This document shows, piece after piece, positions 1 through 64,000 of a stretch of DNA of 64,000 nucleotides; position 1 is the stretch's first letter, and every line of letters starts with the position of its first letter. The position numbers and the translations under genes were made by a program. The stretch is taken from contig MKTV01000045.1 of assembly GCA_001898425.1 (NCBI GenBank), positions 152,662 to 216,661 on the forward strand. The letters run 5' to 3'. The stretch is from Rhodospirillales bacterium 69-11. GTDB lineage: Bacteria > Pseudomonadota > Alphaproteobacteria > Acetobacterales > Acetobacteraceae. The notes below the pieces were generated by a model. The model was not told where the DNA came from. It was given only the letters and a program-made list of their open reading frames with translations, and did no database searches.

Positions 1-495
1 CCGAAGAGCAAGATCCCGGACGTGGCCGGCTGGCTCCACGCGGAGGCGGTGGCCGCGGCGGAGCACGATGCGGGGCACGACCACGAAGGACACGGCCACG
101 AGGGACACGGGCACGAAGGACACGGCCACAAGGCGCACGGCCATGGCGGCACGGGACACGACCACGACCGCAACCGGCACGGTGCGGATGTCCAGGCCTT
201 CTGCATCACGCTGGAGGAGCCGCTGCCTTGGCAGGGGATCGGCACCTGGCTCGAGATGCTGGTCGCGACGCGAGGCGATGCGCTGCTGCGGATCAAGGGC
301 ATCCTGAACCTCGAGGGCCAGCCGAAACCGGTCGCGATCCACGGGGTGCAGCACGTGATGCACCCACCGACCCTGCTGCCGGACTGGCCGGAGGGCGACC
401 CGCGCACCAGCCGGCTGGTGTTCATCACCCGCGACCTGCCACGCGCCGCGATCGAGGACGGGCTGCGCGCCTTCGCCCAGGCGGCGCGAAGGTGA
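1..495 (+). CDS. CobW/YjiA-family GTP-dependent metal chaperone, C-terminal part (5' end outside window)
   Basis: The reading frame is open from base 1, so only the C-terminal ~164 residues are here. A His-rich stretch (about residues 20-58, repeating Gly-His-Gly-His-Glu units) is followed by a segment that fits the CobW C-terminal domain, including a TWLEM.. helix, RIKGIL and a conserved V.IHGVQH strand. COG0523/CobW proteins are G3E-family GTPases that deliver zinc, cobalt or other metals to target proteins; the His-rich linker is a typical metal-binding spacer. The GTPase domain with its Walker motifs lies upstream and cannot be checked, so the metal and target are unknown. The gene ends 60 nt before lpxB on the same strand. 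Confidence 0.85.
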   Translation, partial: PKSKIPDVAGWLHAEAVAAAEHDAGHDHEGHGHEGHGHEGHGHKAHGHGGTGHDHDRNRHGADVQAFCITLEEPLPWQGIGTWLEMLVATRGDALLRIKGILNLEGQPKPVAIHGVQHVMHPPTLLPDWPEGDPRTSRLVFITRDLPRAAIEDGLRAFAQAARR

Positions 496-555
496 CGGCA
501 TCCCCAGGCTCTCCCCTGAAGCGCGCGGCATGAACCGTTCGGGCGCGATCCCGCG

Positions 556-1692
556 ATGACGACGATCTACCTGATCGCGGGCGAGCAGAGCGGGGACGTG
601 TTGGGCGGGCGCCTGATGCGCGCGCTCGCGGCGGCGCGGCCGGACCTGCGCTTCGCCGGCATCGGCGGTGCCAACATGGCGGCGGAAGGCCTGGAGAGCC
701 TGTTTCCGATGCGCGAACTCGCGCTGATGGGCCTGCTCGAGGTTCTCCCGCAGCTTCACCGGCTACGCGCGCGCCTCGGCCAGACGGTGGCCGACATCGC
801 GGCGCGCCGTCCCGACGTGGTGGTGACGATCGACGCCCCCAGCTTCACCCACCGCGTGCTGCGCCGGATCGCCCCGCTGGGCATCCCGCGCGCGCATTAC
901 GTGGCGCCCCAGGTCTGGGCCTGGCGGGAGGGTCGCGTAAAGCACTACCCCGGATTGTGGGAACGGCTGCTTTGCCTGCTGCCCTTCGAGCCGGACTTCT
1001 TCGCCCGCCACGGCCTGCCGGCGGCGTTCGTGGGCCACCCGGTGCTGGAAAGCGGGGCCGATACCGGCGACGCGGCGCGATTCCGAGCGCGCCACGGCAT
1101 CCCGCGGGAGGCGCGCATCGTGACGTTCATGCCGGGCAGCCGCCGCACCGAGGTGTCCCGCCTGCTGCCCGTGCTTGCCGCTACGCTGCAGCGCCTGCCC
1201 GCCGGCATCGTCCCGGTGGTGCCGATCGCCGCCCCGGTCGCCGAGGCCGTGCGGGCCGGCGCCGCGGATTGGCGCGTGCCGCCGATCCTGGTGACCGAGA
1301 CGGCCGAGAAGCACGATGCCTTCGCCGCCTCCGCCGCCGCGCTGACCAAATCCGGCACGTCGACCCTGGAACTCGCGCTGGCGGGCGTGCCGATGGTGGT
1401 CGCCTACCGGGTGAACCCGGTCTCGGCCGCGATCGCGCGGCGCCTGATCAAGGTCCGCTACGCCTCCATCCTGAACATCATCGCGGAGCGCGAGGTCGTG
1501 CCGGAACGGCTGCAGCAGGACTGCACCCCGGACGAGCTGGCTCGGGTGCTGCGTGACCTGCTCGACGACCCGGCAGAGGCCGCGGCGCAACGGAGCGCGG
1601 TCGCGGGCCCGCTCGCATCGCTGAGGCCAGCAGGCGGCGTGCTGCCCTCGGAAGCCGCCGCGCGGGAAGTGCTGTCGCTGCTGCCGGGATAA
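556..1692 (+). CDS. lpxB: Lipid-A-disaccharide synthase
   Basis: LpxB (glycosyltransferase family 19) joins UDP-2,3-diacylglucosamine and lipid X into the lipid A disaccharide at the inner face of the cytoplasmic membrane. The 378-residue product has the usual family length and begins with the characteristic IYLIAGEQSGDVLGG segment. Further family motifs include APQVWAWREGR near residue 120, the FVGHPVLE segment and a TKSGTSTLE motif near residue 270. ATG at 556 is the only sensible start because it directly precedes the conserved N-terminus. Genes lpxA/lpxD are usually upstream of lpxB; here a CobW-type gene precedes it, so the cluster is not the standard one. Confidence 0.97.
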   Translation: MTTIYLIAGEQSGDVLGGRLMRALAAARPDLRFAGIGGANMAAEGLESLFPMRELALMGLLEVLPQLHRLRARLGQTVADIAARRPDVVVTIDAPSFTHRVLRRIAPLGIPRAHYVAPQVWAWREGRVKHYPGLWERLLCLLPFEPDFFARHGLPAAFVGHPVLESGADTGDAARFRARHGIPREARIVTFMPGSRRTEVSRLLPVLAATLQRLPAGIVPVVPIAAPVAEAVRAGAADWRVPPILVTETAEKHDAFAASAAALTKSGTSTLELALAGVPMVVAYRVNPVSAAIARRLIKVRYASILNIIAEREVVPERLQQDCTPDELARVLRDLLDDPAEAAAQRSAVAGPLASLRPAGGVLPSEAAAREVLSLLPG

Positions 1693-2021
1693 GAGGCGAG
1701 CGGCGTCGTGCCCATTCGGGCGCGCGACGGAACCACCGGCACTCGGGAGTCCGCAGCGCGGGGAGCGCCGCGCATGGCGCGCGGAATCGATCAGTCATCC
1801 AGCGCGTGCAACGATCGCCGCGAAAGACCCCGGCGACGTCCGCCACCCCGACTCCCGTCGCCCTCCGTGGCGCTCCGCATCTCCGTGGTGACTAAGGAGC
1901 CGGTCCGGGACCCACTGCAGCGGCAGGTCCGGGCCTACCCCGGCGGCGGGTCCGCGACCCAGCGTGAAGGCAGGTCCGGGCTCCACCGCGAAGCCACGTC
2001 CGGGAACTCGGCTCCGGCGAC
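1693..2021. other. Gene-free gap between convergent lpxB and gltD
   Basis: This 329-nt stretch separates the stop codons of lpxB and gltD. I see no credible gene. A 13-mer GGCAGGTCCGGGC occurs twice (starting near 1922 and 1970, 48 nt apart). There is no clear T-tailed terminator hairpin on either strand. Confidence 0.5.
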
Positions 2022-3473
2022 TCAGCGCGGCAGCGTGCTCGCCCCCATCAGCGCGAGATCGACCGCGCGGGCGCACTGCCGTCCTTCCCGGATGGCCCAG
2101 ACCACCAGCGACTGTCCGCGCCGCATGTCACCCGCCACGAACAGGTTCTCCCGCGAGGTCCGGTAGTCGACCGTGTTCGCGGCGACATTGCCGCGGGCAT
2201 CCAGCTCGACCGCCGCCTGCTCCAGCACGCTCCCGCGGCGCGGTCCCAGGAAGCCCATCGCCAGCAGCACGAGGTCCGCCCGCAGCGTGAAGTCGCTGCC
2301 ATGGATCTCCCGCAGCTGCATCCGTCCTTCGCCGGTGCGCACCCATTCGACCCTCACGCAGTCCAGCGCTTCCACCCGGCCGTTGCTGCCGCGCGCGGCC
2401 TTGGTGAGCACCCCCCACTCGCGCGCGCAGCCTTCCTCGTGCGCGTGGGAGGAGCGCAGCCGGTTCGGCCAGTCCGGCCAGACCAGCCCCTTGTCCTCGC
2501 GGACCGGCGGCTTGGACAGGATCTCGATCTGCGTGATCGAGGCCGCTCCCTGCCGCGCCGAGGTGCCGATGCAGTCCGACCCGGTGTCACCGCCGCCCAC
2601 CACCACCACGTGCTTGCCCTTGGCGGAGATCGTCCCCGCCGGGGCCGCGCGGTCCTCCGCGTCGCCCGCGTTGCGCTTGTTCTGCTGGGTCAGGAAGTCC
2701 ATCGCGTAGTGGATCCCGTCGAGCTCGCGGCCGGGCACGTCGAGGTTGCGCGGCCACTCCGCGCCGCCGGTGAGCACCACGGCATCATAGTCGGCCAGCA
2801 GCGCGTCGAGAGCGACGTCCTTGCCGATCTCGACGCCGGGACGGAAGGTGACCCCCTCCGCCTGCATCTGGCCGACCCGGCGATCGATCAGGTGCTTCTC
2901 CATCTTAAAGTCGGGGATCCCGTAGCGGAGCAGCCCGCCGATCCGGTCCTGCTTCTCGAACAGCGTCACGTCGTGGCCGGCGCGCGCGAGCTGCTGCGCG
3001 CAGGCCATCCCGGCCGGACCGGACCCCACGACCGCGACGCGCTTGCCGGTCTTGTGGGTCGGCGGGAGCGGCGCGATCCAGCCTTCCTCCCAGGCGCGGT
3101 CGACGATCGCGCACTCGATCGACTTGATGGTGACCGCGTTGTCGTCGATGTTCAGCGTGCAGCCCGCCTCGCACGGCGCCGGGCAGATGCGGCCGGTGAA
3201 CTCGGGGAAGTTGTTGGTGGAGTGCAGGTTGATTGCCGCCTGCTGCCACTGCGAGCGGTAGACCAGGTTGTTCCAGTCCGGGATCTGGTTCATCACCGGG
3301 CAGGCGCTGTGGCAGAACGGAATGCCGCAATCCATGCAGCGCGCCGCCTGCTCGCGCAGTGCCGGTTCGGGAAGCGGGGTGGTGAACTCCTTGAACGACT
3401 GCACGCGCAGTTCGGGCTTCTCGTAGCCGCGATCGCGCCGTTCGATCTCCAGGAATCCGGTCGGCTTGCCCAT
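2022..3473 (-). CDS. gltD: Glutamate synthase [NADPH] small (beta) subunit
   Basis: GltD passes electrons from NADPH through FAD and [4Fe-4S] clusters to GltB for glutamate formation. The 483-residue product starts [15 protein letters not shown]; a longer upstream reading is rejected because its first 37 residues are low-complexity and outside the family. A Cys cluster ([14 protein letters not shown], near residue 50) ligates an Fe-S cluster. Two dinucleotide-binding motifs follow, [12 protein letters not shown] near residue 150 and [13 protein letters not shown] near residue 290. The C-terminal [18 protein letters not shown] segment is typical of the family. The gene lies 201 nt downstream of gltB on the same strand, with two hairpins in the gap, so it may be partly uncoupled from gltB transcription. 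Confidence 0.97.
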
Positions 3474-3619
3474 GGTCGGTCGTCCTTGCGTCTCGTCCGT
3501 TTCAGACGTTTCGTGTCGTGGGTCGCGTGGCGTGCGGTTCGGCGGGTGCGGCGTCCGTGTCATGCGCGGGGTTGGCCCGCGCACCCACGATTTCGCTGCG
3601 TGCAGCAGCGGAACGTCGT

Positions 3620-3648
3620 GGATCCCCGAGACGAGCTCGGGGACGACG
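3620..3648 (-). repeat. REP-like palindrome, copy 1
   Basis: A CCCCGAG/CTCGGGG stem with a 5-nt loop lies inside a GGATCC...GGACGACG frame. Read on the minus strand the unit runs from CGTCGTCC to GGATCC, the same outer frame as the repeats at 24092, 24185 and 61514. It lies between gltB and gltD. Confidence 0.6.
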
Positions 3649-3650
3649 AA

Positions 3651-3670
3651 GGGCGGGCGACCGCCCGCCC
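3651..3670 (-). terminator. Strong hairpin just downstream of gltB
   Basis: An 8-bp GC-only stem (GGGCGGGC/GCCCGCCC) with a 4-nt loop begins 5 nt after the gltB stop codon on the minus strand. Only a weak T-tract follows (CTTCGTCG), so it could be an attenuator or an mRNA-stabilising stem rather than a full terminator. Confidence 0.45.
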
Positions 3671-3674
3671 TTGG

Positions 3675-8312
<4,638 letters not shown>

Positions 8313-8405
8313 CTCGGGTCTCTGTCTCTTGGCGCCGGGGCGTCCCGGTGCACTGTACAACCGTCGCGCCGGGGTGCGGGGTTTTGCCCGTCCCGGCCCA
8401 GCGAG

Positions 8406-8438
8406 GCAATATTGCTGCCGGAAATGACCCTAGGTCAT
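8406..8438. promoter_or_regulatory. Two palindromes upstream of gltB (candidate operators)
   Basis: A perfect 10-bp palindrome GCAATATTGC (8406-8415) is followed by ATGACC-CTA-GGTCAT (8424-8438). Both lie in the 258-nt divergent gap between gltB and the substrate-binding protein gene, about 100-125 nt from the gltB start. A binding protein cannot be named. Confidence 0.35.
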
Positions 8439-8510
8439 GCCGGAGGTTGCCCGCAAGGCGGGAGGAGCAGCCCTGGTATTCCGCACCATCCCGCCATAAG
8501 ATTTCGGCGA

Positions 8511-8552
8511 CGCCGAACGGCGCAATCGAAAACGCCGAATGGCGCAACGAAA
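8511..8552 (+). repeat. Two direct repeats ahead of the liv operon
   Basis: Two ~20-nt units of the form CGCCGAAyGGCGCAA(T)CGAAA lie at 8511-8531 and 8533-8552. They end 18 nt before the start codon of the substrate-binding protein gene. Each contains a small CGCC/GGCG stem. The place suits a regulator or an mRNA leader structure. Confidence 0.45.
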
Positions 8553-8570
8553 CGGGGGAACTGAACGCTC

Positions 8571-9725
8571 ATGAAACGCAGAACGCTGGCGCTGGTCGCA
8601 GGCCTCGCCGTCGCCACGCTCGTCTCGCCTGCAACCCTCGTTCACCCCGCCCAGGCCGCCGATCCGATCAAGGTCGGCATGCTGTTCCCGCAGAGCGGCG
8701 GCGCCGGCGACGACGGCCAGCGCGTCACCCGCGCCGTGCAGGTCATGGCGGAGCTCATCAACGCGCAGGGAGGCGTGCTGGGGCGGCCGCTTCAGGTGAT
8801 CGTACGCGACGACGAAAGCACGCCGGCCGTCGGCGTCGCCAAGGCCAACGAGCTGATCGGCGAAGGCGTCTCCGTGGTGATCGAGGGCTACAACAGCCCG
8901 GTCACGCTTGCGATCCAGCCGGTGCTCGCCCGCGCCGGCATCATGGACATCACCGCGATCTCCAAGGCCGACCCGATCCTGGCCGGCACCGGCAACAAGC
9001 TCGCGGTGCGCACCAACAGCTCCAACGCCATGGATGCGGCGGCGATCGCCCAGGCGATCATGAAGATGAAGGCGCACAAGATCGGCTTCGCCACGCAGAA
9101 CGACGCCTACGGCAACGGCGCCCAGGCGGCGATGGAAGGCGAACTCAAGAAGGCCAACTGGGACTACCAGGTGGTCAGCCAGCAGGGCTTCAGCTTCACC
9201 GCGACCGATTTCCGCGTGGCCGTCACCGCGCTGAAGGACGCGAAGCCCGACGTGGTGGTGGTGACCAACTCCTCCGCGTCATCCGGGATGCCCGCCTTCC
9301 TCCAGCAATACGCGCAGGCGCAGGTCGGCGTGCCGCTGATCGCCGCAGTCGGCACGATCTCCCCGCAGGTGCTGGAGGTCGCGGGGCCCGCCGCCAACGG
9401 GGTGGTCAGCGCCGACATCTACTTCGCCGACGTCGAGCCCTTCGCCTCCAACCCCGCCAACAAGGCCTTCGTCGCCGCCCTCGATAAGGACGGGAAGGTC
9501 AAGGCCGACAAGTTCACCGCGCTCGGCGCCGTCGCGCTGCAGGTCTGGGCGATCGCGGCCAACCAGGTGAAGAGCCTGGAAAAGGACAAGGTCGCCGGCG
9601 CGATCCGCGGCCACACCATCCCCGGCACGATCTTCGGCGACGCGACCTTCGCCGACAACGGCCAGATGCAGGCCCGCTACTTCCCGGTGGTGGTGCGTGA
9701 CGGCAAGCTCGTGGTCCAGCCATGA
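8571..9725 (+). CDS. Branched-chain amino acid-type ABC transporter substrate-binding protein
   Basis: This 384-residue periplasmic protein belongs to the Leu/Ile/Val-binding family (Peripla_BP_6). A classic signal peptide (MKRRTLALVAGLAVATLVSP, cleavage expected after HPAQA, about residue 30) is followed by the family start DPIKVGMLFPQSGG. The first lobe has the usual LINAQGGVLGRPLQVIVRDDE segment. It is the first gene of a five-gene transport operon with the two ATPases and two permeases of one system. The real ligand may be an amino acid, urea, amide or aromatic acid; the sequence alone does not tell. Confidence 0.9.
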   Translation: MKRRTLALVAGLAVATLVSPATLVHPAQAADPIKVGMLFPQSGGAGDDGQRVTRAVQVMAELINAQGGVLGRPLQVIVRDDESTPAVGVAKANELIGEGVSVVIEGYNSPVTLAIQPVLARAGIMDITAISKADPILAGTGNKLAVRTNSSNAMDAAAIAQAIMKMKAHKIGFATQNDAYGNGAQAAMEGELKKANWDYQVVSQQGFSFTATDFRVAVTALKDAKPDVVVVTNSSASSGMPAFLQQYAQAQVGVPLIAAVGTISPQVLEVAGPAANGVVSADIYFADVEPFASNPANKAFVAALDKDGKVKADKFTALGAVALQVWAIAANQVKSLEKDKVAGAIRGHTIPGTIFGDATFADNGQMQARYFPVVVRDGKLVVQP

Positions 9726-9752
9726 CGGAGCGGCGGTGAGCGGCAGCCAGCC

Positions 9753-10568
9753 GTGACGGCGCGTGCGGGGGCCGACACGACGGCGGAGGACAGGTCCGCC
9801 GGCAGCGCCCCCCGGCTCGAGGTCCGCAACCTCTCGGTCCGGTTCGGCGGGTTCCGCGCCCTCTCCGACGTGTCCTGGGCCGTGCAGGGCGGCCAGATCC
9901 TGGGGATCATCGGTCCGAACGGCGCGGGGAAGAGCACCTGCTTCAATGCGGTGACCAACATGGTCCGGCACGAGGGGCAGGTGTTCCTCGACGGCGCGGA
10001 GGTGACCGACCTGCCGCCGCACCGGCTGGCCGCGCGCGGCCTGCACCGCACCTTCCAGCAGAACGCGTTCTTCGCCGGCATTCCGGTGCTGGAGAACATG
10101 ACGGGCGCGCTGCTGCGGAGCACCGGCACCGGCCTCGCCGCCTCCGTTCTGCTGCCGTGGGTGGAGCACCGCCGCCGTCGCGCGGCCGAGGACCAGGCGC
10201 GCGCGCTGCTGCGCCGCTTCGCCGTTCCCGAGGGTCTGCACACTTTGCCGCCCGGCTCGCTGCCCTACGGCACGCAGCGAATGCTCTCGATCGCGCTCGC
10301 CTACGCGGAGGGGACGCGCGCCCTGCTGCTGGACGAGCCCGCCGCGGGGCTGGGCGGGCCGGACATGGAGAAACTTGCCGAGACCCTGGCCGCATTGCGG
10401 GCGGAGGGCATCGGCATCGTGCTGATCGAGCATCACATGGACCTGGTGATGGACCTCGCCGACCATCTGGTCGTGCTGGAGACCGGTGCGGTACTCGCCG
10501 ACGGACCACCGGCGGCGGTCCAGTCCGATCCCAGGGTGCTGGAAGCCTATCTGGGACGCGCCGCATGA
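9753..10568 (+). CDS. livG: ABC transporter ATP-binding protein, LivG type
   Basis: This 271-residue ATPase energises the importer. Walker A is GPNGAGKS (residues 54-61), Walker B ends LLLDEPAAGL, and the switch histidine lies in IEHHMDLVM. The signature reads LPYGTQRM rather than LSGGQ, which is within the LivG-type range (usually L.YG.QR). The start is GTG at 9753, preceded by a ~20-residue non-conserved leader; no ATG is available nearby. It follows the binding-protein gene by 27 nt. The next gene, livF, is unusually far away (352 nt), separated by palindromic repeats. Confidence 0.9.
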   Translation: MTARAGADTTAEDRSAGSAPRLEVRNLSVRFGGFRALSDVSWAVQGGQILGIIGPNGAGKSTCFNAVTNMVRHEGQVFLDGAEVTDLPPHRLAARGLHRTFQQNAFFAGIPVLENMTGALLRSTGTGLAASVLLPWVEHRRRRAAEDQARALLRRFAVPEGLHTLPPGSLPYGTQRMLSIALAYAEGTRALLLDEPAAGLGGPDMEKLAETLAALRAEGIGIVLIEHHMDLVMDLADHLVVLETGAVLADGPPAAVQSDPRVLEAYLGRAA

Positions 10569-10585
10569 GCTCGCACCGAGGGGGG

Positions 10586-10707
10586 AGTCCCCCTCTCCCC
10601 TCGCGGGAGAGGGCCGGGGTGAGGGGGCGAGCGGGCCGCACGCACCGTCGCGCGCCACCCCCCACTATCCCCGCCCCCCAACCCCCTCCCGCAAGGGGAT
10701 GGGGGGT
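10586..10707. repeat. Composite palindromic repeat, copy A, between livG and livF
   Basis: A ~120-bp unit starts AGTCCCCCTCTCCCC and contains a 9-bp hairpin (CCCTCTCCC/GGGAGAGGG). It closes with a second, inverted version of the same core (CTCCCGCAAGGGGA). The two cores flank a spacer containing GCACGCACCGTCGCGCGCCA. The same unit recurs at 10742, and a single core occurs at 58636. Confidence 0.75.
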
Positions 10708-10741
10708 ATCGTACCGCGCGTGTGGCCGGGCGTACCTCCTG

Positions 10742-10860
10742 AGTCCCCCTCTCCCCTCGCGGGAGAGGGCCGGGGTGAGCGGGCGGCCGGGGCGCACGCA
10801 CCGTCGCGCGCCATCCCCCGACGCCGCCGCCCCCCAACTCCCTCCCGCAAGGGGAGAGGG
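10742..10860. repeat. Composite palindromic repeat, copy B, between livG and livF
   Basis: This is a direct repeat of the unit at 10586, with the same first hairpin core, the same GCACGCACCGTCGCGCGCCA spacer word and the same inverted closing core (CTCCCGCAAGGGGAGAGGG). Together the two copies fill the 352-nt gap 10569-10920, which has no gene of its own. The frame of livF stays open back through the repeats, but that stretch is repeat sequence, not conserved protein. Confidence 0.75.
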
Positions 10861-10920
10861 AGCATCGTGCGTCGTGCGGCATCCGTGCCCGGCTTGCCAC
10901 CTCTACGCCCCGAGCACCTC

Positions 10921-11664
10921 ATGCCGCTCGTGACGCCGGCGCTCGCCGTTTCTGGTCTGTCCGTCGCCTACGGCGCGGCCGAACCCGCGGTCTCCGTGCC
11001 GGAGCTCGGGTTGCCGCCCGGCACGCTCGCCGGGGTGGTCGGCGCGAACGGCGCTGGCAAGACGACCCTGGTGAACGGCATCGTCGGCTGGTCCCGCGGC
11101 CCCGCCCGGGTCACGGGCAGCGTCCGCCTGGACGGCGTCGATCTCGGCCCCCTCCCGGTGCACGAACGCGTCCGCCGCGGCCTGTTGCTGGTCCCGGAAG
11201 GCCTCGCCGTCTTCGGCACCATGAGCGTGGAGGAGAACCTGCGCGCGACCCGCCCGCACGGCGCCGAAGCCGCGGCGCGCGCGTTCCCGGTCGACCGCGT
11301 CTTCACCCTGTTCCCCCGGCTCGCCGAACGCCGCCGCAATCGCGCCGCCCAGCTGTCCGGCGGGGAACGCCAGATGCTGGCGATCGGCCGTGCGCTACGC
11401 CTCGGGCCGCGCGTGCTGCTGCTCGACGAGCCCTCGATCGGCCTCGCGCCGCGCCTGGTGTCGACCCTGCTCGAGGCGATCCGCCGCCTGGTCGACGAGG
11501 GCCTGACCGTACTGCTGGTCGAACAGAACGTCCGTGCGGCGATGGAGGTGGTGGATCACCTCTATCTGCTCGAGCGCGGGCGGGTCATCGCCGACGGCCC
11601 GATCGCCGCGATGCGCGACGACCCGCGCATCGTCGAGGCCTATCTCGGGAGCGTCCGCCCATGA
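10921..11664 (+). CDS. livF: ABC transporter ATP-binding protein, LivF type
   Basis: This is the second ATPase of the importer, 247 residues. Walker A is GANGAGKT (residues 41-48), the signature is LSGGERQMLAIGRAL and Walker B is VLLLDEPSIGLAP. The ATG at 10921 is chosen because family similarity starts right after it (LAVSGLSVAYG); a longer in-frame reading upstream would translate the palindromic repeats. The stop codon overlaps the livH start (ATGA), so the two are translationally coupled. Confidence 0.92.
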   Translation: MPLVTPALAVSGLSVAYGAAEPAVSVPELGLPPGTLAGVVGANGAGKTTLVNGIVGWSRGPARVTGSVRLDGVDLGPLPVHERVRRGLLLVPEGLAVFGTMSVEENLRATRPHGAEAAARAFPVDRVFTLFPRLAERRRNRAAQLSGGERQMLAIGRALRLGPRVLLLDEPSIGLAPRLVSTLLEAIRRLVDEGLTVLLVEQNVRAAMEVVDHLYLLERGRVIADGPIAAMRDDPRIVEAYLGSVRP

Positions 11665-12527
11665 ACGTCCCCCAGCAGCTCGCCAACGGGCTGATCATGG
11701 GCCACGCCTACGCACTCACCGCCATCGGCTGGACCCTGCTGCTCGGAGCCGCCCGCCTGGTCAATTTCGGCCACGGCCAGATGTACATGCTGGGCGCCTT
11801 CATCGCCTGGTGGGCCATGAGCGCGTTCGGCCTGTCCTACTGGGCGGCGATCCCGGTGGCGATCCTGGCCGGCGCGGTGCTGGGCGCGCTGATGCAGCGT
11901 GCCATGCTGCGCCTCACGCTGCAGCAGAACCTGGTCAGCCTGATGATCGTCACGCTGGGCTTCGGCCAGATCGTCGAGGGGGCGGCAGGCCTTGCCTTCG
12001 GCGTCAGGCCGCAGACCCTGGCGAGCCCGCTGAACGCGATCACCCTGCATGTCGGGCCGGTGCTGCTCACCGCGCAGGACCTGCTGGTGGTGGTCGCCAC
12101 GATTTTGATGTTCCTGCTGCTGCACGTGGTGATGGGCCGCGGGCTGGTCGGCTCCTGGGTGCGGATGGTGGCCGAGGACCCGCGGCTGACCCAGCTCGCC
12201 GGGGTGAACGTGGCCGGCGTCTATCTCGGCATCTTCGCGTTCGAGGGTGCGGCCGTGGCCCTCGCGGCCACGCTGGTCGCGCCGCGCACGCCGATCATCA
12301 CCTCCATGGGATTCGACGAGGTGATCATGACCTTCGTCGTCGTCGTGCTGGGCGGCATCGGCTCCGTCGGCGGATCGTACCTCGCGGGTCTCGCGCTTGG
12401 CCTGTTCTCCGCCTTCTTCGGCGCCCTGGTCGCGCCGGCCTACACGACCGCGGCGGCCTTCCTGATCATGATCCCGATTATGGTGCTGCGCCCCGGCGGC
12501 CTCGCAGCCGGCGGAGGAAGGCGATGA
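11661..12527 (+). CDS. livH: Branched-chain amino acid-type ABC transporter permease, LivH type
   Basis: This 288-residue inner-membrane permease has about eight hydrophobic segments. It begins QQLANGLIMGHAYALTAIGWTLLLG and contains the family motif RLVNFGHGQMYMLGAF. A late FVVVVLGGIGSVGGSYLAGLALG segment is the conserved EAA-like cytoplasmic loop region. It overlaps livF at its start and livM at its end (ATGA both times), as expected for one transport complex. Confidence 0.93.
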   Translation: MNVPQQLANGLIMGHAYALTAIGWTLLLGAARLVNFGHGQMYMLGAFIAWWAMSAFGLSYWAAIPVAILAGAVLGALMQRAMLRLTLQQNLVSLMIVTLGFGQIVEGAAGLAFGVRPQTLASPLNAITLHVGPVLLTAQDLLVVVATILMFLLLHVVMGRGLVGSWVRMVAEDPRLTQLAGVNVAGVYLGIFAFEGAAVALAATLVAPRTPIITSMGFDEVIMTFVVVVLGGIGSVGGSYLAGLALGLFSAFFGALVAPAYTTAAAFLIMIPIMVLRPGGLAAGGGRR

Positions 12528-13486
12528 TCCGCCTGCTGCTCTGGCTGGCCCTTGCGGTGGCCGGCTACTTCGTGCCCGCCGCGCTGGGCGGGACCACGCT
12601 CGTCTACAACACGCTGGTGGTGACGGCGATCTTTGCCGTGATGGCGTACGGGCAGGACATCGTGCTGTCCGACCTGGGCGAGGTCAGCCTTGCCCACACC
12701 GCCTTCTTCGCCGCCGGCGCCTATGCGGCGGGGATCCTCGCGGTCGATCACGGCTGGAATGCCTGGGCGACGCTGCTGGCGGCCGGCGGCGCGGCCCTTG
12801 TGCTCGCCGTCGTCCTGGGCCTGATCACGCTGCGCACGCGCGAGTTCGCGTTCAGCCTGGTGACCTACGCGGCCAACGTCGTGTGTTTCACGATTTGCTA
12901 CAACTGGACGGCGCTGGGCGGGTCGGACGGGTTCGTGGGCGTGCCCCCGCTCGACCTGTCGCTGCCTGGGCTGACTCTCGCGCCGATGACCAACAAGGAT
13001 CTGTGGCCCTACGCCTACGGCCTGCTGCTGCTCGCGCTGTATTTCGTCGCGCGGTTCCGCCGGTCGAAGCTGGGCCACGCCGCGCTGATGGTGCACATGA
13101 ACGCGCCGCTCGCGATCATGAGCGGGCTCGATCCGCTGCGCGTGCGGCTGATGGTGTTCCTGGTCTCAGCTCCGCTCACCGCGGCGGGTGGGTGGCTCTA
13201 CGCCTATCAGCGCGCCTATGTCGGGCCGGACCTGTTCGAGACCTACTTCCTGGTGCTGATGCTGACCGCGGTCGTGCTGGTCGGGCGCCGCGTCCTGCTG
13301 GGGCCGCTGATCGGCGTGGCCGTGCTGATGGCGCAGAAGAGCTTCTTCAGCTTCGGCGCCTATGCCGACAAGATCGTTCTCGGCGCCTTGCTGGTGATCG
13401 TGCTCTGCGGCTTCCCGGGCGGCATCGTCAGCCTGGTGGACGCGGGTCGGGCGCGCGCCCGGCCTCGCCCGGTGGTCCGGTCCTAG
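12524..13486 (+). CDS. livM: Branched-chain amino acid-type ABC transporter permease, LivM type
   Basis: The second permease has 320 residues and about nine to ten membrane segments. It has the LivM pattern of early AVMAYGQDIVLSDLGEVSLAHTAFFAAGAYAAG, mid-protein LRTREFAFSLVTYA, and late VGRRVLLGPLIGVAVL. The family's usual C-terminal half begins with PLTAAGGWLYAYQRAYVGPD here. It overlaps livH by 4 nt and is the last gene of the operon. A short GC-rich inverted repeat (CGGGGG/CCCCCG, 13510-13529) follows the stop. Confidence 0.92.
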   Translation: MIRLLLWLALAVAGYFVPAALGGTTLVYNTLVVTAIFAVMAYGQDIVLSDLGEVSLAHTAFFAAGAYAAGILAVDHGWNAWATLLAAGGAALVLAVVLGLITLRTREFAFSLVTYAANVVCFTICYNWTALGGSDGFVGVPPLDLSLPGLTLAPMTNKDLWPYAYGLLLLALYFVARFRRSKLGHAALMVHMNAPLAIMSGLDPLRVRLMVFLVSAPLTAAGGWLYAYQRAYVGPDLFETYFLVLMLTAVVLVGRRVLLGPLIGVAVLMAQKSFFSFGAYADKIVLGALLVIVLCGFPGGIVSLVDAGRARARPRPVVRS

Positions 13487-13562
13487 CCGCGGGCGGCGGT
13501 CGGGCGCCTCGGGGGAGTGCAGCCCCCCGGTCGCCGCGACCGCCTTCCCGGGGTTGGCGCCA

Positions 13563-16001
13563 TCAGGCCGCGCGAGCGGCCTCGGCCTCCACGACATAGC
13601 GCATGCCGCCTGCGCTCGCATGCAGCTCCAGGATCGTCACGCCGTCGAGCGGCGGCAGCGGCAGCGTCGCGCACCCGTCGGTCCAGCGGGCGAGGGTGCT
13701 GCCGTGCCGCTCGACCGGCCACCAGCCGCGATGCAGGCGGGGGTGGTCGACCGGGATCTCCTCGACCCTGGTCGGGCCGCGCAGCACGATGCGCGTGAGG
13801 TTGACGCCGAGCGTGCGGCGGTCGTCGGACCAGGGCTGCGTGTCGGCCGGAGCGCTGGCGCGCGATTCGATCCGGACCTGCGTTGCGCTGGCCGGCAGCA
13901 CGAACAGGTGCATGCCGTCGCGTGACGTCATGGGGGTCAGGGCCTGCCCCTGGCAGACGAGCCGCAGCGCGGGCTCATTGGTGATGCGGGAGTCGGCCAG
14001 GGTGCGCATCAGCCAGGCACGGTCGGCAAGCCGGCGCCAGGCTTGCTCCACCTCGGCGTCGGAGGTGGCGAAGGGCAGGGGTGACGCCGCGACGTGGCGC
14101 CGCTCCTCCGCTTCGTCGGTCAGGTCGGGATACAGGACGGCGGGCAGGCCGGCATTGGAGAAGAATCCGCGGTTGCCCGTGTCGAGATAGCTTTCGGCGG
14201 GCAGCCCCTCGGCGAGCAGGATCGCGTGCCGGTCGAGTTCGACGTGGAAGTAGTCGACCGTCTCGGCCGCCATGTCCTGCACGATGGTGTCGTGGTTGAT
14301 CAACCGGCGGACCGGGATGAGCCGTCCGTCCAGCAGCACGGCATGGTCGGGAGAGAGCACGAGGTCGCGGTGCGGCACGTCCTGCGCGAAGGCGGAGCGG
14401 CAGATCCGTACCGGAGCGACGGCGGAAGGACGCGGGTGCGCCTGCACGTCCAGGCGGCGCTCGCCGACCCAGCGCACCGTGTGCGGCACGAGGCTGTCCC
14501 CCTCGAGCACCAGCACTTCGTCGCCGGCCGCGAGCGCCTCGACGCGCACCTCTCCGGTTGGGGTCGCGATGTGGGAGCCGCGGGCGTAGCAGACGGTGCT
14601 GAGGAAGATGTCGTAGCCGGAGCCGATCGTGTGGCCGACCGTGTCGCTGTCGAGGCTCAGCACGACGTACGGCGCGGTGGTCGGGCTGGCGAGGGTGATG
14701 GTGCCGAGGACGGTGACGCCGTTGGAGACGCGGATATGGGTGCTGTCGACGAAGGCCACGTCGGTGACCTCACCCTGCACGTTGATGTAGTTGATGCCGC
14801 TGACGTCGTTGGTGGTGGACCCGATGACCATGCCGTCGATGGTGCCGGCGAAGTTCAGCCCGTCCGCCTTGATCTGCACGTCGTTGAGCTCGATCGCGCC
14901 GTGGGATCCGAGGAAGCTGAGCGTGTTTCCTGCGCCGATGGTGCCGTCGAGGCGCATGATCGAGGCAGTGCTGTCGGCGACCTTCAGGCTGGTGCCGGAG
15001 GAGGCGGGGATGTCCACGGCGAGGTCGAGGACACCACCGTTGGCGATGACGTCGCCCGTTCCACTGAGGGTGACCGACGGACCGCCCGCCCGCTTCACCA
15101 CGCCGTACCCGGTCAGGACGCCGTCGGAGAGCAGATACCCATACCCGTCTGAGATGGTGCCGCCCACGAGGTCGATCGTGCCGGCGGAGATCGTCTGCTG
15201 AGACGTGAACGTGACGGATCCGGCGAGTTGGAGGGTCTGGTTGGCGTCGGTGATGGAGATCGTCGGCTGCGAACCCAGCGTGCCTTCCAGACGCAAGGTC
15301 GAGGGCACCGCGGTATCGATGACGAAGGAGGCTTGGGCAGTGGTGTTTCCGAAGACGTCCAGCGTGCCGCCGGACGCACGGATCAGGCTCCCACCCTGGG
15401 GAGTGAGGCTCCCTGCGTCCAGGACGCCGTAGCCGACCAACGACCCACCGAGGGTGAGCGTGCCGTCGACCGTGAGGGTGCCCCCTCCCATCGAAATCGT
15501 GCCTTGCCCGGTATTCCAGCCGCCTGCATCGGCAAAGGTCAGTTCACCGCCCCCGGCGATGGTCAGGGTCTGGCCGTTCAGCTTGAACGCGCTGACGGAG
15601 GCGGTGCCGTCGATCTCGAGATTCGTGTTTGCGGCGTTCACGATGGCCAGGTTCGGCGTTCCGGAGATCGAGCCGAACAGCTTCAGGGTGCCGCCTGACG
15701 CCTGGATCGTGCCGCCGTTCGCGCCGTAGGTCGTCACGTCGAGCGCGCCGAAGCCGGTGACGCTCCCGGCCAGATCGAGTTCCGTGGCGGTGAGCGTATA
15801 TCCGTTCAGCAGGAGCTTGGCCTTGCTGTCGGACACCGTGATCGTCCCGAGTGCAGCCGGGTCGACGTCCAGGGTGACGGTGTATGCGTTGGTCCCCGGC
15901 ATGACGACGCTGTCGCCGGCCCCCGGAACCGTGCCGGTGTTCCAGTTGGACCCGACGCTCCAACTCCCGCTTCCGGATTTCGTCCATGTCAGCGTTGCCA
16001 T
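13563..16001 (-). CDS. Large beta-repeat protein with a C-terminal Hint (autoprocessing) domain
   Basis: The 812-residue product has no signal peptide. Residues 1-455 are Gly/Thr/Ser-rich repeats (GGTL.V.G, LNGYTL, GTISMGGGTL) of the kind that form secreted beta-solenoids; the protein opens LTWTKSGSGSWSVGSNWNTG. At about residue 471 a Hint_2 domain starts with the nucleophilic Cys in VCYARGSHIATPTGEV, followed by AGDEVLVLEG, LSPDHAVLLDG and IPVRRLINHDTI. Hint domains carry out intein- or hedgehog-like self-cleavage. The last ~200 residues form a domain I do not recognise, ending in a VTILELHASAGGMRYVVE strand. The start at 16001 is set by a GGAGGG ribosome site 7 nt upstream. Such proteins are common in Acetobacteraceae; role unknown. 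Confidence 0.85.
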   Translation of the reverse strand: MATLTWTKSGSGSWSVGSNWNTGTVPGAGDSVVMPGTNAYTVTLDVDPAALGTITVSDSKAKLLLNGYTLTATELDLAGSVTGFGALDVTTYGANGGTIQASGGTLKLFGSISGTPNLAIVNAANTNLEIDGTASVSAFKLNGQTLTIAGGGELTFADAGGWNTGQGTISMGGGTLTVDGTLTLGGSLVGYGVLDAGSLTPQGGSLIRASGGTLDVFGNTTAQASFVIDTAVPSTLRLEGTLGSQPTISITDANQTLQLAGSVTFTSQQTISAGTIDLVGGTISDGYGYLLSDGVLTGYGVVKRAGGPSVTLSGTGDVIANGGVLDLAVDIPASSGTSLKVADSTASIMRLDGTIGAGNTLSFLGSHGAIELNDVQIKADGLNFAGTIDGMVIGSTTNDVSGINYINVQGEVTDVAFVDSTHIRVSNGVTVLGTITLASPTTAPYVVLSLDSDTVGHTIGSGYDIFLSTVCYARGSHIATPTGEVRVEALAAGDEVLVLEGDSLVPHTVRWVGERRLDVQAHPRPSAVAPVRICRSAFAQDVPHRDLVLSPDHAVLLDGRLIPVRRLINHDTIVQDMAAETVDYFHVELDRHAILLAEGLPAESYLDTGNRGFFSNAGLPAVLYPDLTDEAEERRHVAASPLPFATSDAEVEQAWRRLADRAWLMRTLADSRITNEPALRLVCQGQALTPMTSRDGMHLFVLPASATQVRIESRASAPADTQPWSDDRRTLGVNLTRIVLRGPTRVEEIPVDHPRLHRGWWPVERHGSTLARWTDGCATLPLPPLDGVTILELHASAGGMRYVVEAEAARAA

Positions 16002-16394
16002 CGCGACCCTCCAAAATTTGATCCGAACGTCCTGTTTCGACACGGATCAACGTCGTCCTACACCCTCATTTCGGTTCCGACCAGCGGGAGTACAAAAATT
16101 TGCATTTTGGGAGGATTGTTGTCGAAGACAGTGCGGATTTTGGGACGAATTCGTTTGGCTGCCATCCGTCGGGCGGACCCGCATACGCTCGCGAGCGATT
16201 GCAGGACTTCGCCGCGGCGACCCGGGCGCCGGAGAAGGGTGAGCAGGGCATGTGCGCCGTGTGTCTGACGGCAGCGTCGCCGTGCATCGTCCCAGGGCAG
16301 GGGATTTTCGGCCGCTCGCACCGCGGCCGCGGCAGCAACGTGGTCGAGTCTCGACTCCCCGCGGCGTCGAGCCGGCGCCGCGGGGAGGACGACG
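16002..16394. other. Gap upstream of the Hint-domain gene
   Basis: The 393-nt gap is clearly less GC-rich than its surroundings between about 16010 and 16180. It holds the leader of the Hint-protein gene, a perfect palindrome CGCTCGCGAGCG (16186-16197) and the hairpin at 16355. I see no convincing -35/-10 pair and no gene. Confidence 0.4.
16355..16387 (-). terminator. 12-bp hairpin after the 86-residue ORF
   Basis: Arms CTCCCCGCGGCG and CGCCGCGGGGAG with a 9-nt loop lie 7 nt after the stop codon of the minus-strand gene 16395-16655. There is no T-tract, so it may act as a Rho-independent-like or mRNA-stabilising stem. Confidence 0.4.
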
Positions 16395-16655
16395 TCAGGC
16401 GAGATCGCGAAGGAGATGCTCCATCTCGCGATAGGTCGGGGGCGCGGGCGGCAGCGGCACGGGTTCGGCAGGCGGGGCCGGACGAAGATCGGGAAGGGTG
16501 AGCCGGGCACGCGCGGCGGCCACGTCGATCGGATCCGCCGCCGCAGCCTCGGTCCCGGTTCCGCCGGCCTCCTGCTCCGGCGTTTCGCCCGTCGCGCTCG
16601 GCGTCTCGATGCCCGGTTCGACAGGCTGGCTCGGAGTGGGCGTGGTTTCGGACAT
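16395..16655 (-). CDS. Small Pro/Glu/Ala-rich hypothetical protein
   Basis: I do not recognise this 86-residue protein. The first 50 residues are low-complexity (MSETTPTPSQPVEPGIETPS...), the middle contains a short AAARARLTLPDLRPAPP segment, and the end is PPTYREMEHLLRDLA, which could form a short amphipathic helix. There is no signal peptide, membrane segment or cysteine. A GGAG ribosome site stands 7 nt before the ATG at 16655, and a hairpin follows the stop, which support a real gene. It is likely disordered and cytoplasmic. Confidence 0.5.
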   Translation of the reverse strand: MSETTPTPSQPVEPGIETPSATGETPEQEAGGTGTEAAAADPIDVAAARARLTLPDLRPAPPAEPVPLPPAPPTYREMEHLLRDLA

Positions 16656-16781
16656 GGCAGTCTCCGCGTTAGAGAATGCAAGTCGCACTAACCAATCGTC
16701 GCGACCGCGCCAAGCGCGACGACGTGGCCCCGGCGGGGAGACGCATCTCAGCCGGGCCTGGAACGACGCCTTAAAGGTCGA

Positions 16782-17621
16782 TCAGGGCGCGTCGAGGAAG
16801 TGCAGCATCGCCGCATTGAACAGGACGGGATCCTGCAGGAAGGCGAAGTGGCTCGCATTCGGCAGGATCAACAATCCCGCTCCGGGGATCGCTGCGGCCA
16901 TGGCTTCGGTGTGGGTGCGGCGGATCGCCTCGTCGTGGTCGCCGTCGACCACCTGCACACGTGCACGGATCCCCCGCAACTGGGCATCGGTCCAGTTCGG
17001 CTGGGTCGCCCACATGCGGCCGATCTGGGCGAGGAACGCGTCGTAGTCTCCTGGTGTGGGGGAAAGACGCGCGTACTCGCGCCCTGCTCGGGCAATGTAG
17101 GCGGCGAAGGTCGGATTCCGGTCCGCGTTCGGGATCACCCCGTCAGTCCGGACGTTCGCCGCGAAGGCGAAAATCCGACCCACGCGGCCTGGATGCCGCA
17201 GCGCGAGATCGAGTCCGATGATCGCCCCGTCGCTCCAGCCCACCACGTCGGCGCGGGGGAGTTCGAGGTGGTCGAGCAGCGCGACCACGTCGTCGGCCAT
17301 CAGGTGGTAGCCGAATGGGCGTGCATCGCGCGCCGACCGCCCGTGGCCGCGGCTGTCCATCACGATCACCTGGTGCGCCCGGCGCAGCGCCGCGACCTGG
17401 TGCCCCCAATGGTCGCTGTTGGCCAATCCGCCGTGCAGCAGCAGCACCGGCGGCCCGTGACCGGCCGTGGCGTAAAACAGGCGCACGCCGTTCAGCATCA
17501 CCCGCGCGCTGCGATCGTACGTGGCGGGCGGCGGCGTGGGCGGAAGCGTCTGCCACACGGCCTCGGCCACGGCCGGTCGCAACGGCAACAGCAGCAGGAC
17601 TGCGAGAAGCAACCGGCGCAT
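16782..17621 (-). CDS. Exported alpha/beta-fold hydrolase
   Basis: The 279-residue product begins with a signal peptide (MRRLLLAVLLLLPLRPAVAEA) and then a standard alpha/beta hydrolase fold. It has the oxyanion segment LLLHGGLANSDHW, the nucleophile elbow GWSDG, the acid in VVDGDHDEAIR and the histidine in LPNASHFAF. These residues are consistent with an esterase, lactonase or epoxide-hydrolase-like enzyme in the periplasm; the substrate cannot be read. The ATG at 17621 is chosen because it opens the signal peptide; the open frame continues upstream only as Arg/Gly-rich non-conserved sequence. It stands alone, 86 nt from the next minus-strand gene. Confidence 0.85.
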   Translation of the reverse strand: MRRLLLAVLLLLPLRPAVAEAVWQTLPPTPPPATYDRSARVMLNGVRLFYATAGHGPPVLLLHGGLANSDHWGHQVAALRRAHQVIVMDSRGHGRSARDARPFGYHLMADDVVALLDHLELPRADVVGWSDGAIIGLDLALRHPGRVGRIFAFAANVRTDGVIPNADRNPTFAAYIARAGREYARLSPTPGDYDAFLAQIGRMWATQPNWTDAQLRGIRARVQVVDGDHDEAIRRTHTEAMAAAIPGAGLLILPNASHFAFLQDPVLFNAAMLHFLDAP

Positions 17622-17707
17622 GCGGATCTCCGGAGGGGGCTCGCCTGCGTGGCACGCGTGGCGCACTGCTGCAAGAACCATGCCCGCACCTGCGGGCGAG
17701 GTGGCGC

Positions 17708-18493
17708 TCAGCCCAGTCCCTGCGATGCGAACCCCGCCAGGCCCGCCGCGCGGTCGTACGCGGCCCGCGCCCGCGCTGCCGTCCAGAGGTCGTCGGTTGC
17801 CGTCGATTGATCGCGCGCCATCTCCGTGCGGTCGCGAACGATCGCCGCGTGTTCGCGAGGGGCCGCCACGTGGTCGTGAGCTGCGCCCGCCTGTTCGCGC
17901 AGTGTCGCCGAACGGTGAACAGGTGCCGCCCCGTGAGCAGGTCCCGCCACCCGCTCCGACGAGCGAGCAGCAGGGCCGGTCCACTCTTCCATGACATGCG
18001 GCGGGCTTGCAGCGGAGGCGAGGGCGAGCGCCGGCCGATCGGCGGCGTGGAGCCGCTCGAGCTCGCGCGCGTTCAGCGCGTCGGCCTCGCTCAGCGGTTC
18101 AGGATCGCCGTGTTCCTCGATCGGGACGGAGGGATTCGAGGGGGCCGGGGACCCCACCAGAGCGGCCAGCAGCGCCTGGCCCGAACGGTCGAGGTCGATC
18201 CCGCTGACCTTTTCGGCGAGCAGGGTGGCCAGGTTGATCGCCACCCCGACCGGCCCACCCAGGAGAAAACTGCCCACGGCAGACCCGATCCGGCGCACGG
18301 GCTCCGGAACCTCGTCCCCCGTTGCCGCTCGGTAGATCGTGCCGACCACCGGCAGATATTGCAGCGGGTTCAGGGCCGACAGCACCGCGCGGAAGGACGG
18401 CTCTGCCGGTTCGGCGTCGTCCTGTCGGCGTTCGGCGATGGGCGCCGCCGCCGCCGAGGCGGTGGAAAGGGCAGGGGCGACGGCGTCGACCAT
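17708..18493 (-). CDS. Hypothetical protein with a hydrophobic centre and His/Arg-rich tail
   Basis: I do not recognise this 261-residue protein. The N-terminus is Ala-rich, followed by FRAVLSALNPLQYLPVVGTIYRAATGDE and a Gly-rich hydrophobic stretch (SAVGSFLLGGPVGVAINLATLL, near residue 75-95) that may insert in or lie on a membrane. The second half is polar and repetitive, with loosely repeated HDHVAAPREHAAIVRDR-type words, and ends WTAARARAAYDRAAGLAGFASQGLG. A GGAG site lies just before the ATG at 18493. The FLPVVGTIYRA-like segment recalls a family of conserved alphaproteobacterial proteins of unknown function, but I cannot name it. Confidence 0.6.
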   Translation of the reverse strand: MVDAVAPALSTASAAAAPIAERRQDDAEPAEPSFRAVLSALNPLQYLPVVGTIYRAATGDEVPEPVRRIGSAVGSFLLGGPVGVAINLATLLAEKVSGIDLDRSGQALLAALVGSPAPSNPSVPIEEHGDPEPLSEADALNARELERLHAADRPALALASAASPPHVMEEWTGPAARSSERVAGPAHGAAPVHRSATLREQAGAAHDHVAAPREHAAIVRDRTEMARDQSTATDDLWTAARARAAYDRAAGLAGFASQGLG

Positions 18494-18547
18494 GGGGGGC
18501 TCCGAACGGACCGGAGCACGATCTGCAAGCCGCGCGCCAGATACGGT

Positions 18548-18576
18548 CGCCGCAAGCGGCGCGGGGGGGCGCCCCC
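18548..18576 (-). terminator. Paired hairpins after the small FNR-box gene
   Basis: Two stems, CGCCGC-AA-GCGGCG (18548-18561) and the palindrome GGGGGCGCCCCC (18565-18576), lie within 35 nt of the stop codon of the minus-strand gene 18581-18805. No T-tract is present. Confidence 0.35.
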
Positions 18577-18580
18577 GAAC

Positions 18581-18805
18581 TCAGGCCGCGGCGTGCAGTG
18601 CGCGCCCGGGTCGATCGGCCGCGTGTGCGCCGTCGATCGCCGGCCGGCCAACCGTCCGAGAACTCTCATCGGCGTTGTGGAGCGCGACCCCGCCGGTGCG
18701 TTCACCGAAGAGCCTGTCCATCTCCGCGCGGAAGGAGTGCCAGCCGACCGCCGGCACCGCCGCGGCCGACCAGGGGCGTTGCAGGTCCGTCGTCGCAGTC
18801 GCCAT
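18581..18805 (-). CDS. Small protein with an Hsp20-like N-terminal motif
   Basis: This 74-residue product reads MATATTDLQRPWSAAAVPAV followed by GWHSFRAEMDRLFGE. The F+.EMDRLF motif is typical of the N-terminal arm of Hsp20 small heat-shock proteins, but no alpha-crystallin domain follows; the rest is unlike Hsp20. It may be a relic of an hsp20 gene, or a short protein sharing only this helix. A strong GGAGGTGAGG ribosome site precedes the ATG at 18805, and a perfect FNR/FixK-type box lies 72 nt upstream (18877-18890). Those two signs support expression, probably under low oxygen. Confidence 0.55.
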   Translation of the reverse strand: MATATTDLQRPWSAAAVPAVGWHSFRAEMDRLFGERTGGVALHNADESSRTVGRPAIDGAHAADRPGRALHAAA

Positions 18806-18876
18806 CCTCACCTCCCGTTCCGCGCGCGATGCGCGCATGCGCCGCTCCCGCAATAGCGCGCTGTCGCGCTGACACA

Positions 18877-18890
18877 TTGACCCACGTCAA
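18877..18890. promoter_or_regulatory. FNR/FixK-type box TTGAC-N4-GTCAA
   Basis: The 14-bp site is a perfect inverted repeat of the CRP/FNR-family oxygen-responsive type. It lies upstream of the minus-strand gene 18581-18805, just past the 3' end of the host-attachment gene. The regulator gene is not in the window. Confidence 0.6.
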
Positions 18891-18918
18891 TCGCCGGGGC
18901 GTTTGCCTCGTCGCGCGG

Positions 18919-19380
18919 TCAGGCGCGGTCCACGGGCCGGACCCATTCGCTCAGATGCGGCTGCAACGCGTCGTCCGGAACCTTCACGAGATCCTTCGGG
19001 AGCGTGCCGACCACGCAGCGGGTGGCTTCCACACCGAGGGCGTCCTGCAGGTCGGCCAGGATGGGCGCGGGCGCGACCAGGACGAGCGCGTCGAAAGCAC
19101 CCTCGCGCGCGGCGGCGTCGAGCTTGGCGGCGACCGCTGCCGCGAAGCGTGTCTTCTCCGCCATGTGGGGATCGCTGCGCGGCTCGATCGCATGCCGAAC
19201 GGGGGACGCGCTCTCGAAGCTGCGTCCCGCATGGTCGCCGACCAGTTCGGCCGTGCGGGCATGCAAGGTTGGCGATTCGAGCCGCTCTTCGGTGTGAAGC
19301 GCGCGATCCGCCGCCGGCCTGACGAAGCGCGCGCGTCCCCCGTCGAGTACGACGATGCAGAGGCTGCGATGTGCGAGCAT
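18919..19380 (-). CDS. Host attachment family protein (release-factor-1-like fold)
   Basis: The 153-residue product matches the host-attachment protein family (PF10116), named from an Agrobacterium attachment gene and related to archaeal/eukaryotic release factor 1 domains. Visible marks are VVLDGGRARFV at the start, then HMAEKTRFAAAVAAKLDAAAREGAFDALVLVAPAPILADL, and the tail GTLPKDLVKVPDDALQPHL. The true biochemical role is unknown. The start at 19380 follows an AAGGAG site; the frame is open 21 codons further upstream but without similarity. A perfect TTGAT-N4-ATCAA box (19430-19443) lies 50 nt upstream, pointing to oxygen-dependent control. Confidence 0.85.
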   Translation of the reverse strand: MLAHRSLCIVVLDGGRARFVRPAADRALHTEERLESPTLHARTAELVGDHAGRSFESASPVRHAIEPRSDPHMAEKTRFAAAVAAKLDAAAREGAFDALVLVAPAPILADLQDALGVEATRCVVGTLPKDLVKVPDDALQPHLSEWVRPVDRA

Positions 19381-19429
19381 GGCCTGTCTCCTTCTGCGGC
19401 CAGGGTCGACCCGACCTCCCTGCATCGCC

Positions 19430-19443
19430 TTGATCTCGATCAA
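19430..19443. promoter_or_regulatory. FNR/FixK box TTGAT-N4-ATCAA
   Basis: TTGATCTCGATCAA matches the FNR consensus perfectly. It is centred about 57 nt upstream of the start of the minus-strand host-attachment gene, and about 115 nt beyond the 3' end of the citrate synthase gene. Confidence 0.7.
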
Positions 19444-19557
19444 CCCTCACCGTCGCGTGATCCGGTTGCGGCAGCGATGAGGTGCCGGGTCGATGGTCGG
19501 CGAGGGACGCGGGTGGTCTCCGCCGCCCGCGTGTCGCCGCATGGAGGCGTCCGGGGC

Positions 19558-20640
19558 TCAGGCGGCTTCCGCCAGTGGCCCGACATAACGCGATTGCGGC
19601 CGGATCAATCGCTGGGTCGCCGCCTGTTCCTGCGCATGGGCGATCCAGCCCACCACACGAGCCGCGGCGAACACGCCGGTGAAGGCGTCACGCGGGATCT
19701 CCAGCGCTTCGAGCAGCAGCGCCGTGTAGAACTCGAGGTTGGTCTGCAGCGACCGCGACGGTTTGCGCCGCGCCAGGACCGTGAGGGCGGCCTGCTCGAT
19801 GTGTTCGGCGAAGCGGATCCGCCCCGCCGCATTGCCGAGGGAGCCGACGGCGCGCTTGACCACGTCGGAGCGCGGATCGGTGACCCGGTAGATCCTGTGC
19901 CCGAAGCCCATCAGGCGATCACCGCGGGCAAGGGCGGCATCGAGCCACGCCTCCGCGTTCTCGGGCGTGCCGATCGCGTCCAGCATGTCGATCACCGGCC
20001 CGGGCGCGCCGCCGTGCAACGGACCTTTCAGCGCGCACAGGGCCGCGGTGACCGCCGATCCGAGCCCGGCGCGGGTCGAGGCGACCACGCGCGCGGTGAA
20101 GGTGGAGGCGTTCAGGCCGTGGTCGGTCGCGGTGATCAGATACGTCTCGAGTGCGGCCACTTCGGTCCCGGAGGGCGTCTGCCCCCGGATCATTCGCAGG
20201 AGGTCCGCCGCATGCCCGAGTTCCGCGTCGGGCGGAACTGGCTCTGCGCCCGCGCGCGTGCGAAGGACGGCCGCCAGGCCGACCGCGACGGTAGCGACGA
20301 GATGGAGCGGGAGGTCGGGACGATCGTCGGGCACCCCTGCGAGGAGAAGCCGCAGGGCTTCCGTCGGGGCGAGCCTGGCGGCCTGCGGCAGGAGAGGGAT
20401 GATGGTGTCGAAGGCCGTGCATCGCGCCTGCCCGAGAGCGGCGCGCAGCGGCTCCTGATCGTGCGAGGAGACCGGGACGACGTCGCGCCATAGCGTCCCG
20501 ATCAGCCATTCGAGGGAGTGATGGCCGGCGACGTCCTGCAGCTGGTGCCCGCGAAGGATCAGGCGGCCAGCTGCGCCGTCCACCTCGCTGAGGATGGTTT
20601 CTGCCGCGATGACGCCTTCCAGTCCGCTGTTCAGGCTCAT
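19558..20640 (-). CDS. Citrate synthase / 2-methylcitrate synthase family protein
   Basis: The 360-residue enzyme condenses acetyl- or propionyl-CoA with oxaloacetate. It keeps the active-site histidines in HGLNASTFTARVVAST, GPLHGGAPG and GFGHRIYRVTDPR. The segment that usually reads N-V-D-F-Y is NLEFYTALLLEALEIP here, so the catalytic Asp position is Glu. The C-terminus RVVGWIAHAQEQ...LIRPQSRYVGP is normal. The enzyme is shorter than TCA-cycle GltA (about 430), resembling the COG0372 citrate/methylcitrate group. The ATG at 20640 directly precedes LNSGLEGVIAAETILSEVDG, the conserved N-terminus. It is divergent from a second paralogue at 20769. Confidence 0.88.
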   Translation of the reverse strand: MSLNSGLEGVIAAETILSEVDGAAGRLILRGHQLQDVAGHHSLEWLIGTLWRDVVPVSSHDQEPLRAALGQARCTAFDTIIPLLPQAARLAPTEALRLLLAGVPDDRPDLPLHLVATVAVGLAAVLRTRAGAEPVPPDAELGHAADLLRMIRGQTPSGTEVAALETYLITATDHGLNASTFTARVVASTRAGLGSAVTAALCALKGPLHGGAPGPVIDMLDAIGTPENAEAWLDAALARGDRLMGFGHRIYRVTDPRSDVVKRAVGSLGNAAGRIRFAEHIEQAALTVLARRKPSRSLQTNLEFYTALLLEALEIPRDAFTGVFAAARVVGWIAHAQEQAATQRLIRPQSRYVGPLAEAA

Positions 20641-20705
20641 GGATCTGCTCCGGGTCCACGTTGATCGGAGTGCGAGATCAGCGCTGCGTACGGATACAGT
20701 CAATC

Positions 20706-20722
20706 TTGATCAATATGATCAA
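20706..20722. promoter_or_regulatory. 17-bp palindrome between two divergent citrate synthase genes
   Basis: TTGATCA-ATA-TGATCAA is a perfect 7-bp inverted repeat with a 3-bp centre. It sits 66 nt from the minus-strand start and 47 nt from the plus-strand start, so one protein could control both genes. The helix-turn-helix in the plus-strand paralogue makes self-regulation an obvious possibility. The 7-bp spacing between TTGAT and ATCAA does not fit an FNR site. Confidence 0.5.
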
Positions 20723-20768
20723 CTAACCGGTCTGATGACAGCCCCCCGGCGCGCCGCTATGGAAGCTG

Positions 20769-21947
20769 GTGGCCGAAGATCCGAACATTCGTGACCCGAA
20801 CAGCCCGGCGGGTGACGCCGAGTGGCTGCCGATCGAGGCCGCCCTCGCGCGGATCGGCGTCGCGCGCCAGACGCTCTACGCCTATGTCAGCCGCGGGCTG
20901 CTCCGAACGCGCAGCGACCCGGCGGACCCCCGCCGCAGCCTCTACGACCGGCGCGGCCTCGACGCGCTGGTGGAGCGCCGGCGGCGTGGGCGGGCACGCC
21001 GCGTCGTGGCCGCCTCGACCATCGACTTCGGCGAGCCGGTCCTCGCCTCTCGCATCACCCGCATCGCCGACAACCGCCTGACGTATCGGGGCAAGGATGC
21101 CGTCGACCTGGCCGGCAGGGCGACGCTGGAGCAGGTTGCCTGCCTGCTCTGGGAGGCGCCGGCCTTCCCCGACCTGCCGCCCACGCCGTCACCGCCGCTG
21201 GACGGGGGCTCGCCCATCCAGCGCTGCATGCAGGCCGCCGCGGCGATGGCGGGCTCCGCGATCTGGGCACGCGCGTCCGACGCGCTGTGGCACGATGCGG
21301 CGCTGCTGCTGCGCACCCTGGCCGCGGCCGCCACCCGCAGCGTCGTCGCCGGACCGGTTCACGCCGCGCTCGCGGCGGCCTGGAATGCGGATGCGCGCGG
21401 GGCCGACCTGATCCGCCGCGCCCTCGTGCTGAGCGCCGACCACGAGCTGAACGCCTCCACCTTCGCGGTCCGGGTGGTTGCGTCCACCGGGGCGGCGCTG
21501 CCCTGCTGCCTTCTCGCCGGGCTCGCGGCGCTGAGCGGGCCGTTGCATGGGGGCGCGACCGAACGCGTCCGCGCCTTCGTGGCGGAACCGGGGATGCACA
21601 CCCGCCCGCGGGAGGCGGTGGCGGCACGCATCGGGCGTGGGGAGCGCATCCCGGGCTACGGCCACCGGCTCTATCCGGACGGCGATCCCCGCGCGGCCGC
21701 GCTGTTCGACGCGATCGCACCCGATCCGGCATGGACCACGCTCAACGACGCGGTGCGGGCGTCCACGGGACAGCACCCGACCATCGACGTCGCACTGATC
21801 GCGCTGGAGCAGTCATGCCGTCTCCCGCTCGGGGCGGCGCTGGCGATCTTCGCCATCGGGCGTAGCGTCGGCTGGATCGCGCACGCGCTGGAGCAGCGCA
21901 GCGACGGGCGGCTGATCCGCCCGCGCGCGACCTACGCCGGCCCGTGA
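20769..21947 (+). CDS. Citrate synthase family protein with N-terminal helix-turn-helix
   Basis: The 392-residue product starts at GTG 20769. Residues ~17-75 form a MerR/excisionase-like helix-turn-helix ([28 protein letters not shown]...[15 protein letters not shown]). A citrate synthase domain follows, keeping [27 protein letters not shown] and [13 protein letters not shown], so the active-site histidines are present. The usual N-V-D segment is [11 protein letters not shown], with the Asp kept but the rest changed, and the C-terminus is [22 protein letters not shown]. Such fused proteins often sit beside a second citrate synthase. It may be an enzyme, a DNA-binding sensor of CoA esters or oxaloacetate, or both; this is inference. 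Confidence 0.85.
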
Positions 21948-21973
21948 GCAGGGGCCGGGGCCGGTCGCCGCAC

Positions 21974-22002
21974 TTGCATCCGGCGCGCGCTTCGGCCATA
22001 TC
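21974..22002 (+). promoter_or_regulatory. Candidate sigma-70 promoter for rpsB-tsf
   Basis: TTGCAT and CATATC are separated by 17 nt, about 180 nt upstream of rpsB. The match is moderate, but no better pair is seen in the 232-nt gap, which probably also holds the rpsB leader RNA. Confidence 0.35.
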
Positions 22003-22179
22003 CCGCGCGCTGGCGAGGCTCTCGTTTCGCCGGTAATTCACACGCGGGATGCCTTTCCCAGCCTCTCTGCCGCAGGTTTTCGCCTGTCGCGGGGTCGGTT
22101 CGGGTCCGGTGTCCGGGGCATCCGGCCTCGGGCAGATCCCGCGGAGGCACAACCGGACGATCAGGAAAGGACCTCGCCG

Positions 22180-22962
22180 ATGGCGATGCCCGAATTCACC
22201 CTGCGGCAGCTTCTCGAGGCCGGCGTTCACTTCGGCCACCACACGCGCCGCTGGAACCCCCGCATGTCGCCGTACCTGTACGGCGTGCGCAACCAGGTCC
22301 ACATCATCGACCTGCAGCAGACCGTGCCGATGCTGGACCGCGCGCTGCGCGCGATCCGCGACGTGACGGCCGCCGGCGGTCGCGTGCTGTTCGTGGGCAC
22401 CAAGCGCGCCGCCGCCGAGTACGTGGCCGATGCGGCAAAGCGTTGCGGCCAGTACTATGTGAACCATCGCTGGCTGGGCGGCACACTGACCAACTGGAAG
22501 ACCATCACCGGCTCGATCAAGCGCCTCCGCCAGATCGAGGACATGCTCTCCGGCGACGTCCAGGGCCTGACGAAGAAGGAAATCCTGGACATCACCCGCG
22601 ACAAGGAAAAGCTCGAGCGGGCGCTGGGCGGCATCAAGGAGATGGGCGGCCTGCCGGACATCCTGTTCATCATCGACACGAACAAGGAGAAGCTGGCGGT
22701 CGAGGAAGCGAACAAGCTCCACATCCCGGTCGTGGCGGTGCTGGACAGCAACTCCGACCCGTCGGGCGTGACGTTCCCGATCCCCGGCAACGACGACGCG
22801 ATCCGCGCGATCACCATGTACTGCGACCTGGTCGCCGGTGCGGTGCTGGACGGGATCAGCGCCGAACTCGCGGCCTCCGGTGCCGATATCGGCGCGGTCG
22901 AGGAACTGCCGCCCGAGATGCTGCCCGAGGCCGAGGCCGCCGCGGAACAGCCGACCGCCTGA
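22180..22962 (+). CDS. rpsB: 30S ribosomal protein S2
   Basis: The 260-residue product is a full S2 protein: [24 protein letters not shown] at the start, [14 protein letters not shown], and the conserved [13 protein letters not shown] near residue 105. The [23 protein letters not shown] and [16 protein letters not shown] segments follow. The start ATG at 22180 has an AGGAAAGGA site upstream; a second in-frame ATG two codons later is less well placed. S2 joins the small subunit late and helps bind S1. It is followed 74 nt later by tsf, the standard bacterial pair. Confidence 0.98.
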
Positions 22963-23036
22963 TCGTCCAGGCGTCAGAGTAGAGCGAACGTGGGGCCCCG
23001 GGACGGGGCTCCACCCGAGCAGACGGGAGAACCGAG

Positions 23037-23948
23037 ATGGCTGCGATCACCGCTGCCCTGGTGAAGGACCTGCGCGAGAAGACCGGCGCGGGCATGATGG
23101 ATTGCAAGAAGGCGCTGTCGGAGACCGACGGCGACCTGGAGGCCGCGATCGACTGGCTGCGCAAGAAGGGCCTGTCCGCCGCCGCCAAGAAGTCGGGCCG
23201 TGTCGCGGCCGAGGGGTTGGTCGCCGTCGCCTCGGCGCCGAACAAGGCCGCGGTGGTGGAGGTGAACGCCGAGACCGACTTCGTCGCGCGCAACGAGACG
23301 TTCCAGGCCTTCGTCGAGGCGGTCGCGCGTATCGCGCTCGAGGTCGGCGACGACGTGGAGGCGCTGAAGGCGGCCGCATTCCCCGGCTCCGGCCGGACGG
23401 TGGCGGACGAGCTGACGCACCTGGTCGCGACGATCGGTGAGAACATGACGCTGCGCCGCGCCGCCGTGCTGCAGGTGAAGCAGGGTGTGGTCGCGACCTA
23501 CGTCCACCAGGCGCTGCGTCCGGGCCTTGGCAAGATCGGCGTGCTGGTGGCGGTCGAGGGCGCGGGCGAGATCCCGGCGCTGGAGACGCTGGGCCGGCAG
23601 GTCGGCATGCACGTCGCGGCAACCCGCCCCGAGGCGCTGGACGTCGACGCGGTCGACCCGTCGGCGCTCGAGCGCGAGAAGGCCGTGCTGAGCGAGCAGG
23701 CGCGCGCATCGGGCAAGCCCGAGGCGATCATCGAGAAGATGGTCGAGGGCCGGATCCGCAAGTACTACGAGGAAGTGGTGCTGCTGGAGCAGGTCTGGGT
23801 GCATGACGGTGAGAGCCGGGTGAAGGCGGTCGCCAAGAAGGCGGGCGTGGACCTGAAGGGCTTCGTCCGCTTCGCCCTGGGCGAGGGCATCGACAAGCCG
23901 AGGGACGACTTCGCCGCCGAAGTGGCCGCTACCGCCGGCGTCGGCTGA
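23037..23948 (+). CDS. tsf: Elongation factor Ts
   Basis: EF-Ts is the nucleotide-exchange factor for EF-Tu. The 303-residue product opens with the UBA-like domain ([38 protein letters not shown]). It continues with the conserved core [14 protein letters not shown] and the tail [12 protein letters not shown]...[10 protein letters not shown]. It has the length usual for alphaproteobacteria. A GGAG site precedes ATG 23037. It shares the rpsB transcript, and a strong hairpin follows 12 nt after the stop. Confidence 0.98.
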
Positions 23949-23960
23949 CCTCCGACCGGT

Positions 23961-23987
23961 GGCTCCGCGGACCTGGTCTGCGGAGCC
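23961..23987 (+). terminator. Hairpin after tsf
   Basis: A 12-bp stem (GGCTCCGCGGAC/GTCTGCGGAGCC, one G-U pair) with a 3-nt loop starts 12 nt after the tsf stop. No T-run follows, so termination may need a helper factor. Confidence 0.55.
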
Positions 23988-24091
23988 GCGACTTCGTGCG
24001 CCCTCTCACCCCAGGGTGGGGGGAGTGGCAGCGGACCGTCGTGGATGGGCGGACTACGTCCGGCCATGACACCGGTGCACGCCTCTGCCTA

Positions 24092-24216
24092 CCGTCATCC
24101 GCGGACTTGATCCGCGGATCCCCACCGACTCCGCCCCCACCCGCACACTGGCTCGCCGTCGTCGGTGCCGTGGCATCGTGCGGCGGGGATCCGCGGATCA
24201 CGTCCGCGGATGACGG
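24092..24216. repeat. Inverted pair of REP-like palindromes (copies 2 and 3)
   Basis: Two 32-nt arms at 24092-24123 and 24185-24216 are reverse complements with a single mismatch. Each is itself palindromic around CCGCGGA...TCCGCGG and runs from CCGTCATCC to GGATCCCC. The 61-nt loop has no gene. The arms share the CGTC(A/G)TCC...GGATCC frame with the copies at 3620 and 61514. The whole gap 23949-24329 has no protein gene. Confidence 0.8.
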
Positions 24217-24232
24217 AAGGGGCCCGTCCGCC

Positions 24233-24323
24233 GTCCGCCCGCGCCAGCCCCGTCCGTCCGCGCCAGCCCCATCCGCCCGCGCCAGCCCCGCCCGTCCGCG
24301 TCAGCCCCGCCCATGCCAGCCCC
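24233..24323. repeat. Tandem 19-bp repeat, four full copies plus a partial one
   Basis: Units at 24233, 24252, 24271 and 24290 each follow the pattern (G/A)(T/C)CCG(C/T)CCGCG(C/T)CAGCCCC with few differences. A 15-nt shortened unit at 24309-24323 ends 6 nt before the stop codon of the minus-strand gene. Period 19 excludes coding constraint. It probably arose by slippage, and copy number may vary between strains. Confidence 0.8.
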
Positions 24324-24329
24324 GCGGGC

Positions 24330-25346
24330 CTATGCTGCGACCAGCAGCGCCTCTTCCGCCACCAGCCGGGCATGCTCCTCGGGGGTGAACGCCGGTATCC
24401 CGTAGCGGGCGCGCAGGTCCGATAGCCGCTGCTCCGCCGCCTCCCACAAGCGCCAGCCCGCCAGCAGGTCCACGGTCATCGCCGCGCCGCGGGCGACCGC
24501 GCGGAAGAAGTCGTCGGGCCGCAGGATGCCCTCCGCCACCGGTCCAGGCACGAAGCGCTTGCCAGCATGAAGCTGCACCAGGGCCGGCAGCACGATGTCG
24601 AGGCACATCTCGTCCGTGTTGCCGCCGATGAACCCGGCCAGCAGCAGCTCGCCTTGCAGGTTCGTGTTGTAGTTCGCCAGCACGTGGTAGACCTCGTGCC
24701 GCGCCCAGCCCTCGGGGATGCTCTTGGGCTCGCCGGGCACGGGGAAGCCGTTCATCTCGTAATAGCGATGCACCGCGTAGCCCAGCGTGTCCGGCGGCAG
24801 CCGCGCCAACGCGCGATAGCGGGCGAGCAGCGCATCCTGGCCGAGATACCGGCGCAGGCCCGGAAGCCAGGGCATCATCGGCCAGAGCATGGCCGCCCAG
24901 TCGCGCGCTCCCGCCTTGCCCGTGTAGGACCAGTAGTGGTTCACGAAGCGCGTCATCAGCGCGAACCCGTTGCGGCGGTATTGGCCGAGGGCGATGCGGT
25001 GCAGCAGCGTCAGGCCGAACTCCGAGACGCCAAGGCGGCGCGCCGCGTCCTCCACCACCGCGACCTTGGCGGGCGCGATGGCCGGGTCGATCACCGCGAG
25101 CGCGGCCAGCAGTCGCACCGTGCTCCGCCGCAGCGCCGGGTCGGCGAGCACCTCCGCCAGATCGGCTGGCAGCTTGCCGGGCGTGAGCGGCAGCGGCGGA
25201 TCCTGGCGGAGCAGGTGCCGCTGCGCCGCGGCCACCGACTCGACCTCGAGCGGCAGCGGGGGCACCGCACCCGCGGCCGAAACCACCGCGCTCATGGCCC
25301 GGACGAGGGTCGCGCGCTGCCCGTCCGAAAGCCGCCCGAACTTCAT
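24330..25346 (-). CDS. TerB-like/Coq4-like protein, paralogue B
   Basis: The 338-residue product has two parts. Residues ~10-120 are helical with a TerB-like stretch (TVRLLAALAVIDPAIAPAKVAVVEDAARRLGV). Residues ~125-338 resemble the Coq4 family, with the zinc motif HEVYH-x11-E (His217, Glu218, His221, Glu233); Coq4 itself has HDxxH-x11-E. Other conserved words are YWSYTGKAGARDW, LGYAVHRYYE, PVPGEPKS and FFRAVARGAAM. Coq4 acts in ubiquinone synthesis (C1 oxidative decarboxylation), but this is a longer, different architecture, so its function is open. The start overlaps the stop of the 117-residue gene upstream (ATGA). It is the last gene of the three-gene operon. Confidence 0.75.
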   Translation of the reverse strand: MKFGRLSDGQRATLVRAMSAVVSAAGAVPPLPLEVESVAAAQRHLLRQDPPLPLTPGKLPADLAEVLADPALRRSTVRLLAALAVIDPAIAPAKVAVVEDAARRLGVSEFGLTLLHRIALGQYRRNGFALMTRFVNHYWSYTGKAGARDWAAMLWPMMPWLPGLRRYLGQDALLARYRALARLPPDTLGYAVHRYYEMNGFPVPGEPKSIPEGWARHEVYHVLANYNTNLQGELLLAGFIGGNTDEMCLDIVLPALVQLHAGKRFVPGPVAEGILRPDDFFRAVARGAAMTVDLLAGWRLWEAAEQRLSDLRARYGIPAFTPEEHARLVAEEALLVAA

Positions 25347-25696
25347 GCCGGGAGCGCCGCGAGCGTGCGCAGCGCCGTCTCGGCGTCCTGCCGGACCCGT
25401 TGCGCGAAGACCGGATCGTCGACGCGACTGCCGATCTGGCCGCCATAGGCCGCCTGCTGGGCGGATTTGTGCGTGGGGGAGGGGATGAAGAAGTAGGTGA
25501 AGTGCCGCCCGCGCTCGAGCATCACCTGCAGCAGCGTGTCCATCCCGTCGGATGGGGCGCCGCGGCTGCCCAGCGTGCGGACGGCGATGTCGGGCGGGAT
25601 CTGGATGCCGAGGTCATGCAGCGCCGGCCTCGGGTCGCGCATCAGCGCGCTGCGGAACGCGGCATCCTGCCAGAGGCTCGCGAGCGGACGGGACAT
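25343..25696 (-). CDS. NHLP (nitrile hydratase alpha-like leader)-type small protein
   Basis: The 117-residue protein starts LASLWQDAAFRSALMRDPRP followed by ALHDLGIQIPPDIAVRTL. That pattern (A..DxxFRxxLxxDPxxALxxLGIxxPxxxxVR) is the NHLP fold used as leader in some RiPP precursors and in nitrile hydratase alpha. A stretch TLLQVMLERGRHFTYFFIPSP could be its closing strands. The tail (residues 74-117) is polar, with a second DDPVFAQRVRQDAETALRTL helix. There is no Cys, no Gly-Gly cleavage site and no Ser/Thr-rich core, so a RiPP precursor is doubtful. It overlaps both neighbours (TGATG upstream, ATGA downstream), which implies tight co-production with two Coq4-like proteins. Confidence 0.65.
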   Translation of the reverse strand: MSRPLASLWQDAAFRSALMRDPRPALHDLGIQIPPDIAVRTLGSRGAPSDGMDTLLQVMLERGRHFTYFFIPSPTHKSAQQAAYGGQIGSRVDDPVFAQRVRQDAETALRTLAALPA

Positions 25697-26730
25697 CAGG
25701 CGGCTGCCGCCAGCGTGTAGCCGGGACCGGTCAGCAGCCCGTTATGGCCGACCAGCTCGCGCGTTTCCGCCTCGGAGAATGGCGGGAGGTTGTAGCGGGC
25801 CCGCAGCTCCGGCAGCGGCAGGGCCGCCACGCTCCAGAGATCCCAGCCGTGCATCAGGTCGACGTTGATCTGCGCCCCGCGGGCGACCGCGCGGAAGTAT
25901 TCGTCCGGCCGCAGCACGCCCTCGGTCGCGAACCCGCCGACGATCTGCTTGCCGGCATGATACGAGAGCAGGCCGAACAGCATCTGGTCGAGGCAGGTCT
26001 CCTCCTGCGTGCCGCCGATGAAGCCGGTCAGCAGCAGTTCGGCAGGCAGGCCGAGGCCGTACTCGCTCAGCACGTGATAGACCTCGTGCATCGCCCAGGG
26101 GACGGACTTGGCGTCGCCGGGCAGCGGGATTTCGCTCTCGATGAAGAAGCGGTGCAGCGCGTAACCGAAGGTACCGGGCGGCAGCGCGCCCAGTGCCTGG
26201 TAGCGGGAGAGCAGGGCGCGGTTGCGTTCGGCCGTGCGCTTGCCGTGCAGCTGCGGCAGCATCCACCACACGAAGCTCGCCCAGTCCCGCGGGCGGGCCT
26301 TGCCGGTCGGCGACCAGCATTGCGCGACGAAGCGGGACATCAGGCCCAGGGCGATGCGCTTGATCCGGCCGTGCGCGGCATGGTCGAGGATGGTGAGGCC
26401 GTATTCCCGGATGCCCAGGCGCCGCGCGGCCTCCTGCACCACCGCCACCTTCTGCGGCAGCACCTTGCGATCCACGACCGGCAGCAGGGCGAGCAGGCGC
26501 ACGGTCATGCGGCGCAGCGGCTCGTCCGCCAGGGCGCGCTCGAGGTCGGGCGGCAGCGGCCCGGGGGTCGCCGCGAGCGGCTGCTGCTGCTGCAGCACGT
26601 GGCGCTGGGCGGCGTCGATCGACGCGATCTCGATCGGCAGCGGCGCGATCGTGCCTCCCGCGGAGACCACGGCGTACATGGCCTGGGCGATCGTCGCGGC
26701 CTGGGGCGGGGTGGGGCGGACCAGCTTCAT
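25696..26730 (-). CDS. TerB-like/Coq4-like protein, paralogue A
   Basis: The 344-residue product is colinear with paralogues B and C. The N-terminal helical part has IAPLPIEIASIDAAQRHVL and TVRLLALLPVVDRKVLPQK followed by VAVVQEAARRLGI, which is TerB-like. The C-terminal part has CWSPTGKARPRDW, FGYALHRFF, PLPGDAKS and the motif HEVYH-x11-E (His215, Glu216, His219, Glu231). The start is set at 26730 (MKLVRPTPPQ), matching the start of paralogue C; the frame upstream is Pro/Arg-rich filler. It is the first gene of a three-gene minus-strand operon, overlapping the next gene by one base. The insert LHGKRTAERNR differs from the other copies (LPGLRRYLGQD). Confidence 0.75.
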   Translation of the reverse strand: MKLVRPTPPQAATIAQAMYAVVSAGGTIAPLPIEIASIDAAQRHVLQQQQPLAATPGPLPPDLERALADEPLRRMTVRLLALLPVVDRKVLPQKVAVVQEAARRLGIREYGLTILDHAAHGRIKRIALGLMSRFVAQCWSPTGKARPRDWASFVWWMLPQLHGKRTAERNRALLSRYQALGALPPGTFGYALHRFFIESEIPLPGDAKSVPWAMHEVYHVLSEYGLGLPAELLLTGFIGGTQEETCLDQMLFGLLSYHAGKQIVGGFATEGVLRPDEYFRAVARGAQINVDLMHGWDLWSVAALPLPELRARYNLPPFSEAETRELVGHNGLLTGPGYTLAAAA

Positions 26731-27140
26731 CGGGAGGGCCCTCGGAGCGCCTGCAACGGGCGACGGGGTGCGGCGAGGCGGCGCGGGCGGCCGCCCGGCG
26801 GGCCGGCGCGGGTCGGGCGTGTCGCTTGGTCGGTCATGCACGGTCGCTCATGAATGTCCTTCCCCGGGACGGAGGCTAGCGTCCGACCGGAGCCTCCTGC
26901 AACGCGTTCGTGGTCCGACCGCACCGGCGCGGGCTCCGTGCGCGGAATCGTTCCCATCCATCGTCGACGATGCTACGGTGCCGCAACGCGCGAAGCCAGG
27001 GGGTGTCGACGGTCGCTGCGGCCGCCCGAGCGTTCGCGTGGGACCGCCGGGGGGCCGATGTCCAACTCTGCCGTTCGCGATCGCGGCTCGCCTTCGTGCG
27101 CGAGGCTGTCGACGCAGCGCGAACCTTCGAGAGGTTCGGC
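26731..27140. other. Divergent control region between paralogues A and C
   Basis: This 410-nt gap separates the two divergent transcription units of the Coq4-like cluster. It holds an inverted repeat GGAGGCT/AGCCTCC (26871-26897) and the word GTCCGACCG twice (26881 and 26913). I found no clear promoter hexamers and no extra gene. The plus frame is open through it but lacks conserved content. Confidence 0.4.
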
Positions 27141-28154
27141 GTGAAGCTCATCCACCCCAGCACCGATCAGGCGGCCGCCATCGTGCAGGCGATGCAGGCG
27201 GTGGTGACCGCGGGCGGGCGGATCGCGCCGCTGCCGATCGAGCAGGACAGCCTGCGGGCGATTCAGCGGCATCTGCTGCATGTCGCGGCGGAGCTCACGC
27301 CCGCGGCCGACACCCTGCCGGACGATCTGGCCGCGCGCCTGCCGGGCGAGGTGCTGCGGCGGGAGACGGTGCGCATCCTCGCGCTGCTGCCGCCGATCGA
27401 TCAGCAGGTGCGGCCGGAGAAGGTCGCCGTGGTGGAGGCGGCGGCGCGGCAACTCGGCGTCGAGGATCGCGGCGTGGAGCTCCTGCGCCAAGCCGTGCGC
27501 GGCCAGCACAAGCGCATGGCCATGAGCATGATGCGGCGTTCGGTCGCGCATTACTGGTCGCCCACGGGCAAGGCGCGGCTGCGCGACTGGCTGGACATGG
27601 TGCGCATCATGTTGCCGCCGATCCCCGGCATCTACTCGATGCTGCGCAACGAGGCCCTGCTCGCGAAATACCAGGCGCTGGGCCGCAAGCCGGCCACCAC
27701 GCTGGGTTACGCGCTGCATCGCTTCTACATGGAGCGCGGCTTTCCGCTGCCGGGGGAGCCCAAGAGCTTCCCCGAGGGCTGGGGCAAGCACGAGGTCTAC
27801 CACGTGCTCAGCGAGTACGATTCGACGCTGCAGGGTGAGATGCTCAATGCGGCGTTCAGCGGCGGCAACACCGAGAAGCTCTGCATGGACCTGCTGCTGG
27901 CGACGCTGCTGCAATTCCAGGCCGGCCGCCAGATCCTGCCAGGCCCGCACCCGACCGGCTTGCTGCAGCCCGACGCGTTCTTTCGCGCCGTCGCACGCGG
28001 TGCGGCGATGAACGTGGACCTGCTGGCCGGCGCCTGGAACATTTGGAGCGTGGTGGACACGCCGCTCGACGAGTTGCGCATCCGGTTCGGAATTCCGTTG
28101 CTCAGCGACGACGAACGTACCAACTTGATCCGGGCGGAGGCGCTGATCGTCTGA
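27141..28154 (+). CDS. TerB-like/Coq4-like protein, paralogue C
   Basis: The 337-residue product has the same build: RIAPLPIEQDSLRAIQRHLL, TVRILALLPPIDQQVRPEK and VAVVEAAARQLGV in the TerB-like part. HYWSPTGKARLRDW, LGYALHRFYMERGFPLPGEP and HEVYH-x11-E (His217, Glu218, His221, Glu233) follow in the Coq4-like part. The GTG at 27141 is chosen because VKLIHPSTDQAAAIVQAM aligns with the first residues of A and B and a GAGAGG site precedes it. It is transcribed away from the A/NHLP/B operon. Keeping all motif residues in all three copies argues that each is active. Confidence 0.75.
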   Translation: MKLIHPSTDQAAAIVQAMQAVVTAGGRIAPLPIEQDSLRAIQRHLLHVAAELTPAADTLPDDLAARLPGEVLRRETVRILALLPPIDQQVRPEKVAVVEAAARQLGVEDRGVELLRQAVRGQHKRMAMSMMRRSVAHYWSPTGKARLRDWLDMVRIMLPPIPGIYSMLRNEALLAKYQALGRKPATTLGYALHRFYMERGFPLPGEPKSFPEGWGKHEVYHVLSEYDSTLQGEMLNAAFSGGNTEKLCMDLLLATLLQFQAGRQILPGPHPTGLLQPDAFFRAVARGAAMNVDLLAGAWNIWSVVDTPLDELRIRFGIPLLSDDERTNLIRAEALIV

Positions 28155-28229
28155 GCCCGTTGCGCTGTCCTTTCTCGATGCTGCGGTCGCGGTTCACGCC
28201 GAACCGCCCTCTGCTGGAGAGACGTCCTT

Positions 28230-28259
28230 GGAACACCGACCCGGGGAACACCGACCCGG
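28230..28259 (+). repeat. Perfect tandem 15-mer
   Basis: GGAACACCGACCCGG occurs twice back to back, about 95 nt upstream of the efflux operon start. It may be a regulator site or a slippage product. Confidence 0.5.
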
Positions 28260-28352
28260 CGAAAGCCGCACCGGCGCCGGCCGGTCCGCGGAAGGCGGTC
28301 CGCGCAGTCCGGCGGCGGCGTACCGACCCCTCCTCGGGGCTGCCGTCCTGTC

Positions 28353-29426
28353 ATGAAACGCCTGCTGGTCCTGCTCGTCCTGCTGGCCGCGATCGGCGGC
28401 GGCTACGTCTATTGGGAAAAGACGACCTCGAAAGCCCCGGTCGCGGCGTCGCAGCCGCCGGTCAGCGTCTCGACCGTGCCCGTGAAGATCGCGCCGATGG
28501 TGGACAGCATCGCGGCCTACGGCAACCTCGTCTCCCGCCGCGCGGTGAACCTCTCGCCTGAGACTCCCGGCGTGGTGCGGGAGATCCTGTTCGCCGACGG
28601 GCAGAAGGTTTCGCCCGGCGCGCCGCTCGTGCGCATGGATAGCAGCATCGCCGAGGCGCAGCTGCAGTCGGCCCGCGCGCAGGCCGACACCGACATGCAG
28701 AATCTCCGCCGCATCCAGACGCTCGCGCGGCAGGGACTCGATTCGACGTCCTCGCTCGAACAGGCGCAGTCGCGCGCCTCGGCCTCCCAGGCGGACGTGA
28801 AGATCAACGAGCGCAAGCTCTGGCAGCTCACGCTGCGGGCCCCGTTCGCCGGCACACTCGGCTCGCGCAAGGTGGATGTCGGCGCCTTCGTCAATGGCGG
28901 CGAGACGATCGTGCGGCTCGAGGACACGAGCGAGCTGCAGATCGAGTTCCGGATGCCGAGCGAGGTGGCGCCGAAGGTGCATGAGCGCATGCCGGTGCAT
29001 ATCACGCTGCCCGGCAGTGACGAGGCGCTCACCGGCGCGCTCACTTTCATCGACCCCACCGTCTCGACCGACACGCGGTCGGTCCTGTTGCGCGCGGTGG
29101 TGGAGAACCAGACCACCGCGGTGCGGCCCGGCCTGTTCGTGAAGGTGGCGCTGGACCTGGCGGTCCACCCGGAGGCGCTGGTCGTGCCGGTCGACGCGAT
29201 CACGAGCGAGCTTGCCTCGGCCTATGTCTTCGTCGTGGACGACAAGTCGGTGGCCCGCAAGCGGACGGTGACGCTGGGCCTCAGCGACGGTTCGCAGGTC
29301 GAGGTGCTCGACGGCCTGCGGGCCGGCGACGCGGTCGTCACGATCGGCCAGTTCCGCCTGCGTGACGGCGATACCGTGAAGGTCGTGCCGGCGGACGAGG
29401 GCAAGGCCGCGAAGGGCGCGACCTGA
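28353..29426 (+). CDS. RND efflux periplasmic adaptor (membrane fusion protein)
   Basis: The 357-residue product is an HlyD/AcrA-family adaptor. It has an N-terminal membrane anchor (MKRLLVLLVLLAAIGGGYVYW), a biotinyl-lipoyl-like segment (VSRRAVNLSPETPGVVREIL), a helical hairpin region and LRAPFAGTLGSRKVDVGAFV. The beta-barrel IEFRMPSEVAPKV and a C-terminal membrane-proximal part close it. It links the inner-membrane pump to the outer-membrane channel. The stop overlaps the pump start (TGATG), the standard adaptor-pump-channel order. The substrates are unknown; the adaptor has no lipobox, being anchored by a helix. Confidence 0.93.
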   Translation: MKRLLVLLVLLAAIGGGYVYWEKTTSKAPVAASQPPVSVSTVPVKIAPMVDSIAAYGNLVSRRAVNLSPETPGVVREILFADGQKVSPGAPLVRMDSSIAEAQLQSARAQADTDMQNLRRIQTLARQGLDSTSSLEQAQSRASASQADVKINERKLWQLTLRAPFAGTLGSRKVDVGAFVNGGETIVRLEDTSELQIEFRMPSEVAPKVHERMPVHITLPGSDEALTGALTFIDPTVSTDTRSVLLRAVVENQTTAVRPGLFVKVALDLAVHPEALVVPVDAITSELASAYVFVVDDKSVARKRTVTLGLSDGSQVEVLDGLRAGDAVVTIGQFRLRDGDTVKVVPADEGKAAKGAT

Positions 29427-32400
29427 TGTGGCTCTCCAATTTCTGCATCCGCCGGCCCGTCTTCACCATCGTCATCAACCTGATGCTGATGGTGATGGGG
29501 CTCTGGTCGGTGCAGAATCTGCAGATCCGCCAGTTCCCCCGCCTCGTGCTGCCCAGCGTCACCGTGGTGACCGCGCTCGCCGGCGCGGACCCCGAACTGA
29601 TCGAACGTGAGGTCACCGCGCAGCTCGAAGCGGCGATCGGCGCGGCCTCGGGCATCGAGACGATGACTTCGACGAGCCAGGCGGGGCTCAGCACCATCCA
29701 GGTGAACTTCAACGCCGGGGTCGATCCGAACGCCGCGCTGAACGACGTGCGCGCCAAGGTGTCGGCGGCGCAGGGCAAGCTGCCGCCCGGCATCATCCCG
29801 CCGGTGATCACCCAGGTCAGTACCGATGGGCAGCCGGTGCTGTACCTCGCCTTCGCGGATGCGAGCCTGAGCGACATGGCGGTGACCGCCTTCGTGCAGC
29901 GGGAGATGGTGCCGCGGCTGACCGGCATCCCCGGCGTGGCCCAGGCACAGCTGATCGGCGACCGGAAATACGCGATCCGCCTGCAGCTCGATCCGGTGCG
30001 GATGGCCGCGTACGGCGTGACCGTGCAGGACGTGAAGACGGCGCTGACCGAACAGAACATCGAGACGCCGGGCGGGCAGATCCGCCGCACCCAGGATTCG
30101 GTCTCCGTGCTGGTCGACACCTCGCTCGACGACCCGGCCGAGTTCAACGGCATGACGCTGCGCCGCGGCAGGGACGGGTTCCTGATCCGCCTGTCCGATA
30201 TTGGCAAGGCGGTGGTCGGCCCCGACCAGACGCTCACCACCTTCCGCTACGGCGGCAAGTCGGCCGTGGCGGTAGGGCTGGTGCCGCAATCCACCGCCAA
30301 CCCGCTGGATATCAGCGCGGCCGCCAATGCGATGCTGCCGGAGCTGCGGGCCGCGGCGCCGCCCGGCATGGTGATCGAGAATTCCTTCGACACCTCGGGG
30401 CCCGTGAAGGATTCGGTCGAGGAAGTCGCCAAGACCGTCTTCATCGCGACCGCCCTCGTGCTGCTGGTGATCCTGGGTTTCATCGGCTCGCTGCGCACCA
30501 GCCTAATCCCGATGGTCACCATCCCGCTCTCGCTGCTGGGCACGCTGGTCTTCGCCGACCTGCTGGGATTCTCCATCAACATCTTCTCCCTGCTCGCGAT
30601 GGTGCTGGCGGTCGGGCTCGTGGTCGACGACGCGATCGTCGAGGTGGAGAACGTGCAGCGCCACGTCGATGCCGGCATGAGTGCGATGGACGCCACCTTC
30701 AAGGGCAGCCAGGAGGTGGGGTTCGCGGTGATCGCGACCACCATCACGCTGGCCTCGGTGTTCGCCCCGATGGGGCTGGCCGGCGGCACGATCGGGCAGA
30801 TCTTCCGCGAGTTCGCCTTCACGCTGGCGATCGCCATCCTGCTGTCGGGCTTCATCGCCCGCACGCTCTCGCCGATGATGTGCGGGCGTTTCGTCTATCC
30901 GCAGCACCCCGGCGGCTACGCGGCCTGGATCACGCGGCAGACCGATCGCGTGGCGCAGGCGTACCGGCGGATGATCATGCGGGTGCTCGATCATCGCTGG
31001 GTGGTCGTGTTGGGCGTGGTCGCGGTGATTGCGCTGACCGGCTTCGTGGCCGGCAAGATCCCCGGATCGGTGTCGGCCAACGAGGACAATGCCTACGTGG
31101 TGCTGAAGTTCGATGCACCGCCCACCGCGAGCCTCGCCTACATCGCCGACTGGACCTCCCGGGCCGAGGCGATCATGAAGCGTGATCCCGACGTCGCCTC
31201 CACGCTCGTGATGATCGGCATGCCGCTGCAGAACGAGGCGATGTCGATCGTCTCGTTCAAGCCCTGGGGCGAGCGCAGCCGCACCTCGACCCAGATCACC
31301 AACGACATCATGGCCAAGCTCGCCGAACTGCCCGGCCTGTTGCCGACGATCTACGCCTCCGACCCGCTGGCGGGCGTGGGCGGCGGGCAGCCGGTGCAAT
31401 GGATCCTGGAGACGTCGAACGACTACCAGTCCCTTGCCGCGGCGGCAGGGGCGGTGATCGATGCCAGCCGCCACGCCAAGTCGGTGCAGAACGTCACCGT
31501 CGACCTGCACATGAACACGCCGAAGGTGATGGTCGCGGTCGACCGCGCCGCGGCTGCCGACGTGGGCGTGCCGGTCGCGACGATCGGGGCGACGATCCAA
31601 TCGCTGTTCGGTGGCCAGCGCGCCTCCACCTTCGTCTACCGCGGCGACATCTACAACGTCATCATCGAGCTGCCCGCCGACCTGGCGGCCAAGTCGGCCA
31701 CGCTCGACAGCGTCTACGTCACGAGCCGCAGCGGCGACCTGATCCCGCTGCGCTCGATGATCGACATCACCCATGGCGCGGGCGCGGCCGTGCTCGCACG
31801 CACCGACCAGCTCAACTCCGCGACCCTGGGCGCGGATCCGGTGCCCGGACACAGCGTGCAGGAAGCGACGGCGGAGCTGAAGGAGATCGCGCAATCCGTG
31901 CTGCCGCCCGGCGTGCGGATCACCGGCAGCGCGGCGGTGAAGGCGATGGAGCAGTCGGCCGCCGGCATGGGCCTGGTGATGCTGCTGGCGATCGTCTTCA
32001 TCTACCTGGTGCTGAGCGCGCAGTTCGAGAGCTTCCGCGACCCGGTGATCATCCTGACGATCGTGCCGCTGACGATCTGCGGCGCCATCGTCGGGCTGTT
32101 CCTGTTCGGCGGCACCTACAATCTCTACAGCGGCATCGGCTTCATCGCCCTGGTCGGGCTCATCGCCAAGCACGGCATCCTGATCGTGGAATTCACCAAC
32201 CAGCTGCGCGACCAGGGCATGAGCCTGCACGACGCGCTGGTCGAGGCGGCGACCCTGCGGTTCCGCCCCATCATCATGACCACGATCGCGACGGTGCTGG
32301 GCGCGATCCCGCTGGCGCTCGCCACCGGTGCGGGGGCAGGGGGGAGGTCGGAGATCGGCATCGTGCTCACTGCCGGCATGAGCTTCGGCACGCTTGTCTC

Positions 32401-32518
32401 GCTGTTCATCCTGCCGGCGTTCTACTCGCTGCTGGCGAAGCGCGTCCGCCACCCGCTGGTACCGGTCCCGGACTTCCTGTTGACGGACGCGACGATGGGC
32501 AAGCATGCGGCTGAATAA
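29426..32518 (+). CDS. RND-family multidrug efflux pump (HAE1/AcrB-like permease)
   Basis: The 1030-residue protein has the RND pattern: MWLSNFCIRRPVFTIVINLM, one helix, a large periplasmic loop, six helices, and the same again. The proton-relay acids lie in LAVGLVVDDAIVEVENV and the partner Lys in LVGLIAKHGILIVEFTNQ. It exports hydrophobic compounds using the proton gradient. It overlaps the adaptor by one base and the TolC-like gene by 14 nt, so the three form a coupled operon. No local regulator (TetR/LysR) is present. Confidence 0.95.
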   Translation: MWLSNFCIRRPVFTIVINLMLMVMGLWSVQNLQIRQFPRLVLPSVTVVTALAGADPELIEREVTAQLEAAIGAASGIETMTSTSQAGLSTIQVNFNAGVDPNAALNDVRAKVSAAQGKLPPGIIPPVITQVSTDGQPVLYLAFADASLSDMAVTAFVQREMVPRLTGIPGVAQAQLIGDRKYAIRLQLDPVRMAAYGVTVQDVKTALTEQNIETPGGQIRRTQDSVSVLVDTSLDDPAEFNGMTLRRGRDGFLIRLSDIGKAVVGPDQTLTTFRYGGKSAVAVGLVPQSTANPLDISAAANAMLPELRAAAPPGMVIENSFDTSGPVKDSVEEVAKTVFIATALVLLVILGFIGSLRTSLIPMVTIPLSLLGTLVFADLLGFSINIFSLLAMVLAVGLVVDDAIVEVENVQRHVDAGMSAMDATFKGSQEVGFAVIATTITLASVFAPMGLAGGTIGQIFREFAFTLAIAILLSGFIARTLSPMMCGRFVYPQHPGGYAAWITRQTDRVAQAYRRMIMRVLDHRWVVVLGVVAVIALTGFVAGKIPGSVSANEDNAYVVLKFDAPPTASLAYIADWTSRAEAIMKRDPDVASTLVMIGMPLQNEAMSIVSFKPWGERSRTSTQITNDIMAKLAELPGLLPTIYASDPLAGVGGGQPVQWILETSNDYQSLAAAAGAVIDASRHAKSVQNVTVDLHMNTPKVMVAVDRAAAADVGVPVATIGATIQSLFGGQRASTFVYRGDIYNVIIELPADLAAKSATLDSVYVTSRSGDLIPLRSMIDITHGAGAAVLARTDQLNSATLGADPVPGHSVQEATAELKEIAQSVLPPGVRITGSAAVKAMEQSAAGMGLVMLLAIVFIYLVLSAQFESFRDPVIILTIVPLTICGAIVGLFLFGGTYNLYSGIGFIALVGLIAKHGILIVEFTNQLRDQGMSLHDALVEAATLRFRPIIMTTIATVLGAIPLALATGAGAGGRSEIGIVLTAGMSFGTLVSLFILPAFYSLLAKRVRHPLVPVPDFLLTDATMGKHAAE

Positions 32519-33944
32519 GCGCGACTCACGGTCCGGCGCCCCGGACCGTCCGCATCATGCGCCCGCGCCTGCGCCGCTGGCACCGCGCCCGCGCCGCGTC
32601 TGGCTGGTGGCCCTCGGCATGCTGGCGCTGACGGTCCGCCCCGCTTCCGCCGACACGCTGCAGGACGCGCTCGCGCATGCCTACGCCTACAACACCGATC
32701 TGGTCGCAGCGCGCGCGCATCTGCGCAGCGTGGACGAGCAGGTGCCCCAGGCGCTGTCCGGCTGGCGGCCGTCGGTCACGGTGAATGGCGGCAGCGGCTA
32801 CCAGACGTTCAACACCAACACGAGCCGGCTGATCCCCGCGCCGTTCGGCTACCAGCAGTACTACATCGGCGGCAACGTGCAGCTAAAGCAGCCGCTCTAT
32901 TCCGGCGGCGGCACGGTGGCCGGCGTCGCGCAGGCCGAAGCGAACGTGCGCGCCGCGCGCGCGGACCTGCTGGGCACCGAGCAGACCGTGCTGATGAACG
33001 CGGCGACGGCGTATGACGACGTGCTGCGCAGCCGCGCGCTGACCGCGCTGAACCGCGAGATCGAGGTGCTGCTGCGCCGGAAGCTGCGCGAGATCACCAT
33101 CCGCAAGGACGCGGGCCAGCTCACGCAGACCGATATCGACCAGACCGCAAGCCGCCTGGCCGCGGCGTCCGCCAACCGCATCACCGCCGAGGGCAATCTC
33201 GCCGCGGCCGATGCGCGCTTCATCGCCGCCGTCGGCCGCCCGCCGCAGGAGGGCATGGCGGTGCATGGGCTGCCGCCGATCATGCCGCGGAATGTCGGGG
33301 AGGCGATCCGCCTCGCCGAGGCGAACAGCCCGACCGTGATTGCGAGCCTGTTCCGCCTGGATGCGGCGCAGCAGGCGATCACCGTCGCCCGCGCCTCGCT
33401 GATGCCCAATCTCAGCCTGCAGGCCCAGGCGGGCAAGGATCAGGGGCAGAGCGTGCCGACGGTGGCGACGAACTCCGCGAGCCTGACGCTCAACCTCAGC
33501 GTGCCGATCTACCAGGGCGGCGCCGCCTCCTCCAAGCTGCGCCAGGCCAAGGCCGATGCGGCGGAATCGCAGATCAAGACGCTGAGTTCCCGCCGCGATG
33601 CGCGGAAGAACGCCGAGGCGGCCTTCGCCACCTGGCGCGCCGCGGTGGACCGGCTCGCCCAGGAGCAGATCCAGGTCAAGCTCGCCGAATCCGCCTATGA
33701 CGGCGTGCGCAAGGAAGCCGCGCTCGGGGCCAAATCCACGTTCGAGCTGCTGGGCCAGTTGCAGGAACTGTTCAACGCCCGCACCAACGAGGTGCAGGCG
33801 CGCTACGACGTCTCCTCCAACGCCTATCAGCTCCTGGTGGCGATCGGCCGGTTCACTGCCGCCGACCTGCGGCTGCGGGTGCAGGCGTTCGACCCGACCG
33901 AGAACTACAACCAGGTGCGCAACGCCGCGTCGCCCTTTCCCTGA
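32505..33944 (+). CDS. TolC-family outer-membrane efflux channel
   Basis: The 479-residue product is a TolC-family protein. A long positively charged N-terminus leads into a signal segment (VWLVALGMLALTVRPASA), then DTLQDALAHAYAYNTDLVAARAHLR. Two coiled-coil repeats follow with NVQLKQPLYSGGGTVAGVAQAEANV and LNLSVPIYQGGAASSKLRQAKADA, the two conserved turn strands. The ATG at 32505 lies inside the pump gene; an internal start at the hydrophobic segment is possible and would give a more usual signal peptide. It supplies the outer-membrane duct for the efflux system upstream. Confidence 0.93.
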   Translation: MRLNKRDSRSGAPDRPHHAPAPAPLAPRPRRVWLVALGMLALTVRPASADTLQDALAHAYAYNTDLVAARAHLRSVDEQVPQALSGWRPSVTVNGGSGYQTFNTNTSRLIPAPFGYQQYYIGGNVQLKQPLYSGGGTVAGVAQAEANVRAARADLLGTEQTVLMNAATAYDDVLRSRALTALNREIEVLLRRKLREITIRKDAGQLTQTDIDQTASRLAAASANRITAEGNLAAADARFIAAVGRPPQEGMAVHGLPPIMPRNVGEAIRLAEANSPTVIASLFRLDAAQQAITVARASLMPNLSLQAQAGKDQGQSVPTVATNSASLTLNLSVPIYQGGAASSKLRQAKADAAESQIKTLSSRRDARKNAEAAFATWRAAVDRLAQEQIQVKLAESAYDGVRKEAALGAKSTFELLGQLQELFNARTNEVQARYDVSSNAYQLLVAIGRFTAADLRLRVQAFDPTENYNQVRNAASPFP

Positions 33945-33990
33945 ACGAGGCATCCCGAGGTTCCTCGAACGACGCATCCCGAGGTCCCTC
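33943..33990 (+). repeat. Tandem 24-bp repeat at the end of the efflux operon
   Basis: Two copies (33943-33966 and 33967-33990) of GAACGA(G/C)GCATCCCGAGGT(T/C)CCTC start at the TolC-like stop codon. Each contains a CGAGG/CCTCG stem, so the pair may act as a terminator or mRNA-stabilising double stem. The rest of the gap to 34230 shows no gene. Confidence 0.55.
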
Positions 33991-34230
33991 GCGGCTGATG
34001 CGGCCTGACCCACGCGGCTGGGCGGCGCCGGCGCACGCTGCTCAACGCCGCTGCAGCACGCCACGGGACGGCGCTGCCGCCCACCCCTGCGTGGCGCGGC
34101 GCTGCCGCAGCGCAGCAACGGTTCTGCTTTACCTCCCGCGGTCCGGGGTCGAATACTCGGCCGCAAGGCCCCGATCTACCGGTCGCGACGGGGCCGTCAA
34201 ACGCGGCCGGTCCATGGGAGGATGACGAGC

Positions 34231-35577
34231 ATGACGATCACGCGACGCGAGTCTCTTGCGTTGAGCGTGGCGGCCGCCGCCGCCGCCACGCTGCCGATCC
34301 GAAACGCAAGTGCCGCCCCCGACGACGTGCCCACCGCCAAGGTCAAGCCGCTGCACTACGACCTCGAGAAGGGCGCCGAACTGCGCGTCCTGCGGCCGGC
34401 CAAGTTCATCGACCCCGACGAGGTGTACTGGCGGGAGAATACCAAGAAATATACGGATGCGACCGGCGTCCCGGTGCGCGTCGACTTCGTGAGCTGGGAG
34501 GATATTCGCCCGCAGACCGCGGTCGTCGCCAATACCGGCGCGGGCCCGGACATCGTGATCGGCTTCAGTTCCGATCCGCAGATCTATGCGTCCAAGATCG
34601 CCGACATGACCGACCTCGCCAGCTACCTGGGCGACAAATACGGCGGGTGGCAGGAACTCGCGGTGCTCTACGGGACCAAGTGGGGCACGAAGAACTGGAT
34701 CTCGATACCGATCGGCGGCGGCGCGGGCCCGGTGGTGTACCGCCAATCCTGGGTCAAGGAAGCCGGATACGACCGGATCCCGGATGACCATCAGGGCTTC
34801 CTGCAGCTGTGCCAGAAGCTGCAGAAGGCTGGGCATCCCTGCGGCTTCTCGCTGGGGCACGCGCTGGGCGATGCGAACGGCTTCGCGAACTGGCTGCTGT
34901 GGTCGCACAACGCGATGCTGGTGGACGAGAAGGGGCACATCGCGCTCGACTCGAAGGAGACGATCGCTGCGCTGAAATACGCCACCGAACTGCAGAAGAC
35001 GATGGTGCCGGGCACGCTGTCCTGGAACGACTCGGGCAACAACAAGGCCTATGCGGCAGGGGAGATCGGGCTGACCTTCAACGGCGTGTCCATCTACTAC
35101 TTCCTCAAGAGTTCCCAGGATCCGCGGCTGCAGGAGATGGCCAAGGACACGCAGCATCAGGTGCTGCCGAAGGGGATCGCGTCGCGTTCCCCCATGTCGG
35201 CGACGCCGATGAACGCGATGGTCTTCAAGCACACGAAATACCCGAATGCGGCGAAGGACTACCTGCGCTTCATGATGGAGGCCGACCAGTATGGGCCGTG
35301 GCTGTCCAACTGCATCGGCTACTGGTCGAATTCGCTGAAGGCGTATTCGAAGATGAAGTTCTGGACGGAGGATCCGAAGCTCGCCCCGTATGCGGCCGGC
35401 ATGGATACGCCGTTCTACGACGGGTACAAGGGGCCGGTGACGTCCGCGTCGTCGGCGGTGACGGCGAACTACACGGTGGTGGACATGTTCGCCTCGGTCG
35501 CCACGGGCAACGCGACGCCGGAAGCGGCGGCCAAGCGCGCGGCGCAGCAGGCGGCGCGGTACTACAAGACGAGCTGA
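34231..35577 (+). CDS. Extracellular solute-binding protein, family 1 (sugar-type ABC transporter)
   Basis: The 448-residue product has a Tat-like signal (TITRRESLALSVAAAAAATL...NASA) and the fold of family-1 binding proteins: TGVPVRVDFVSWEDIRPQ, TGAGPDIVIGF and ISIPIGGGAGPVVYRQSWVKEAG. The late segment YAAGEIGLTFNGVSIYYFL is also typical. An ATG three codons upstream (34222) exists, but GGGAGG is only 0-1 nt before it; 34231 gives a good spacing of 9 nt. No permease or ATPase gene is next to it, so it either works with a distant transporter or is an orphan. Ligand class (sugar, polyol, glycerol-phosphate) is inferred from family only. Confidence 0.85.
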   Translation: MTITRRESLALSVAAAAAATLPIRNASAAPDDVPTAKVKPLHYDLEKGAELRVLRPAKFIDPDEVYWRENTKKYTDATGVPVRVDFVSWEDIRPQTAVVANTGAGPDIVIGFSSDPQIYASKIADMTDLASYLGDKYGGWQELAVLYGTKWGTKNWISIPIGGGAGPVVYRQSWVKEAGYDRIPDDHQGFLQLCQKLQKAGHPCGFSLGHALGDANGFANWLLWSHNAMLVDEKGHIALDSKETIAALKYATELQKTMVPGTLSWNDSGNNKAYAAGEIGLTFNGVSIYYFLKSSQDPRLQEMAKDTQHQVLPKGIASRSPMSATPMNAMVFKHTKYPNAAKDYLRFMMEADQYGPWLSNCIGYWSNSLKAYSKMKFWTEDPKLAPYAAGMDTPFYDGYKGPVTSASSAVTANYTVVDMFASVATGNATPEAAAKRAAQQAARYYKTS

Positions 35578-35820
35578 GTGGGAGACGGGGGAGGGGCCTG
35601 ACTCTTCTCCCGGGTTCGTTCCTCGAGGCGCCCTGGTTCGCGCCTCGAGGGCGGCTCGCCAAGCGGGTCGCTTCGGCATCGCGCCGCCACGGAGTTGACG
35701 CCCAGACGCACCCTCCCGCCCGGCTCATCTTCCTCCCCGGCGCACCCTCCCACCCCAAACGTACCTCCTCCCACCGGCACCCTCTACCGTCGCGCGGGCC
35801 GACCCGTCAGAATGTGAGGG

Positions 35821-37014
35821 ATGGAAATCGATCCGACCCAGGCCGAAGCCGCGCTCGCGGCGGAGATCGCCACCGCGGCGGCGGAGCGTACGCCGCTCCT
35901 CGTGCAGGGCAACGGCACGAAGCGCGGCATGCTGCGGCCGGTGCAGGCGGCGCGGACCCTCTCGGCCGCGCGGGAGAGCGGCATCACGCTCTACGCGCCG
36001 AAGGAGCTCATCCTCAGCGCCGCCGCCGGGACGCCGCTGCCGCAGATCGAGGCGGCGGTCGCGGCGGCCGGACAGCACCTGATCGCCGAACCCCCCGATC
36101 TCTCCGCGCTGCTCGGCAGCGGCGGGCAACCGCAGACGATCGGCGGCGTGGTGGCGACCAACCTCTCCGGTCCGCGCCGCGTCGCCTGGGGCGCGATGCG
36201 CGACCACGTCATGGGGCTGCGCGCCGTGACCGGCCGGGCGGAGGTGATCCATTCCGGCGGCCGGGTGCTGAAGAACGTGACGGGCCTCGATCTCTGCAAG
36301 CTGCTGACCGGGAGCCACGGCACGCTGGGGGTGATCACCGAGGTGACGCTCAAGGTCCTGCCGGCACCGGAGGCCACCGGCACGCTCGTCCTCCCGGAGG
36401 CGGACGCACGCGCCGGCGTGGCCGCGCTTTCGGCCGGTCTCGGCTCCCCTTACGGCGTCTCCGCCGCGGCCTGGCTGCCGGCCGACGCCGCCGATCGCGT
36501 GCCGGAGCTGGCGGGGGAGGGGGCGGTGGCACTGCTGCGCATCGAGGAGTTCGCCGCCTCCGTCGCCTATCGCGCCGCGAAGCTGCTGGCCGAACGGGGC
36601 GGGCGGGGCCGCATCCTGGACGATGCGACCTCCCGCGCGGTGTGGCGGGCGGTGCGGGATGCGGTGCCGCTGCCGGCGCGGCCCGAGGATGCGGTGTGGC
36701 GCGTCTCGGTCCGTCCCTCGGCCGGTCCCGCGGTCCTGGCCGGCGTGCCGGACGCGCGCGGGTTCCTCGACTGGGGCGGCGGGCTGGTCTGGCTGGCGGG
36801 ACCGGCGACCGAGGCGACGCATCGGGCCGTGGCGGCGGCGGCGCGCCAGGCGGGCGGCACCTGGATGCTGCTGCGCGGCCCCGAGACCCTGCGCAACGCC
36901 GTCGCGGTGATCCCGCCCGACCCCGAACCACTCGCCCGCATCGCCCAGCGGGTGAAGGCGGCGCTGGATCCCGCCGGTATCCTCAACCCCGGTCGGCTGC
37001 AGGCCGGCCTCTAG
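35821..37014 (+). CDS. glcE: Glycolate oxidase FAD-binding subunit
   Basis: GlcE is the second FAD-linked subunit of membrane-associated glycolate oxidase (glycolate to glyoxylate). The 397-residue product has a PCMH-type FAD-binding domain: LLVQGNGTKRG, LSAARESGITLYAPKELI and SGGQPQTIGGVVATNLSGPRR. The stretch VLKNVTGLDLCKLLTGSHGTLGVITEVTLKVLP and the C-terminal ILNPGRLQAGL are typical. ATG 35821 follows GTGAGGG. GlcD normally precedes glcE; here the preceding gene is an unrelated binding protein 243 nt away, so glcD must be elsewhere or replaced. Confidence 0.92.
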   Translation: MEIDPTQAEAALAAEIATAAAERTPLLVQGNGTKRGMLRPVQAARTLSAARESGITLYAPKELILSAAAGTPLPQIEAAVAAAGQHLIAEPPDLSALLGSGGQPQTIGGVVATNLSGPRRVAWGAMRDHVMGLRAVTGRAEVIHSGGRVLKNVTGLDLCKLLTGSHGTLGVITEVTLKVLPAPEATGTLVLPEADARAGVAALSAGLGSPYGVSAAAWLPADAADRVPELAGEGAVALLRIEEFAASVAYRAAKLLAERGGRGRILDDATSRAVWRAVRDAVPLPARPEDAVWRVSVRPSAGPAVLAGVPDARGFLDWGGGLVWLAGPATEATHRAVAAAARQAGGTWMLLRGPETLRNAVAVIPPDPEPLARIAQRVKAALDPAGILNPGRLQAGL

Positions 37015-37022
37015 GCACGCCC

Positions 37023-37301
37023 ATGTCCGTCCCCCACATCCCCTACGCGATCAACATCCTGCTCTGCCTGGCGGCGGTCCTGGTGGCGAACTACTGCTTC
37101 CGCGTGGCGAACCCGAAGGCGCGGGTGCTCAACAGATATCTCCCGATCTCGGTGGCGGGCATCGTGCTCGCCATCGTGAACATCTTCATGCGCGATCCTG
37201 CCGCATCCTTCTGGCTGTTCCTCGCCTCGCTGGCGTTGTTGGGAACGGCGGCCTACCAGATCCGCATCCTTCCCGAACGCGAGGACCCGGTTAGACGCTG
37301 A
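37023..37301 (+). CDS. Small integral membrane protein between glcE and glcF
   Basis: The 92-residue product has three hydrophobic segments (about residues 8-26, 42-57 and 62-78) with YCFRVANPKARVLNRYLP between the first two. I do not recognise a family. It sits 8 nt after glcE and 1 nt before glcF, so it must be co-transcribed with both. It may help anchor the glycolate oxidase complex to the membrane, but that is inference from position only. Confidence 0.7.
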   Translation: MSVPHIPYAINILLCLAAVLVANYCFRVANPKARVLNRYLPISVAGIVLAIVNIFMRDPAASFWLFLASLALLGTAAYQIRILPEREDPVRR

Positions 37302-37302
37302 C

Positions 37303-38655
37303 ATGCAGACGAATTTCACGGCCGACCAGCTCCGCGACCCGGACACCGCCAGCTCCAACCAGGTGCTGCGGACCTGCGTCCATTGCGGCTTCTGCACCGC
37401 GACCTGTCCGACCTTCGTGCTGCTGGGCGACGAGCTCGACAGCCCGCGCGGCCGCATCTACCTGATCAAGGACATGCTGGAAGCCGGCCGGCCCGCGACG
37501 CGGGAGGTCGTGCAGCACGTCGACCGCTGCCTGTCCTGCCTCGCCTGCATGACCACGTGCCCGTCCGGCGTGAACTACATGCACCTGGTCGACCACGCGC
37601 GGACCTATATCGAGCAGACCTACCGCCGCCCCTGGCACGAGCGGACGCTGCGCCGGCTCCTGGGCACGCTCCTGCCGCGACCCGCGCTGTTCCGCGCCGC
37701 CCTGCAGGGCGCACGCCTCGCGCGGCCGCTTGCCGGGCTGATCCCGGGCGAGTCGCCGCTCGCGCAGCGGCTCAGGGCGATGTTCCGCCTCGCGCCCGGA
37801 ACAGTTCCGGCAGCCGCCCCGCTGGGGGAAACCCATCCGGCCCAGGGAGCGCGCCGTGCGCGGGTGGCGCTGCTCGCAGGATGCGCGCAGCAGGTGCTCG
37901 ACCCGGAGATCAACGCCGCCACGATCCGCCTGCTGACCCGTCTCGGCGTGGAGGTCGTCGTGCCGCGCCAGGCCGGCTGCTGCGGCGCGCTCAACCACCA
38001 CATGGGCCAGCACGACCCGGCCATGGCGCTCGCCCGCGCCAACATCGAGGCCTGGAGTGCCGAGGCCGATCGCGCCGGCCTCGACGCGATCGTGGTGAAC
38101 GCCTCCGGCTGCGGCACCACCGTGAAGGATTACGGCTTCATGTTCCGCACCGCGGAGCCCGCGCTGCGGGAGAAGGCGGAGCGGGTCGCCGGCCTCGCCC
38201 TCGACATCACCGAGTTCCTGACGCGCTTCGGCTACACGCCCACCCGGCCGCCCCCGGAGCTGACCGTCGCCTACCACAGCGCCTGCAGCCTGCAGCACGG
38301 CCAGCGCGTGACGCAGGACCCCAAGGTGCTGCTGGCCCGTGCGGGTTTCCGGGTGGTCGAGCCGGCCGAAGGGCATCTCTGCTGCGGGTCGGCCGGCACC
38401 TACAATCTCCTGCAGCCCGCGATCGCGGCTAGGCTGCGGGAGCGCAAGCTCGGGAACCTCAATGCGACCCGCGCCGACCTGATCGCGGCGGGCAATATCG
38501 GCTGCCTGACGCAGTTGTCGGGCGATGCGCTGCCTGTCGTGCACACGGTGGCACTGCTGGACTGGATGGCCGGCGGGCCGAAACCGCCGGCGCTCGCCGA
38601 GGCAGGGCGGACGGCCGGCTCGCCAGAACCCGCCTCCGCCGTGGCAGGCGGCTGA
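37303..38655 (+). CDS. glcF: Glycolate oxidase iron-sulfur subunit
   Basis: GlcF passes electrons from the flavin subunits toward the quinone pool. The 450-residue product has two [4Fe-4S] motifs, Cys25/28/31/35 (CVHCGFCTATCP) and Cys76/79/82/86 (CLSCLACMTTCP). Two CCG domains follow with QAGCCGALNHHMG near residue 225 and LCCGSAGTYNLLQP near residue 360. Length and layout match GlcF. ATG 37303 follows the small membrane gene directly. The C-terminal ~30 residues are a non-conserved Ala/Pro tail. Confidence 0.95.
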   Translation: MQTNFTADQLRDPDTASSNQVLRTCVHCGFCTATCPTFVLLGDELDSPRGRIYLIKDMLEAGRPATREVVQHVDRCLSCLACMTTCPSGVNYMHLVDHARTYIEQTYRRPWHERTLRRLLGTLLPRPALFRAALQGARLARPLAGLIPGESPLAQRLRAMFRLAPGTVPAAAPLGETHPAQGARRARVALLAGCAQQVLDPEINAATIRLLTRLGVEVVVPRQAGCCGALNHHMGQHDPAMALARANIEAWSAEADRAGLDAIVVNASGCGTTVKDYGFMFRTAEPALREKAERVAGLALDITEFLTRFGYTPTRPPPELTVAYHSACSLQHGQRVTQDPKVLLARAGFRVVEPAEGHLCCGSAGTYNLLQPAIAARLRERKLGNLNATRADLIAAGNIGCLTQLSGDALPVVHTVALLDWMAGGPKPPALAEAGRTAGSPEPASAVAGG

Positions 38656-38660
38656 ACGGC

Positions 38661-39308
38661 GTGGGCCGGCGCACCCGTCCGTTGGTGGCCGGCCTGATCC
38701 CGGCCGCGGCGTTCGCCTGCGCGGCCGGCCTGGGTCCCGGACCGATCCAGGCCCAGACGCAATTCCGGACCGAGTCCCACCCCTGGCTCCAGGTCCAACT
38801 CCCGGCGCCGCCGACCGGCGCGAACAAGCCGGCCGACCGCGAGAAGCTGCTCGATGCGCTGAAAGCCGCGCCGGACGAGGCGACGGCGGCGGCCATCGAG
38901 GCGCGGCTGCGGCAGATGTGGCTGGAAGCGGGCTCGCCCGCGGTCACCCTGCTGATGAGTCGCGGCCTGCGCGCGATGCAGTCCGGCCAGCCCGAGGCGG
39001 CGATCGCGGCGTTCGACGACGCGCTCGTGCTCGATCCGGACCTGGTCGCCGCCTACCACCAGCGGGCGCTGGCGCGTTTCCGCGCGGGCGACTCCACCGG
39101 CGCCATCCGCGACATCCAGGAAGTGCTGCGGCGGGAGCCACGCAACTTCGCCGCGCTGCGCAGCCTGTCCGACATTGCCGCGGCGCGGGAGGACTGGAAG
39201 GGCGCCTATGCCGCCTGGCAGAAGCTGCTCGAGGTCGACCCCGAGACTCCCGGCGGCCGGACGCGGCTGCAGGACCTGAAACGCCGCGCCCTGGGCGAGG
39301 AAGCCTGA
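38661..39308 (+). CDS. Exported TPR-repeat protein
   Basis: The 215-residue product starts at GTG 38661, 5 nt after glcF. A signal-like segment (LVAGLIPAAAFACAAGLGPG..QAQ) is followed by two to three tetratricopeptide repeats: MSRGLRAMQSGQPEAAIAAFDDALVLDP, AYHQRALARFRAGDSTGAIRDIQEVL and NFAALRSLSDIAAAREDWKGAYAAWQKLLEVDP. TPR domains mediate protein contacts. Similar tail TPR proteins are common in alphaproteobacteria with no fixed role. The position suggests co-transcription with glcEF, but function with glycolate oxidase is not implied. Confidence 0.8.
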   Translation: MGRRTRPLVAGLIPAAAFACAAGLGPGPIQAQTQFRTESHPWLQVQLPAPPTGANKPADREKLLDALKAAPDEATAAAIEARLRQMWLEAGSPAVTLLMSRGLRAMQSGQPEAAIAAFDDALVLDPDLVAAYHQRALARFRAGDSTGAIRDIQEVLRREPRNFAALRSLSDIAAAREDWKGAYAAWQKLLEVDPETPGGRTRLQDLKRRALGEEA

Positions 39309-39360
39309 CCGCGGCAGGGGCGGTGGGTCGGACCGACGGGGTGCCCGCCGGCCTGCGGGA

Positions 39361-42300
39361 TCAGGCGGCGGGCGCCGACGCTGCCTCGAGCATCGCCGCG
39401 ACCCGGCCCAGCAATTGCGCACCGGGAACGGGCTTGCGGATCAGGGAGTAGAAGCCCGTCACCGCGCCATCCAGGGCGAGTGCCGCAGCATCCCCGGAAT
39501 AGCCGGTGAGCAGGATCGCCGGCAGCCTGGGACGGCGCGCGTGGACCGCCTCGATGAGCGCGAGGCCGCTCATGCCGGGCATCGACAGGTCGGTGACCAG
39601 GATGTCGGCCGGGGTGCCGCCATCCAGCAGGGCGAGAGCCGCCTCGCCGCATTCGGACGCGGTGACGGCGTAGCCGGCATCCTCGAGCTGCGCGGCGAGC
39701 GTCTCGCGCACCAGGAAGTCGTCGTCGACCAGCAGCACGCGTGCGGCATGCCCATGGCCGAAGCCGGGTGACACGGTTTCCTCCGCGGTCATCGTCTCTT
39801 CCCTTTTCTGGGTGGATTCGGGTTGGGGCAGCCAGAGCGTCACGCGGGTGCCGCTTCCGATGGAGCTGTCGATTTCGAGTCCGCCGCCCGACTGCTCGAC
39901 GAAGCCCTTCACCATCGACAGGCCGAGGCCGGTGCCCTTGCCGACGCCCTTGGTGGTGAAGAAGGGTTCGACGACACGGGCAAGCACCGTGCGGTCCATG
40001 CCCTGGCCGGTGTCCTGCACCTCGATCGCCACGTAGGCGCCGGGCAGGAGGCCCGCGGGATGCGGCCTGTCGGGCCGCACCACCGCAGCGCGCGCGGAGA
40101 GCCTGAGCGTCCCGCCGTCCGGCATCGCATCGCGCGCATTGGTCGCGAGATTGACCAGCGCCGTCTCGAGCTGCGTCTTGTCCGCCAGGAGCGGGGGCAG
40201 GCCGGGATCCGCGTCGAGGTCCAGGCGGATGCTGGCACCCAGGGTGTAGGCGCAGATCTCGCGCAACCCCTCCAGCACCTGGGCCGGCGCGATCGCCTCG
40301 GCCTCGAGCTCGCCGCAGCGCGCGAAGACCAGCATGCGGCGGGTGATCGCCGCGCCCCGCGCCGCCGCGTCGGCGATCACGTGCGAGAGGCGCCGCACCG
40401 AGGCCTGGTCGGCGGGACGGCGCTGGATGAGCGCCGCGCCGCCGGCCACGGCCTGCAGCACGTTGTTGAAATCGTGCGCGATGCCCCCGGCGAGCTGGCC
40501 CAGCGCCTGGACCCGTTCGGCGTGCGCGGCACGGAGCTGGGCGGCCTCGCGGGCCTGGACCTCCTCGGAGACGCGAACCTCCAGCTCGCCGTTGAGGCGC
40601 AGCAGGGCGTCTTCGGCCTCGCGTAGCGCCGTGACGTCGGTCACCGCCTCCATCAGGACGAAGGGCTCGCCCATGCCGTTGCGGCGGACCATCTTGCGCG
40701 CGGAGACGGTGATCTGTCGGCCGTCCCGGCAGGTATGGACGAGGTCGCCCGACCAGCTCCCGTCCCGCGCAAGGGCCGCTTCGACGGTGGCCAATCCCTC
40801 GGGGAAGATCGTGTTGAGCAGTTCGTGCGATTGCCGGCCGACCGCTTCGGCGGCGGTCCAGCCATAGAGCGCCTCGCACCCGTGCGACCAGAACACGATC
40901 CGGCCGTCGGGCGTGCGCACGAAGATGGTGGCGAGGTCGAGCGTCAGCAGCAGGTCGCGCAGTCGCGCCTCGTTCTCCCGCAGCGCCTTCTCGGCCCGCT
41001 TGCGCGCCGTCAGGTCACGTACGGTCATCACCGCGCCCAGCACCTTGCCGCCGACGCTGACCGGCGCATAGGAGCACTCGACGTCGATCGGTACCCCGTC
41101 CTGGCGGACCAGCACGTCTTCCTGCCCGATCACCGGCTGGCCCGTGTGCAGGACCTGGCGCAGGGGTGATTGCCAGGCGGGGTAGAGCGACCCGTCGGCA
41201 CGCCGATATTGCAGGACGTCGTGCAGCACCTGGCCGATCAGTTCCTCCTGCCGCCAGCCGCACAGCGCTTCGGCGCCGGGATTGACGTAGGTGACCCGGC
41301 CTTGCGCATCGTTCAGGAAGATCGCCTCCGCGGTGTGTTCCGTGACGGTGCGCAGCAGCCCGAACTGGTAGGCGATCGAGCGCTGCACGCGGTCGCGTTC
41401 CGCGGCGGTGATCGCGAGGCGGTTCGACAGCTCGTCGAACTCGCGCAGCCCGGTGCGGACCGAAGTCCCCGATTCCGCGTCCCCGACGGCGCGCAGCGCC
41501 GAGACGAGGCGTTGGGCGAGCAGTCCGGCGGCGAGCAAGGCCGCCGCGACGAACAGTCCGCCGATCAGCAGCGTGCGGCTGAGATCGGTGCGGATCGGCG
41601 CCTGGAACACCGAATCGGCCACTCCAAGCACCACCCCGTACTGGCTCTCGGCGGCGCGGGCGACGGCGTAGACGGTGCGTTCGCCGTCCAGCGCCGGTCC
41701 GGCCAGCAGCGTCTGGTCCTCGGTGCGCTCCGCGTCCGGTTGGGCGGCGGCGCGGAGGAGCCACGCCGCATCGTCGGGCGAAACGGCGCCGGTCCCGGTC
41801 TGGGCCACCACGCGGCCGGCCGGATCGACCACGAGTGCCGAGGCCGTGGACCGGTGCACCGCTTCCAGCCCCGTGCGCAGGATTGCGTCGAGCCGGGTAC
41901 GCGGCAGCACCGCGACCAGGACCTCGATCGGTGCCTCCTCGGCGCGGGGCGGGACCGGCATCGCGACGGCGATCACCGGGGTGCCGTCCTGGGCCAGCAG
42001 GTCGGAGACGCCACGGCCGCGCGCCAGAGCCTCCTGCACCGCGTCGCCGAACGGCAGTGACGCTGCGCTCTCCCTGGGCAGGCTGCTTGCGATGATGCGG
42101 CGGCCGGATCCCTCGACCAGCGCGAGTTGGGCGCCGTCGAGCGGCGCGGCGCCATTCCGCAGGGCGGCGGTGATCGCCACGGAGTCGCCGCTCGACAGGG
42201 GCGCCGTCCGGGCGAGGACCTGAAGTCCCGTTTCGATGCGATCGAACTCGCGATCCACGAGCTGGGCGATGTTGCCGGCTTCGGCGAGCAGCGCGGCTTC

Positions 42301-42486
42301 CTGGGTGGCGCGCTGACTGTCATGGACGCGAAGGATCGCCAGGGTGGAGAGGACGACCAGCGGGACGGCGATGGCGATCACCAGCCAGAGCAGATGGGTG
42401 GCGACCCGCGCGCCGAGCCCCGAACGACGGGGGGTCGAGCTGGGCGAAGCCTCCGTCGTGTGCGCTGGGCCGTTGGCCAATTCCAA
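39361..42486 (-). CDS. Hybrid sensor histidine kinase (membrane sensor, two PAS, kinase, receiver)
   Basis: The 1041-residue protein has a first membrane helix (about 30-50), an extracytoplasmic sensor of about 225 residues and a second helix (TLLIGGLFVAAALLAAGLLA). Two PAS domains follow (around 370-490 and 505-625), then a kinase core with phospho-acceptor His671 in GGIAHDFNN. The ATP-binding motifs are NLATNARDAM, DTGQGM, FFTTKGVGKGTGLGLS. The C-terminal receiver has acceptor Asp966 in DILVTDLSMPG and Lys in LIRKP. HDFNN-type kinases with a built-in receiver often pass phosphate to a separate output protein, none of which is nearby. The start is uncertain: TTG at 42486, or TTG two codons later with better GAGAG spacing. 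Confidence 0.9.
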   Translation of the reverse strand: MELANGPAHTTEASPSSTPRRSGLGARVATHLLWLVIAIAVPLVVLSTLAILRVHDSQRATQEAALLAEAGNIAQLVDREFDRIETGLQVLARTAPLSSGDSVAITAALRNGAAPLDGAQLALVEGSGRRIIASSLPRESAASLPFGDAVQEALARGRGVSDLLAQDGTPVIAVAMPVPPRAEEAPIEVLVAVLPRTRLDAILRTGLEAVHRSTASALVVDPAGRVVAQTGTGAVSPDDAAWLLRAAAQPDAERTEDQTLLAGPALDGERTVYAVARAAESQYGVVLGVADSVFQAPIRTDLSRTLLIGGLFVAAALLAAGLLAQRLVSALRAVGDAESGTSVRTGLREFDELSNRLAITAAERDRVQRSIAYQFGLLRTVTEHTAEAIFLNDAQGRVTYVNPGAEALCGWRQEELIGQVLHDVLQYRRADGSLYPAWQSPLRQVLHTGQPVIGQEDVLVRQDGVPIDVECSYAPVSVGGKVLGAVMTVRDLTARKRAEKALRENEARLRDLLLTLDLATIFVRTPDGRIVFWSHGCEALYGWTAAEAVGRQSHELLNTIFPEGLATVEAALARDGSWSGDLVHTCRDGRQITVSARKMVRRNGMGEPFVLMEAVTDVTALREAEDALLRLNGELEVRVSEEVQAREAAQLRAAHAERVQALGQLAGGIAHDFNNVLQAVAGGAALIQRRPADQASVRRLSHVIADAAARGAAITRRMLVFARCGELEAEAIAPAQVLEGLREICAYTLGASIRLDLDADPGLPPLLADKTQLETALVNLATNARDAMPDGGTLRLSARAAVVRPDRPHPAGLLPGAYVAIEVQDTGQGMDRTVLARVVEPFFTTKGVGKGTGLGLSMVKGFVEQSGGGLEIDSSIGSGTRVTLWLPQPESTQKREETMTAEETVSPGFGHGHAARVLLVDDDFLVRETLAAQLEDAGYAVTASECGEAALALLDGGTPADILVTDLSMPGMSGLALIEAVHARRPRLPAILLTGYSGDAAALALDGAVTGFYSLIRKPVPGAQLLGRVAAMLEAASAPAA

Positions 42487-42747
42487 CTCTCGTGAAAATG
42501 AGAACTAAGAATGCGTGCGAACGTCGATCACAAATTAAGGAGCCGGCGCAGAGACTGCCACAAGAATTCGGGGCGGGACGATCACGAATTACTTGCGATG
42601 CCACCATAGTACGGGAATCGTATCAAGCGCGGCACATAGAGGCTCACGGCTCCGTGATATGTGAAGCGTGATGCGTGAGGGCGCCGGGCTGCGCGAACCG
42701 CAGCTCCCGCGCCGGCGCGTCCTCCAGCCCGATCGGGCAGCAGCCCC

Positions 42748-43524
42748 CTACCGTGTCGCGAGCAGGAACAGGCGCCGGAACGGCAACAGGGTCGCACCGT
42801 CCAGGCGGCGCGGGTAGTGGGGCCGCAGCGCCGCCGCATAGGCTGCGCGGAACGCGTCCTGCAGCGGACCGTCCAGCCGGTCGAGGAACGGGCGGAGACT
42901 GCTGCCGGCAGCCCAGGCGACCACCGCATCCTCCCCCTGCAGCACGTGCAGGTAAGTGGTCTCCCAGAGCTCGAGCCGGGATGCCAGCGGGCGCAACAGG
43001 TCGTAATAGGCCCCGACCGGCAGGATTTCGCGCGCCGAGACCTGCCTCGCGAGGCGTGCCGCCCAGGGCCCGTCGGCCGCGACCGTGAGCTGCAGGCGCC
43101 GCAGCGGGGCGTCGTGCATCGCCGGCATCTGTACGGCCAGCACCCCACCCTCGGTGAGATGCGAGAGAAGCCGGGGGAACAGCGACTCGTGCTCGCCCAC
43201 CCAATGCAGCGCGGCGTTCGAGTAGATCAGGTCCACCGGCGCCTCGGGGGTCCAGCTCGCGAAATCGCCTAGCGCGAAGCGGCAATCGGGGGCGGCCGAA
43301 CGGGCCTTGTCGAGCATGTCCGGGGAGGTGTCGACGCCCAGGATCTCGGCCTGAGGGAAGCGGCGCCGCAGCAGCGCGGTGACGTTGCCCGGCCCGCAGC
43401 CCAGATCGACCACGCGGGAAGGGGCTTCGAGCGGCACTTGGGCCAGCAGGTCGAGCGCGGGACGGAGCCGCTCGTTGGAGAAGCGAAGGTATTGCGTTGG
43501 GTCCCAACTCGCCGAACCGGTCAT
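42748..43524 (-). CDS. tam: Trans-aconitate 2-methyltransferase
   Basis: Tam methylates trans-aconitate with S-adenosylmethionine, relieving inhibition of aconitase. The 258-residue product has the family start WDPTQYLRFSNERLRPALDLL. The SAM site is VVDLGCGPGNVTALL, followed by VDTSPDMLDKAR, and DLIYSNAALHWVGEH is the next family motif. A late LRPFLDRLDG..QDAFRAAYAAAL segment is typical of Tam rather than other methyltransferases. GGAGGG stands directly before ATG 43524. It is single, divergent from the rpmH operon. Confidence 0.92.
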   Translation of the reverse strand: MTGSASWDPTQYLRFSNERLRPALDLLAQVPLEAPSRVVDLGCGPGNVTALLRRRFPQAEILGVDTSPDMLDKARSAAPDCRFALGDFASWTPEAPVDLIYSNAALHWVGEHESLFPRLLSHLTEGGVLAVQMPAMHDAPLRRLQLTVAADGPWAARLARQVSAREILPVGAYYDLLRPLASRLELWETTYLHVLQGEDAVVAWAAGSSLRPFLDRLDGPLQDAFRAAYAAALRPHYPRRLDGATLLPFRRLFLLATR

Positions 43525-43641
43525 GGCGCCCTCCGTCCGATTGCCGAACGGTCGCTATGGGATCACGCTCCGGGGCGCAAGTCCGGGCACCCGTCCGCGT
43601 CCGGTGGCGCGGCTGGCGGGTCGTCCGGAGGGGATCGCGCG

Positions 43642-43670
43642 TTGACGGGCCTGGGGCGTGCCCCTATAAG
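43642..43670 (+). promoter_or_regulatory. Sigma-70 promoter of the rpmH operon
   Basis: TTGACG and TATAAG are separated by exactly 17 nt, about 70 nt before the rpmH start. It is one of the two best promoter matches in the window and suits a ribosomal protein operon. Confidence 0.75.
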
Positions 43671-43738
43671 CCGCCCCCTGCGACGGGCCGCCCCTTGCCG
43701 GGGTGGGCCCGTTCCCGCGTGGATGATGGAGAAGTTTC

Positions 43739-43873
43739 GTGAAGCGCACCTACCAACCGTCGAAGCTGGTCCGCAAGCGCCGGCACGGGTTCCGCGCGCG
43801 GATGGCGACCGTCGGCGGCCGCAAGGTGCTGGCCAACCGCCGCGCCAAGGGCCGCAAGCGCCTGTCCGCCTGA
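43739..43873 (+). CDS. rpmH: 50S ribosomal protein L34
   Basis: The 44-residue product reads [20 protein letters not shown] from a GTG start and continues with [24 protein letters not shown], the complete L34 sequence. The GATGGAGAAG stretch upstream supplies a ribosome site. It opens the conserved rpmH-rnpA-yidD-yidC-yihA order. Confidence 0.97.
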
Positions 43874-44070
43874 CCGCCGCGCCGGCGGTCCGCGTTCGGC
43901 CGATGTCGTCCGAGGAGAGGGCGTCCGTCCCGCCTCCGGCGTCGCCCGATGGGGCTGTGATGTCGGGCGGAGACTCGTCTTCGCCGGCGGTCCGCCGCCC
44001 GCATTCCGATGCGTCCACCCTCGACCATGCGGTCTCCCCGGAGCTGCCGTCATGTGAGGGGGCGGCTTGC

Positions 44071-44403
44071 GTGCCGACACGCCTCAAGAAGCGGGCACAG
44101 TTCCTGCTGGTGGCGAGCAAGGGCCGCAAGGTGCCGATGAACGGTCTCGTACTCCAGGCGCTGAAGCGCAGCGACCCAGGGCCCGCTCGGATCGGCTTCA
44201 CCGTGACGAAGAAGGTCGGCAACGCCGTCATTCGCAACCGGACCCGGCGCCGGCTCAAGGAAGCCGCTCGTCTCTGGCTGCGCGACCATGGGGTGACCGG
44301 GGCCGACCTCGTGCTGATCGGGCGCGATTCGACCCGGGGACGCCCATTCGACGCCTTGCAGCGCGACCTTGCCCGCGCGCTGGAGAAGGCAGGGGTGTCA
44401 TGA
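44071..44403 (+). CDS. rnpA: Ribonuclease P protein component
   Basis: RnpA is the protein cofactor of RNase P in tRNA 5' processing. The 110-residue product has LKKRAQFLLVASKGRKVPMN, GFTVTKKVGNAVIRNRTRRRLKEAAR (the RNR motif) and a VLIGRD segment. The GTG at 44071 is preferred: it follows a GAGGGG site, gives normal length and starts the conserved sequence. The frame is open upstream but with low-complexity content. It overlaps yidD (ATGA). The 197-nt space after rpmH holds no other gene. Confidence 0.9.
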   Translation: MPTRLKKRAQFLLVASKGRKVPMNGLVLQALKRSDPGPARIGFTVTKKVGNAVIRNRTRRRLKEAARLWLRDHGVTGADLVLIGRDSTRGRPFDALQRDLARALEKAGVS

Positions 44404-44726
44404 AGCCCGGGGTTTCGGGCGTGGCCGCGGCGGTTGCCGCGACCGGCGTGGTCGGGCTGGTGCGGACCTATCAATGGACGCTGCGGCCCCTGATCGGCGC
44501 GAACTGCCGATTCTGGCCGAGTTGCAGCGAATACGCGATCGAGGCGGTGCGCATGCATGGCGCCCTGCGCGGAAGCGGGCTTGCGGCGCGGCGCATCCTG
44601 CGCTGCAACCCCTGGCACCCGGGCGGGGTCGATCCGGTCCCGCCCTGCACGCATGGGCGGCGGCCGAACCGGCCGGACCTGGATGACGGTCCGCGTGACG
44701 CTGGGACGAGTCCAAAGGGACGGTGA
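44400..44726 (+). CDS. yidD: Membrane protein insertion efficiency factor
   Basis: YidD is a short amphipathic protein that aids insertion of membrane proteins with YidC. The 108-residue product has the family core RTYQWTLRPLIGANCRFWPSCSEYAIEAV, then RRILRCNPWHPGGVDPVP. The conserved cysteines and the N-terminal amphipathic helix are present. It overlaps rnpA (ATGA) and its stop shares one base with the yidC start (TGATG). Confidence 0.95.
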   Translation: MKPGVSGVAAAVAATGVVGLVRTYQWTLRPLIGANCRFWPSCSEYAIEAVRMHGALRGSGLAARRILRCNPWHPGGVDPVPPCTHGRRPNRPDLDDGPRDAGTSPKGR

Positions 44727-46471
44727 TGGATCAGAAGCGGCTTTTCCTGGCGATCGCGGTCTCGCTCGCCATCCTCCTCGGCTTCCAGTGGCTGATAGCG
44801 CCGCATTTGCCGAAGCCACCGGCACAGACGTCGCAGACGGCGCAGACCACGCTGCCGTCCAAGACCCCCGCCACCCCGCCTGAAGGGTCGCCGGGGGCCG
44901 GTGCCGCGCCGGCGGCGGTGGCCGTGCCGAAGAACGTGCCCCGCGTCCAGATCGCCGGCCGCCGCGTCGAGGGATCGGTCAGCCTGCTGGGCGCGCGCAT
45001 CGATGACCTGGTGCTGAAGGACTACAAGGAGACGCTCGCGCCGGATTCCCCGGACGTGCGCCTGCTCGAGCCGCGCTCCGACCCGCATCCCTATTACGTG
45101 CAGTACGGCTGGTCCGCCGCCCCCGGCGAGACGGTGAAGGTGCCGGACAACGACAGCGTCTGGACCGCCTCCGGCCAGACGTTGTCCGCCGGGCATCCCG
45201 TCACGCTGTCCTGGGAGAACGGGGCCGGGCTCACGTTCAAGCTCGAGCTGTCGGTCGACGACGAGTACATGTTCGCGGTCAGGCAGGAGGTGGTGAACGC
45301 TGCCGGCCAGCCGGTGAAGCTGTTCCCCTGGTCGCGCATTCGCCGCGATTACAAGCCGCAGGTCGCCGGGTATTACATCCTGTTCGAGGGCCTGCTGGGC
45401 GTGGTCGACGGCACGCTGCAGGAGACGACCTACGACCACGCCAAGAGCGAAGGTGAGAAGAAGGGCGGCGTCGCCTACACCGCCACGTCCACCGGCGGCT
45501 GGGCGGGGATCACCGACAAGTACTGGCTGACCGCCCTGGTGCCGGACCAGTCCGTTCCCTCCAAGGTCGCGTTCCGCCACCTCGACGACAACGGCGACCA
45601 CTACCAGGTCGACTACGTGACGGTGGATCCGCAGACGGTCGCGCCGGGTGCGCAGGCGAGCATGGGGACCCACCTGTTCGCGGGCGCGAAGCTCGTGCAC
45701 CTGCTGGATCACTACCAGAGCGAGCTGCACATCCCGAACTTCGACAAGGCGGTGGATTTCGGCTGGTTCTATTTCCTGACCAAGCCGATCTTCTTCGCCT
45801 TGGACTGGCTGAACGGGCTGCTGGGGAATTTCGGCCTGGCGATCATGGTCTTCACCGTGTTCGTGAAGGCGCTGTTCTTCCCGCTGGCGAACTACTCCTA
45901 CCGCTCCATGAGCAAGATGAAGCTGCTGGCGCCGAAGATGACGGCGCTGCGGGAGCGGTTCAAGGACGAGCCGCAGCGCATGCAGCAGGAGATGATGCAG
46001 CTCTACCGGACGGAGAAGGTGAACCCGGCCTCGGGCTGCCTGCCGATGATCGTGCAGATCCCGGTGTTCTTCTCGCTCTACAAGGTGATCTTCGTCACGA
46101 TCGAGATGCGCCAGGCGCCGTTCTTCGGCTGGATCCACGACCTGTCGCAGGTCGACCCGACGAACGTGTTCAACCTGTTCGGGCTGATCCCGTTCAATCC
46201 GGCGCTCTACGTCCCGTTCCTGCACCTGGGCGCATGGCCGCTGATCATGGGCATCACGATGTTCCTGCAGCAGAAGCTGAACCCCCCGCCGCCGGATCCG
46301 GTGCAGGCGCGGCTGTTCCAGTTCATGCCGGTGATCTTCACCTTCATGCTGGCGAACTTCCCGGCGGGCCTGGTGATCTACTGGAGCTGGAACAACACTC
46401 TGTCGATCGCGCAGCAATGGCTGATCCAGCGGCGCACGCGGCTCGACCGGCCGAGCCTGGCGCGGAGCTGA
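44726..46471 (+). CDS. yidC: Membrane protein insertase YidC
   Basis: YidC (Oxa1 family) inserts and folds inner-membrane proteins, alone or with SecYEG. The 581-residue product has an N-terminal helix (RLFLAIAVSLAILLGFQWL) and a large periplasmic domain (about 60-360). Five C-terminal helices begin at FGLAIMVFTVFVKALFFPLANYSYRSM, with KVNPASGCLPMIVQIPVFFSLYKV and a final MLANFPAGLVIYWSWNNTLSIAQQW. ATG 44726 is chosen; a GTG one codon earlier gives an extra Met. Confidence 0.97.
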   Translation: MDQKRLFLAIAVSLAILLGFQWLIAPHLPKPPAQTSQTAQTTLPSKTPATPPEGSPGAGAAPAAVAVPKNVPRVQIAGRRVEGSVSLLGARIDDLVLKDYKETLAPDSPDVRLLEPRSDPHPYYVQYGWSAAPGETVKVPDNDSVWTASGQTLSAGHPVTLSWENGAGLTFKLELSVDDEYMFAVRQEVVNAAGQPVKLFPWSRIRRDYKPQVAGYYILFEGLLGVVDGTLQETTYDHAKSEGEKKGGVAYTATSTGGWAGITDKYWLTALVPDQSVPSKVAFRHLDDNGDHYQVDYVTVDPQTVAPGAQASMGTHLFAGAKLVHLLDHYQSELHIPNFDKAVDFGWFYFLTKPIFFALDWLNGLLGNFGLAIMVFTVFVKALFFPLANYSYRSMSKMKLLAPKMTALRERFKDEPQRMQQEMMQLYRTEKVNPASGCLPMIVQIPVFFSLYKVIFVTIEMRQAPFFGWIHDLSQVDPTNVFNLFGLIPFNPALYVPFLHLGAWPLIMGITMFLQQKLNPPPPDPVQARLFQFMPVIFTFMLANFPAGLVIYWSWNNTLSIAQQWLIQRRTRLDRPSLARS

Positions 46472-47145
46472 TGGCGGAGGCCCCGCGGTTCGAGCCGGTT
46501 GCGCCCGACCCCGAGGCGGTCGAGGCCGCGCTCGAGGCCGGGCGGAAGCTGTTCGCCGCGGAGTGCCGCTTCTTCTACGCGGCGCAGCGGCTGGACCAGT
46601 TGCCGGCGGTCGCCGGGCCGGAGATCGCCTTCGCGGGTCGCTCCAACGTCGGCAAGTCGTCGCTGCTGAACGCGCTGACGGGGCGCAAGACGCTGGCCCG
46701 TGCGTCGTCGGAGCCGGGCCGGACGCGGCAGCTCAACTTCTTCGACCTGGGCGGGCGGCTCACGCTGGTCGACATGCCGGGCTACGGCTACGCACGGGCC
46801 TCGAAGGACATCAAGGCCGACTGGCAGGGGCTGATGTTCGAGTACCTGCGCGGGCGGCCGAGCCTGCGGCGGGTCGTGCTGCTGCTGGATGCGCGGATCG
46901 AGGTGAAGGAGGCGGACGAGCAGGTGATGGAGCTGCTCGACCGCGCGGCGGTGACGTTCCAGATCGTGCTGACCAAGACGGACGGGCTGAAGCCCCCGGC
47001 GCAGGCGCGCAAGCAGGCGGAAGTGGAGCGGCTGGCCCGCGCGCACGCCGCGGCCTTCCCGCTGGTGCTCGCGACCAGCAGCGAGACGGGGGAGGGGATT
47101 CCGGCCCTCCGCGCGGAGCTCGCCACCCTTGCCGAGGGGAGCTGA
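46471..47145 (+). CDS. yihA: Ribosome biogenesis GTP-binding protein YihA/YsxC (EngB)
   Basis: YihA is an essential GTPase in 50S assembly. The 224-residue product has the P-loop GRSNVGKSSLLNALTGRK, the EPGRTRQLNFF switch region, G3 in LVDMPGYGYA, G4 in LTKTDGLK and G5 in ATSSETGEG. Overlap with yidC (TGATG) shows it is translationally coupled and the last gene of the operon. Confidence 0.96.
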   Translation: MAEAPRFEPVAPDPEAVEAALEAGRKLFAAECRFFYAAQRLDQLPAVAGPEIAFAGRSNVGKSSLLNALTGRKTLARASSEPGRTRQLNFFDLGGRLTLVDMPGYGYARASKDIKADWQGLMFEYLRGRPSLRRVVLLLDARIEVKEADEQVMELLDRAAVTFQIVLTKTDGLKPPAQARKQAEVERLARAHAAAFPLVLATSSETGEGIPALRAELATLAEGS

Positions 47146-47243
47146 CGAGGGCGCGGGGAGGGCGGGAGGCTTTTTCCGTGTCTCGGCGCGTGGCGGTTCC
47201 GTGGGTGCGTTCTGGCGGCTCTGCTCGTGCCCTCGCGCAGGCG

Positions 47244-47599
47244 CTTTGATTCACACAGAGTTTGAAGGCGAGGATCACGGAGGACACGGAGGCGGCGACT
47301 CCGGCACGCACCGGCGGGGGAGTCGATCTCGGCCGGAGGCGCCGGTCGACAGCAGCGCTCGAGCGGCTGACCCCGGCCCGAGCGATTCCCGGTCCTGAGC
47401 GATCCCCGGCTACCGCGGCGGAGGCACTGGATACGCGGTCCGGGTGCGCGCAGCGCTCGAGTCCGACGAACCGCACCTTCTGCCAGTTCGCCTCGACCCA
47501 GACCGTGAGGGACCTCTGCGTCGAGCGCAGGATCGGTGCCGTGGTCCGGTCCCCTCCGTGCCCTCCGTGATCCTCCTTCGACCTCCGTGTGAATCAAAG
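47244..47599. mobile_element. 356-bp element with ~46-bp imperfect terminal inverted repeats, no gene (MITE-like)
   Basis: The left arm (47244-47290, starting CTTTGATTCACAC and including AGGATCACGGAGG) matches the reverse complement of the right arm (47555-47599) with about five differences plus a 1-2 nt gap. The interior has no open frame of note. No target duplication was found (left flank GCG, right flank CTC). It fills most of the 633-nt gap 47146-47778. The words CACGGAGG and CTCCGTG recall widespread bacterial repeat families, so it may be a non-autonomous transposon relic. Confidence 0.6.
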
Positions 47600-47778
47600 C
47601 TCGACCGCGCTGAACGAATCAGCCGGGGGTAGCGCACGATCCACCCCCGCAGACTCCTCCCAGAAGCCGGTGCTTGCCCGTGCTCTCCTCGCTCCGTAGG
47701 CTCGTCGACAAGACGCCGCGACACGGTCGCAGCCCTCTTTCGCGATCGCGCGCAGGCGCTCGTAGGGAGAGATGCGCC

Positions 47779-49035
47779 ATGAACGCTCCGGTCTTTGCCG
47801 CGCCGGCGGCGGACGCCGATGCCGTGCCGCTCGATGCGATCGACGTCAGCCATCCCGCGCTCTACCAGCAGGACACGTGGCGGCCGTATTTCGCGCGGCT
47901 GCGGCGCGAGGATCCGGTGCATTGGTGCGAGTCGGCGATGTACGGCACGTATTGGTCGGTCACGCGCTACCGCGACATCATGGCGGTGGACACCAACCAC
48001 CAGGTGTTCTCCTCCGACGCCATGATGGGCGGCATCGTGCTGCGCGATGTCCCGATGGACTCGCGGCGTCCGAGTTTCATCTCGATGGATCCGCCGAAGC
48101 ATGACGAGCAGCGCAAGACGGTTTCGCCGATCGTCGCACCGGGCAATCTGGCGCGGCTCTCCGGCACGATCCGCGAGCGCGCGGGCCGCATTCTCGACGG
48201 GCTGCCACGCGGCGAGGTGTTCGACTGGGTGGACCGCGTCGCGGTCGAACTCACGACGCAGATGCTGGCCACGCTGTTCGACTTCCCGTGGGAGGAGCGG
48301 CGGCAGCTGACCTACTGGTCGAACGTCGCCACCGTGAACACGCGCGCCGGGACCGAGATCGACAGCGAGGCCAAACGCGACGCGGTGCTGGACGGGGCGG
48401 TCGCGCGGTTCACCGAACTCTGGAACGAACGCGCGCAGAAGCCGCCGCAGCCCGACCTGATCTCCATGCTGGCGCACGGGCCGGCGACGCGCCATCTGCC
48501 GTCGCGGCCGCACGAGTTCCTCGGCACGCTGCTGCTGCTGATCGTGGGGGGCAACGACACGACGCGGAACTCGATCTCGGGCAGCGTGCTGGCGTTGAAT
48601 GCCTTCCCCGACGAATACACGAAGCTGCTGGCCGATCCCGGCCTGGTGACGAGCCTGGTGCCGGAGGTGATCCGCTGGCAGACCCCGGTGATCCACATGC
48701 GCCGCACCGCCCTTGCCGATACGGAACTGGGTGGCAAGCACATCCGCCGCGGGGAGAAGGTCGCCATGTGGTACATCTCCGGCAACCGCGACGAGGAGGC
48801 GATCGACCGGCCGGACGAGTTCGTCATCGACCGCGCGCGGCCCCGCCAGCATCTGTCCTTCGGCTTCGGCATTCATCGTTGCGTCGGAAACCGCCTGGCC
48901 GAGATGCAGCTGACGATCCTGTGGGAGGAGGCGCTGAAGCGCTTCCCGCGCATCGAGGTGATGGGGCCGCCCGAGCGCGGCTATTCCAACCTGCTGCGGA
49001 CGATCAACGCGCTGCCCGTGCGCATCCCGACCTGA
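47779..49035 (+). CDS. Cytochrome P450, CYP153-like
   Basis: The 418-residue product has the heme ligand Cys368 in FGFGIHRCVGNRLAEMQL, the I-helix LLLLIVGGNDTTRNSISG and the ExxR helix LVPEVIRW. Several words match CYP153 alkane/fatty-acid terminal hydroxylases: DVSHPALYQQDTWRPYFARL, MDPPKHDEQR, RWQTPVIHMRR and MWYISGNRDEEA. It lacks the longer N-terminal arm of typical CYP153A. No ferredoxin or ferredoxin reductase is nearby. AGGGAGAG precedes ATG 47779. The next gene, an acyl-CoA ligase, follows 10 nt later, consistent with activation of the oxidised product. Confidence 0.88.
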   Translation: MNAPVFAAPAADADAVPLDAIDVSHPALYQQDTWRPYFARLRREDPVHWCESAMYGTYWSVTRYRDIMAVDTNHQVFSSDAMMGGIVLRDVPMDSRRPSFISMDPPKHDEQRKTVSPIVAPGNLARLSGTIRERAGRILDGLPRGEVFDWVDRVAVELTTQMLATLFDFPWEERRQLTYWSNVATVNTRAGTEIDSEAKRDAVLDGAVARFTELWNERAQKPPQPDLISMLAHGPATRHLPSRPHEFLGTLLLLIVGGNDTTRNSISGSVLALNAFPDEYTKLLADPGLVTSLVPEVIRWQTPVIHMRRTALADTELGGKHIRRGEKVAMWYISGNRDEEAIDRPDEFVIDRARPRQHLSFGFGIHRCVGNRLAEMQLTILWEEALKRFPRIEVMGPPERGYSNLLRTINALPVRIPT

Positions 49036-49045
49036 GGGGGGCGTC

Positions 49046-50563
49046 ATGGCAACCAGCTACTACGATCCGGTCGCGCATCATGCGATGCGCCAGCCGGAGA
49101 AGCTCGCCGCCGTCGACCTGGCGGAGGGCCGGCGGCTCTCCTACCGAACCCTCGACGGCCGCATCGCGCGGCTCGCGACCGTGCTCCTGGGGCGCGGCGT
49201 CACGCCGGGCGAGCGGGTTGCGGTGCTCGCGCCGAACGGCACCGACACGTTCGAGGTGCTGTTCGCCTGCGCGCGGATCGGGGCGATCTTCGTGCCGCTG
49301 AACTGGCGGCTCGCCACGCCGGAGCTTGCGGCGATCCTGGGCGATTGCGCGCCGCGGGTGCTCGTCTACGACGCGGAGTTCGCGGAACGCGCGCACGCGC
49401 TCGCCGAAGCCGGGCAGATCACGCACGGCCTGATGCGGGGCGGCGTGGACAGCCCGTATGAGCGCGCGATCGCGGCGGCGGAGCGGCTGCGCGAGACGGT
49501 GCCGGCCGCGCTCGACGACATCTCGACCATTCTCTACACCTCCGGAACGACCGGCCGGCCGAAGGGCGCCATCGTCACGCATGGGATGAATCTCTGGAAC
49601 GCGGTGAACGGCGGGCCGCTCGCGCGGATCGGGCCGGAGACGGTGTTCCTGACGGTGCTGCCGCTGTTCCATACGGGCGGGCTGAACGTGTTCGCCTGGC
49701 CCTGTTTCCATGTCGGCGGCTCGGTCGTGGTGATGCGCGCGTTCGACGCCGGGGAGGCGCTGCGCCTGATCGCCGATCCCGCCACCGCGGTGACGCATCT
49801 GTTCGGCGTTCCGGCGAACTTCCAGTTCATGATGCAGCACAAGCTTTTCGCGGAGACCGATGTCACGCGGCTCGCCTATGCCGGGGTGGGTGGCGCGCCG
49901 ACGCCGGATGCGATCCTGGCGGGATGGGCGGCGCGCGGGCTCGTCCTGCAGCAGGCCTACGGGATGACCGAGACCGGGCCGTTGGTGTTGATGCTCGATG
50001 CCGCGGATGCCGAACGCAAGGCGGGATCGGCGGGCAAGCCGGTCCTGGCCGTCGAGGTGCGCCTGGTCGGCGCGGACGGCGCGCCCGCGGCACCCGGCGA
50101 GGTGGGGGAGCTGTGGGTGCGCGGGCCCGCGATCACGCCGGGCTACTGGCGGCAGGAGGCTGCGACTCGCGCGGCAATCGCCGACGGGTGGCTCCGCACC
50201 GGAGATGCGGCGGCGGTCGACGGGGAGGGGTTCTACACGATCGTCGACCGCTGGAAGGACATGTACATCTCCGGCGGGGAGAACGTGTATCCGGCCGAGG
50301 TGGAGAACGCGCTCTATCAGCTCGAAGGCGTGGCGGAGGCCGCGGTGATCGGCGTCCCAGACGCCCGCTGGGGCGAGGTCGGCCGCGCGGTGGTCGTCGT
50401 GCGGGAGGGGCACGTCCTGACCGAGGATGCGGTGATCGGGCACTGCGCTGGGGCGCTCGCGCGCTTCAAGCTGCCCCATTCGGTCGTGTTCACCGATGCG
50501 CTGCCGCGCAACGCGACGGGCAAGGTCCACAAGCCGACGTTGCGATCGGTGTTCGGAACGTGA
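49046..50563 (+). CDS. Acyl-CoA synthetase (AMP-forming)
   Basis: The 505-residue ligase activates a carboxylic acid to its CoA ester through an acyl-adenylate. Motifs are the P-loop YTSGTTGRPKGA (about residue 170), the adenine-site region QQAYGMTETGP, the hinge TGDAAAVDGEGFYTIVDRWKDM and the C-terminal catalytic Lys segment LPRNATGKVHK. This is close to long/medium-chain fatty-acyl-CoA synthetases. It shares a transcript with the P450 gene upstream, suggesting they work on one degradation route. Confidence 0.9.
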   Translation: MATSYYDPVAHHAMRQPEKLAAVDLAEGRRLSYRTLDGRIARLATVLLGRGVTPGERVAVLAPNGTDTFEVLFACARIGAIFVPLNWRLATPELAAILGDCAPRVLVYDAEFAERAHALAEAGQITHGLMRGGVDSPYERAIAAAERLRETVPAALDDISTILYTSGTTGRPKGAIVTHGMNLWNAVNGGPLARIGPETVFLTVLPLFHTGGLNVFAWPCFHVGGSVVVMRAFDAGEALRLIADPATAVTHLFGVPANFQFMMQHKLFAETDVTRLAYAGVGGAPTPDAILAGWAARGLVLQQAYGMTETGPLVLMLDAADAERKAGSAGKPVLAVEVRLVGADGAPAAPGEVGELWVRGPAITPGYWRQEAATRAAIADGWLRTGDAAAVDGEGFYTIVDRWKDMYISGGENVYPAEVENALYQLEGVAEAAVIGVPDARWGEVGRAVVVVREGHVLTEDAVIGHCAGALARFKLPHSVVFTDALPRNATGKVHKPTLRSVFGT

Positions 50564-50618
50564 TTCCGGCGCGGGCGGGCGCAGGCAGGGGGACGCCCCC
50601 GCCCGCGCGCCCCGCGTC

Positions 50619-52268
50619 CTACTCCGCCGCGACCGCCGCCTGCGAAGGGGCGGTGAGGCGGAAGCCGCGATACCCGTCCGCGGCAATCTCGTCGCAAATA
50701 GCGCGGTAGGCGCCGACGCCGCCGATATACGGCATGAACACGCGCGGCTTGCCCGGCACGTTCGCGCCCATGTACCAGGACGCCGCCTGCGGGTAGAGCG
50801 TCTTGTCCGCGACCTCGTTCACGTGCGCGACCCAGGCATCCTCCGCCTCCTGCGTCGCCTCGATGCAGTCGAGCTGCCGCTGGCCGAGTGCGGCGAGACA
50901 ATCGGTGACCCAGTCCACGTGCTGCTCGATCGAGACCATCATGTTCGACAGCACCGACGGGCTGCCGGGGCCGGTGATCATGAACAGGTTCGGGAACCCG
51001 GCGCTCATCACGCCGAGATAGGTGCGCGGCCCGGCCTCCCACTTGTCGGCGAGCGTGGCCCCGTCGCGACCCCTGATGTCGATGCGGGTCAGCGCGCCGG
51101 TCATCGCATCGAAGCCCGTCGCGAAGACGATGACGTCGACCTCGTATTCGACGCCGCCGGCCAGCACGCCCTTGGGCGTGATCCGCTCGATGCCCGCCGG
51201 ACGGATGTCCACCAGCGAGACGTTCGGGCGGTTGTAGGTTTCGAAATAGTTGGTGTCGACGCAGATGCGCTTCGTGCCGATCGGGTGGCTGGTGGGGGCC
51301 AGCAGCTCCGCGGTGCGCGGGTCCTTCACCATCGCGCGGATCTTGCTGCGCACGAACTCGGCGGCGGTGTCGTTGGCGGCCTTGTCGACGATCAGGTCGT
51401 TGAACGCCGCCATGAAGGTGGTGCCGCCGCGCCGCCAGCGATCCTCGTAGATGCGCTGCCGCTCTTCCTCGGAGATGGAGAGGGCCGAGAAGTCGTTCGG
51501 GTCGGCGAGGATGCCGTTGCGCGTGATGCGCGCCGCCGCGCGGCGCTCCGGATACACCGACTTCCAGGACTGCTCATACGCGTCCGTCATCGGCACGTTG
51601 CGGGATGGGATGGAGAAATTGGGCGTGCGCTGGAACACCGTGACCTCTGCGGCCTGTTCCGCGATCACCGGGATCGCCTGGATCGCCGAGGAGCCGGTGC
51701 CGATCACCGCGACCCGCTTGCCGGTGAAGTCCACGCCTTCATGCGGCCACCAGCCGGTGTGGTAGGTGGCGCCCTGGAAGTCGTCGATGCCGCGCAAGTC
51801 GGGCAGGCGCGCGGCCGAGAGGCAGCCGGTCGCCATGATGCAGTACCGCGCCGAGACGACGTCGCCCTTGTCGGTGCGGACCGTCCAGCGATGGGTGGCC
51901 GGGTCGAACTCGGCGCCGGTCACCTTCGTCTCGAACCACATGTCGCGCCGGAGGTCGAGCTTGTCGGCCACGAAACCCGCGTAGCGCAGGATGTCGGGCT
52001 GGGCGGAGAACGTTTCCGGCCAGCGCCATTCCTGCTGGATCTCGGGGGAGAAGCTGTAGGAGTACTGCATGCTCTCCACGTCGCAGCGGGCGCCGGGATA
52101 GCGGTTCCAGTACCAGGTGCCGCCCACGTCGGTTGCGGTGTCGAACACCACCGCGGACAGGCCGAGGCCGCGCAGCCGGTGCAGCATGTACATCCCGCCG
52201 AACCCGGCGCCGACGATGACGGCGTCGACCTCGGCGGGGACAGGCGGGCGGGCGGTATTCTCGGACAT
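50619..52268 (-). CDS. Flavin-containing Baeyer-Villiger-type monooxygenase
   Basis: The 549-residue product has two dinucleotide motifs, GAGFGG (residues 20-25) for FAD and VIGTGSSA (around 190) for NADPH. Between them lies the Baeyer-Villiger fingerprint FxGxxxHxxxWP (residues 164-175, FQGATYHTGWWP). YWNRYPGARCDVES and FATGFDAMTGAL also match cyclohexanone-monooxygenase-like enzymes, which turn ketones into esters or lactones. The start at 52268 (MSENTARPPVPAEV) is preferred; the frame is open upstream without similarity. It is convergent with the P450-ligase unit, and all three may serve one ketone/hydrocarbon/steroid pathway. Confidence 0.9.
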   Translation of the reverse strand: MSENTARPPVPAEVDAVIVGAGFGGMYMLHRLRGLGLSAVVFDTATDVGGTWYWNRYPGARCDVESMQYSYSFSPEIQQEWRWPETFSAQPDILRYAGFVADKLDLRRDMWFETKVTGAEFDPATHRWTVRTDKGDVVSARYCIMATGCLSAARLPDLRGIDDFQGATYHTGWWPHEGVDFTGKRVAVIGTGSSAIQAIPVIAEQAAEVTVFQRTPNFSIPSRNVPMTDAYEQSWKSVYPERRAAARITRNGILADPNDFSALSISEEERQRIYEDRWRRGGTTFMAAFNDLIVDKAANDTAAEFVRSKIRAMVKDPRTAELLAPTSHPIGTKRICVDTNYFETYNRPNVSLVDIRPAGIERITPKGVLAGGVEYEVDVIVFATGFDAMTGALTRIDIRGRDGATLADKWEAGPRTYLGVMSAGFPNLFMITGPGSPSVLSNMMVSIEQHVDWVTDCLAALGQRQLDCIEATQEAEDAWVAHVNEVADKTLYPQAASWYMGANVPGKPRVFMPYIGGVGAYRAICDEIAADGYRGFRLTAPSQAAVAAE

Positions 52269-52483
52269 GGAAGCTCCCGTGATGGTTCTCGTCGCGCGGC
52301 GAGGCGCCTGGATGACGAATACCGTCGGCGGGCGGCGTGGGTCAACTCGCCGGTAGGTTTCCGAACTGGTGCGTCGGATCGGCGGGGCGAGGCTGGCATG
52401 GCAGGCGTGTGCCGCGGGGGCGCGTGGAGGATGCGAGGCGCCCTGGCGCAAGGTGGTATGGAGATACCACAGCGGCAAACCCC

Positions 52484-52512
52484 TTGACCGCCCGCGGCTT
52501 TCCGACGATAAG
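52484..52512 (+). promoter_or_regulatory. Sigma-70 promoter of rplM-rpsI
   Basis: TTGACC and GATAAG are separated by 17 nt, ending 34 nt before the rplM start. The match is close to consensus, as expected for a ribosomal operon. Confidence 0.7.
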
Positions 52513-52546
52513 CCGCCGCTCCAAACCAACGGACACCGTTCGGACC

Positions 52547-53014
52547 ATGTTGAAGACCACCATCTCGATCAAGCCGTCGGAGGTGAAGAAGGACTGGGTG
52601 CTGATCGACGCCGAGGGCGTCGTTCTCGGCCGGCTCGCGTCCATCATCGCCAACCGGCTGCGCGGCAAGCACAAGCCGCAGTTCACGCCGCATGTCGATT
52701 GCGGTGACAATGTCGTCGTGATCAACGCCGAGAAGGTGCGGATCACCGGCAACAAGGCGGACCAGTCGGTCTTCTACTACCACACCGGCTATCCGGGCGG
52801 GATCAAGGGCCGTTCGATCCGCCAGCGGCTCGAGGGCAAGCACCCGGGGAGCGTCGTGGAGAAGGCGGTGGAGCGGATGATCACCCGCGGTCCGCTGCAG
52901 CGGCGGCAGATGAAGCACCTGCACGTCTATGCCGGTGCGAGCCACCCGCATGAGGGCCAGCAGCCCAAGCCGCTCGACGTGGCGGCGCTCAATCCGAAGA
53001 ACAAGAGGGGCTGA
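52547..53014 (+). CDS. rplM: 50S ribosomal protein L13
   Basis: The 155-residue product is a full L13: [71 protein letters not shown] and the tail [21 protein letters not shown] 52547 matches the conserved N-terminus. It is followed 5 nt later by rpsI, the standard pair. Confidence 0.98.
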
Positions 53015-53019
53015 TCCCG

Positions 53020-53547
53020 ATGTCCGATGTGAAGACCGGCACCCTCGCCGACCTGCGTGACGCGCTCGCCGCGCGGCAGGTCGCCGGCACCGAACCCGGT
53101 GAAGACGCACCCCCGTCGCTGCTGGGCGATCGCCCGAAGCAGGAGCCGAAGCGCGACGAGCAGGGCCGCTCCTACGGCACCGGCCGGCGGAAGGAATCCG
53201 TCGCGCGCGTGTGGCTGAAGCCCGGCAAGGGCGAGATCGAGGTGAACGGCAAGAAGGTGGGCACCTATTTCGCCCGTCCCGTGCTGCGCATGCTGATCAC
53301 CCAGCCCTTCCTGGTGGCCGACCGCTACAACCAGTTCGACGTGTACTGCACGGTCGTGGGCGGCGGCCTCTCCGGCCAGGCCGGCGCCGTGCGCCACGGC
53401 ATCAGCCGCGCGCTGGTCAATTACGAGCCCGACCTGCGCAGCATCCTCAAGGCCGCCGGCTTCCTCACCCGCGACCCGCGCGTGGTCGAGCGTAAGAAGT
53501 ACGGCCGCATGAAGGCCCGACGCAGCTTCCAGTTCAGCAAGCGCTGA
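53020..53547 (+). CDS. rpsI: 30S ribosomal protein S9
   Basis: The 175-residue product has the S9 core from [28 protein letters not shown] to the C-terminus [17 protein letters not shown], whose final Lys-Arg tail reaches the tRNA site. It carries a ~50-residue N-terminal extension rich in Asp, Pro and Ala that is longer than in most bacteria; extensions of this kind occur in Rhodospirillales. A perfect terminator follows the stop. Confidence 0.97.
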
Positions 53548-53573
53548 CGGGTCGCCACGTCCCACGGCTCAGG

Positions 53574-53603
53574 GGGGCGGTCCCGGACGGGACCGCCCCT
53601 TTT
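53574..53603 (+). terminator. Rho-independent terminator of rplM-rpsI
   Basis: An 11-bp GC stem (GGGGCGGTCCC/GGGACCGCCCC), GGAC loop and TTTT tail start 27 nt after the rpsI stop. It is the clearest terminator in the window. Confidence 0.9.
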
Positions 53604-53765
53604 GCGTTCCCGGCTCGGCGTCCACATCCGTATCCCCGCCGCCAGACGATCGCGTGCCCCCCATGCGTGGCAGCCTCTTGCGTTCCGGGGCATCTGCCCG
53701 GACCATCCTCCGCACGCCTTCCCAACCGACTTCCAGCCATCCGACGTTCCTCCAGGAGCAGGCAC

Positions 53766-54716
53766 ATGACGGCAACGGTCTTCATCGACGGCGAATCCGG
53801 CACCACGGGCCTCGGCATCCGTGAGCGCCTGGCCGCCACTCCCGACGTCACGGTGAAGAGCATCGCCCCTGAGCGCCGCCGCGATCCGGAGGCGCGGAAG
53901 GCGCTGATGGAAGAGGTCGACCTGGTCGTGCTCTGCCTGCCCGACGACGCGGCGAAAGAATCGGCGGCGCTCGCCGCCAGCCTCGGCAGCGCCGCGCCCA
54001 AGGTGCTGGACGCCTCCACCGCCCATCGGGTGAACCCCGATTGGACCTATGGGTTCGCCGAGTTCCTGCCCGGCCAGGCAGACCGCATCGCCCAGGCGCG
54101 TCAGGTCGCCAATCCCGGCTGCTATCCGACCGGCGCGATCGGACTGATCCGGCCGCTGATCGACGCGGGCCTCGTTCCGTCCGATTACCCGATCACCATC
54201 AACGCCGCCTCCGGCTACTCGGGCGGCGGCAAGGCGATGATCGAGGCGCACGAGACCTCGGGCGGTCCCGCCTTCGAACTCTACGGCCTGAAGCTCGAGC
54301 ACAAGCACGTCGCCGAGACCCAGCTCTTCGGCGGGCTCACGCGTCGGCCGCTCTTCGTTCCCTCGGTCGCGCATTGCCGCCAGGGCATGCTGGTCTCGAT
54401 CCCGCTGCATCTCGACGCACTGGCGGGCAAGCCCTCCGGTGGCGACCTCCAGGCCGTGCTGGCCGACCGCTATGCCGGCTGCGATCTGGTGCGGGTCGTC
54501 CCGCCCGCGGCCAACGGGAAGCTCCAGATCGAGGCGCTGAACGACACGGACCGGCTGGAACTCACCGTCTACGCCAACGAGACGCATCGCCAGGCGGTGC
54601 TGGTCGCGCGGCTCGACAACCTCGGCAAGGGCGCGTCCGGCGCCGCCGTCCAGAACATCCGACTCATGCTGGGCCTGCATGCCGGCGCCACGGCGCGGGA
54701 GACGGTGGATGCCTGA
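53766..54716 (+). CDS. argC: N-acetyl-gamma-glutamyl-phosphate reductase (type 2)
   Basis: ArgC reduces N-acetylglutamyl phosphate to the semialdehyde in arginine synthesis. The 316-residue product belongs to the shorter type-2 group: [19 protein letters not shown] at the start, catalytic Cys in [15 protein letters not shown], the [11 protein letters not shown] segment and HKHVAET. AGGAG precedes ATG 53766, and the frame upstream is non-conserved. Its end overlaps the next gene start by 8 nt, so the two are coupled. Placement after rplM-rpsI is the usual alphaproteobacterial order. Confidence 0.95.
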
Positions 54717-55281
54717 GGCGTCCTTCGCAAGCGCGGTGCCGGTCACCGGCACCGGCCCGATCTTCTCGCTGGACGGCGTCACCCCCAAGGTGGCGCCCGA
54801 CGCGTTCGTGGCGCCTTCGGCCGCGGTGATCGGTGACGTGGAAATCGGCCCCGAGACCGGCATCTGGTTTCATTGCCTGGTGCGTGGCGACATGAACATC
54901 ATCCGCATCGGGGCGCGGACGAACATCCAGGACGGCACGGTCATCCACGTCGATAGCGGCGGGTTCGCGACCTATATCGGCGACGACGTCACGGTCGGCC
55001 ACAACGCGGTCATCCACGCCTGCACCCTGAAGAACCGTGCCTTCGTCGGCATCAGCGCGACGGTCCTGGACGGCGCGGTGATCGAGGAAGGCGGCATGCT
55101 CGCCGCGGGCGGCCTGCTGACGCCCGGCAAGCGGATCGGGCCCATGGAGCTGTGGGCCGGTGCTCCCGCCAAGCTGCTGCGCGTCATGTCGCCCGAGGAG
55201 CGCGCCAAGTTCGACCGCAACGCGGTGGTGTACCGCGACCTCGCGAAACGCTACCGAGCGGGGCTCAGGAGCCTCGGCTGA
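54709..55281 (+). CDS. Gamma-carbonic-anhydrase-like hexapeptide-repeat protein
   Basis: The 190-residue product is a left-handed beta-helix built from hexapeptide repeats. The metal-binding histidines sit in DGTVIHVD and [12 protein letters not shown], as in gamma-class carbonic anhydrases of the YrdA/PaaY type. Arg/Asp in [19 protein letters not shown] are also conserved. Many such proteins have little or no anhydrase activity, so the reaction is uncertain. The start at 54709 overlaps argC. It ends inside the 3' end of the convergent acyltransferase gene by 17 nt. Confidence 0.88.
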
Positions 55282-56458
55282 GACCGGCCGCCGCGGCGGG
55301 GCCCGGCGTGGCCGCCGCAACCTCCGGGCGCGTCGCGACGCCGCCGAGCCTGCCGCCACGAATGCGATCCCGGTATCGGTCGACGAACGGGTCGAGGGTC
55401 AGCGCGGCGACCACCGCGACGGCAAGGCTCGCGACGATCGCCGCCGTGAACGTGACGTAGCTGTAGCCGACCGTTAGGGTGGCGGCCACGATGAACACGG
55501 CCTCGTGGTAGAGGTAGAGCGGGTAGGTGATCGTGCCCAGGAACCGGTCGATCCGCCGGCCGCGCCTGATCTCCATGAACGCGAGCACGGACATCGCCGC
55601 CAGCAGCACGGCGAAGATCGCGAGCTGTCCCGGTAGCGACGGGGGTACCGCCCCCACGCCGGGGGGACGCGAGACGAGCTGCAGGCCCATCCCGAGCAAG
55701 GAAACCGAGGCCGTCACCCAGCCCAGTCGCGCCCCGCGGGTCGCGAAATAGAGCCCGGCGCCGAAGGCGAAGTAGGGCAGGTAGGCGAACATGCCCGGGC
55801 CGTGACCCTCGAGCGCCCGCGCGAAAAGCGGGATCAGGAGGATCATGAGGATGCTGCCGACGCGGGCGAAGCCGCGCGCTTTCGGCAGGCGCGTGCCGGT
55901 CGCGATGGCGAGCGCGACGGCCAGGTAGAAGGCCATCTCGACCCGCACCGCCCAGGTGATGTCGAGGAAGTTGTAGTGGATCCACCGGTCGACCAGCGGC
56001 ACGATGCCCACGAGGTTCATCGCCACGTTGAATGCCGCGAACGCCCCCTCGGGGATGCCGGGCTGGGAGCGCCAGAGCCGCACGCCATCCAGCGCGACGA
56101 ACAGCCCGTGCGCCAGGATCGAGACCGCCACGGCGACGAGGAAATGCGGCACGATCCGCAGCACTCGGTTGGTCATGAACGCGCCGGCGCGACGCCGATA
56201 GGCGCAGTCGACCGCCTCGGTGATGACGAAGCCCGACAACGCGAAGAAGATCAGCACCGCCATGTCGCCGATCCCGTACGGACCGACCAGGCGCATCAGC
56301 GGCTCCGGCGCCAGATCGGCGCAGAAATGCTGCAGCATGACCATCGCCGCGAGCAGCAGGCGGAACGCCCCGAAGGGCCGGTAGCGGTAGTCGATCGCCC
56401 GCACCTCGCTGATTGGGGCATCGGTCGTCGCCGGGACCGTCTCTGCCCTGCGTCTCAT
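55265..56458 (-). CDS. Membrane acyltransferase, family 3 (OafA/YrhL type)
   Basis: The 397-residue product has about ten membrane helices. The N-terminal helix contains the conserved His (FRLLLAAMVMLQHF), followed by VLIFFALSGFVITEAV, the family mark. FLDITWAVRVEMAFYLAVALAIA and GTITYPLYLYHEAVF are further conserved words. These enzymes transfer acetyl or other acyl groups to surface sugars. No polysaccharide genes are adjacent, so the acceptor is unknown. ATG 56458 is chosen because similarity begins shortly after; a start 16 codons upstream is possible. Confidence 0.87.
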   Translation of the reverse strand: MRRRAETVPATTDAPISEVRAIDYRYRPFGAFRLLLAAMVMLQHFCADLAPEPLMRLVGPYGIGDMAVLIFFALSGFVITEAVDCAYRRRAGAFMTNRVLRIVPHFLVAVAVSILAHGLFVALDGVRLWRSQPGIPEGAFAAFNVAMNLVGIVPLVDRWIHYNFLDITWAVRVEMAFYLAVALAIATGTRLPKARGFARVGSILMILLIPLFARALEGHGPGMFAYLPYFAFGAGLYFATRGARLGWVTASVSLLGMGLQLVSRPPGVGAVPPSLPGQLAIFAVLLAAMSVLAFMEIRRGRRIDRFLGTITYPLYLYHEAVFIVAATLTVGYSYVTFTAAIVASLAVAVVAALTLDPFVDRYRDRIRGGRLGGVATRPEVAAATPGPAAAAGLSRGS

Positions 56459-56597
56459 GCGGCGTCGTCCTCCACGGTGGCTCCCGCACCGGGGGACAGT
56501 AGTCACGGCGATCCGGCTGCCAACTTACAGAAAGTTAGGGCAAGCGATCGTCACTCGCCGGCGTGACGCCGATCATATCTGTGACGCATCTGTGCGC

Positions 56598-57674
56598 TTA
56601 TCGGTTCGTTCCACGCACCGCATCGACGACCGCGCGGGTGATCTCCTGCGTCGTCGCCGTGCCGCCGAGATCCGGTGCCAGGATCCCGGCCGCGCAGACC
56701 TGTTCGACCGCCCGCATCAGCAGGTCGGCGGCCGGCTTCTCGCCCAGGTGCTCAAGCATCATCGCGGCCGTCCAGAAGCTCGCCACGGGGTTGGCGATGC
56801 CCTTTCCCGTGATATCGAACGCGCTCCCATGGATCGGCTCGAACATGCTCGGATTCCGCCGCTCGGGATCGACGTTCCCGGTGGGCGCGATGCCCAGCGA
56901 GCCGGCCAGGGCCGCGGCGAGGTCGGAGAGGATGTCGGCATGCAGGTTGGTCGCCACCACCGTGTCGATGGTCTGCGGCGCGCGGACCATGCGCATGGTC
57001 ATCGCATCCACCAGCTCCTTGTCCCAGGTCACGTCCGGGTAGTCGTGGGACACCAGGGCCGCGATCTCGTCCCAGAACACCATGCCGTGGCGCTGCGCGT
57101 TGGACTTCGTCACCACGGTGAGCTTCTTGCGCGGCCGGGAGCGGGCGATGTCGAAGGCGAAGCGCATGATCCGCTCGACGCCGCGGCGGGTGAAGATGGC
57201 GGTTTCCGTCGCAACTTCCTCGGGCAGGCCGCGATGCGCGCGGCCGCCATGGCCCGCGTATTCGCCCTCGGAATTCTCCCGCACGATCACCCAGTCGAGG
57301 TCCCCCACGCCGACGTCGCGCAGCGGCGAGGTCACGCCGGGCAGGATGCGGGTGGGACGGACATTCGCGTACTGGTCGAAGCCCTGGCAGATGGGCAGCC
57401 GCAAGCCCCAGAGCGAGACGTGGTCGGGTACGTCCGGGTCGCCCACCGCGCCGAAATAGATCGCGTCCGCGGTGCGCAGCCAGGCGAGCGCATCGGCCGG
57501 CATGTAGGCGCCGTGCTTGCGGTAGCGCTCCGACCCCCAGTCGTAGTGGTCGACCTTCAGCGTGAAACCGCCGTCGCGGGAGGCGACCGCATCCAGCACC
57601 TCCAGCCCGGCGCTGATGACCTCGGGGCCGATCCCGTCGGCGGGGATGGAGGCGATGCGGTATTCGCGGGCCAT
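56598..57674 (-). CDS. Tartrate dehydrogenase / D-malate dehydrogenase (decarboxylating)
   Basis: The 358-residue product is in the isopropylmalate/isocitrate dehydrogenase family, TtuC/DmlA branch. It starts YRIASIPADGIGPEVISAGLEVLD. The substrate loop is AVGDPDVPDHVSLWGLRLPICQGFDQYANVRP, followed by RENSEGEYAGHGG, KSNAQRHGMVFWDE and DALTM-like DAMTMRMV. The NAD site is MFEPIHGSAFDITGKGIANP. The VSLWGLRLPICQ loop is what separates this branch from LeuB. It uses NAD+ and a divalent metal. It stands 75 nt upstream of nadC on the same strand. Confidence 0.88.
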   Translation of the reverse strand: MAREYRIASIPADGIGPEVISAGLEVLDAVASRDGGFTLKVDHYDWGSERYRKHGAYMPADALAWLRTADAIYFGAVGDPDVPDHVSLWGLRLPICQGFDQYANVRPTRILPGVTSPLRDVGVGDLDWVIVRENSEGEYAGHGGRAHRGLPEEVATETAIFTRRGVERIMRFAFDIARSRPRKKLTVVTKSNAQRHGMVFWDEIAALVSHDYPDVTWDKELVDAMTMRMVRAPQTIDTVVATNLHADILSDLAAALAGSLGIAPTGNVDPERRNPSMFEPIHGSAFDITGKGIANPVASFWTAAMMLEHLGEKPAADLLMRAVEQVCAAGILAPDLGGTATTQEITRAVVDAVRGTNR

Positions 57675-57749
57675 GGCGGACGCTCCTCGGGTGCGGTCCG
57701 CCTTCGTAGACCCGCCGCGCCGGCCCGAAAAGCCGGTCCGTGTCCGGAC

Positions 57750-58601
57750 TCAGCCCACCCAGTCGAGCCCGATATCCAGCACCTGCGCGCTGTGGGTCAG
57801 CCAGCCCACCGACATGAGGTCCACGCCCGCGGCGGCGATCGCGGGGGCGGTATCGGGGCGGATGCGGCCCGAGGCCTCGGTCACCGCGCGGCCGGCCACC
57901 ATGCCCACCGCGTCCCGCAGCGTCTCCGGCCCCATGTTGTCGAGCAGGACCGCGTCGACGCCGACGGCCAGCGCCTCCTCGAGCTGCGCCAGCGTGTCGA
58001 CCTCGAGCTCGATCTTCACCAGATGCCCGACGCCGGCGCGGGCGCGGGCCAACGCCTTCCGGACCCCGCCGGCGATGGCAACGTGGTTGTCCTTAATGAG
58101 CACCGCGTCATCCAGCCCGAACCGGTGGTTCGATCCGCCGCCCACCCGGACGGCGTATTTCTGCGCCGCCCGCAGGCCCGGCATCGTCTTGCGCGTGCAG
58201 CACACTTGCGCGCGGGTGCCGGCGATCGCATCCGCGATCCCCCGCGTCGCGGACGCCACGCCCGAAAGATGGCTCAGGAAGTTGAGCGCCACCCGTTCGG
58301 CGGTGAGGATGCCGCGCGCCGGGCCTTCCACCGTCGCGATCAGGTCGCCGGGGCGAAGCCGGGTGCCATCGGGCCGCGCGACCTCCAGCCGGATGCCGGG
58401 GTCGATCAGCCGGAAGGCGATGGCCGCGAAGTCGAGCCCCGCGACCACGCCGTCCTGCCGCGCCACCAGCGCGGTCCGAGCGACGGCATCGGCCGGCACG
58501 ATCGCATCCGTGGTCAGGTCGCCGGCGCGGCCCAGATCCTCGAGCAGGGCGGCGCGCACGGCGGGCTCGATCATGAGGGCGGGCAGGGGAGGGACGGTCA
58601 T
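57750..58601 (-). CDS. nadC: Nicotinate-nucleotide pyrophosphorylase (carboxylating)
   Basis: NadC converts quinolinate and PRPP to nicotinate mononucleotide, CO2 and pyrophosphate. The 283-residue product has [21 protein letters not shown] at the start, [44 protein letters not shown] and [42 protein letters not shown] closes the protein. ATG 58601 is the first in frame at the conserved N-terminus. nadA lies upstream, 80 nt away, with one palindromic repeat in the gap. nadB is not seen, so aspartate oxidation must be encoded elsewhere. Confidence 0.96.
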
Positions 58602-58635
58602 TTCGACATCCTCGAATGAGGAACGATGCAGAGGG

Positions 58636-58666
58636 TCCCCCTCTCCCCTTGCGGGAGAGGGGTGGG
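58636..58666. repeat. Single core of the livG-livF palindromic repeat, between nadA and nadC
   Basis: TCCCCCTCTCCCCTTGCGGGAGAGGGG is the same core as at 10586 and 10742. The inverted stem CCCTCTCCCC/GGGAGAGGG is intact. On the minus strand it lies in the nadA-nadC transcript and may form an mRNA hairpin. Confidence 0.65.
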
Positions 58667-58681
58667 ATGATGCGGCACGTC

Positions 58682-59662
58682 TCAGACGGCCAGCATCCGC
58701 TCCACCGCCGCGCGAGCGCGGCTGGCGAGCGCCGGATCGATCGTGACCACCTGCGTCATCGTCTCGAGCGCATGGCGGATCTTCGGCAACGTGATGCGCT
58801 TCATGTGCGGGCACAGGTTGCAGGGGCGGACGAAATCGACGTCCGGGTGCCCGACCGAGACGTTGTCGGCCATGCTGCACTCGGTCAGCAGCACGACGCG
58901 CGCGGGCTTCTCCCGCCCGACATAGGCGGACATGTCCGCGGTCGAGCCGGTGAAGTCGGCCTCCGCCACCACCTCGGGCGGGCATTCCGGATGGGCCAGG
59001 ATCGTCACGCCCGGGTGGTCGGTGCGCAAGGCGCGGACCTCCGCCGGGGTGAAGCGCTCATGCACCTCGCAATGGCCGGCCCAGGCGATGATCTTCACCT
59101 TGGTCTGCGCCGCCACGTTCTGCGCCAGGTATTCGTCGGGCAGCATGATGACCTCGGGGACGCCGAGGCTTTCCACCACCCGCTTCGCATTGGCCGAGGT
59201 GCAGCAGATATCCGACTCCGCCTTCACCTCGGCCGAGGAGTTCACGTAGGTGACCACCGGCACGCCGGGATGGCGCGCCCGCATGAGCCGGACGTCGGCC
59301 GCGGTGATCGATTCCGCGAGCGAGCAGCCCGCCGCCGCATCCGGGATCAGCACCGTCTTCCCGGGGTTCAGCAGCTTCGCGGTCTCGGCCATGAAGTGGA
59401 CACCGGCGAGCACGATCACCTCGGCATCCACGGTCATCGCCTCGCGCGCCAGGGCGAGGCTGTCGCCGGTGATGTCCGCGACGCAGTGGAAGATCTCGGG
59501 CGTCTGGTAGTTGTGCGCCAGGATCACGGCATTGCGCCGGCGCTTCAATGCGAGGATCGCGTCGATGTCCTCGGCGAAGACGGGCCACTCGATTGGCGGG
59601 ATCACGGATCGGACGCGGGAATAGAGTGGCGCGGTGCGCTCGAGCAGGGCGGTGGCCGGCAT
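58682..59662 (-). CDS. nadA: Quinolinate synthase
   Basis: NadA condenses iminoaspartate and dihydroxyacetone phosphate to quinolinate using a [4Fe-4S] cluster. The 326-residue product has [36 protein letters not shown], Cys in [20 protein letters not shown] and RPCNLCPHM, the three expected cluster ligand regions. GGAGGA stands 6 nt before ATG 59662. It is followed by nadC. A TTGACA hexamer and matching operator-like inverted repeats lie upstream (59674-59732), next to a NadQ-family gene. Confidence 0.96.
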
Positions 59663-59673
59663 GGGCTCCTCCT

Positions 59674-59732
59674 TTTATGCTCATATGGAGCATGATAGGA
59701 TGAATTGCTGCACATGAGCATAAACCTGTCAA
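59674..59732 (-). promoter_or_regulatory. nadA promoter with candidate NadQ operator
   Basis: TTTATGCTCATATG (59674-59687) and CACATGAGCATAAA (59711-59724) are inverted copies with 13 of 14 bases matching. The proximal copy also contains ATGCTC-N5-GAGCAT (59677-59693). On the minus strand a consensus -35 TTGACA (59727-59732) precedes the distal copy, which falls between -35 and the expected -10. A protein bound there would block nadA transcription. A -10 hexamer could not be fixed. Confidence 0.6.
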
Positions 59733-59850
59733 GCGGTGTCGACTCCTCGGCTCCCCCAGGGCCGGTGAAGCGTGAATTCCTGAAGAGGGCGCAGAGGCGA
59801 ACCCGACGCGGCACGCTGCCCGAGGATCGGCACGCCGTCGGGTGGCGGTG

Positions 59851-60795
59851 TCAGCGCACCAGCGGGAGCTTGCTTCCGGACACCGCGCGCTCCGCCATGA
59901 CCTCGCGGCGGAAGCGGAACAGCCGCGCCGGGCGGCCCCGGGTTTCCGCCGTGACCCCGCCGGTTTCCTCCACGAGTTCCTGCTGCTCCACCAGGCGGCG
60001 GAAGTTCTGCTTGTGCAGCCGCCGGCCGGCCAGGGCCTCCACTGCGGCCTGGAGCTGCCCCAGCGTGAAGGCGGGGGGCATGAGTTCGAACACGACGGGG
60101 CGGTATTTGATCTTGCCCCGCAGCCGCGCGAGCGCGGTCGCCAGGATGCGGCGGTGGTCGTGCACCATCGGCTCGCCGGGTGCCGCGGTTCCGCCGGCTT
60201 CGGGCACGAGCCCGGCCTCCCACAACGTCTCGTAGCGCTGCAGCGCCAGTTCCTCGTTCCACGGCCGGCCGTCGAGCCCGAAGGCGATCGCCACGCGAGT
60301 CCCGCGTTCCCAGCGGAGCATCGCGTCCGGGGCATCGCCCGCCCAGCTCCGCAGCCCCTGGGCGAGCACCGGCGCCAACGCGGCATGCGGGTCGCGCCGA
60401 TCTTCCCACGGGAAGTAGCGGTAGAGGTCCTGCCAGGAGACGCCGGCCTGGGCCGCGGCGCGCGCCTCACGCGTGAGGCCCAGATAGCTGACCGAGACGA
60501 CCCGCTCCCCGGCCTCGGCCGCTCGGTCGCGGTCGGCGAAGGTGTAGAGCTGCTCGACATAGCCGAGGGGGTGATGGGTCTGGTGCTCGACCCAGGCGCG
60601 CAGGGCGGCCTGGAGGGACCGGTGTTCGGAGGCGAACGGGCCGGATGGCAGCGCCGCCCCGGCCAGGGTGAGCACGCGGGGTGCGCCTTCCGTCACCGCG
60701 ACGATCACCGCGATCAGTTCGGCGGCGATGCGTTCCGGCGCGGGTTCGGCGCCACGGTCGGCGAGGTGGGAGTCGGGCGGGGGCGGCAGGGCCAT
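59851..60795 (-). CDS. nadQ: NadQ-family (Nudix-like plus winged helix) NAD regulator
   Basis: The 314-residue product fits the COG4111/NadQ family, which represses NAD synthesis genes in alphaproteobacteria. The first half has a Nudix-like region (LGYVEQLYTFADRD..., VVSVSYLGLTRE) without an intact catalytic Nudix box. The second half has a winged-helix segment (VFELMPPAFTLGQLQAAVEA...HKQNFRRLVEQQELVEETGG followed by GRPARLFRFR). It lies directly upstream of nadA in the same direction, with a symmetric operator candidate in the 188-nt gap. The family match is from recall, not from a search. Confidence 0.8.
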   Translation of the reverse strand: MALPPPPDSHLADRGAEPAPERIAAELIAVIVAVTEGAPRVLTLAGAALPSGPFASEHRSLQAALRAWVEHQTHHPLGYVEQLYTFADRDRAAEAGERVVSVSYLGLTREARAAAQAGVSWQDLYRYFPWEDRRDPHAALAPVLAQGLRSWAGDAPDAMLRWERGTRVAIAFGLDGRPWNEELALQRYETLWEAGLVPEAGGTAAPGEPMVHDHRRILATALARLRGKIKYRPVVFELMPPAFTLGQLQAAVEALAGRRLHKQNFRRLVEQQELVEETGGVTAETRGRPARLFRFRREVMAERAVSGSKLPLVR

Positions 60796-60836
60796 GGGCG
60801 CGCTATCGCACGCCGCCGGCCCGGCCGGCTACCGGC

Positions 60837-61295
60837 TCAGTAGCCGGGGTAGGTGACGACGGGGTAGGCCGGCGCGGCATAGACCGGCGCGGGGTAGCTG
60901 GGCGTCGCGTAGACCGGTGCCGGGGCCGCATAGGCGGGAGGTGCCGCATAGACCGGCGGCGGCGCGTAGGCGACGGCCGGGGGCGGCGTGTAGACGGGCT
61001 GCGGTGCGGCCAGCGCGGTGCCGACGAGCGCCCCGATGCCGAGGCCGATAATGGCCCCCGCGACGGCTGCACCACCGTTGTCGTTGTGCCGGTAGCCGCC
61101 GTTCCAGCCGCCATTGCCGCCGCGCCAGCCAGGGCCGCCCTGCCAGCCCCGGCCGCCTTGCCAGCCATGGCCGCCTTGCCATCCCGGGCCGCCCCGCCAG
61201 CCGGGGCCGCCATGCCAGTCCGCGTGAGCCGCGGGAGCGGCGAGCAAACCGGCCGCGATCGGCGCCGCGATCAGAAATGTCTTCCAGGTCCGCAT
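60837..61295 (-). CDS. Exported Gly/Trp-rich and Tyr/Pro-rich protein
   Basis: The 152-residue product starts with a signal peptide (MRTWKTFLIAAPIAAGLLAA followed by PAAHA), then tandem WxGGxGW units (residues ~28-58). A glycine-zipper-like helix follows (AAVAGAIIGLGIGALVGTAL, about 75-95), then a tail of Ala/Pro/Tyr repeats (VYAAP, AYAAP). Such proteins are common in Acetobacteraceae and Rhizobiales as small envelope proteins of unknown role. GGAGAG precedes ATG 61295. Membrane or cell-wall association is likely. Confidence 0.75.
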   Translation of the reverse strand: MRTWKTFLIAAPIAAGLLAAPAAHADWHGGPGWRGGPGWQGGHGWQGGRGWQGGPGWRGGNGGWNGGYRHNDNGGAAVAGAIIGLGIGALVGTALAAPQPVYTPPPAVAYAPPPVYAAPPAYAAPAPVYATPSYPAPVYAAPAYPVVTYPGY

Positions 61296-61602
61296 CACGC
61301 TCTCCAGGGAAAGGACGGCTTTCGATGACCTGAAACCTGGGGGGCGGTGGTGACCGGATTGCGGCGGGTTTGGGGTGTCATCAGGGTTTCGCACGGGCGC
61401 GGAACGGCGGCGCGGGATGGCGAAGCGCCCGCCCAAGCCCTCATCCGGAGGCTCTGCCGGCACCGGCGTCCGCGGCCCGCCCCGGCATCGTCGAGCGGAA
61501 GCACCGCCCCCATCGTCGTCCGCGGGCCTCGACCCGCGGATCCGTCGTGGCAGGATCGTGGTGCGTGGATCGCCGGGCATCCACCGGAACGTCGGTGCGC
61601 GT
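61296..61602. other. Gap with a REP-like palindrome (copy 4)
   Basis: A 307-nt gap without a gene. It contains CCGCGGG-N6-CCCGCGG at 61520-61539, framed by CGTCGTCC and GGATCC (61514-61543), the same frame as the repeats at 3620, 24092 and 24185. Confidence 0.6.
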
Positions 61603-62313
61603 TCAGGTCGGGCGGCGGCGCTCGACCGTCACCCGCTCGCCATCAAGCGTGACGTCGCGATCCACCGGCTGCTCGACCACGTAGCGGCGGACCCGGTTGG
61701 TCCCGCGATCGACCGACCGCGTGCCGGCCTCCAGCTGCTCCTCCGCAAGCGGGATCACCTCCTCACGCGCGGCTGCCGAACGGTTCACATCGGTCGTGCC
61801 GGGCTGGCGAGCCGTGGCATCGGACGGCGGAACGCCGGTCGTCGGCGCCGCGGTCGCGCCGGACGAGTAATCGGTGCCGGAGACCGCGACGCTGCTGCGC
61901 GCGCCCGCCTCCTCCGGCGTGTCCTCCTCCTCGGTGTGCTCGTCGATGTCCAGCGGCTCATGCCGTTCCAGGATCGTCACCGCCTCGTGGATCTTCGAAT
62001 CATCCGCCACCGCGACGCTCAGCACGTAATGCCCCGAGGCCAGGCTGCGATCGTAGGCGCCGCCATCGTCCGGGTAGGTCCGATGGACGACTTCCGTGGT
62101 TTCCCCCAACCCCAATAGCCAGGACCAGAAGCCGCCCGCCGGGCGTTGGATGGTTTCGACCGAGTCCGGACGAGCGGAGGCGTCGGGCGCCGACGCCGTC
62201 CCTTCGGCGTAGCGTCGGATCGCCGCCCGCGGCACCCCGGCCTGCTCCAGCTCGCGTTCCGCGGCGGCGGCGGCGCTCTCGGACGCGAATACGGCGACCA
62301 TGTGTTCGGTCAT
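61603..62313 (-). CDS. Stress-type protein with a short C-terminal DUF2382-like segment
   Basis: The 236-residue product starts MTEHMVAVFASESAAAAAER followed by ELEQAGVPRAAIRRY, like the N-terminal domain of general-stress (YflT/GsiB-related) proteins. The domain continues VVHRTYPDDGGAYDRSLASGHYVLSVAV...HEAVTILERHEP. After a ~60-residue acidic, Thr/Ser-rich linker, the last ~53 residues read EEVIPLAEEQLEAGTRSVDRGTNR and then RVRRYVVEQPVDRDVTL. That is the first half of DUF2382, which usually has about 110 residues. AAGGA precedes the ATG at 62313. Function is unknown; a role in envelope or oxidative stress is inferred. Confidence 0.75.
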   Translation of the reverse strand: MTEHMVAVFASESAAAAAERELEQAGVPRAAIRRYAEGTASAPDASARPDSVETIQRPAGGFWSWLLGLGETTEVVHRTYPDDGGAYDRSLASGHYVLSVAVADDSKIHEAVTILERHEPLDIDEHTEEEDTPEEAGARSSVAVSGTDYSSGATAAPTTGVPPSDATARQPGTTDVNRSAAAREEVIPLAEEQLEAGTRSVDRGTNRVRRYVVEQPVDRDVTLDGERVTVERRRPT

Positions 62314-62464
62314 CGGGAAATCCTTCTGCAGAGCGGAGCGTCGGTGCCCGCACGCTGCCAAAACCGGCATAGCAGGACGACGGTTTCTTCAACCGTCCGA
62401 GGAAACTCGAGAGGGATCGGCGCAGATCGGGATCAACCGCGCACCGAAGCACGCAGCCCGGCGG

Positions 62465-63967
62465 TCAGTTCGGCGGATACAGTGCCGCCGCGTCCCGGTG
62501 CAGCGCCGCGCGCGACGCATCGTCGGAGTAGAACATGTGCCCGCCCGGATAGACGACGAGGCGCAGGCGGGACGGTCCGGCGAATGCGGGCACCTGCCGC
62601 AGCAGGAGTTCGGTCGCGAAATACGGCGTGACCAGGTCGAACATCCCGTGCGCCACCAGCACCCGCAAGCGCGGGTCCAGCGCCAGCGCGGTCTGCAGCG
62701 CGCCCATCGACTCGGGCGCCGTGGTACCGCGCCCCCAGTTCCAGGACCGGAACGCGGCATCGCCGACCAGGTGGTAGACCCGGTCCGGTTGCCAGCCGAA
62801 CCGGTGGTAGAGCGAGACCATCGCCGCCGTGATCGGCGCCCGCAGACCGTCCAGCATCGGGTCGGCCGCACGGCTCGTAAGCCGCAGCGGCGTCGGGTCC
62901 GGCGTCAGGATCGTCGCGTCGTACGGGCTGCCGATTTCGGCGCGGGCGCGGGCGATCTCGTGCAGGAAGACGTCGGTGCCGAGCCGGCCCTGGTAGCGGC
63001 GCACCAGCGCGGGATCGAGGCCGGTGAGTCGCGCCACGGCGGCGCTGAGCCGTTCCACCGCCGCGTCGTCCCGCACGCCGCGCAGCAGGTCGGTCACGTA
63101 GTCGCCCGCCGCATAGGCTTCCACGTCGCCCAGCGAGTCGCGGGTGACGGGCCCCTGCACGCCGCGCAGCGCGGCGACTTCGGACGGCAGCCGGGACGCG
63201 AGCGCCATCGGGTCGGTGCTGGGTGCGATCCGGCCCAGGTCGAGCGCCGGCGAGAGCAGCACCATGCCGCTGATCCCGACCCCTTCCTGCTCCTGCAGCC
63301 GGCGCGTGAGGCGCGGGGCGCGGAACCCGCCATAGCTCTCGCCCAGCAGGTATTTCGGCGAGCCCATCCGGTCATTGCGGTCGAGCCAGCGGCGGATTGC
63401 CTGGGCGAGCAGGTCGATGTCGCCCTCCACCGACCAGGCGGTGCGCCGTGCGTCCTCGCCCCCCAGCACGCGGGCGTAGCCGGTGCCCGGTGGATCGAGG
63501 AACACGAGGTCCGTCATGTCGAGCCACGTATCGGCGTTCGGTTCGGGATCGGCCGGCGCGGACGGGGACGGGACCAGCGGGATGCGCCAGGGGCCGACGG
63601 CGCCCACCTGGAGCCAGCCGGACGCCATGCCGGGGCCGCCGTTGAACACGAAGGTCACCGGCCGGCTGCGCGGGTCGGCATCGGGGCGGCGGTACGCGAC
63701 GAAGGCGATGTCGGCCAGCGCGCCGCCATGGTCGTCCGGCAAGCGGATCGCGCCGGCCGTCACCATGACCCGCATCGGGCCGGAGGGCAGGTCGAGCGTA
63801 TGCTGCGTCGTGACGTCCCCGGGCAGGCGCGGGATCTCGGTCCGCCCACGCCCGGCGCCGCCATCCGGCTCCGACGCCGCTTGCGCCGGGGGATGCGCCG
63901 GGGGCGCCTGTGCCAGGCCGAATGTGGGCAGGAGCAGCAGGCCGGCGATCAGGGCGAGACGTCGCAT
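62465..63967 (-). CDS. Secreted serine carboxypeptidase-like protein (peptidase S10 family)
   Basis: The 500-residue product has a signal peptide (MRRLALIAGLLLLPTFGLAQA). The S10 triad is visible: Ser211 in GESYGG, Asp444 in HGMFDLVTPYF and His477 in YPGGHMFYSDD. The oxyanion region VTFVFNGGPGMASG and the DPPGTGYAR segment are typical of the family. Bacterial S10-like enzymes are periplasmic or secreted carboxypeptidases with broad substrates. The start at 63967 opens the signal peptide. It is a single gene; the window ends 33 nt upstream. Confidence 0.88.
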   Translation of the reverse strand: MRRLALIAGLLLLPTFGLAQAPPAHPPAQAASEPDGGAGRGRTEIPRLPGDVTTQHTLDLPSGPMRVMVTAGAIRLPDDHGGALADIAFVAYRRPDADPRSRPVTFVFNGGPGMASGWLQVGAVGPWRIPLVPSPSAPADPEPNADTWLDMTDLVFLDPPGTGYARVLGGEDARRTAWSVEGDIDLLAQAIRRWLDRNDRMGSPKYLLGESYGGFRAPRLTRRLQEQEGVGISGMVLLSPALDLGRIAPSTDPMALASRLPSEVAALRGVQGPVTRDSLGDVEAYAAGDYVTDLLRGVRDDAAVERLSAAVARLTGLDPALVRRYQGRLGTDVFLHEIARARAEIGSPYDATILTPDPTPLRLTSRAADPMLDGLRAPITAAMVSLYHRFGWQPDRVYHLVGDAAFRSWNWGRGTTAPESMGALQTALALDPRLRVLVAHGMFDLVTPYFATELLLRQVPAFAGPSRLRLVVYPGGHMFYSDDASRAALHRDAAALYPPN

Positions 63968-64000
63968 CCGGCCAGCTAACCACGCCGGCCATCGCCGGTC

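Follow-up and report, generated by a model that had tools for sequence, protein, structure and literature searches.

A Gene Set of Three Coq4-Like Paralogues and a Small Partner

What would an alphaproteobacterium do with three paralogous proteins that each join a TerB-like half to a Coq4-like half, accompanied by a small NHLP-like protein, at a locus with no Coq genes among the annotated neighbors? Essentially a single function is established for Coq4, and the set described here carries a natural, fixed variant of it, in which the acidic residue of the HDxxH motif is changed from Asp to Glu. The variant occurs in three copies, each fused to a TerB-type domain, alongside a protein of the NHLP clan and in linkage with an efflux pump, and a core role in ubiquinone synthesis is unlikely. 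We analyzed a window of 64,000 nucleotides on contig MKTV01000045.1 of Rhodospirillales bacterium 69-11, and all coordinates are positions in this window (Table 1). No description of the four-gene set was found in the literature searched, in agreement with the suggestion of the first-pass annotation that the system is undescribed.

Table 1. Features of the gene set and of the adjoining efflux operon
Feature	Position	Strand	Remarks
Gene A, 338 aa	24330-25346	-	TerB-fold N-half ~1-120; Coq4-like C-half ~173-319
Gene A putative active-site residues			H217, E218, H221, E233, C248, D250
Gene N, 117 aa, NHLP/nitrile-hydratase-alpha-like	25343-25696	-	Lacks cysteine and a variable core
Gene B, 344 aa, paralogue of A	25696-26730	-	HEVYH-x11-E at 215-231
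33-base block, candidate promoter or operator	26950-26982		Divergent B/C gap; conserved in 3/3 carrier genomes
Gene C, 337 aa, paralogue of A and B	27141-28154	+	GTG start; divergent from B
RND periplasmic adaptor (MFP)	28353-29426	+	Linkage to the set seen in 3/3 carriers
RND inner-membrane pump, generic multidrug type	29426-32518	+	
TolC-family outer-membrane channel	32505-33944	+	

The positions and common architecture first proposed for the three paralogues are correct, and end-to-end identity to A over the full length is 54% for B and 52% for C. An ATG was preferred as the start of gene B over a GTG further upstream, and B is 2 residues shorter than A immediately ahead of the HEVYH motif. 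Genes B and N overlap by 1 base (TGATG) and genes N and A by 4 bases (ATGA); in all carriers, the cistrons of B, N, and A follow one another with overlaps or almost no gap. We found no Shine-Dalgarno-like stretch ahead of N or A, and therefore both probably rely on translational coupling, as had been proposed for N. The 33-base block between B and C (GTTCCCATCC...GATGCTACGNTGCC) occurs only once in the window. Rfam, sigma-70, and terminator scans of the locus returned no matches, and the set had no match in PHROGs, among PADLOC anti-phage models at 0.01, or in a tblastn search against plasmids.

Domain Architecture and a Clade-Wide Change in the Metal Motif

Each of the three proteins is a paralogue with a TerB-fold N-half and a C-half of the Coq4 superfamily. 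A family profile built from 13 sequences and searched against the PDB matched Coq4-like 3MSQ (E 2.8e-8) and Alr8543/6E12 (8.8e-6) with its C-half and TerB-like 2H5N (0.0024) with its N-half. Aligning nine A/B/C sequences with five alphaproteobacterial Coq4 sequences in hhalign, one of the five verified as Pfam Coq4 (E 9.8e-21), gave 96.6% with an E value of 6.4e-10 and placed HEVYH on HDIWH. The Coq4-like assignment made earlier thus holds, and the prospect that this part would prove unrelated to Coq4 did not come true. The same is true of the TerB-like N-terminus: the AF2 model of the N-half matched 2H5N (PG1108) in VIA-align with a Z of 10.5 (rmsd 3.2 over 107) and 2OU3 (Npun_F6341) with a Z of 8.4, the next match standing at 4.8. 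The fold is the same as in these two proteins, but here no ter operon was seen and the Pfam TerB cut-off (PF05099) was not reached, with only two members of the wider family matching, at a best E of 0.013. Against the curated Pfam Coq4 cut-off of 22.9 bits (PF05019), A scored 11.9 and B and C had no match, and none of the three matched an NCBIfam model at E values up to 10. The AF2 model of A has a pLDDT of 75 to 95 for residues 1 to 110 and mostly below 50 in the C-half, so we make no claim about metal-site geometry.

The HEVYH-x11-E motif is present in A, B, C, and every orthologue, and arises in 1 of 200,000 shuffles of A. All nine members of the A/B/C clade carry HExxH-x11-E, compared with HDxxH-x11-E in all 17 relatives, which comprise 12 two-part (TerB plus Coq4) proteins and 5 Coq4 sequences. 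The Asp-to-Glu change characterizes the clade as a whole and is not a loss of the motif, which bears out the contrast drawn from the single locus. Further residues are fixed and clade specific, both by the motif (Y220, C248, and D250) and ahead of it (K208, S209, and W214). Compared with Coq4, the homologous C-half keeps the positions that are universal to the A/B/C and HDxxH/Coq4 groups (H217, H221, and E233 of the motif, Y226, G189, and R312), but has Glu for Asp, a new Cys248 and Asp250, a fused TerB-fold half, and three paralogues outside a ubiquinone context. Between our genome (G000) and G023, the Coq4 half is the best conserved part (80 to 89% identity over residues 181 to 270), compared with 57 to 72% for the TerB half.

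Distribution and Evolution

The set is real, intact, and narrowly distributed. It is present in 3 of 33 genomes of the genus (our own genome, G000, plus G030 and G023), so that the search proposed earlier for the same genes elsewhere yielded two more, syntenic sets. All three carriers share the order B-N-A, divergent C, and then MFP-RND-TolC, with the G023 copy spread over two contigs that break inside C. The block is flanked by rpsB-tsf in G000 and G030, and the other flank differs in G023. NG86 dN/dS values lie between 0.08 and 0.36 across the four genes of the set and those of the pump, which indicates purifying selection. These values and the open reading frames led us to reject a degenerate set, and the outcome that would have counted against the system, genes found nowhere else and decaying, did not materialize. 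Only G022 has a badly damaged remnant, and of C alone (L026, G022:C604, 122-492), in which residues 94 to 180 (71% identical) are followed by 303 to 337; the part with the metal motif has been deleted and the 5' end is gone. The three orthologous sets, together with one copy in decay, make it possible to test directly what a non-ubiquinone branch of Coq4 does.

Phylogenetically, A, B, and C fall into three separate supported clades that repeat one internal branching order (G023, then G000 with G030), and therefore the triplication predates the split of these species. Retention of each as a supported clade suggests that three separate functions were kept. Our genome encodes five family members in total, the other two being lone HDxxH paralogues (p1 and p2). 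Full-length two-part relatives were found in just one further genus (G100, G314, and G392) across a class sample of 385 genomes, and three more genomes with one such relative each were found in an order sample of 395; all two-part relatives outside the A/B/C clade carry HDxxH. These single TerB plus Coq4 proteins, found in this analysis (p1, p2, G100, G314, G392, G914, and G1022), share the architecture of A, B, and C at approximately 28 to 36% identity, but have the HDxxH form, lie near thiolase, SDR, glycosyltransferase, or RND genes, and have no NHLP partner.

Linkage to an RND Efflux Operon

In each of the three carriers, C is next to an RND operon; like the additional HDxxH paralogues of our genome and the other clade-specific active-site residues, this operon goes beyond the features described in the first-pass annotation. 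The C-to-pump gaps of 158 to 361 bases are no proof of one transcript. The pump adaptor is found in all three carriers and in 1 of 30 other genomes of the genus (7e-4 if independent). Because the set and the pump genes are physically linked, this co-occurrence is weak evidence of shared function, and both may simply have been inherited together as one block. One genome, G024, has MFP-RND-TolC without the A/B/C/N set (L076, G024:C7, 3489-8879), with an adaptor that is 61% identical. Multidrug RND models match the pump far better than heavy-metal ones.

An NHLP-Like Protein Unlike a Standard Precursor

The small protein N was described as NHLP-like, and sequence comparisons agree, with every score below curated cut-offs. 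Its best NCBIfam match is the Os17-type model NF038399 (8.6e-7, and 1.1e-8 for the G030 copy), followed by TIGR03793 (9.9e-7), and it also matches Pfam NHase_alpha (4.6e-5). The bit scores fall below both curated cut-offs (29 versus 40 for the Os17 model and 28.5 versus 50.9 for TIGR03793). A profile search of the PDB matched nitrile hydratase (4.9e-6) and the NHLP leader 8TB1 (2.4e-4). With zero cysteines, N lacks the CxxCSC metal site of the nitrile hydratase alpha subunit. Foldseek returned no significant match for N, and in VIA-align its best Z of 5.8 (LptE) is too low to trust, with no nitrile hydratase or NHLP chain among the matches listed. The assignment to the NHLP/nitrile-hydratase-alpha clan therefore rests on sequence.

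In NHLP precursors, a double-Gly site precedes a hypervariable tail rich in Cys, Ser, and Thr (PMC2887384). In N, the double Gly is GG in two of the three carriers and GE in G023, and the tail is 62% and 50% identical between genomes, contains 3 to 10% Cys/Ser/Thr, and is modeled by AF2 as a confident helix. A C39 peptidase (PF03412) was absent from all three carriers with positive controls, although G023 is only 68% complete. A role of N as a standard NHLP precursor is disfavored because the tail is conserved and poor in Cys, Ser, and Thr, GG is not conserved, and the carriers are without a C39 peptidase. N shares its nitrile-hydratase-alpha-type helix motif with both NHLP precursors (TIGR03793) and the Os17/Os1348 type (NF038399). 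Os1348/PosA likewise has no double-Gly site and lies beside modifying enzymes and efflux genes, but Os1348 is an all-helical protein of 85 aa, and N has 117 aa, with a conserved helical tail and no core rich in Cys, Ser, and Thr.

N is restricted to carriers, with no copy in the noncarrier genomes of the genus that were searched. For G030, N is known from the locus itself rather than from this distribution search. Weak matches (7-8e-4) from two distant genomes lie in frames of about 230 aa that resemble nitrile hydratase alpha. By eye, the C-terminal helix of N (DPVFAQRVRQD...AL) resembles the NHLP motif-1 helix of its own N-terminus, as in a possible internal repeat; the 26-residue piece alone had no NCBIfam match, and we do not claim such a repeat.

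Possible Functions of the Set

We tentatively favor, as the best of several explanations, a trio of metal-dependent enzymes whose substrate would be a small hydrophobic or aromatic molecule, with N serving as an adaptor and the pump for export. The metal site of the Coq4 domain would have been retuned once, from HD to HE with the addition of Cys248 and Asp250, ahead of the triplication. A, B, and C would then act jointly as three sister enzymes, possibly in a complex with N as a cotranslated adaptor or small subunit. The substrate may be prenyl-, acyl-, or quinone-like, the reaction closest to that of Coq4 would be a divalent-metal-dependent decarboxylation, and the product, or a toxic precursor, could exit through the adjoining RND-MFP-TolC pump. 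COQ4 is a Zn-dependent C1 decarboxylase for which HDxxH-x11-E is required (PMC7615680), and Nostoc Alr8543 binds Mg via this motif in a structure that holds a lipid, oleic acid (PMC9774615). This explanation is suggested by the homology of the C-half to Coq4, in which shared residues are kept and which is the best conserved half, and by purifying selection on all genes together with three supported clades. It also draws on the presence of N only in carriers, on the pump adjoining C in all of them, and on the lipid-type genes (SDR and thiolase) that adjoin HDxxH relatives: these relatives lie near SDR genes in G100, G314, G1022, and G1035, with a thiolase directly before the gene in G314. Counting against the adaptor role, the clan of N is best known for substrates of enzymes, a trait that such a role does not need. 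N also provides a test of whether proteins of the NHLP fold can act as enzyme partners rather than precursors.

A close rival, in itself rather unlikely, turns these roles around, such that N would be the substrate in a RiPP-like pathway, A, B, and C would be Coq4-fold HExxH modifiers guided by the NHLP-type fold, and the pump would export the product or a piece of it. The Asp-to-Glu change makes the Coq4 motif a literal HExxH, N has the Os17 model as its best NCBIfam match, and it shares one cistron run with B and A in all carriers. Precedent exists in the Pseudomonas pfl/pos (Os17) clusters, where the HEXXH enzymes PflC/PosC hydroxylate and cut the NHLP-type PflA/PosA, which have no double-Gly site (PMC12636437), and cluster OS3 is located upstream of efflux genes (PMC7726476). 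An HExxH motif and an NHLP-type partner gene are common to A, B, and C and the alpha-KG-dependent HEXXH RiPP enzymes (PflC, PosC, and ChlH; IPR026337), but no NCBIfam homology was detected and the A/B/C motif derives from Coq4 HDxxH. Since A, B, and C are without an NCBIfam match, their likeness to the HEXXH enzymes looks convergent, which counts against N as substrate. So do the conserved, helical, Cys/Ser/Thr-poor tail in place of a variable core, the GE of G023, the missing C39 peptidase, the scores of N under curated cut-offs, and the three strands in the model of N compared with the all-helical Os1348. YcaO, radical SAM, and MNIO proteins were not seen among the annotated neighbors. We consider it unlikely that A, B, and C modify or cleave N, which would make them the first enzymes of the Coq4 fold with a ribosomally made protein as their target; if true, this would be a new class of posttranslational modification that evolved from a quinone-pathway enzyme.

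Less probable again is a module for metal or redox stress, in which the TerB-like and Coq4-like halves would be noncatalytic sensors or buffers of metal or membrane lipids, N would be a regulator or partner, and the pump would remove the stressor. The TerB-fold half, the divergent promoter region with its conserved block, and the linked pump would all suit such a module. Conservation peaks around the putative active site, where the extra fixed residues also lie, and three diverged paralogues suit enzymes better than one sensor. Other ter genes were not found among the annotated neighbors, and the multidrug character of the pump also argues against this explanation.

For ubiquinone, we searched our own genome and 20 others of the genus, some of them incomplete. 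UbiD was found in none of the 21, Coq4 above the Pfam cut-off was absent from our genome and present only in G015 among the others, and the A/B/C/N set was absent from those same 20 genomes. As both the set and UbiD are missing from the genus at large, the core ubiquinone decarboxylase is unlikely to be encoded by the set, and the earlier view that standard coenzyme Q duty is improbable gains support. The genus must use another route, such as the UbiN-type route known in alphaproteobacteria (PMC10626278). That A, B, and C form an alternative C1 decarboxylase set replacing UbiD is thus very improbable: COQ4 performs this step in animals and our genome has neither UbiD nor Coq4 above the Pfam cut-off, but 20 genomes without UbiD are also without the set, and three copies and N would be left unexplained.

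Surroundings of the HDxxH Relatives

The HDxxH relatives of another genus (L042, L044, and L045) have a molybdopterin dehydrogenase pair and a conserved 261-aa SDR alongside, with a thiolase directly before the gene in L044. In our own genome, p2 (L021, 7290-14069) also has an RND operon nearby, beyond a TPR gene, and p1 (L020, 126-7953) follows a glycosyltransferase run, an epimerase, and a radical-SAM/B12 protein, a location that is kept in G030 (L024). Elsewhere in the window, a 779-aa protein with a Hint domain is encoded at 13563-15902.
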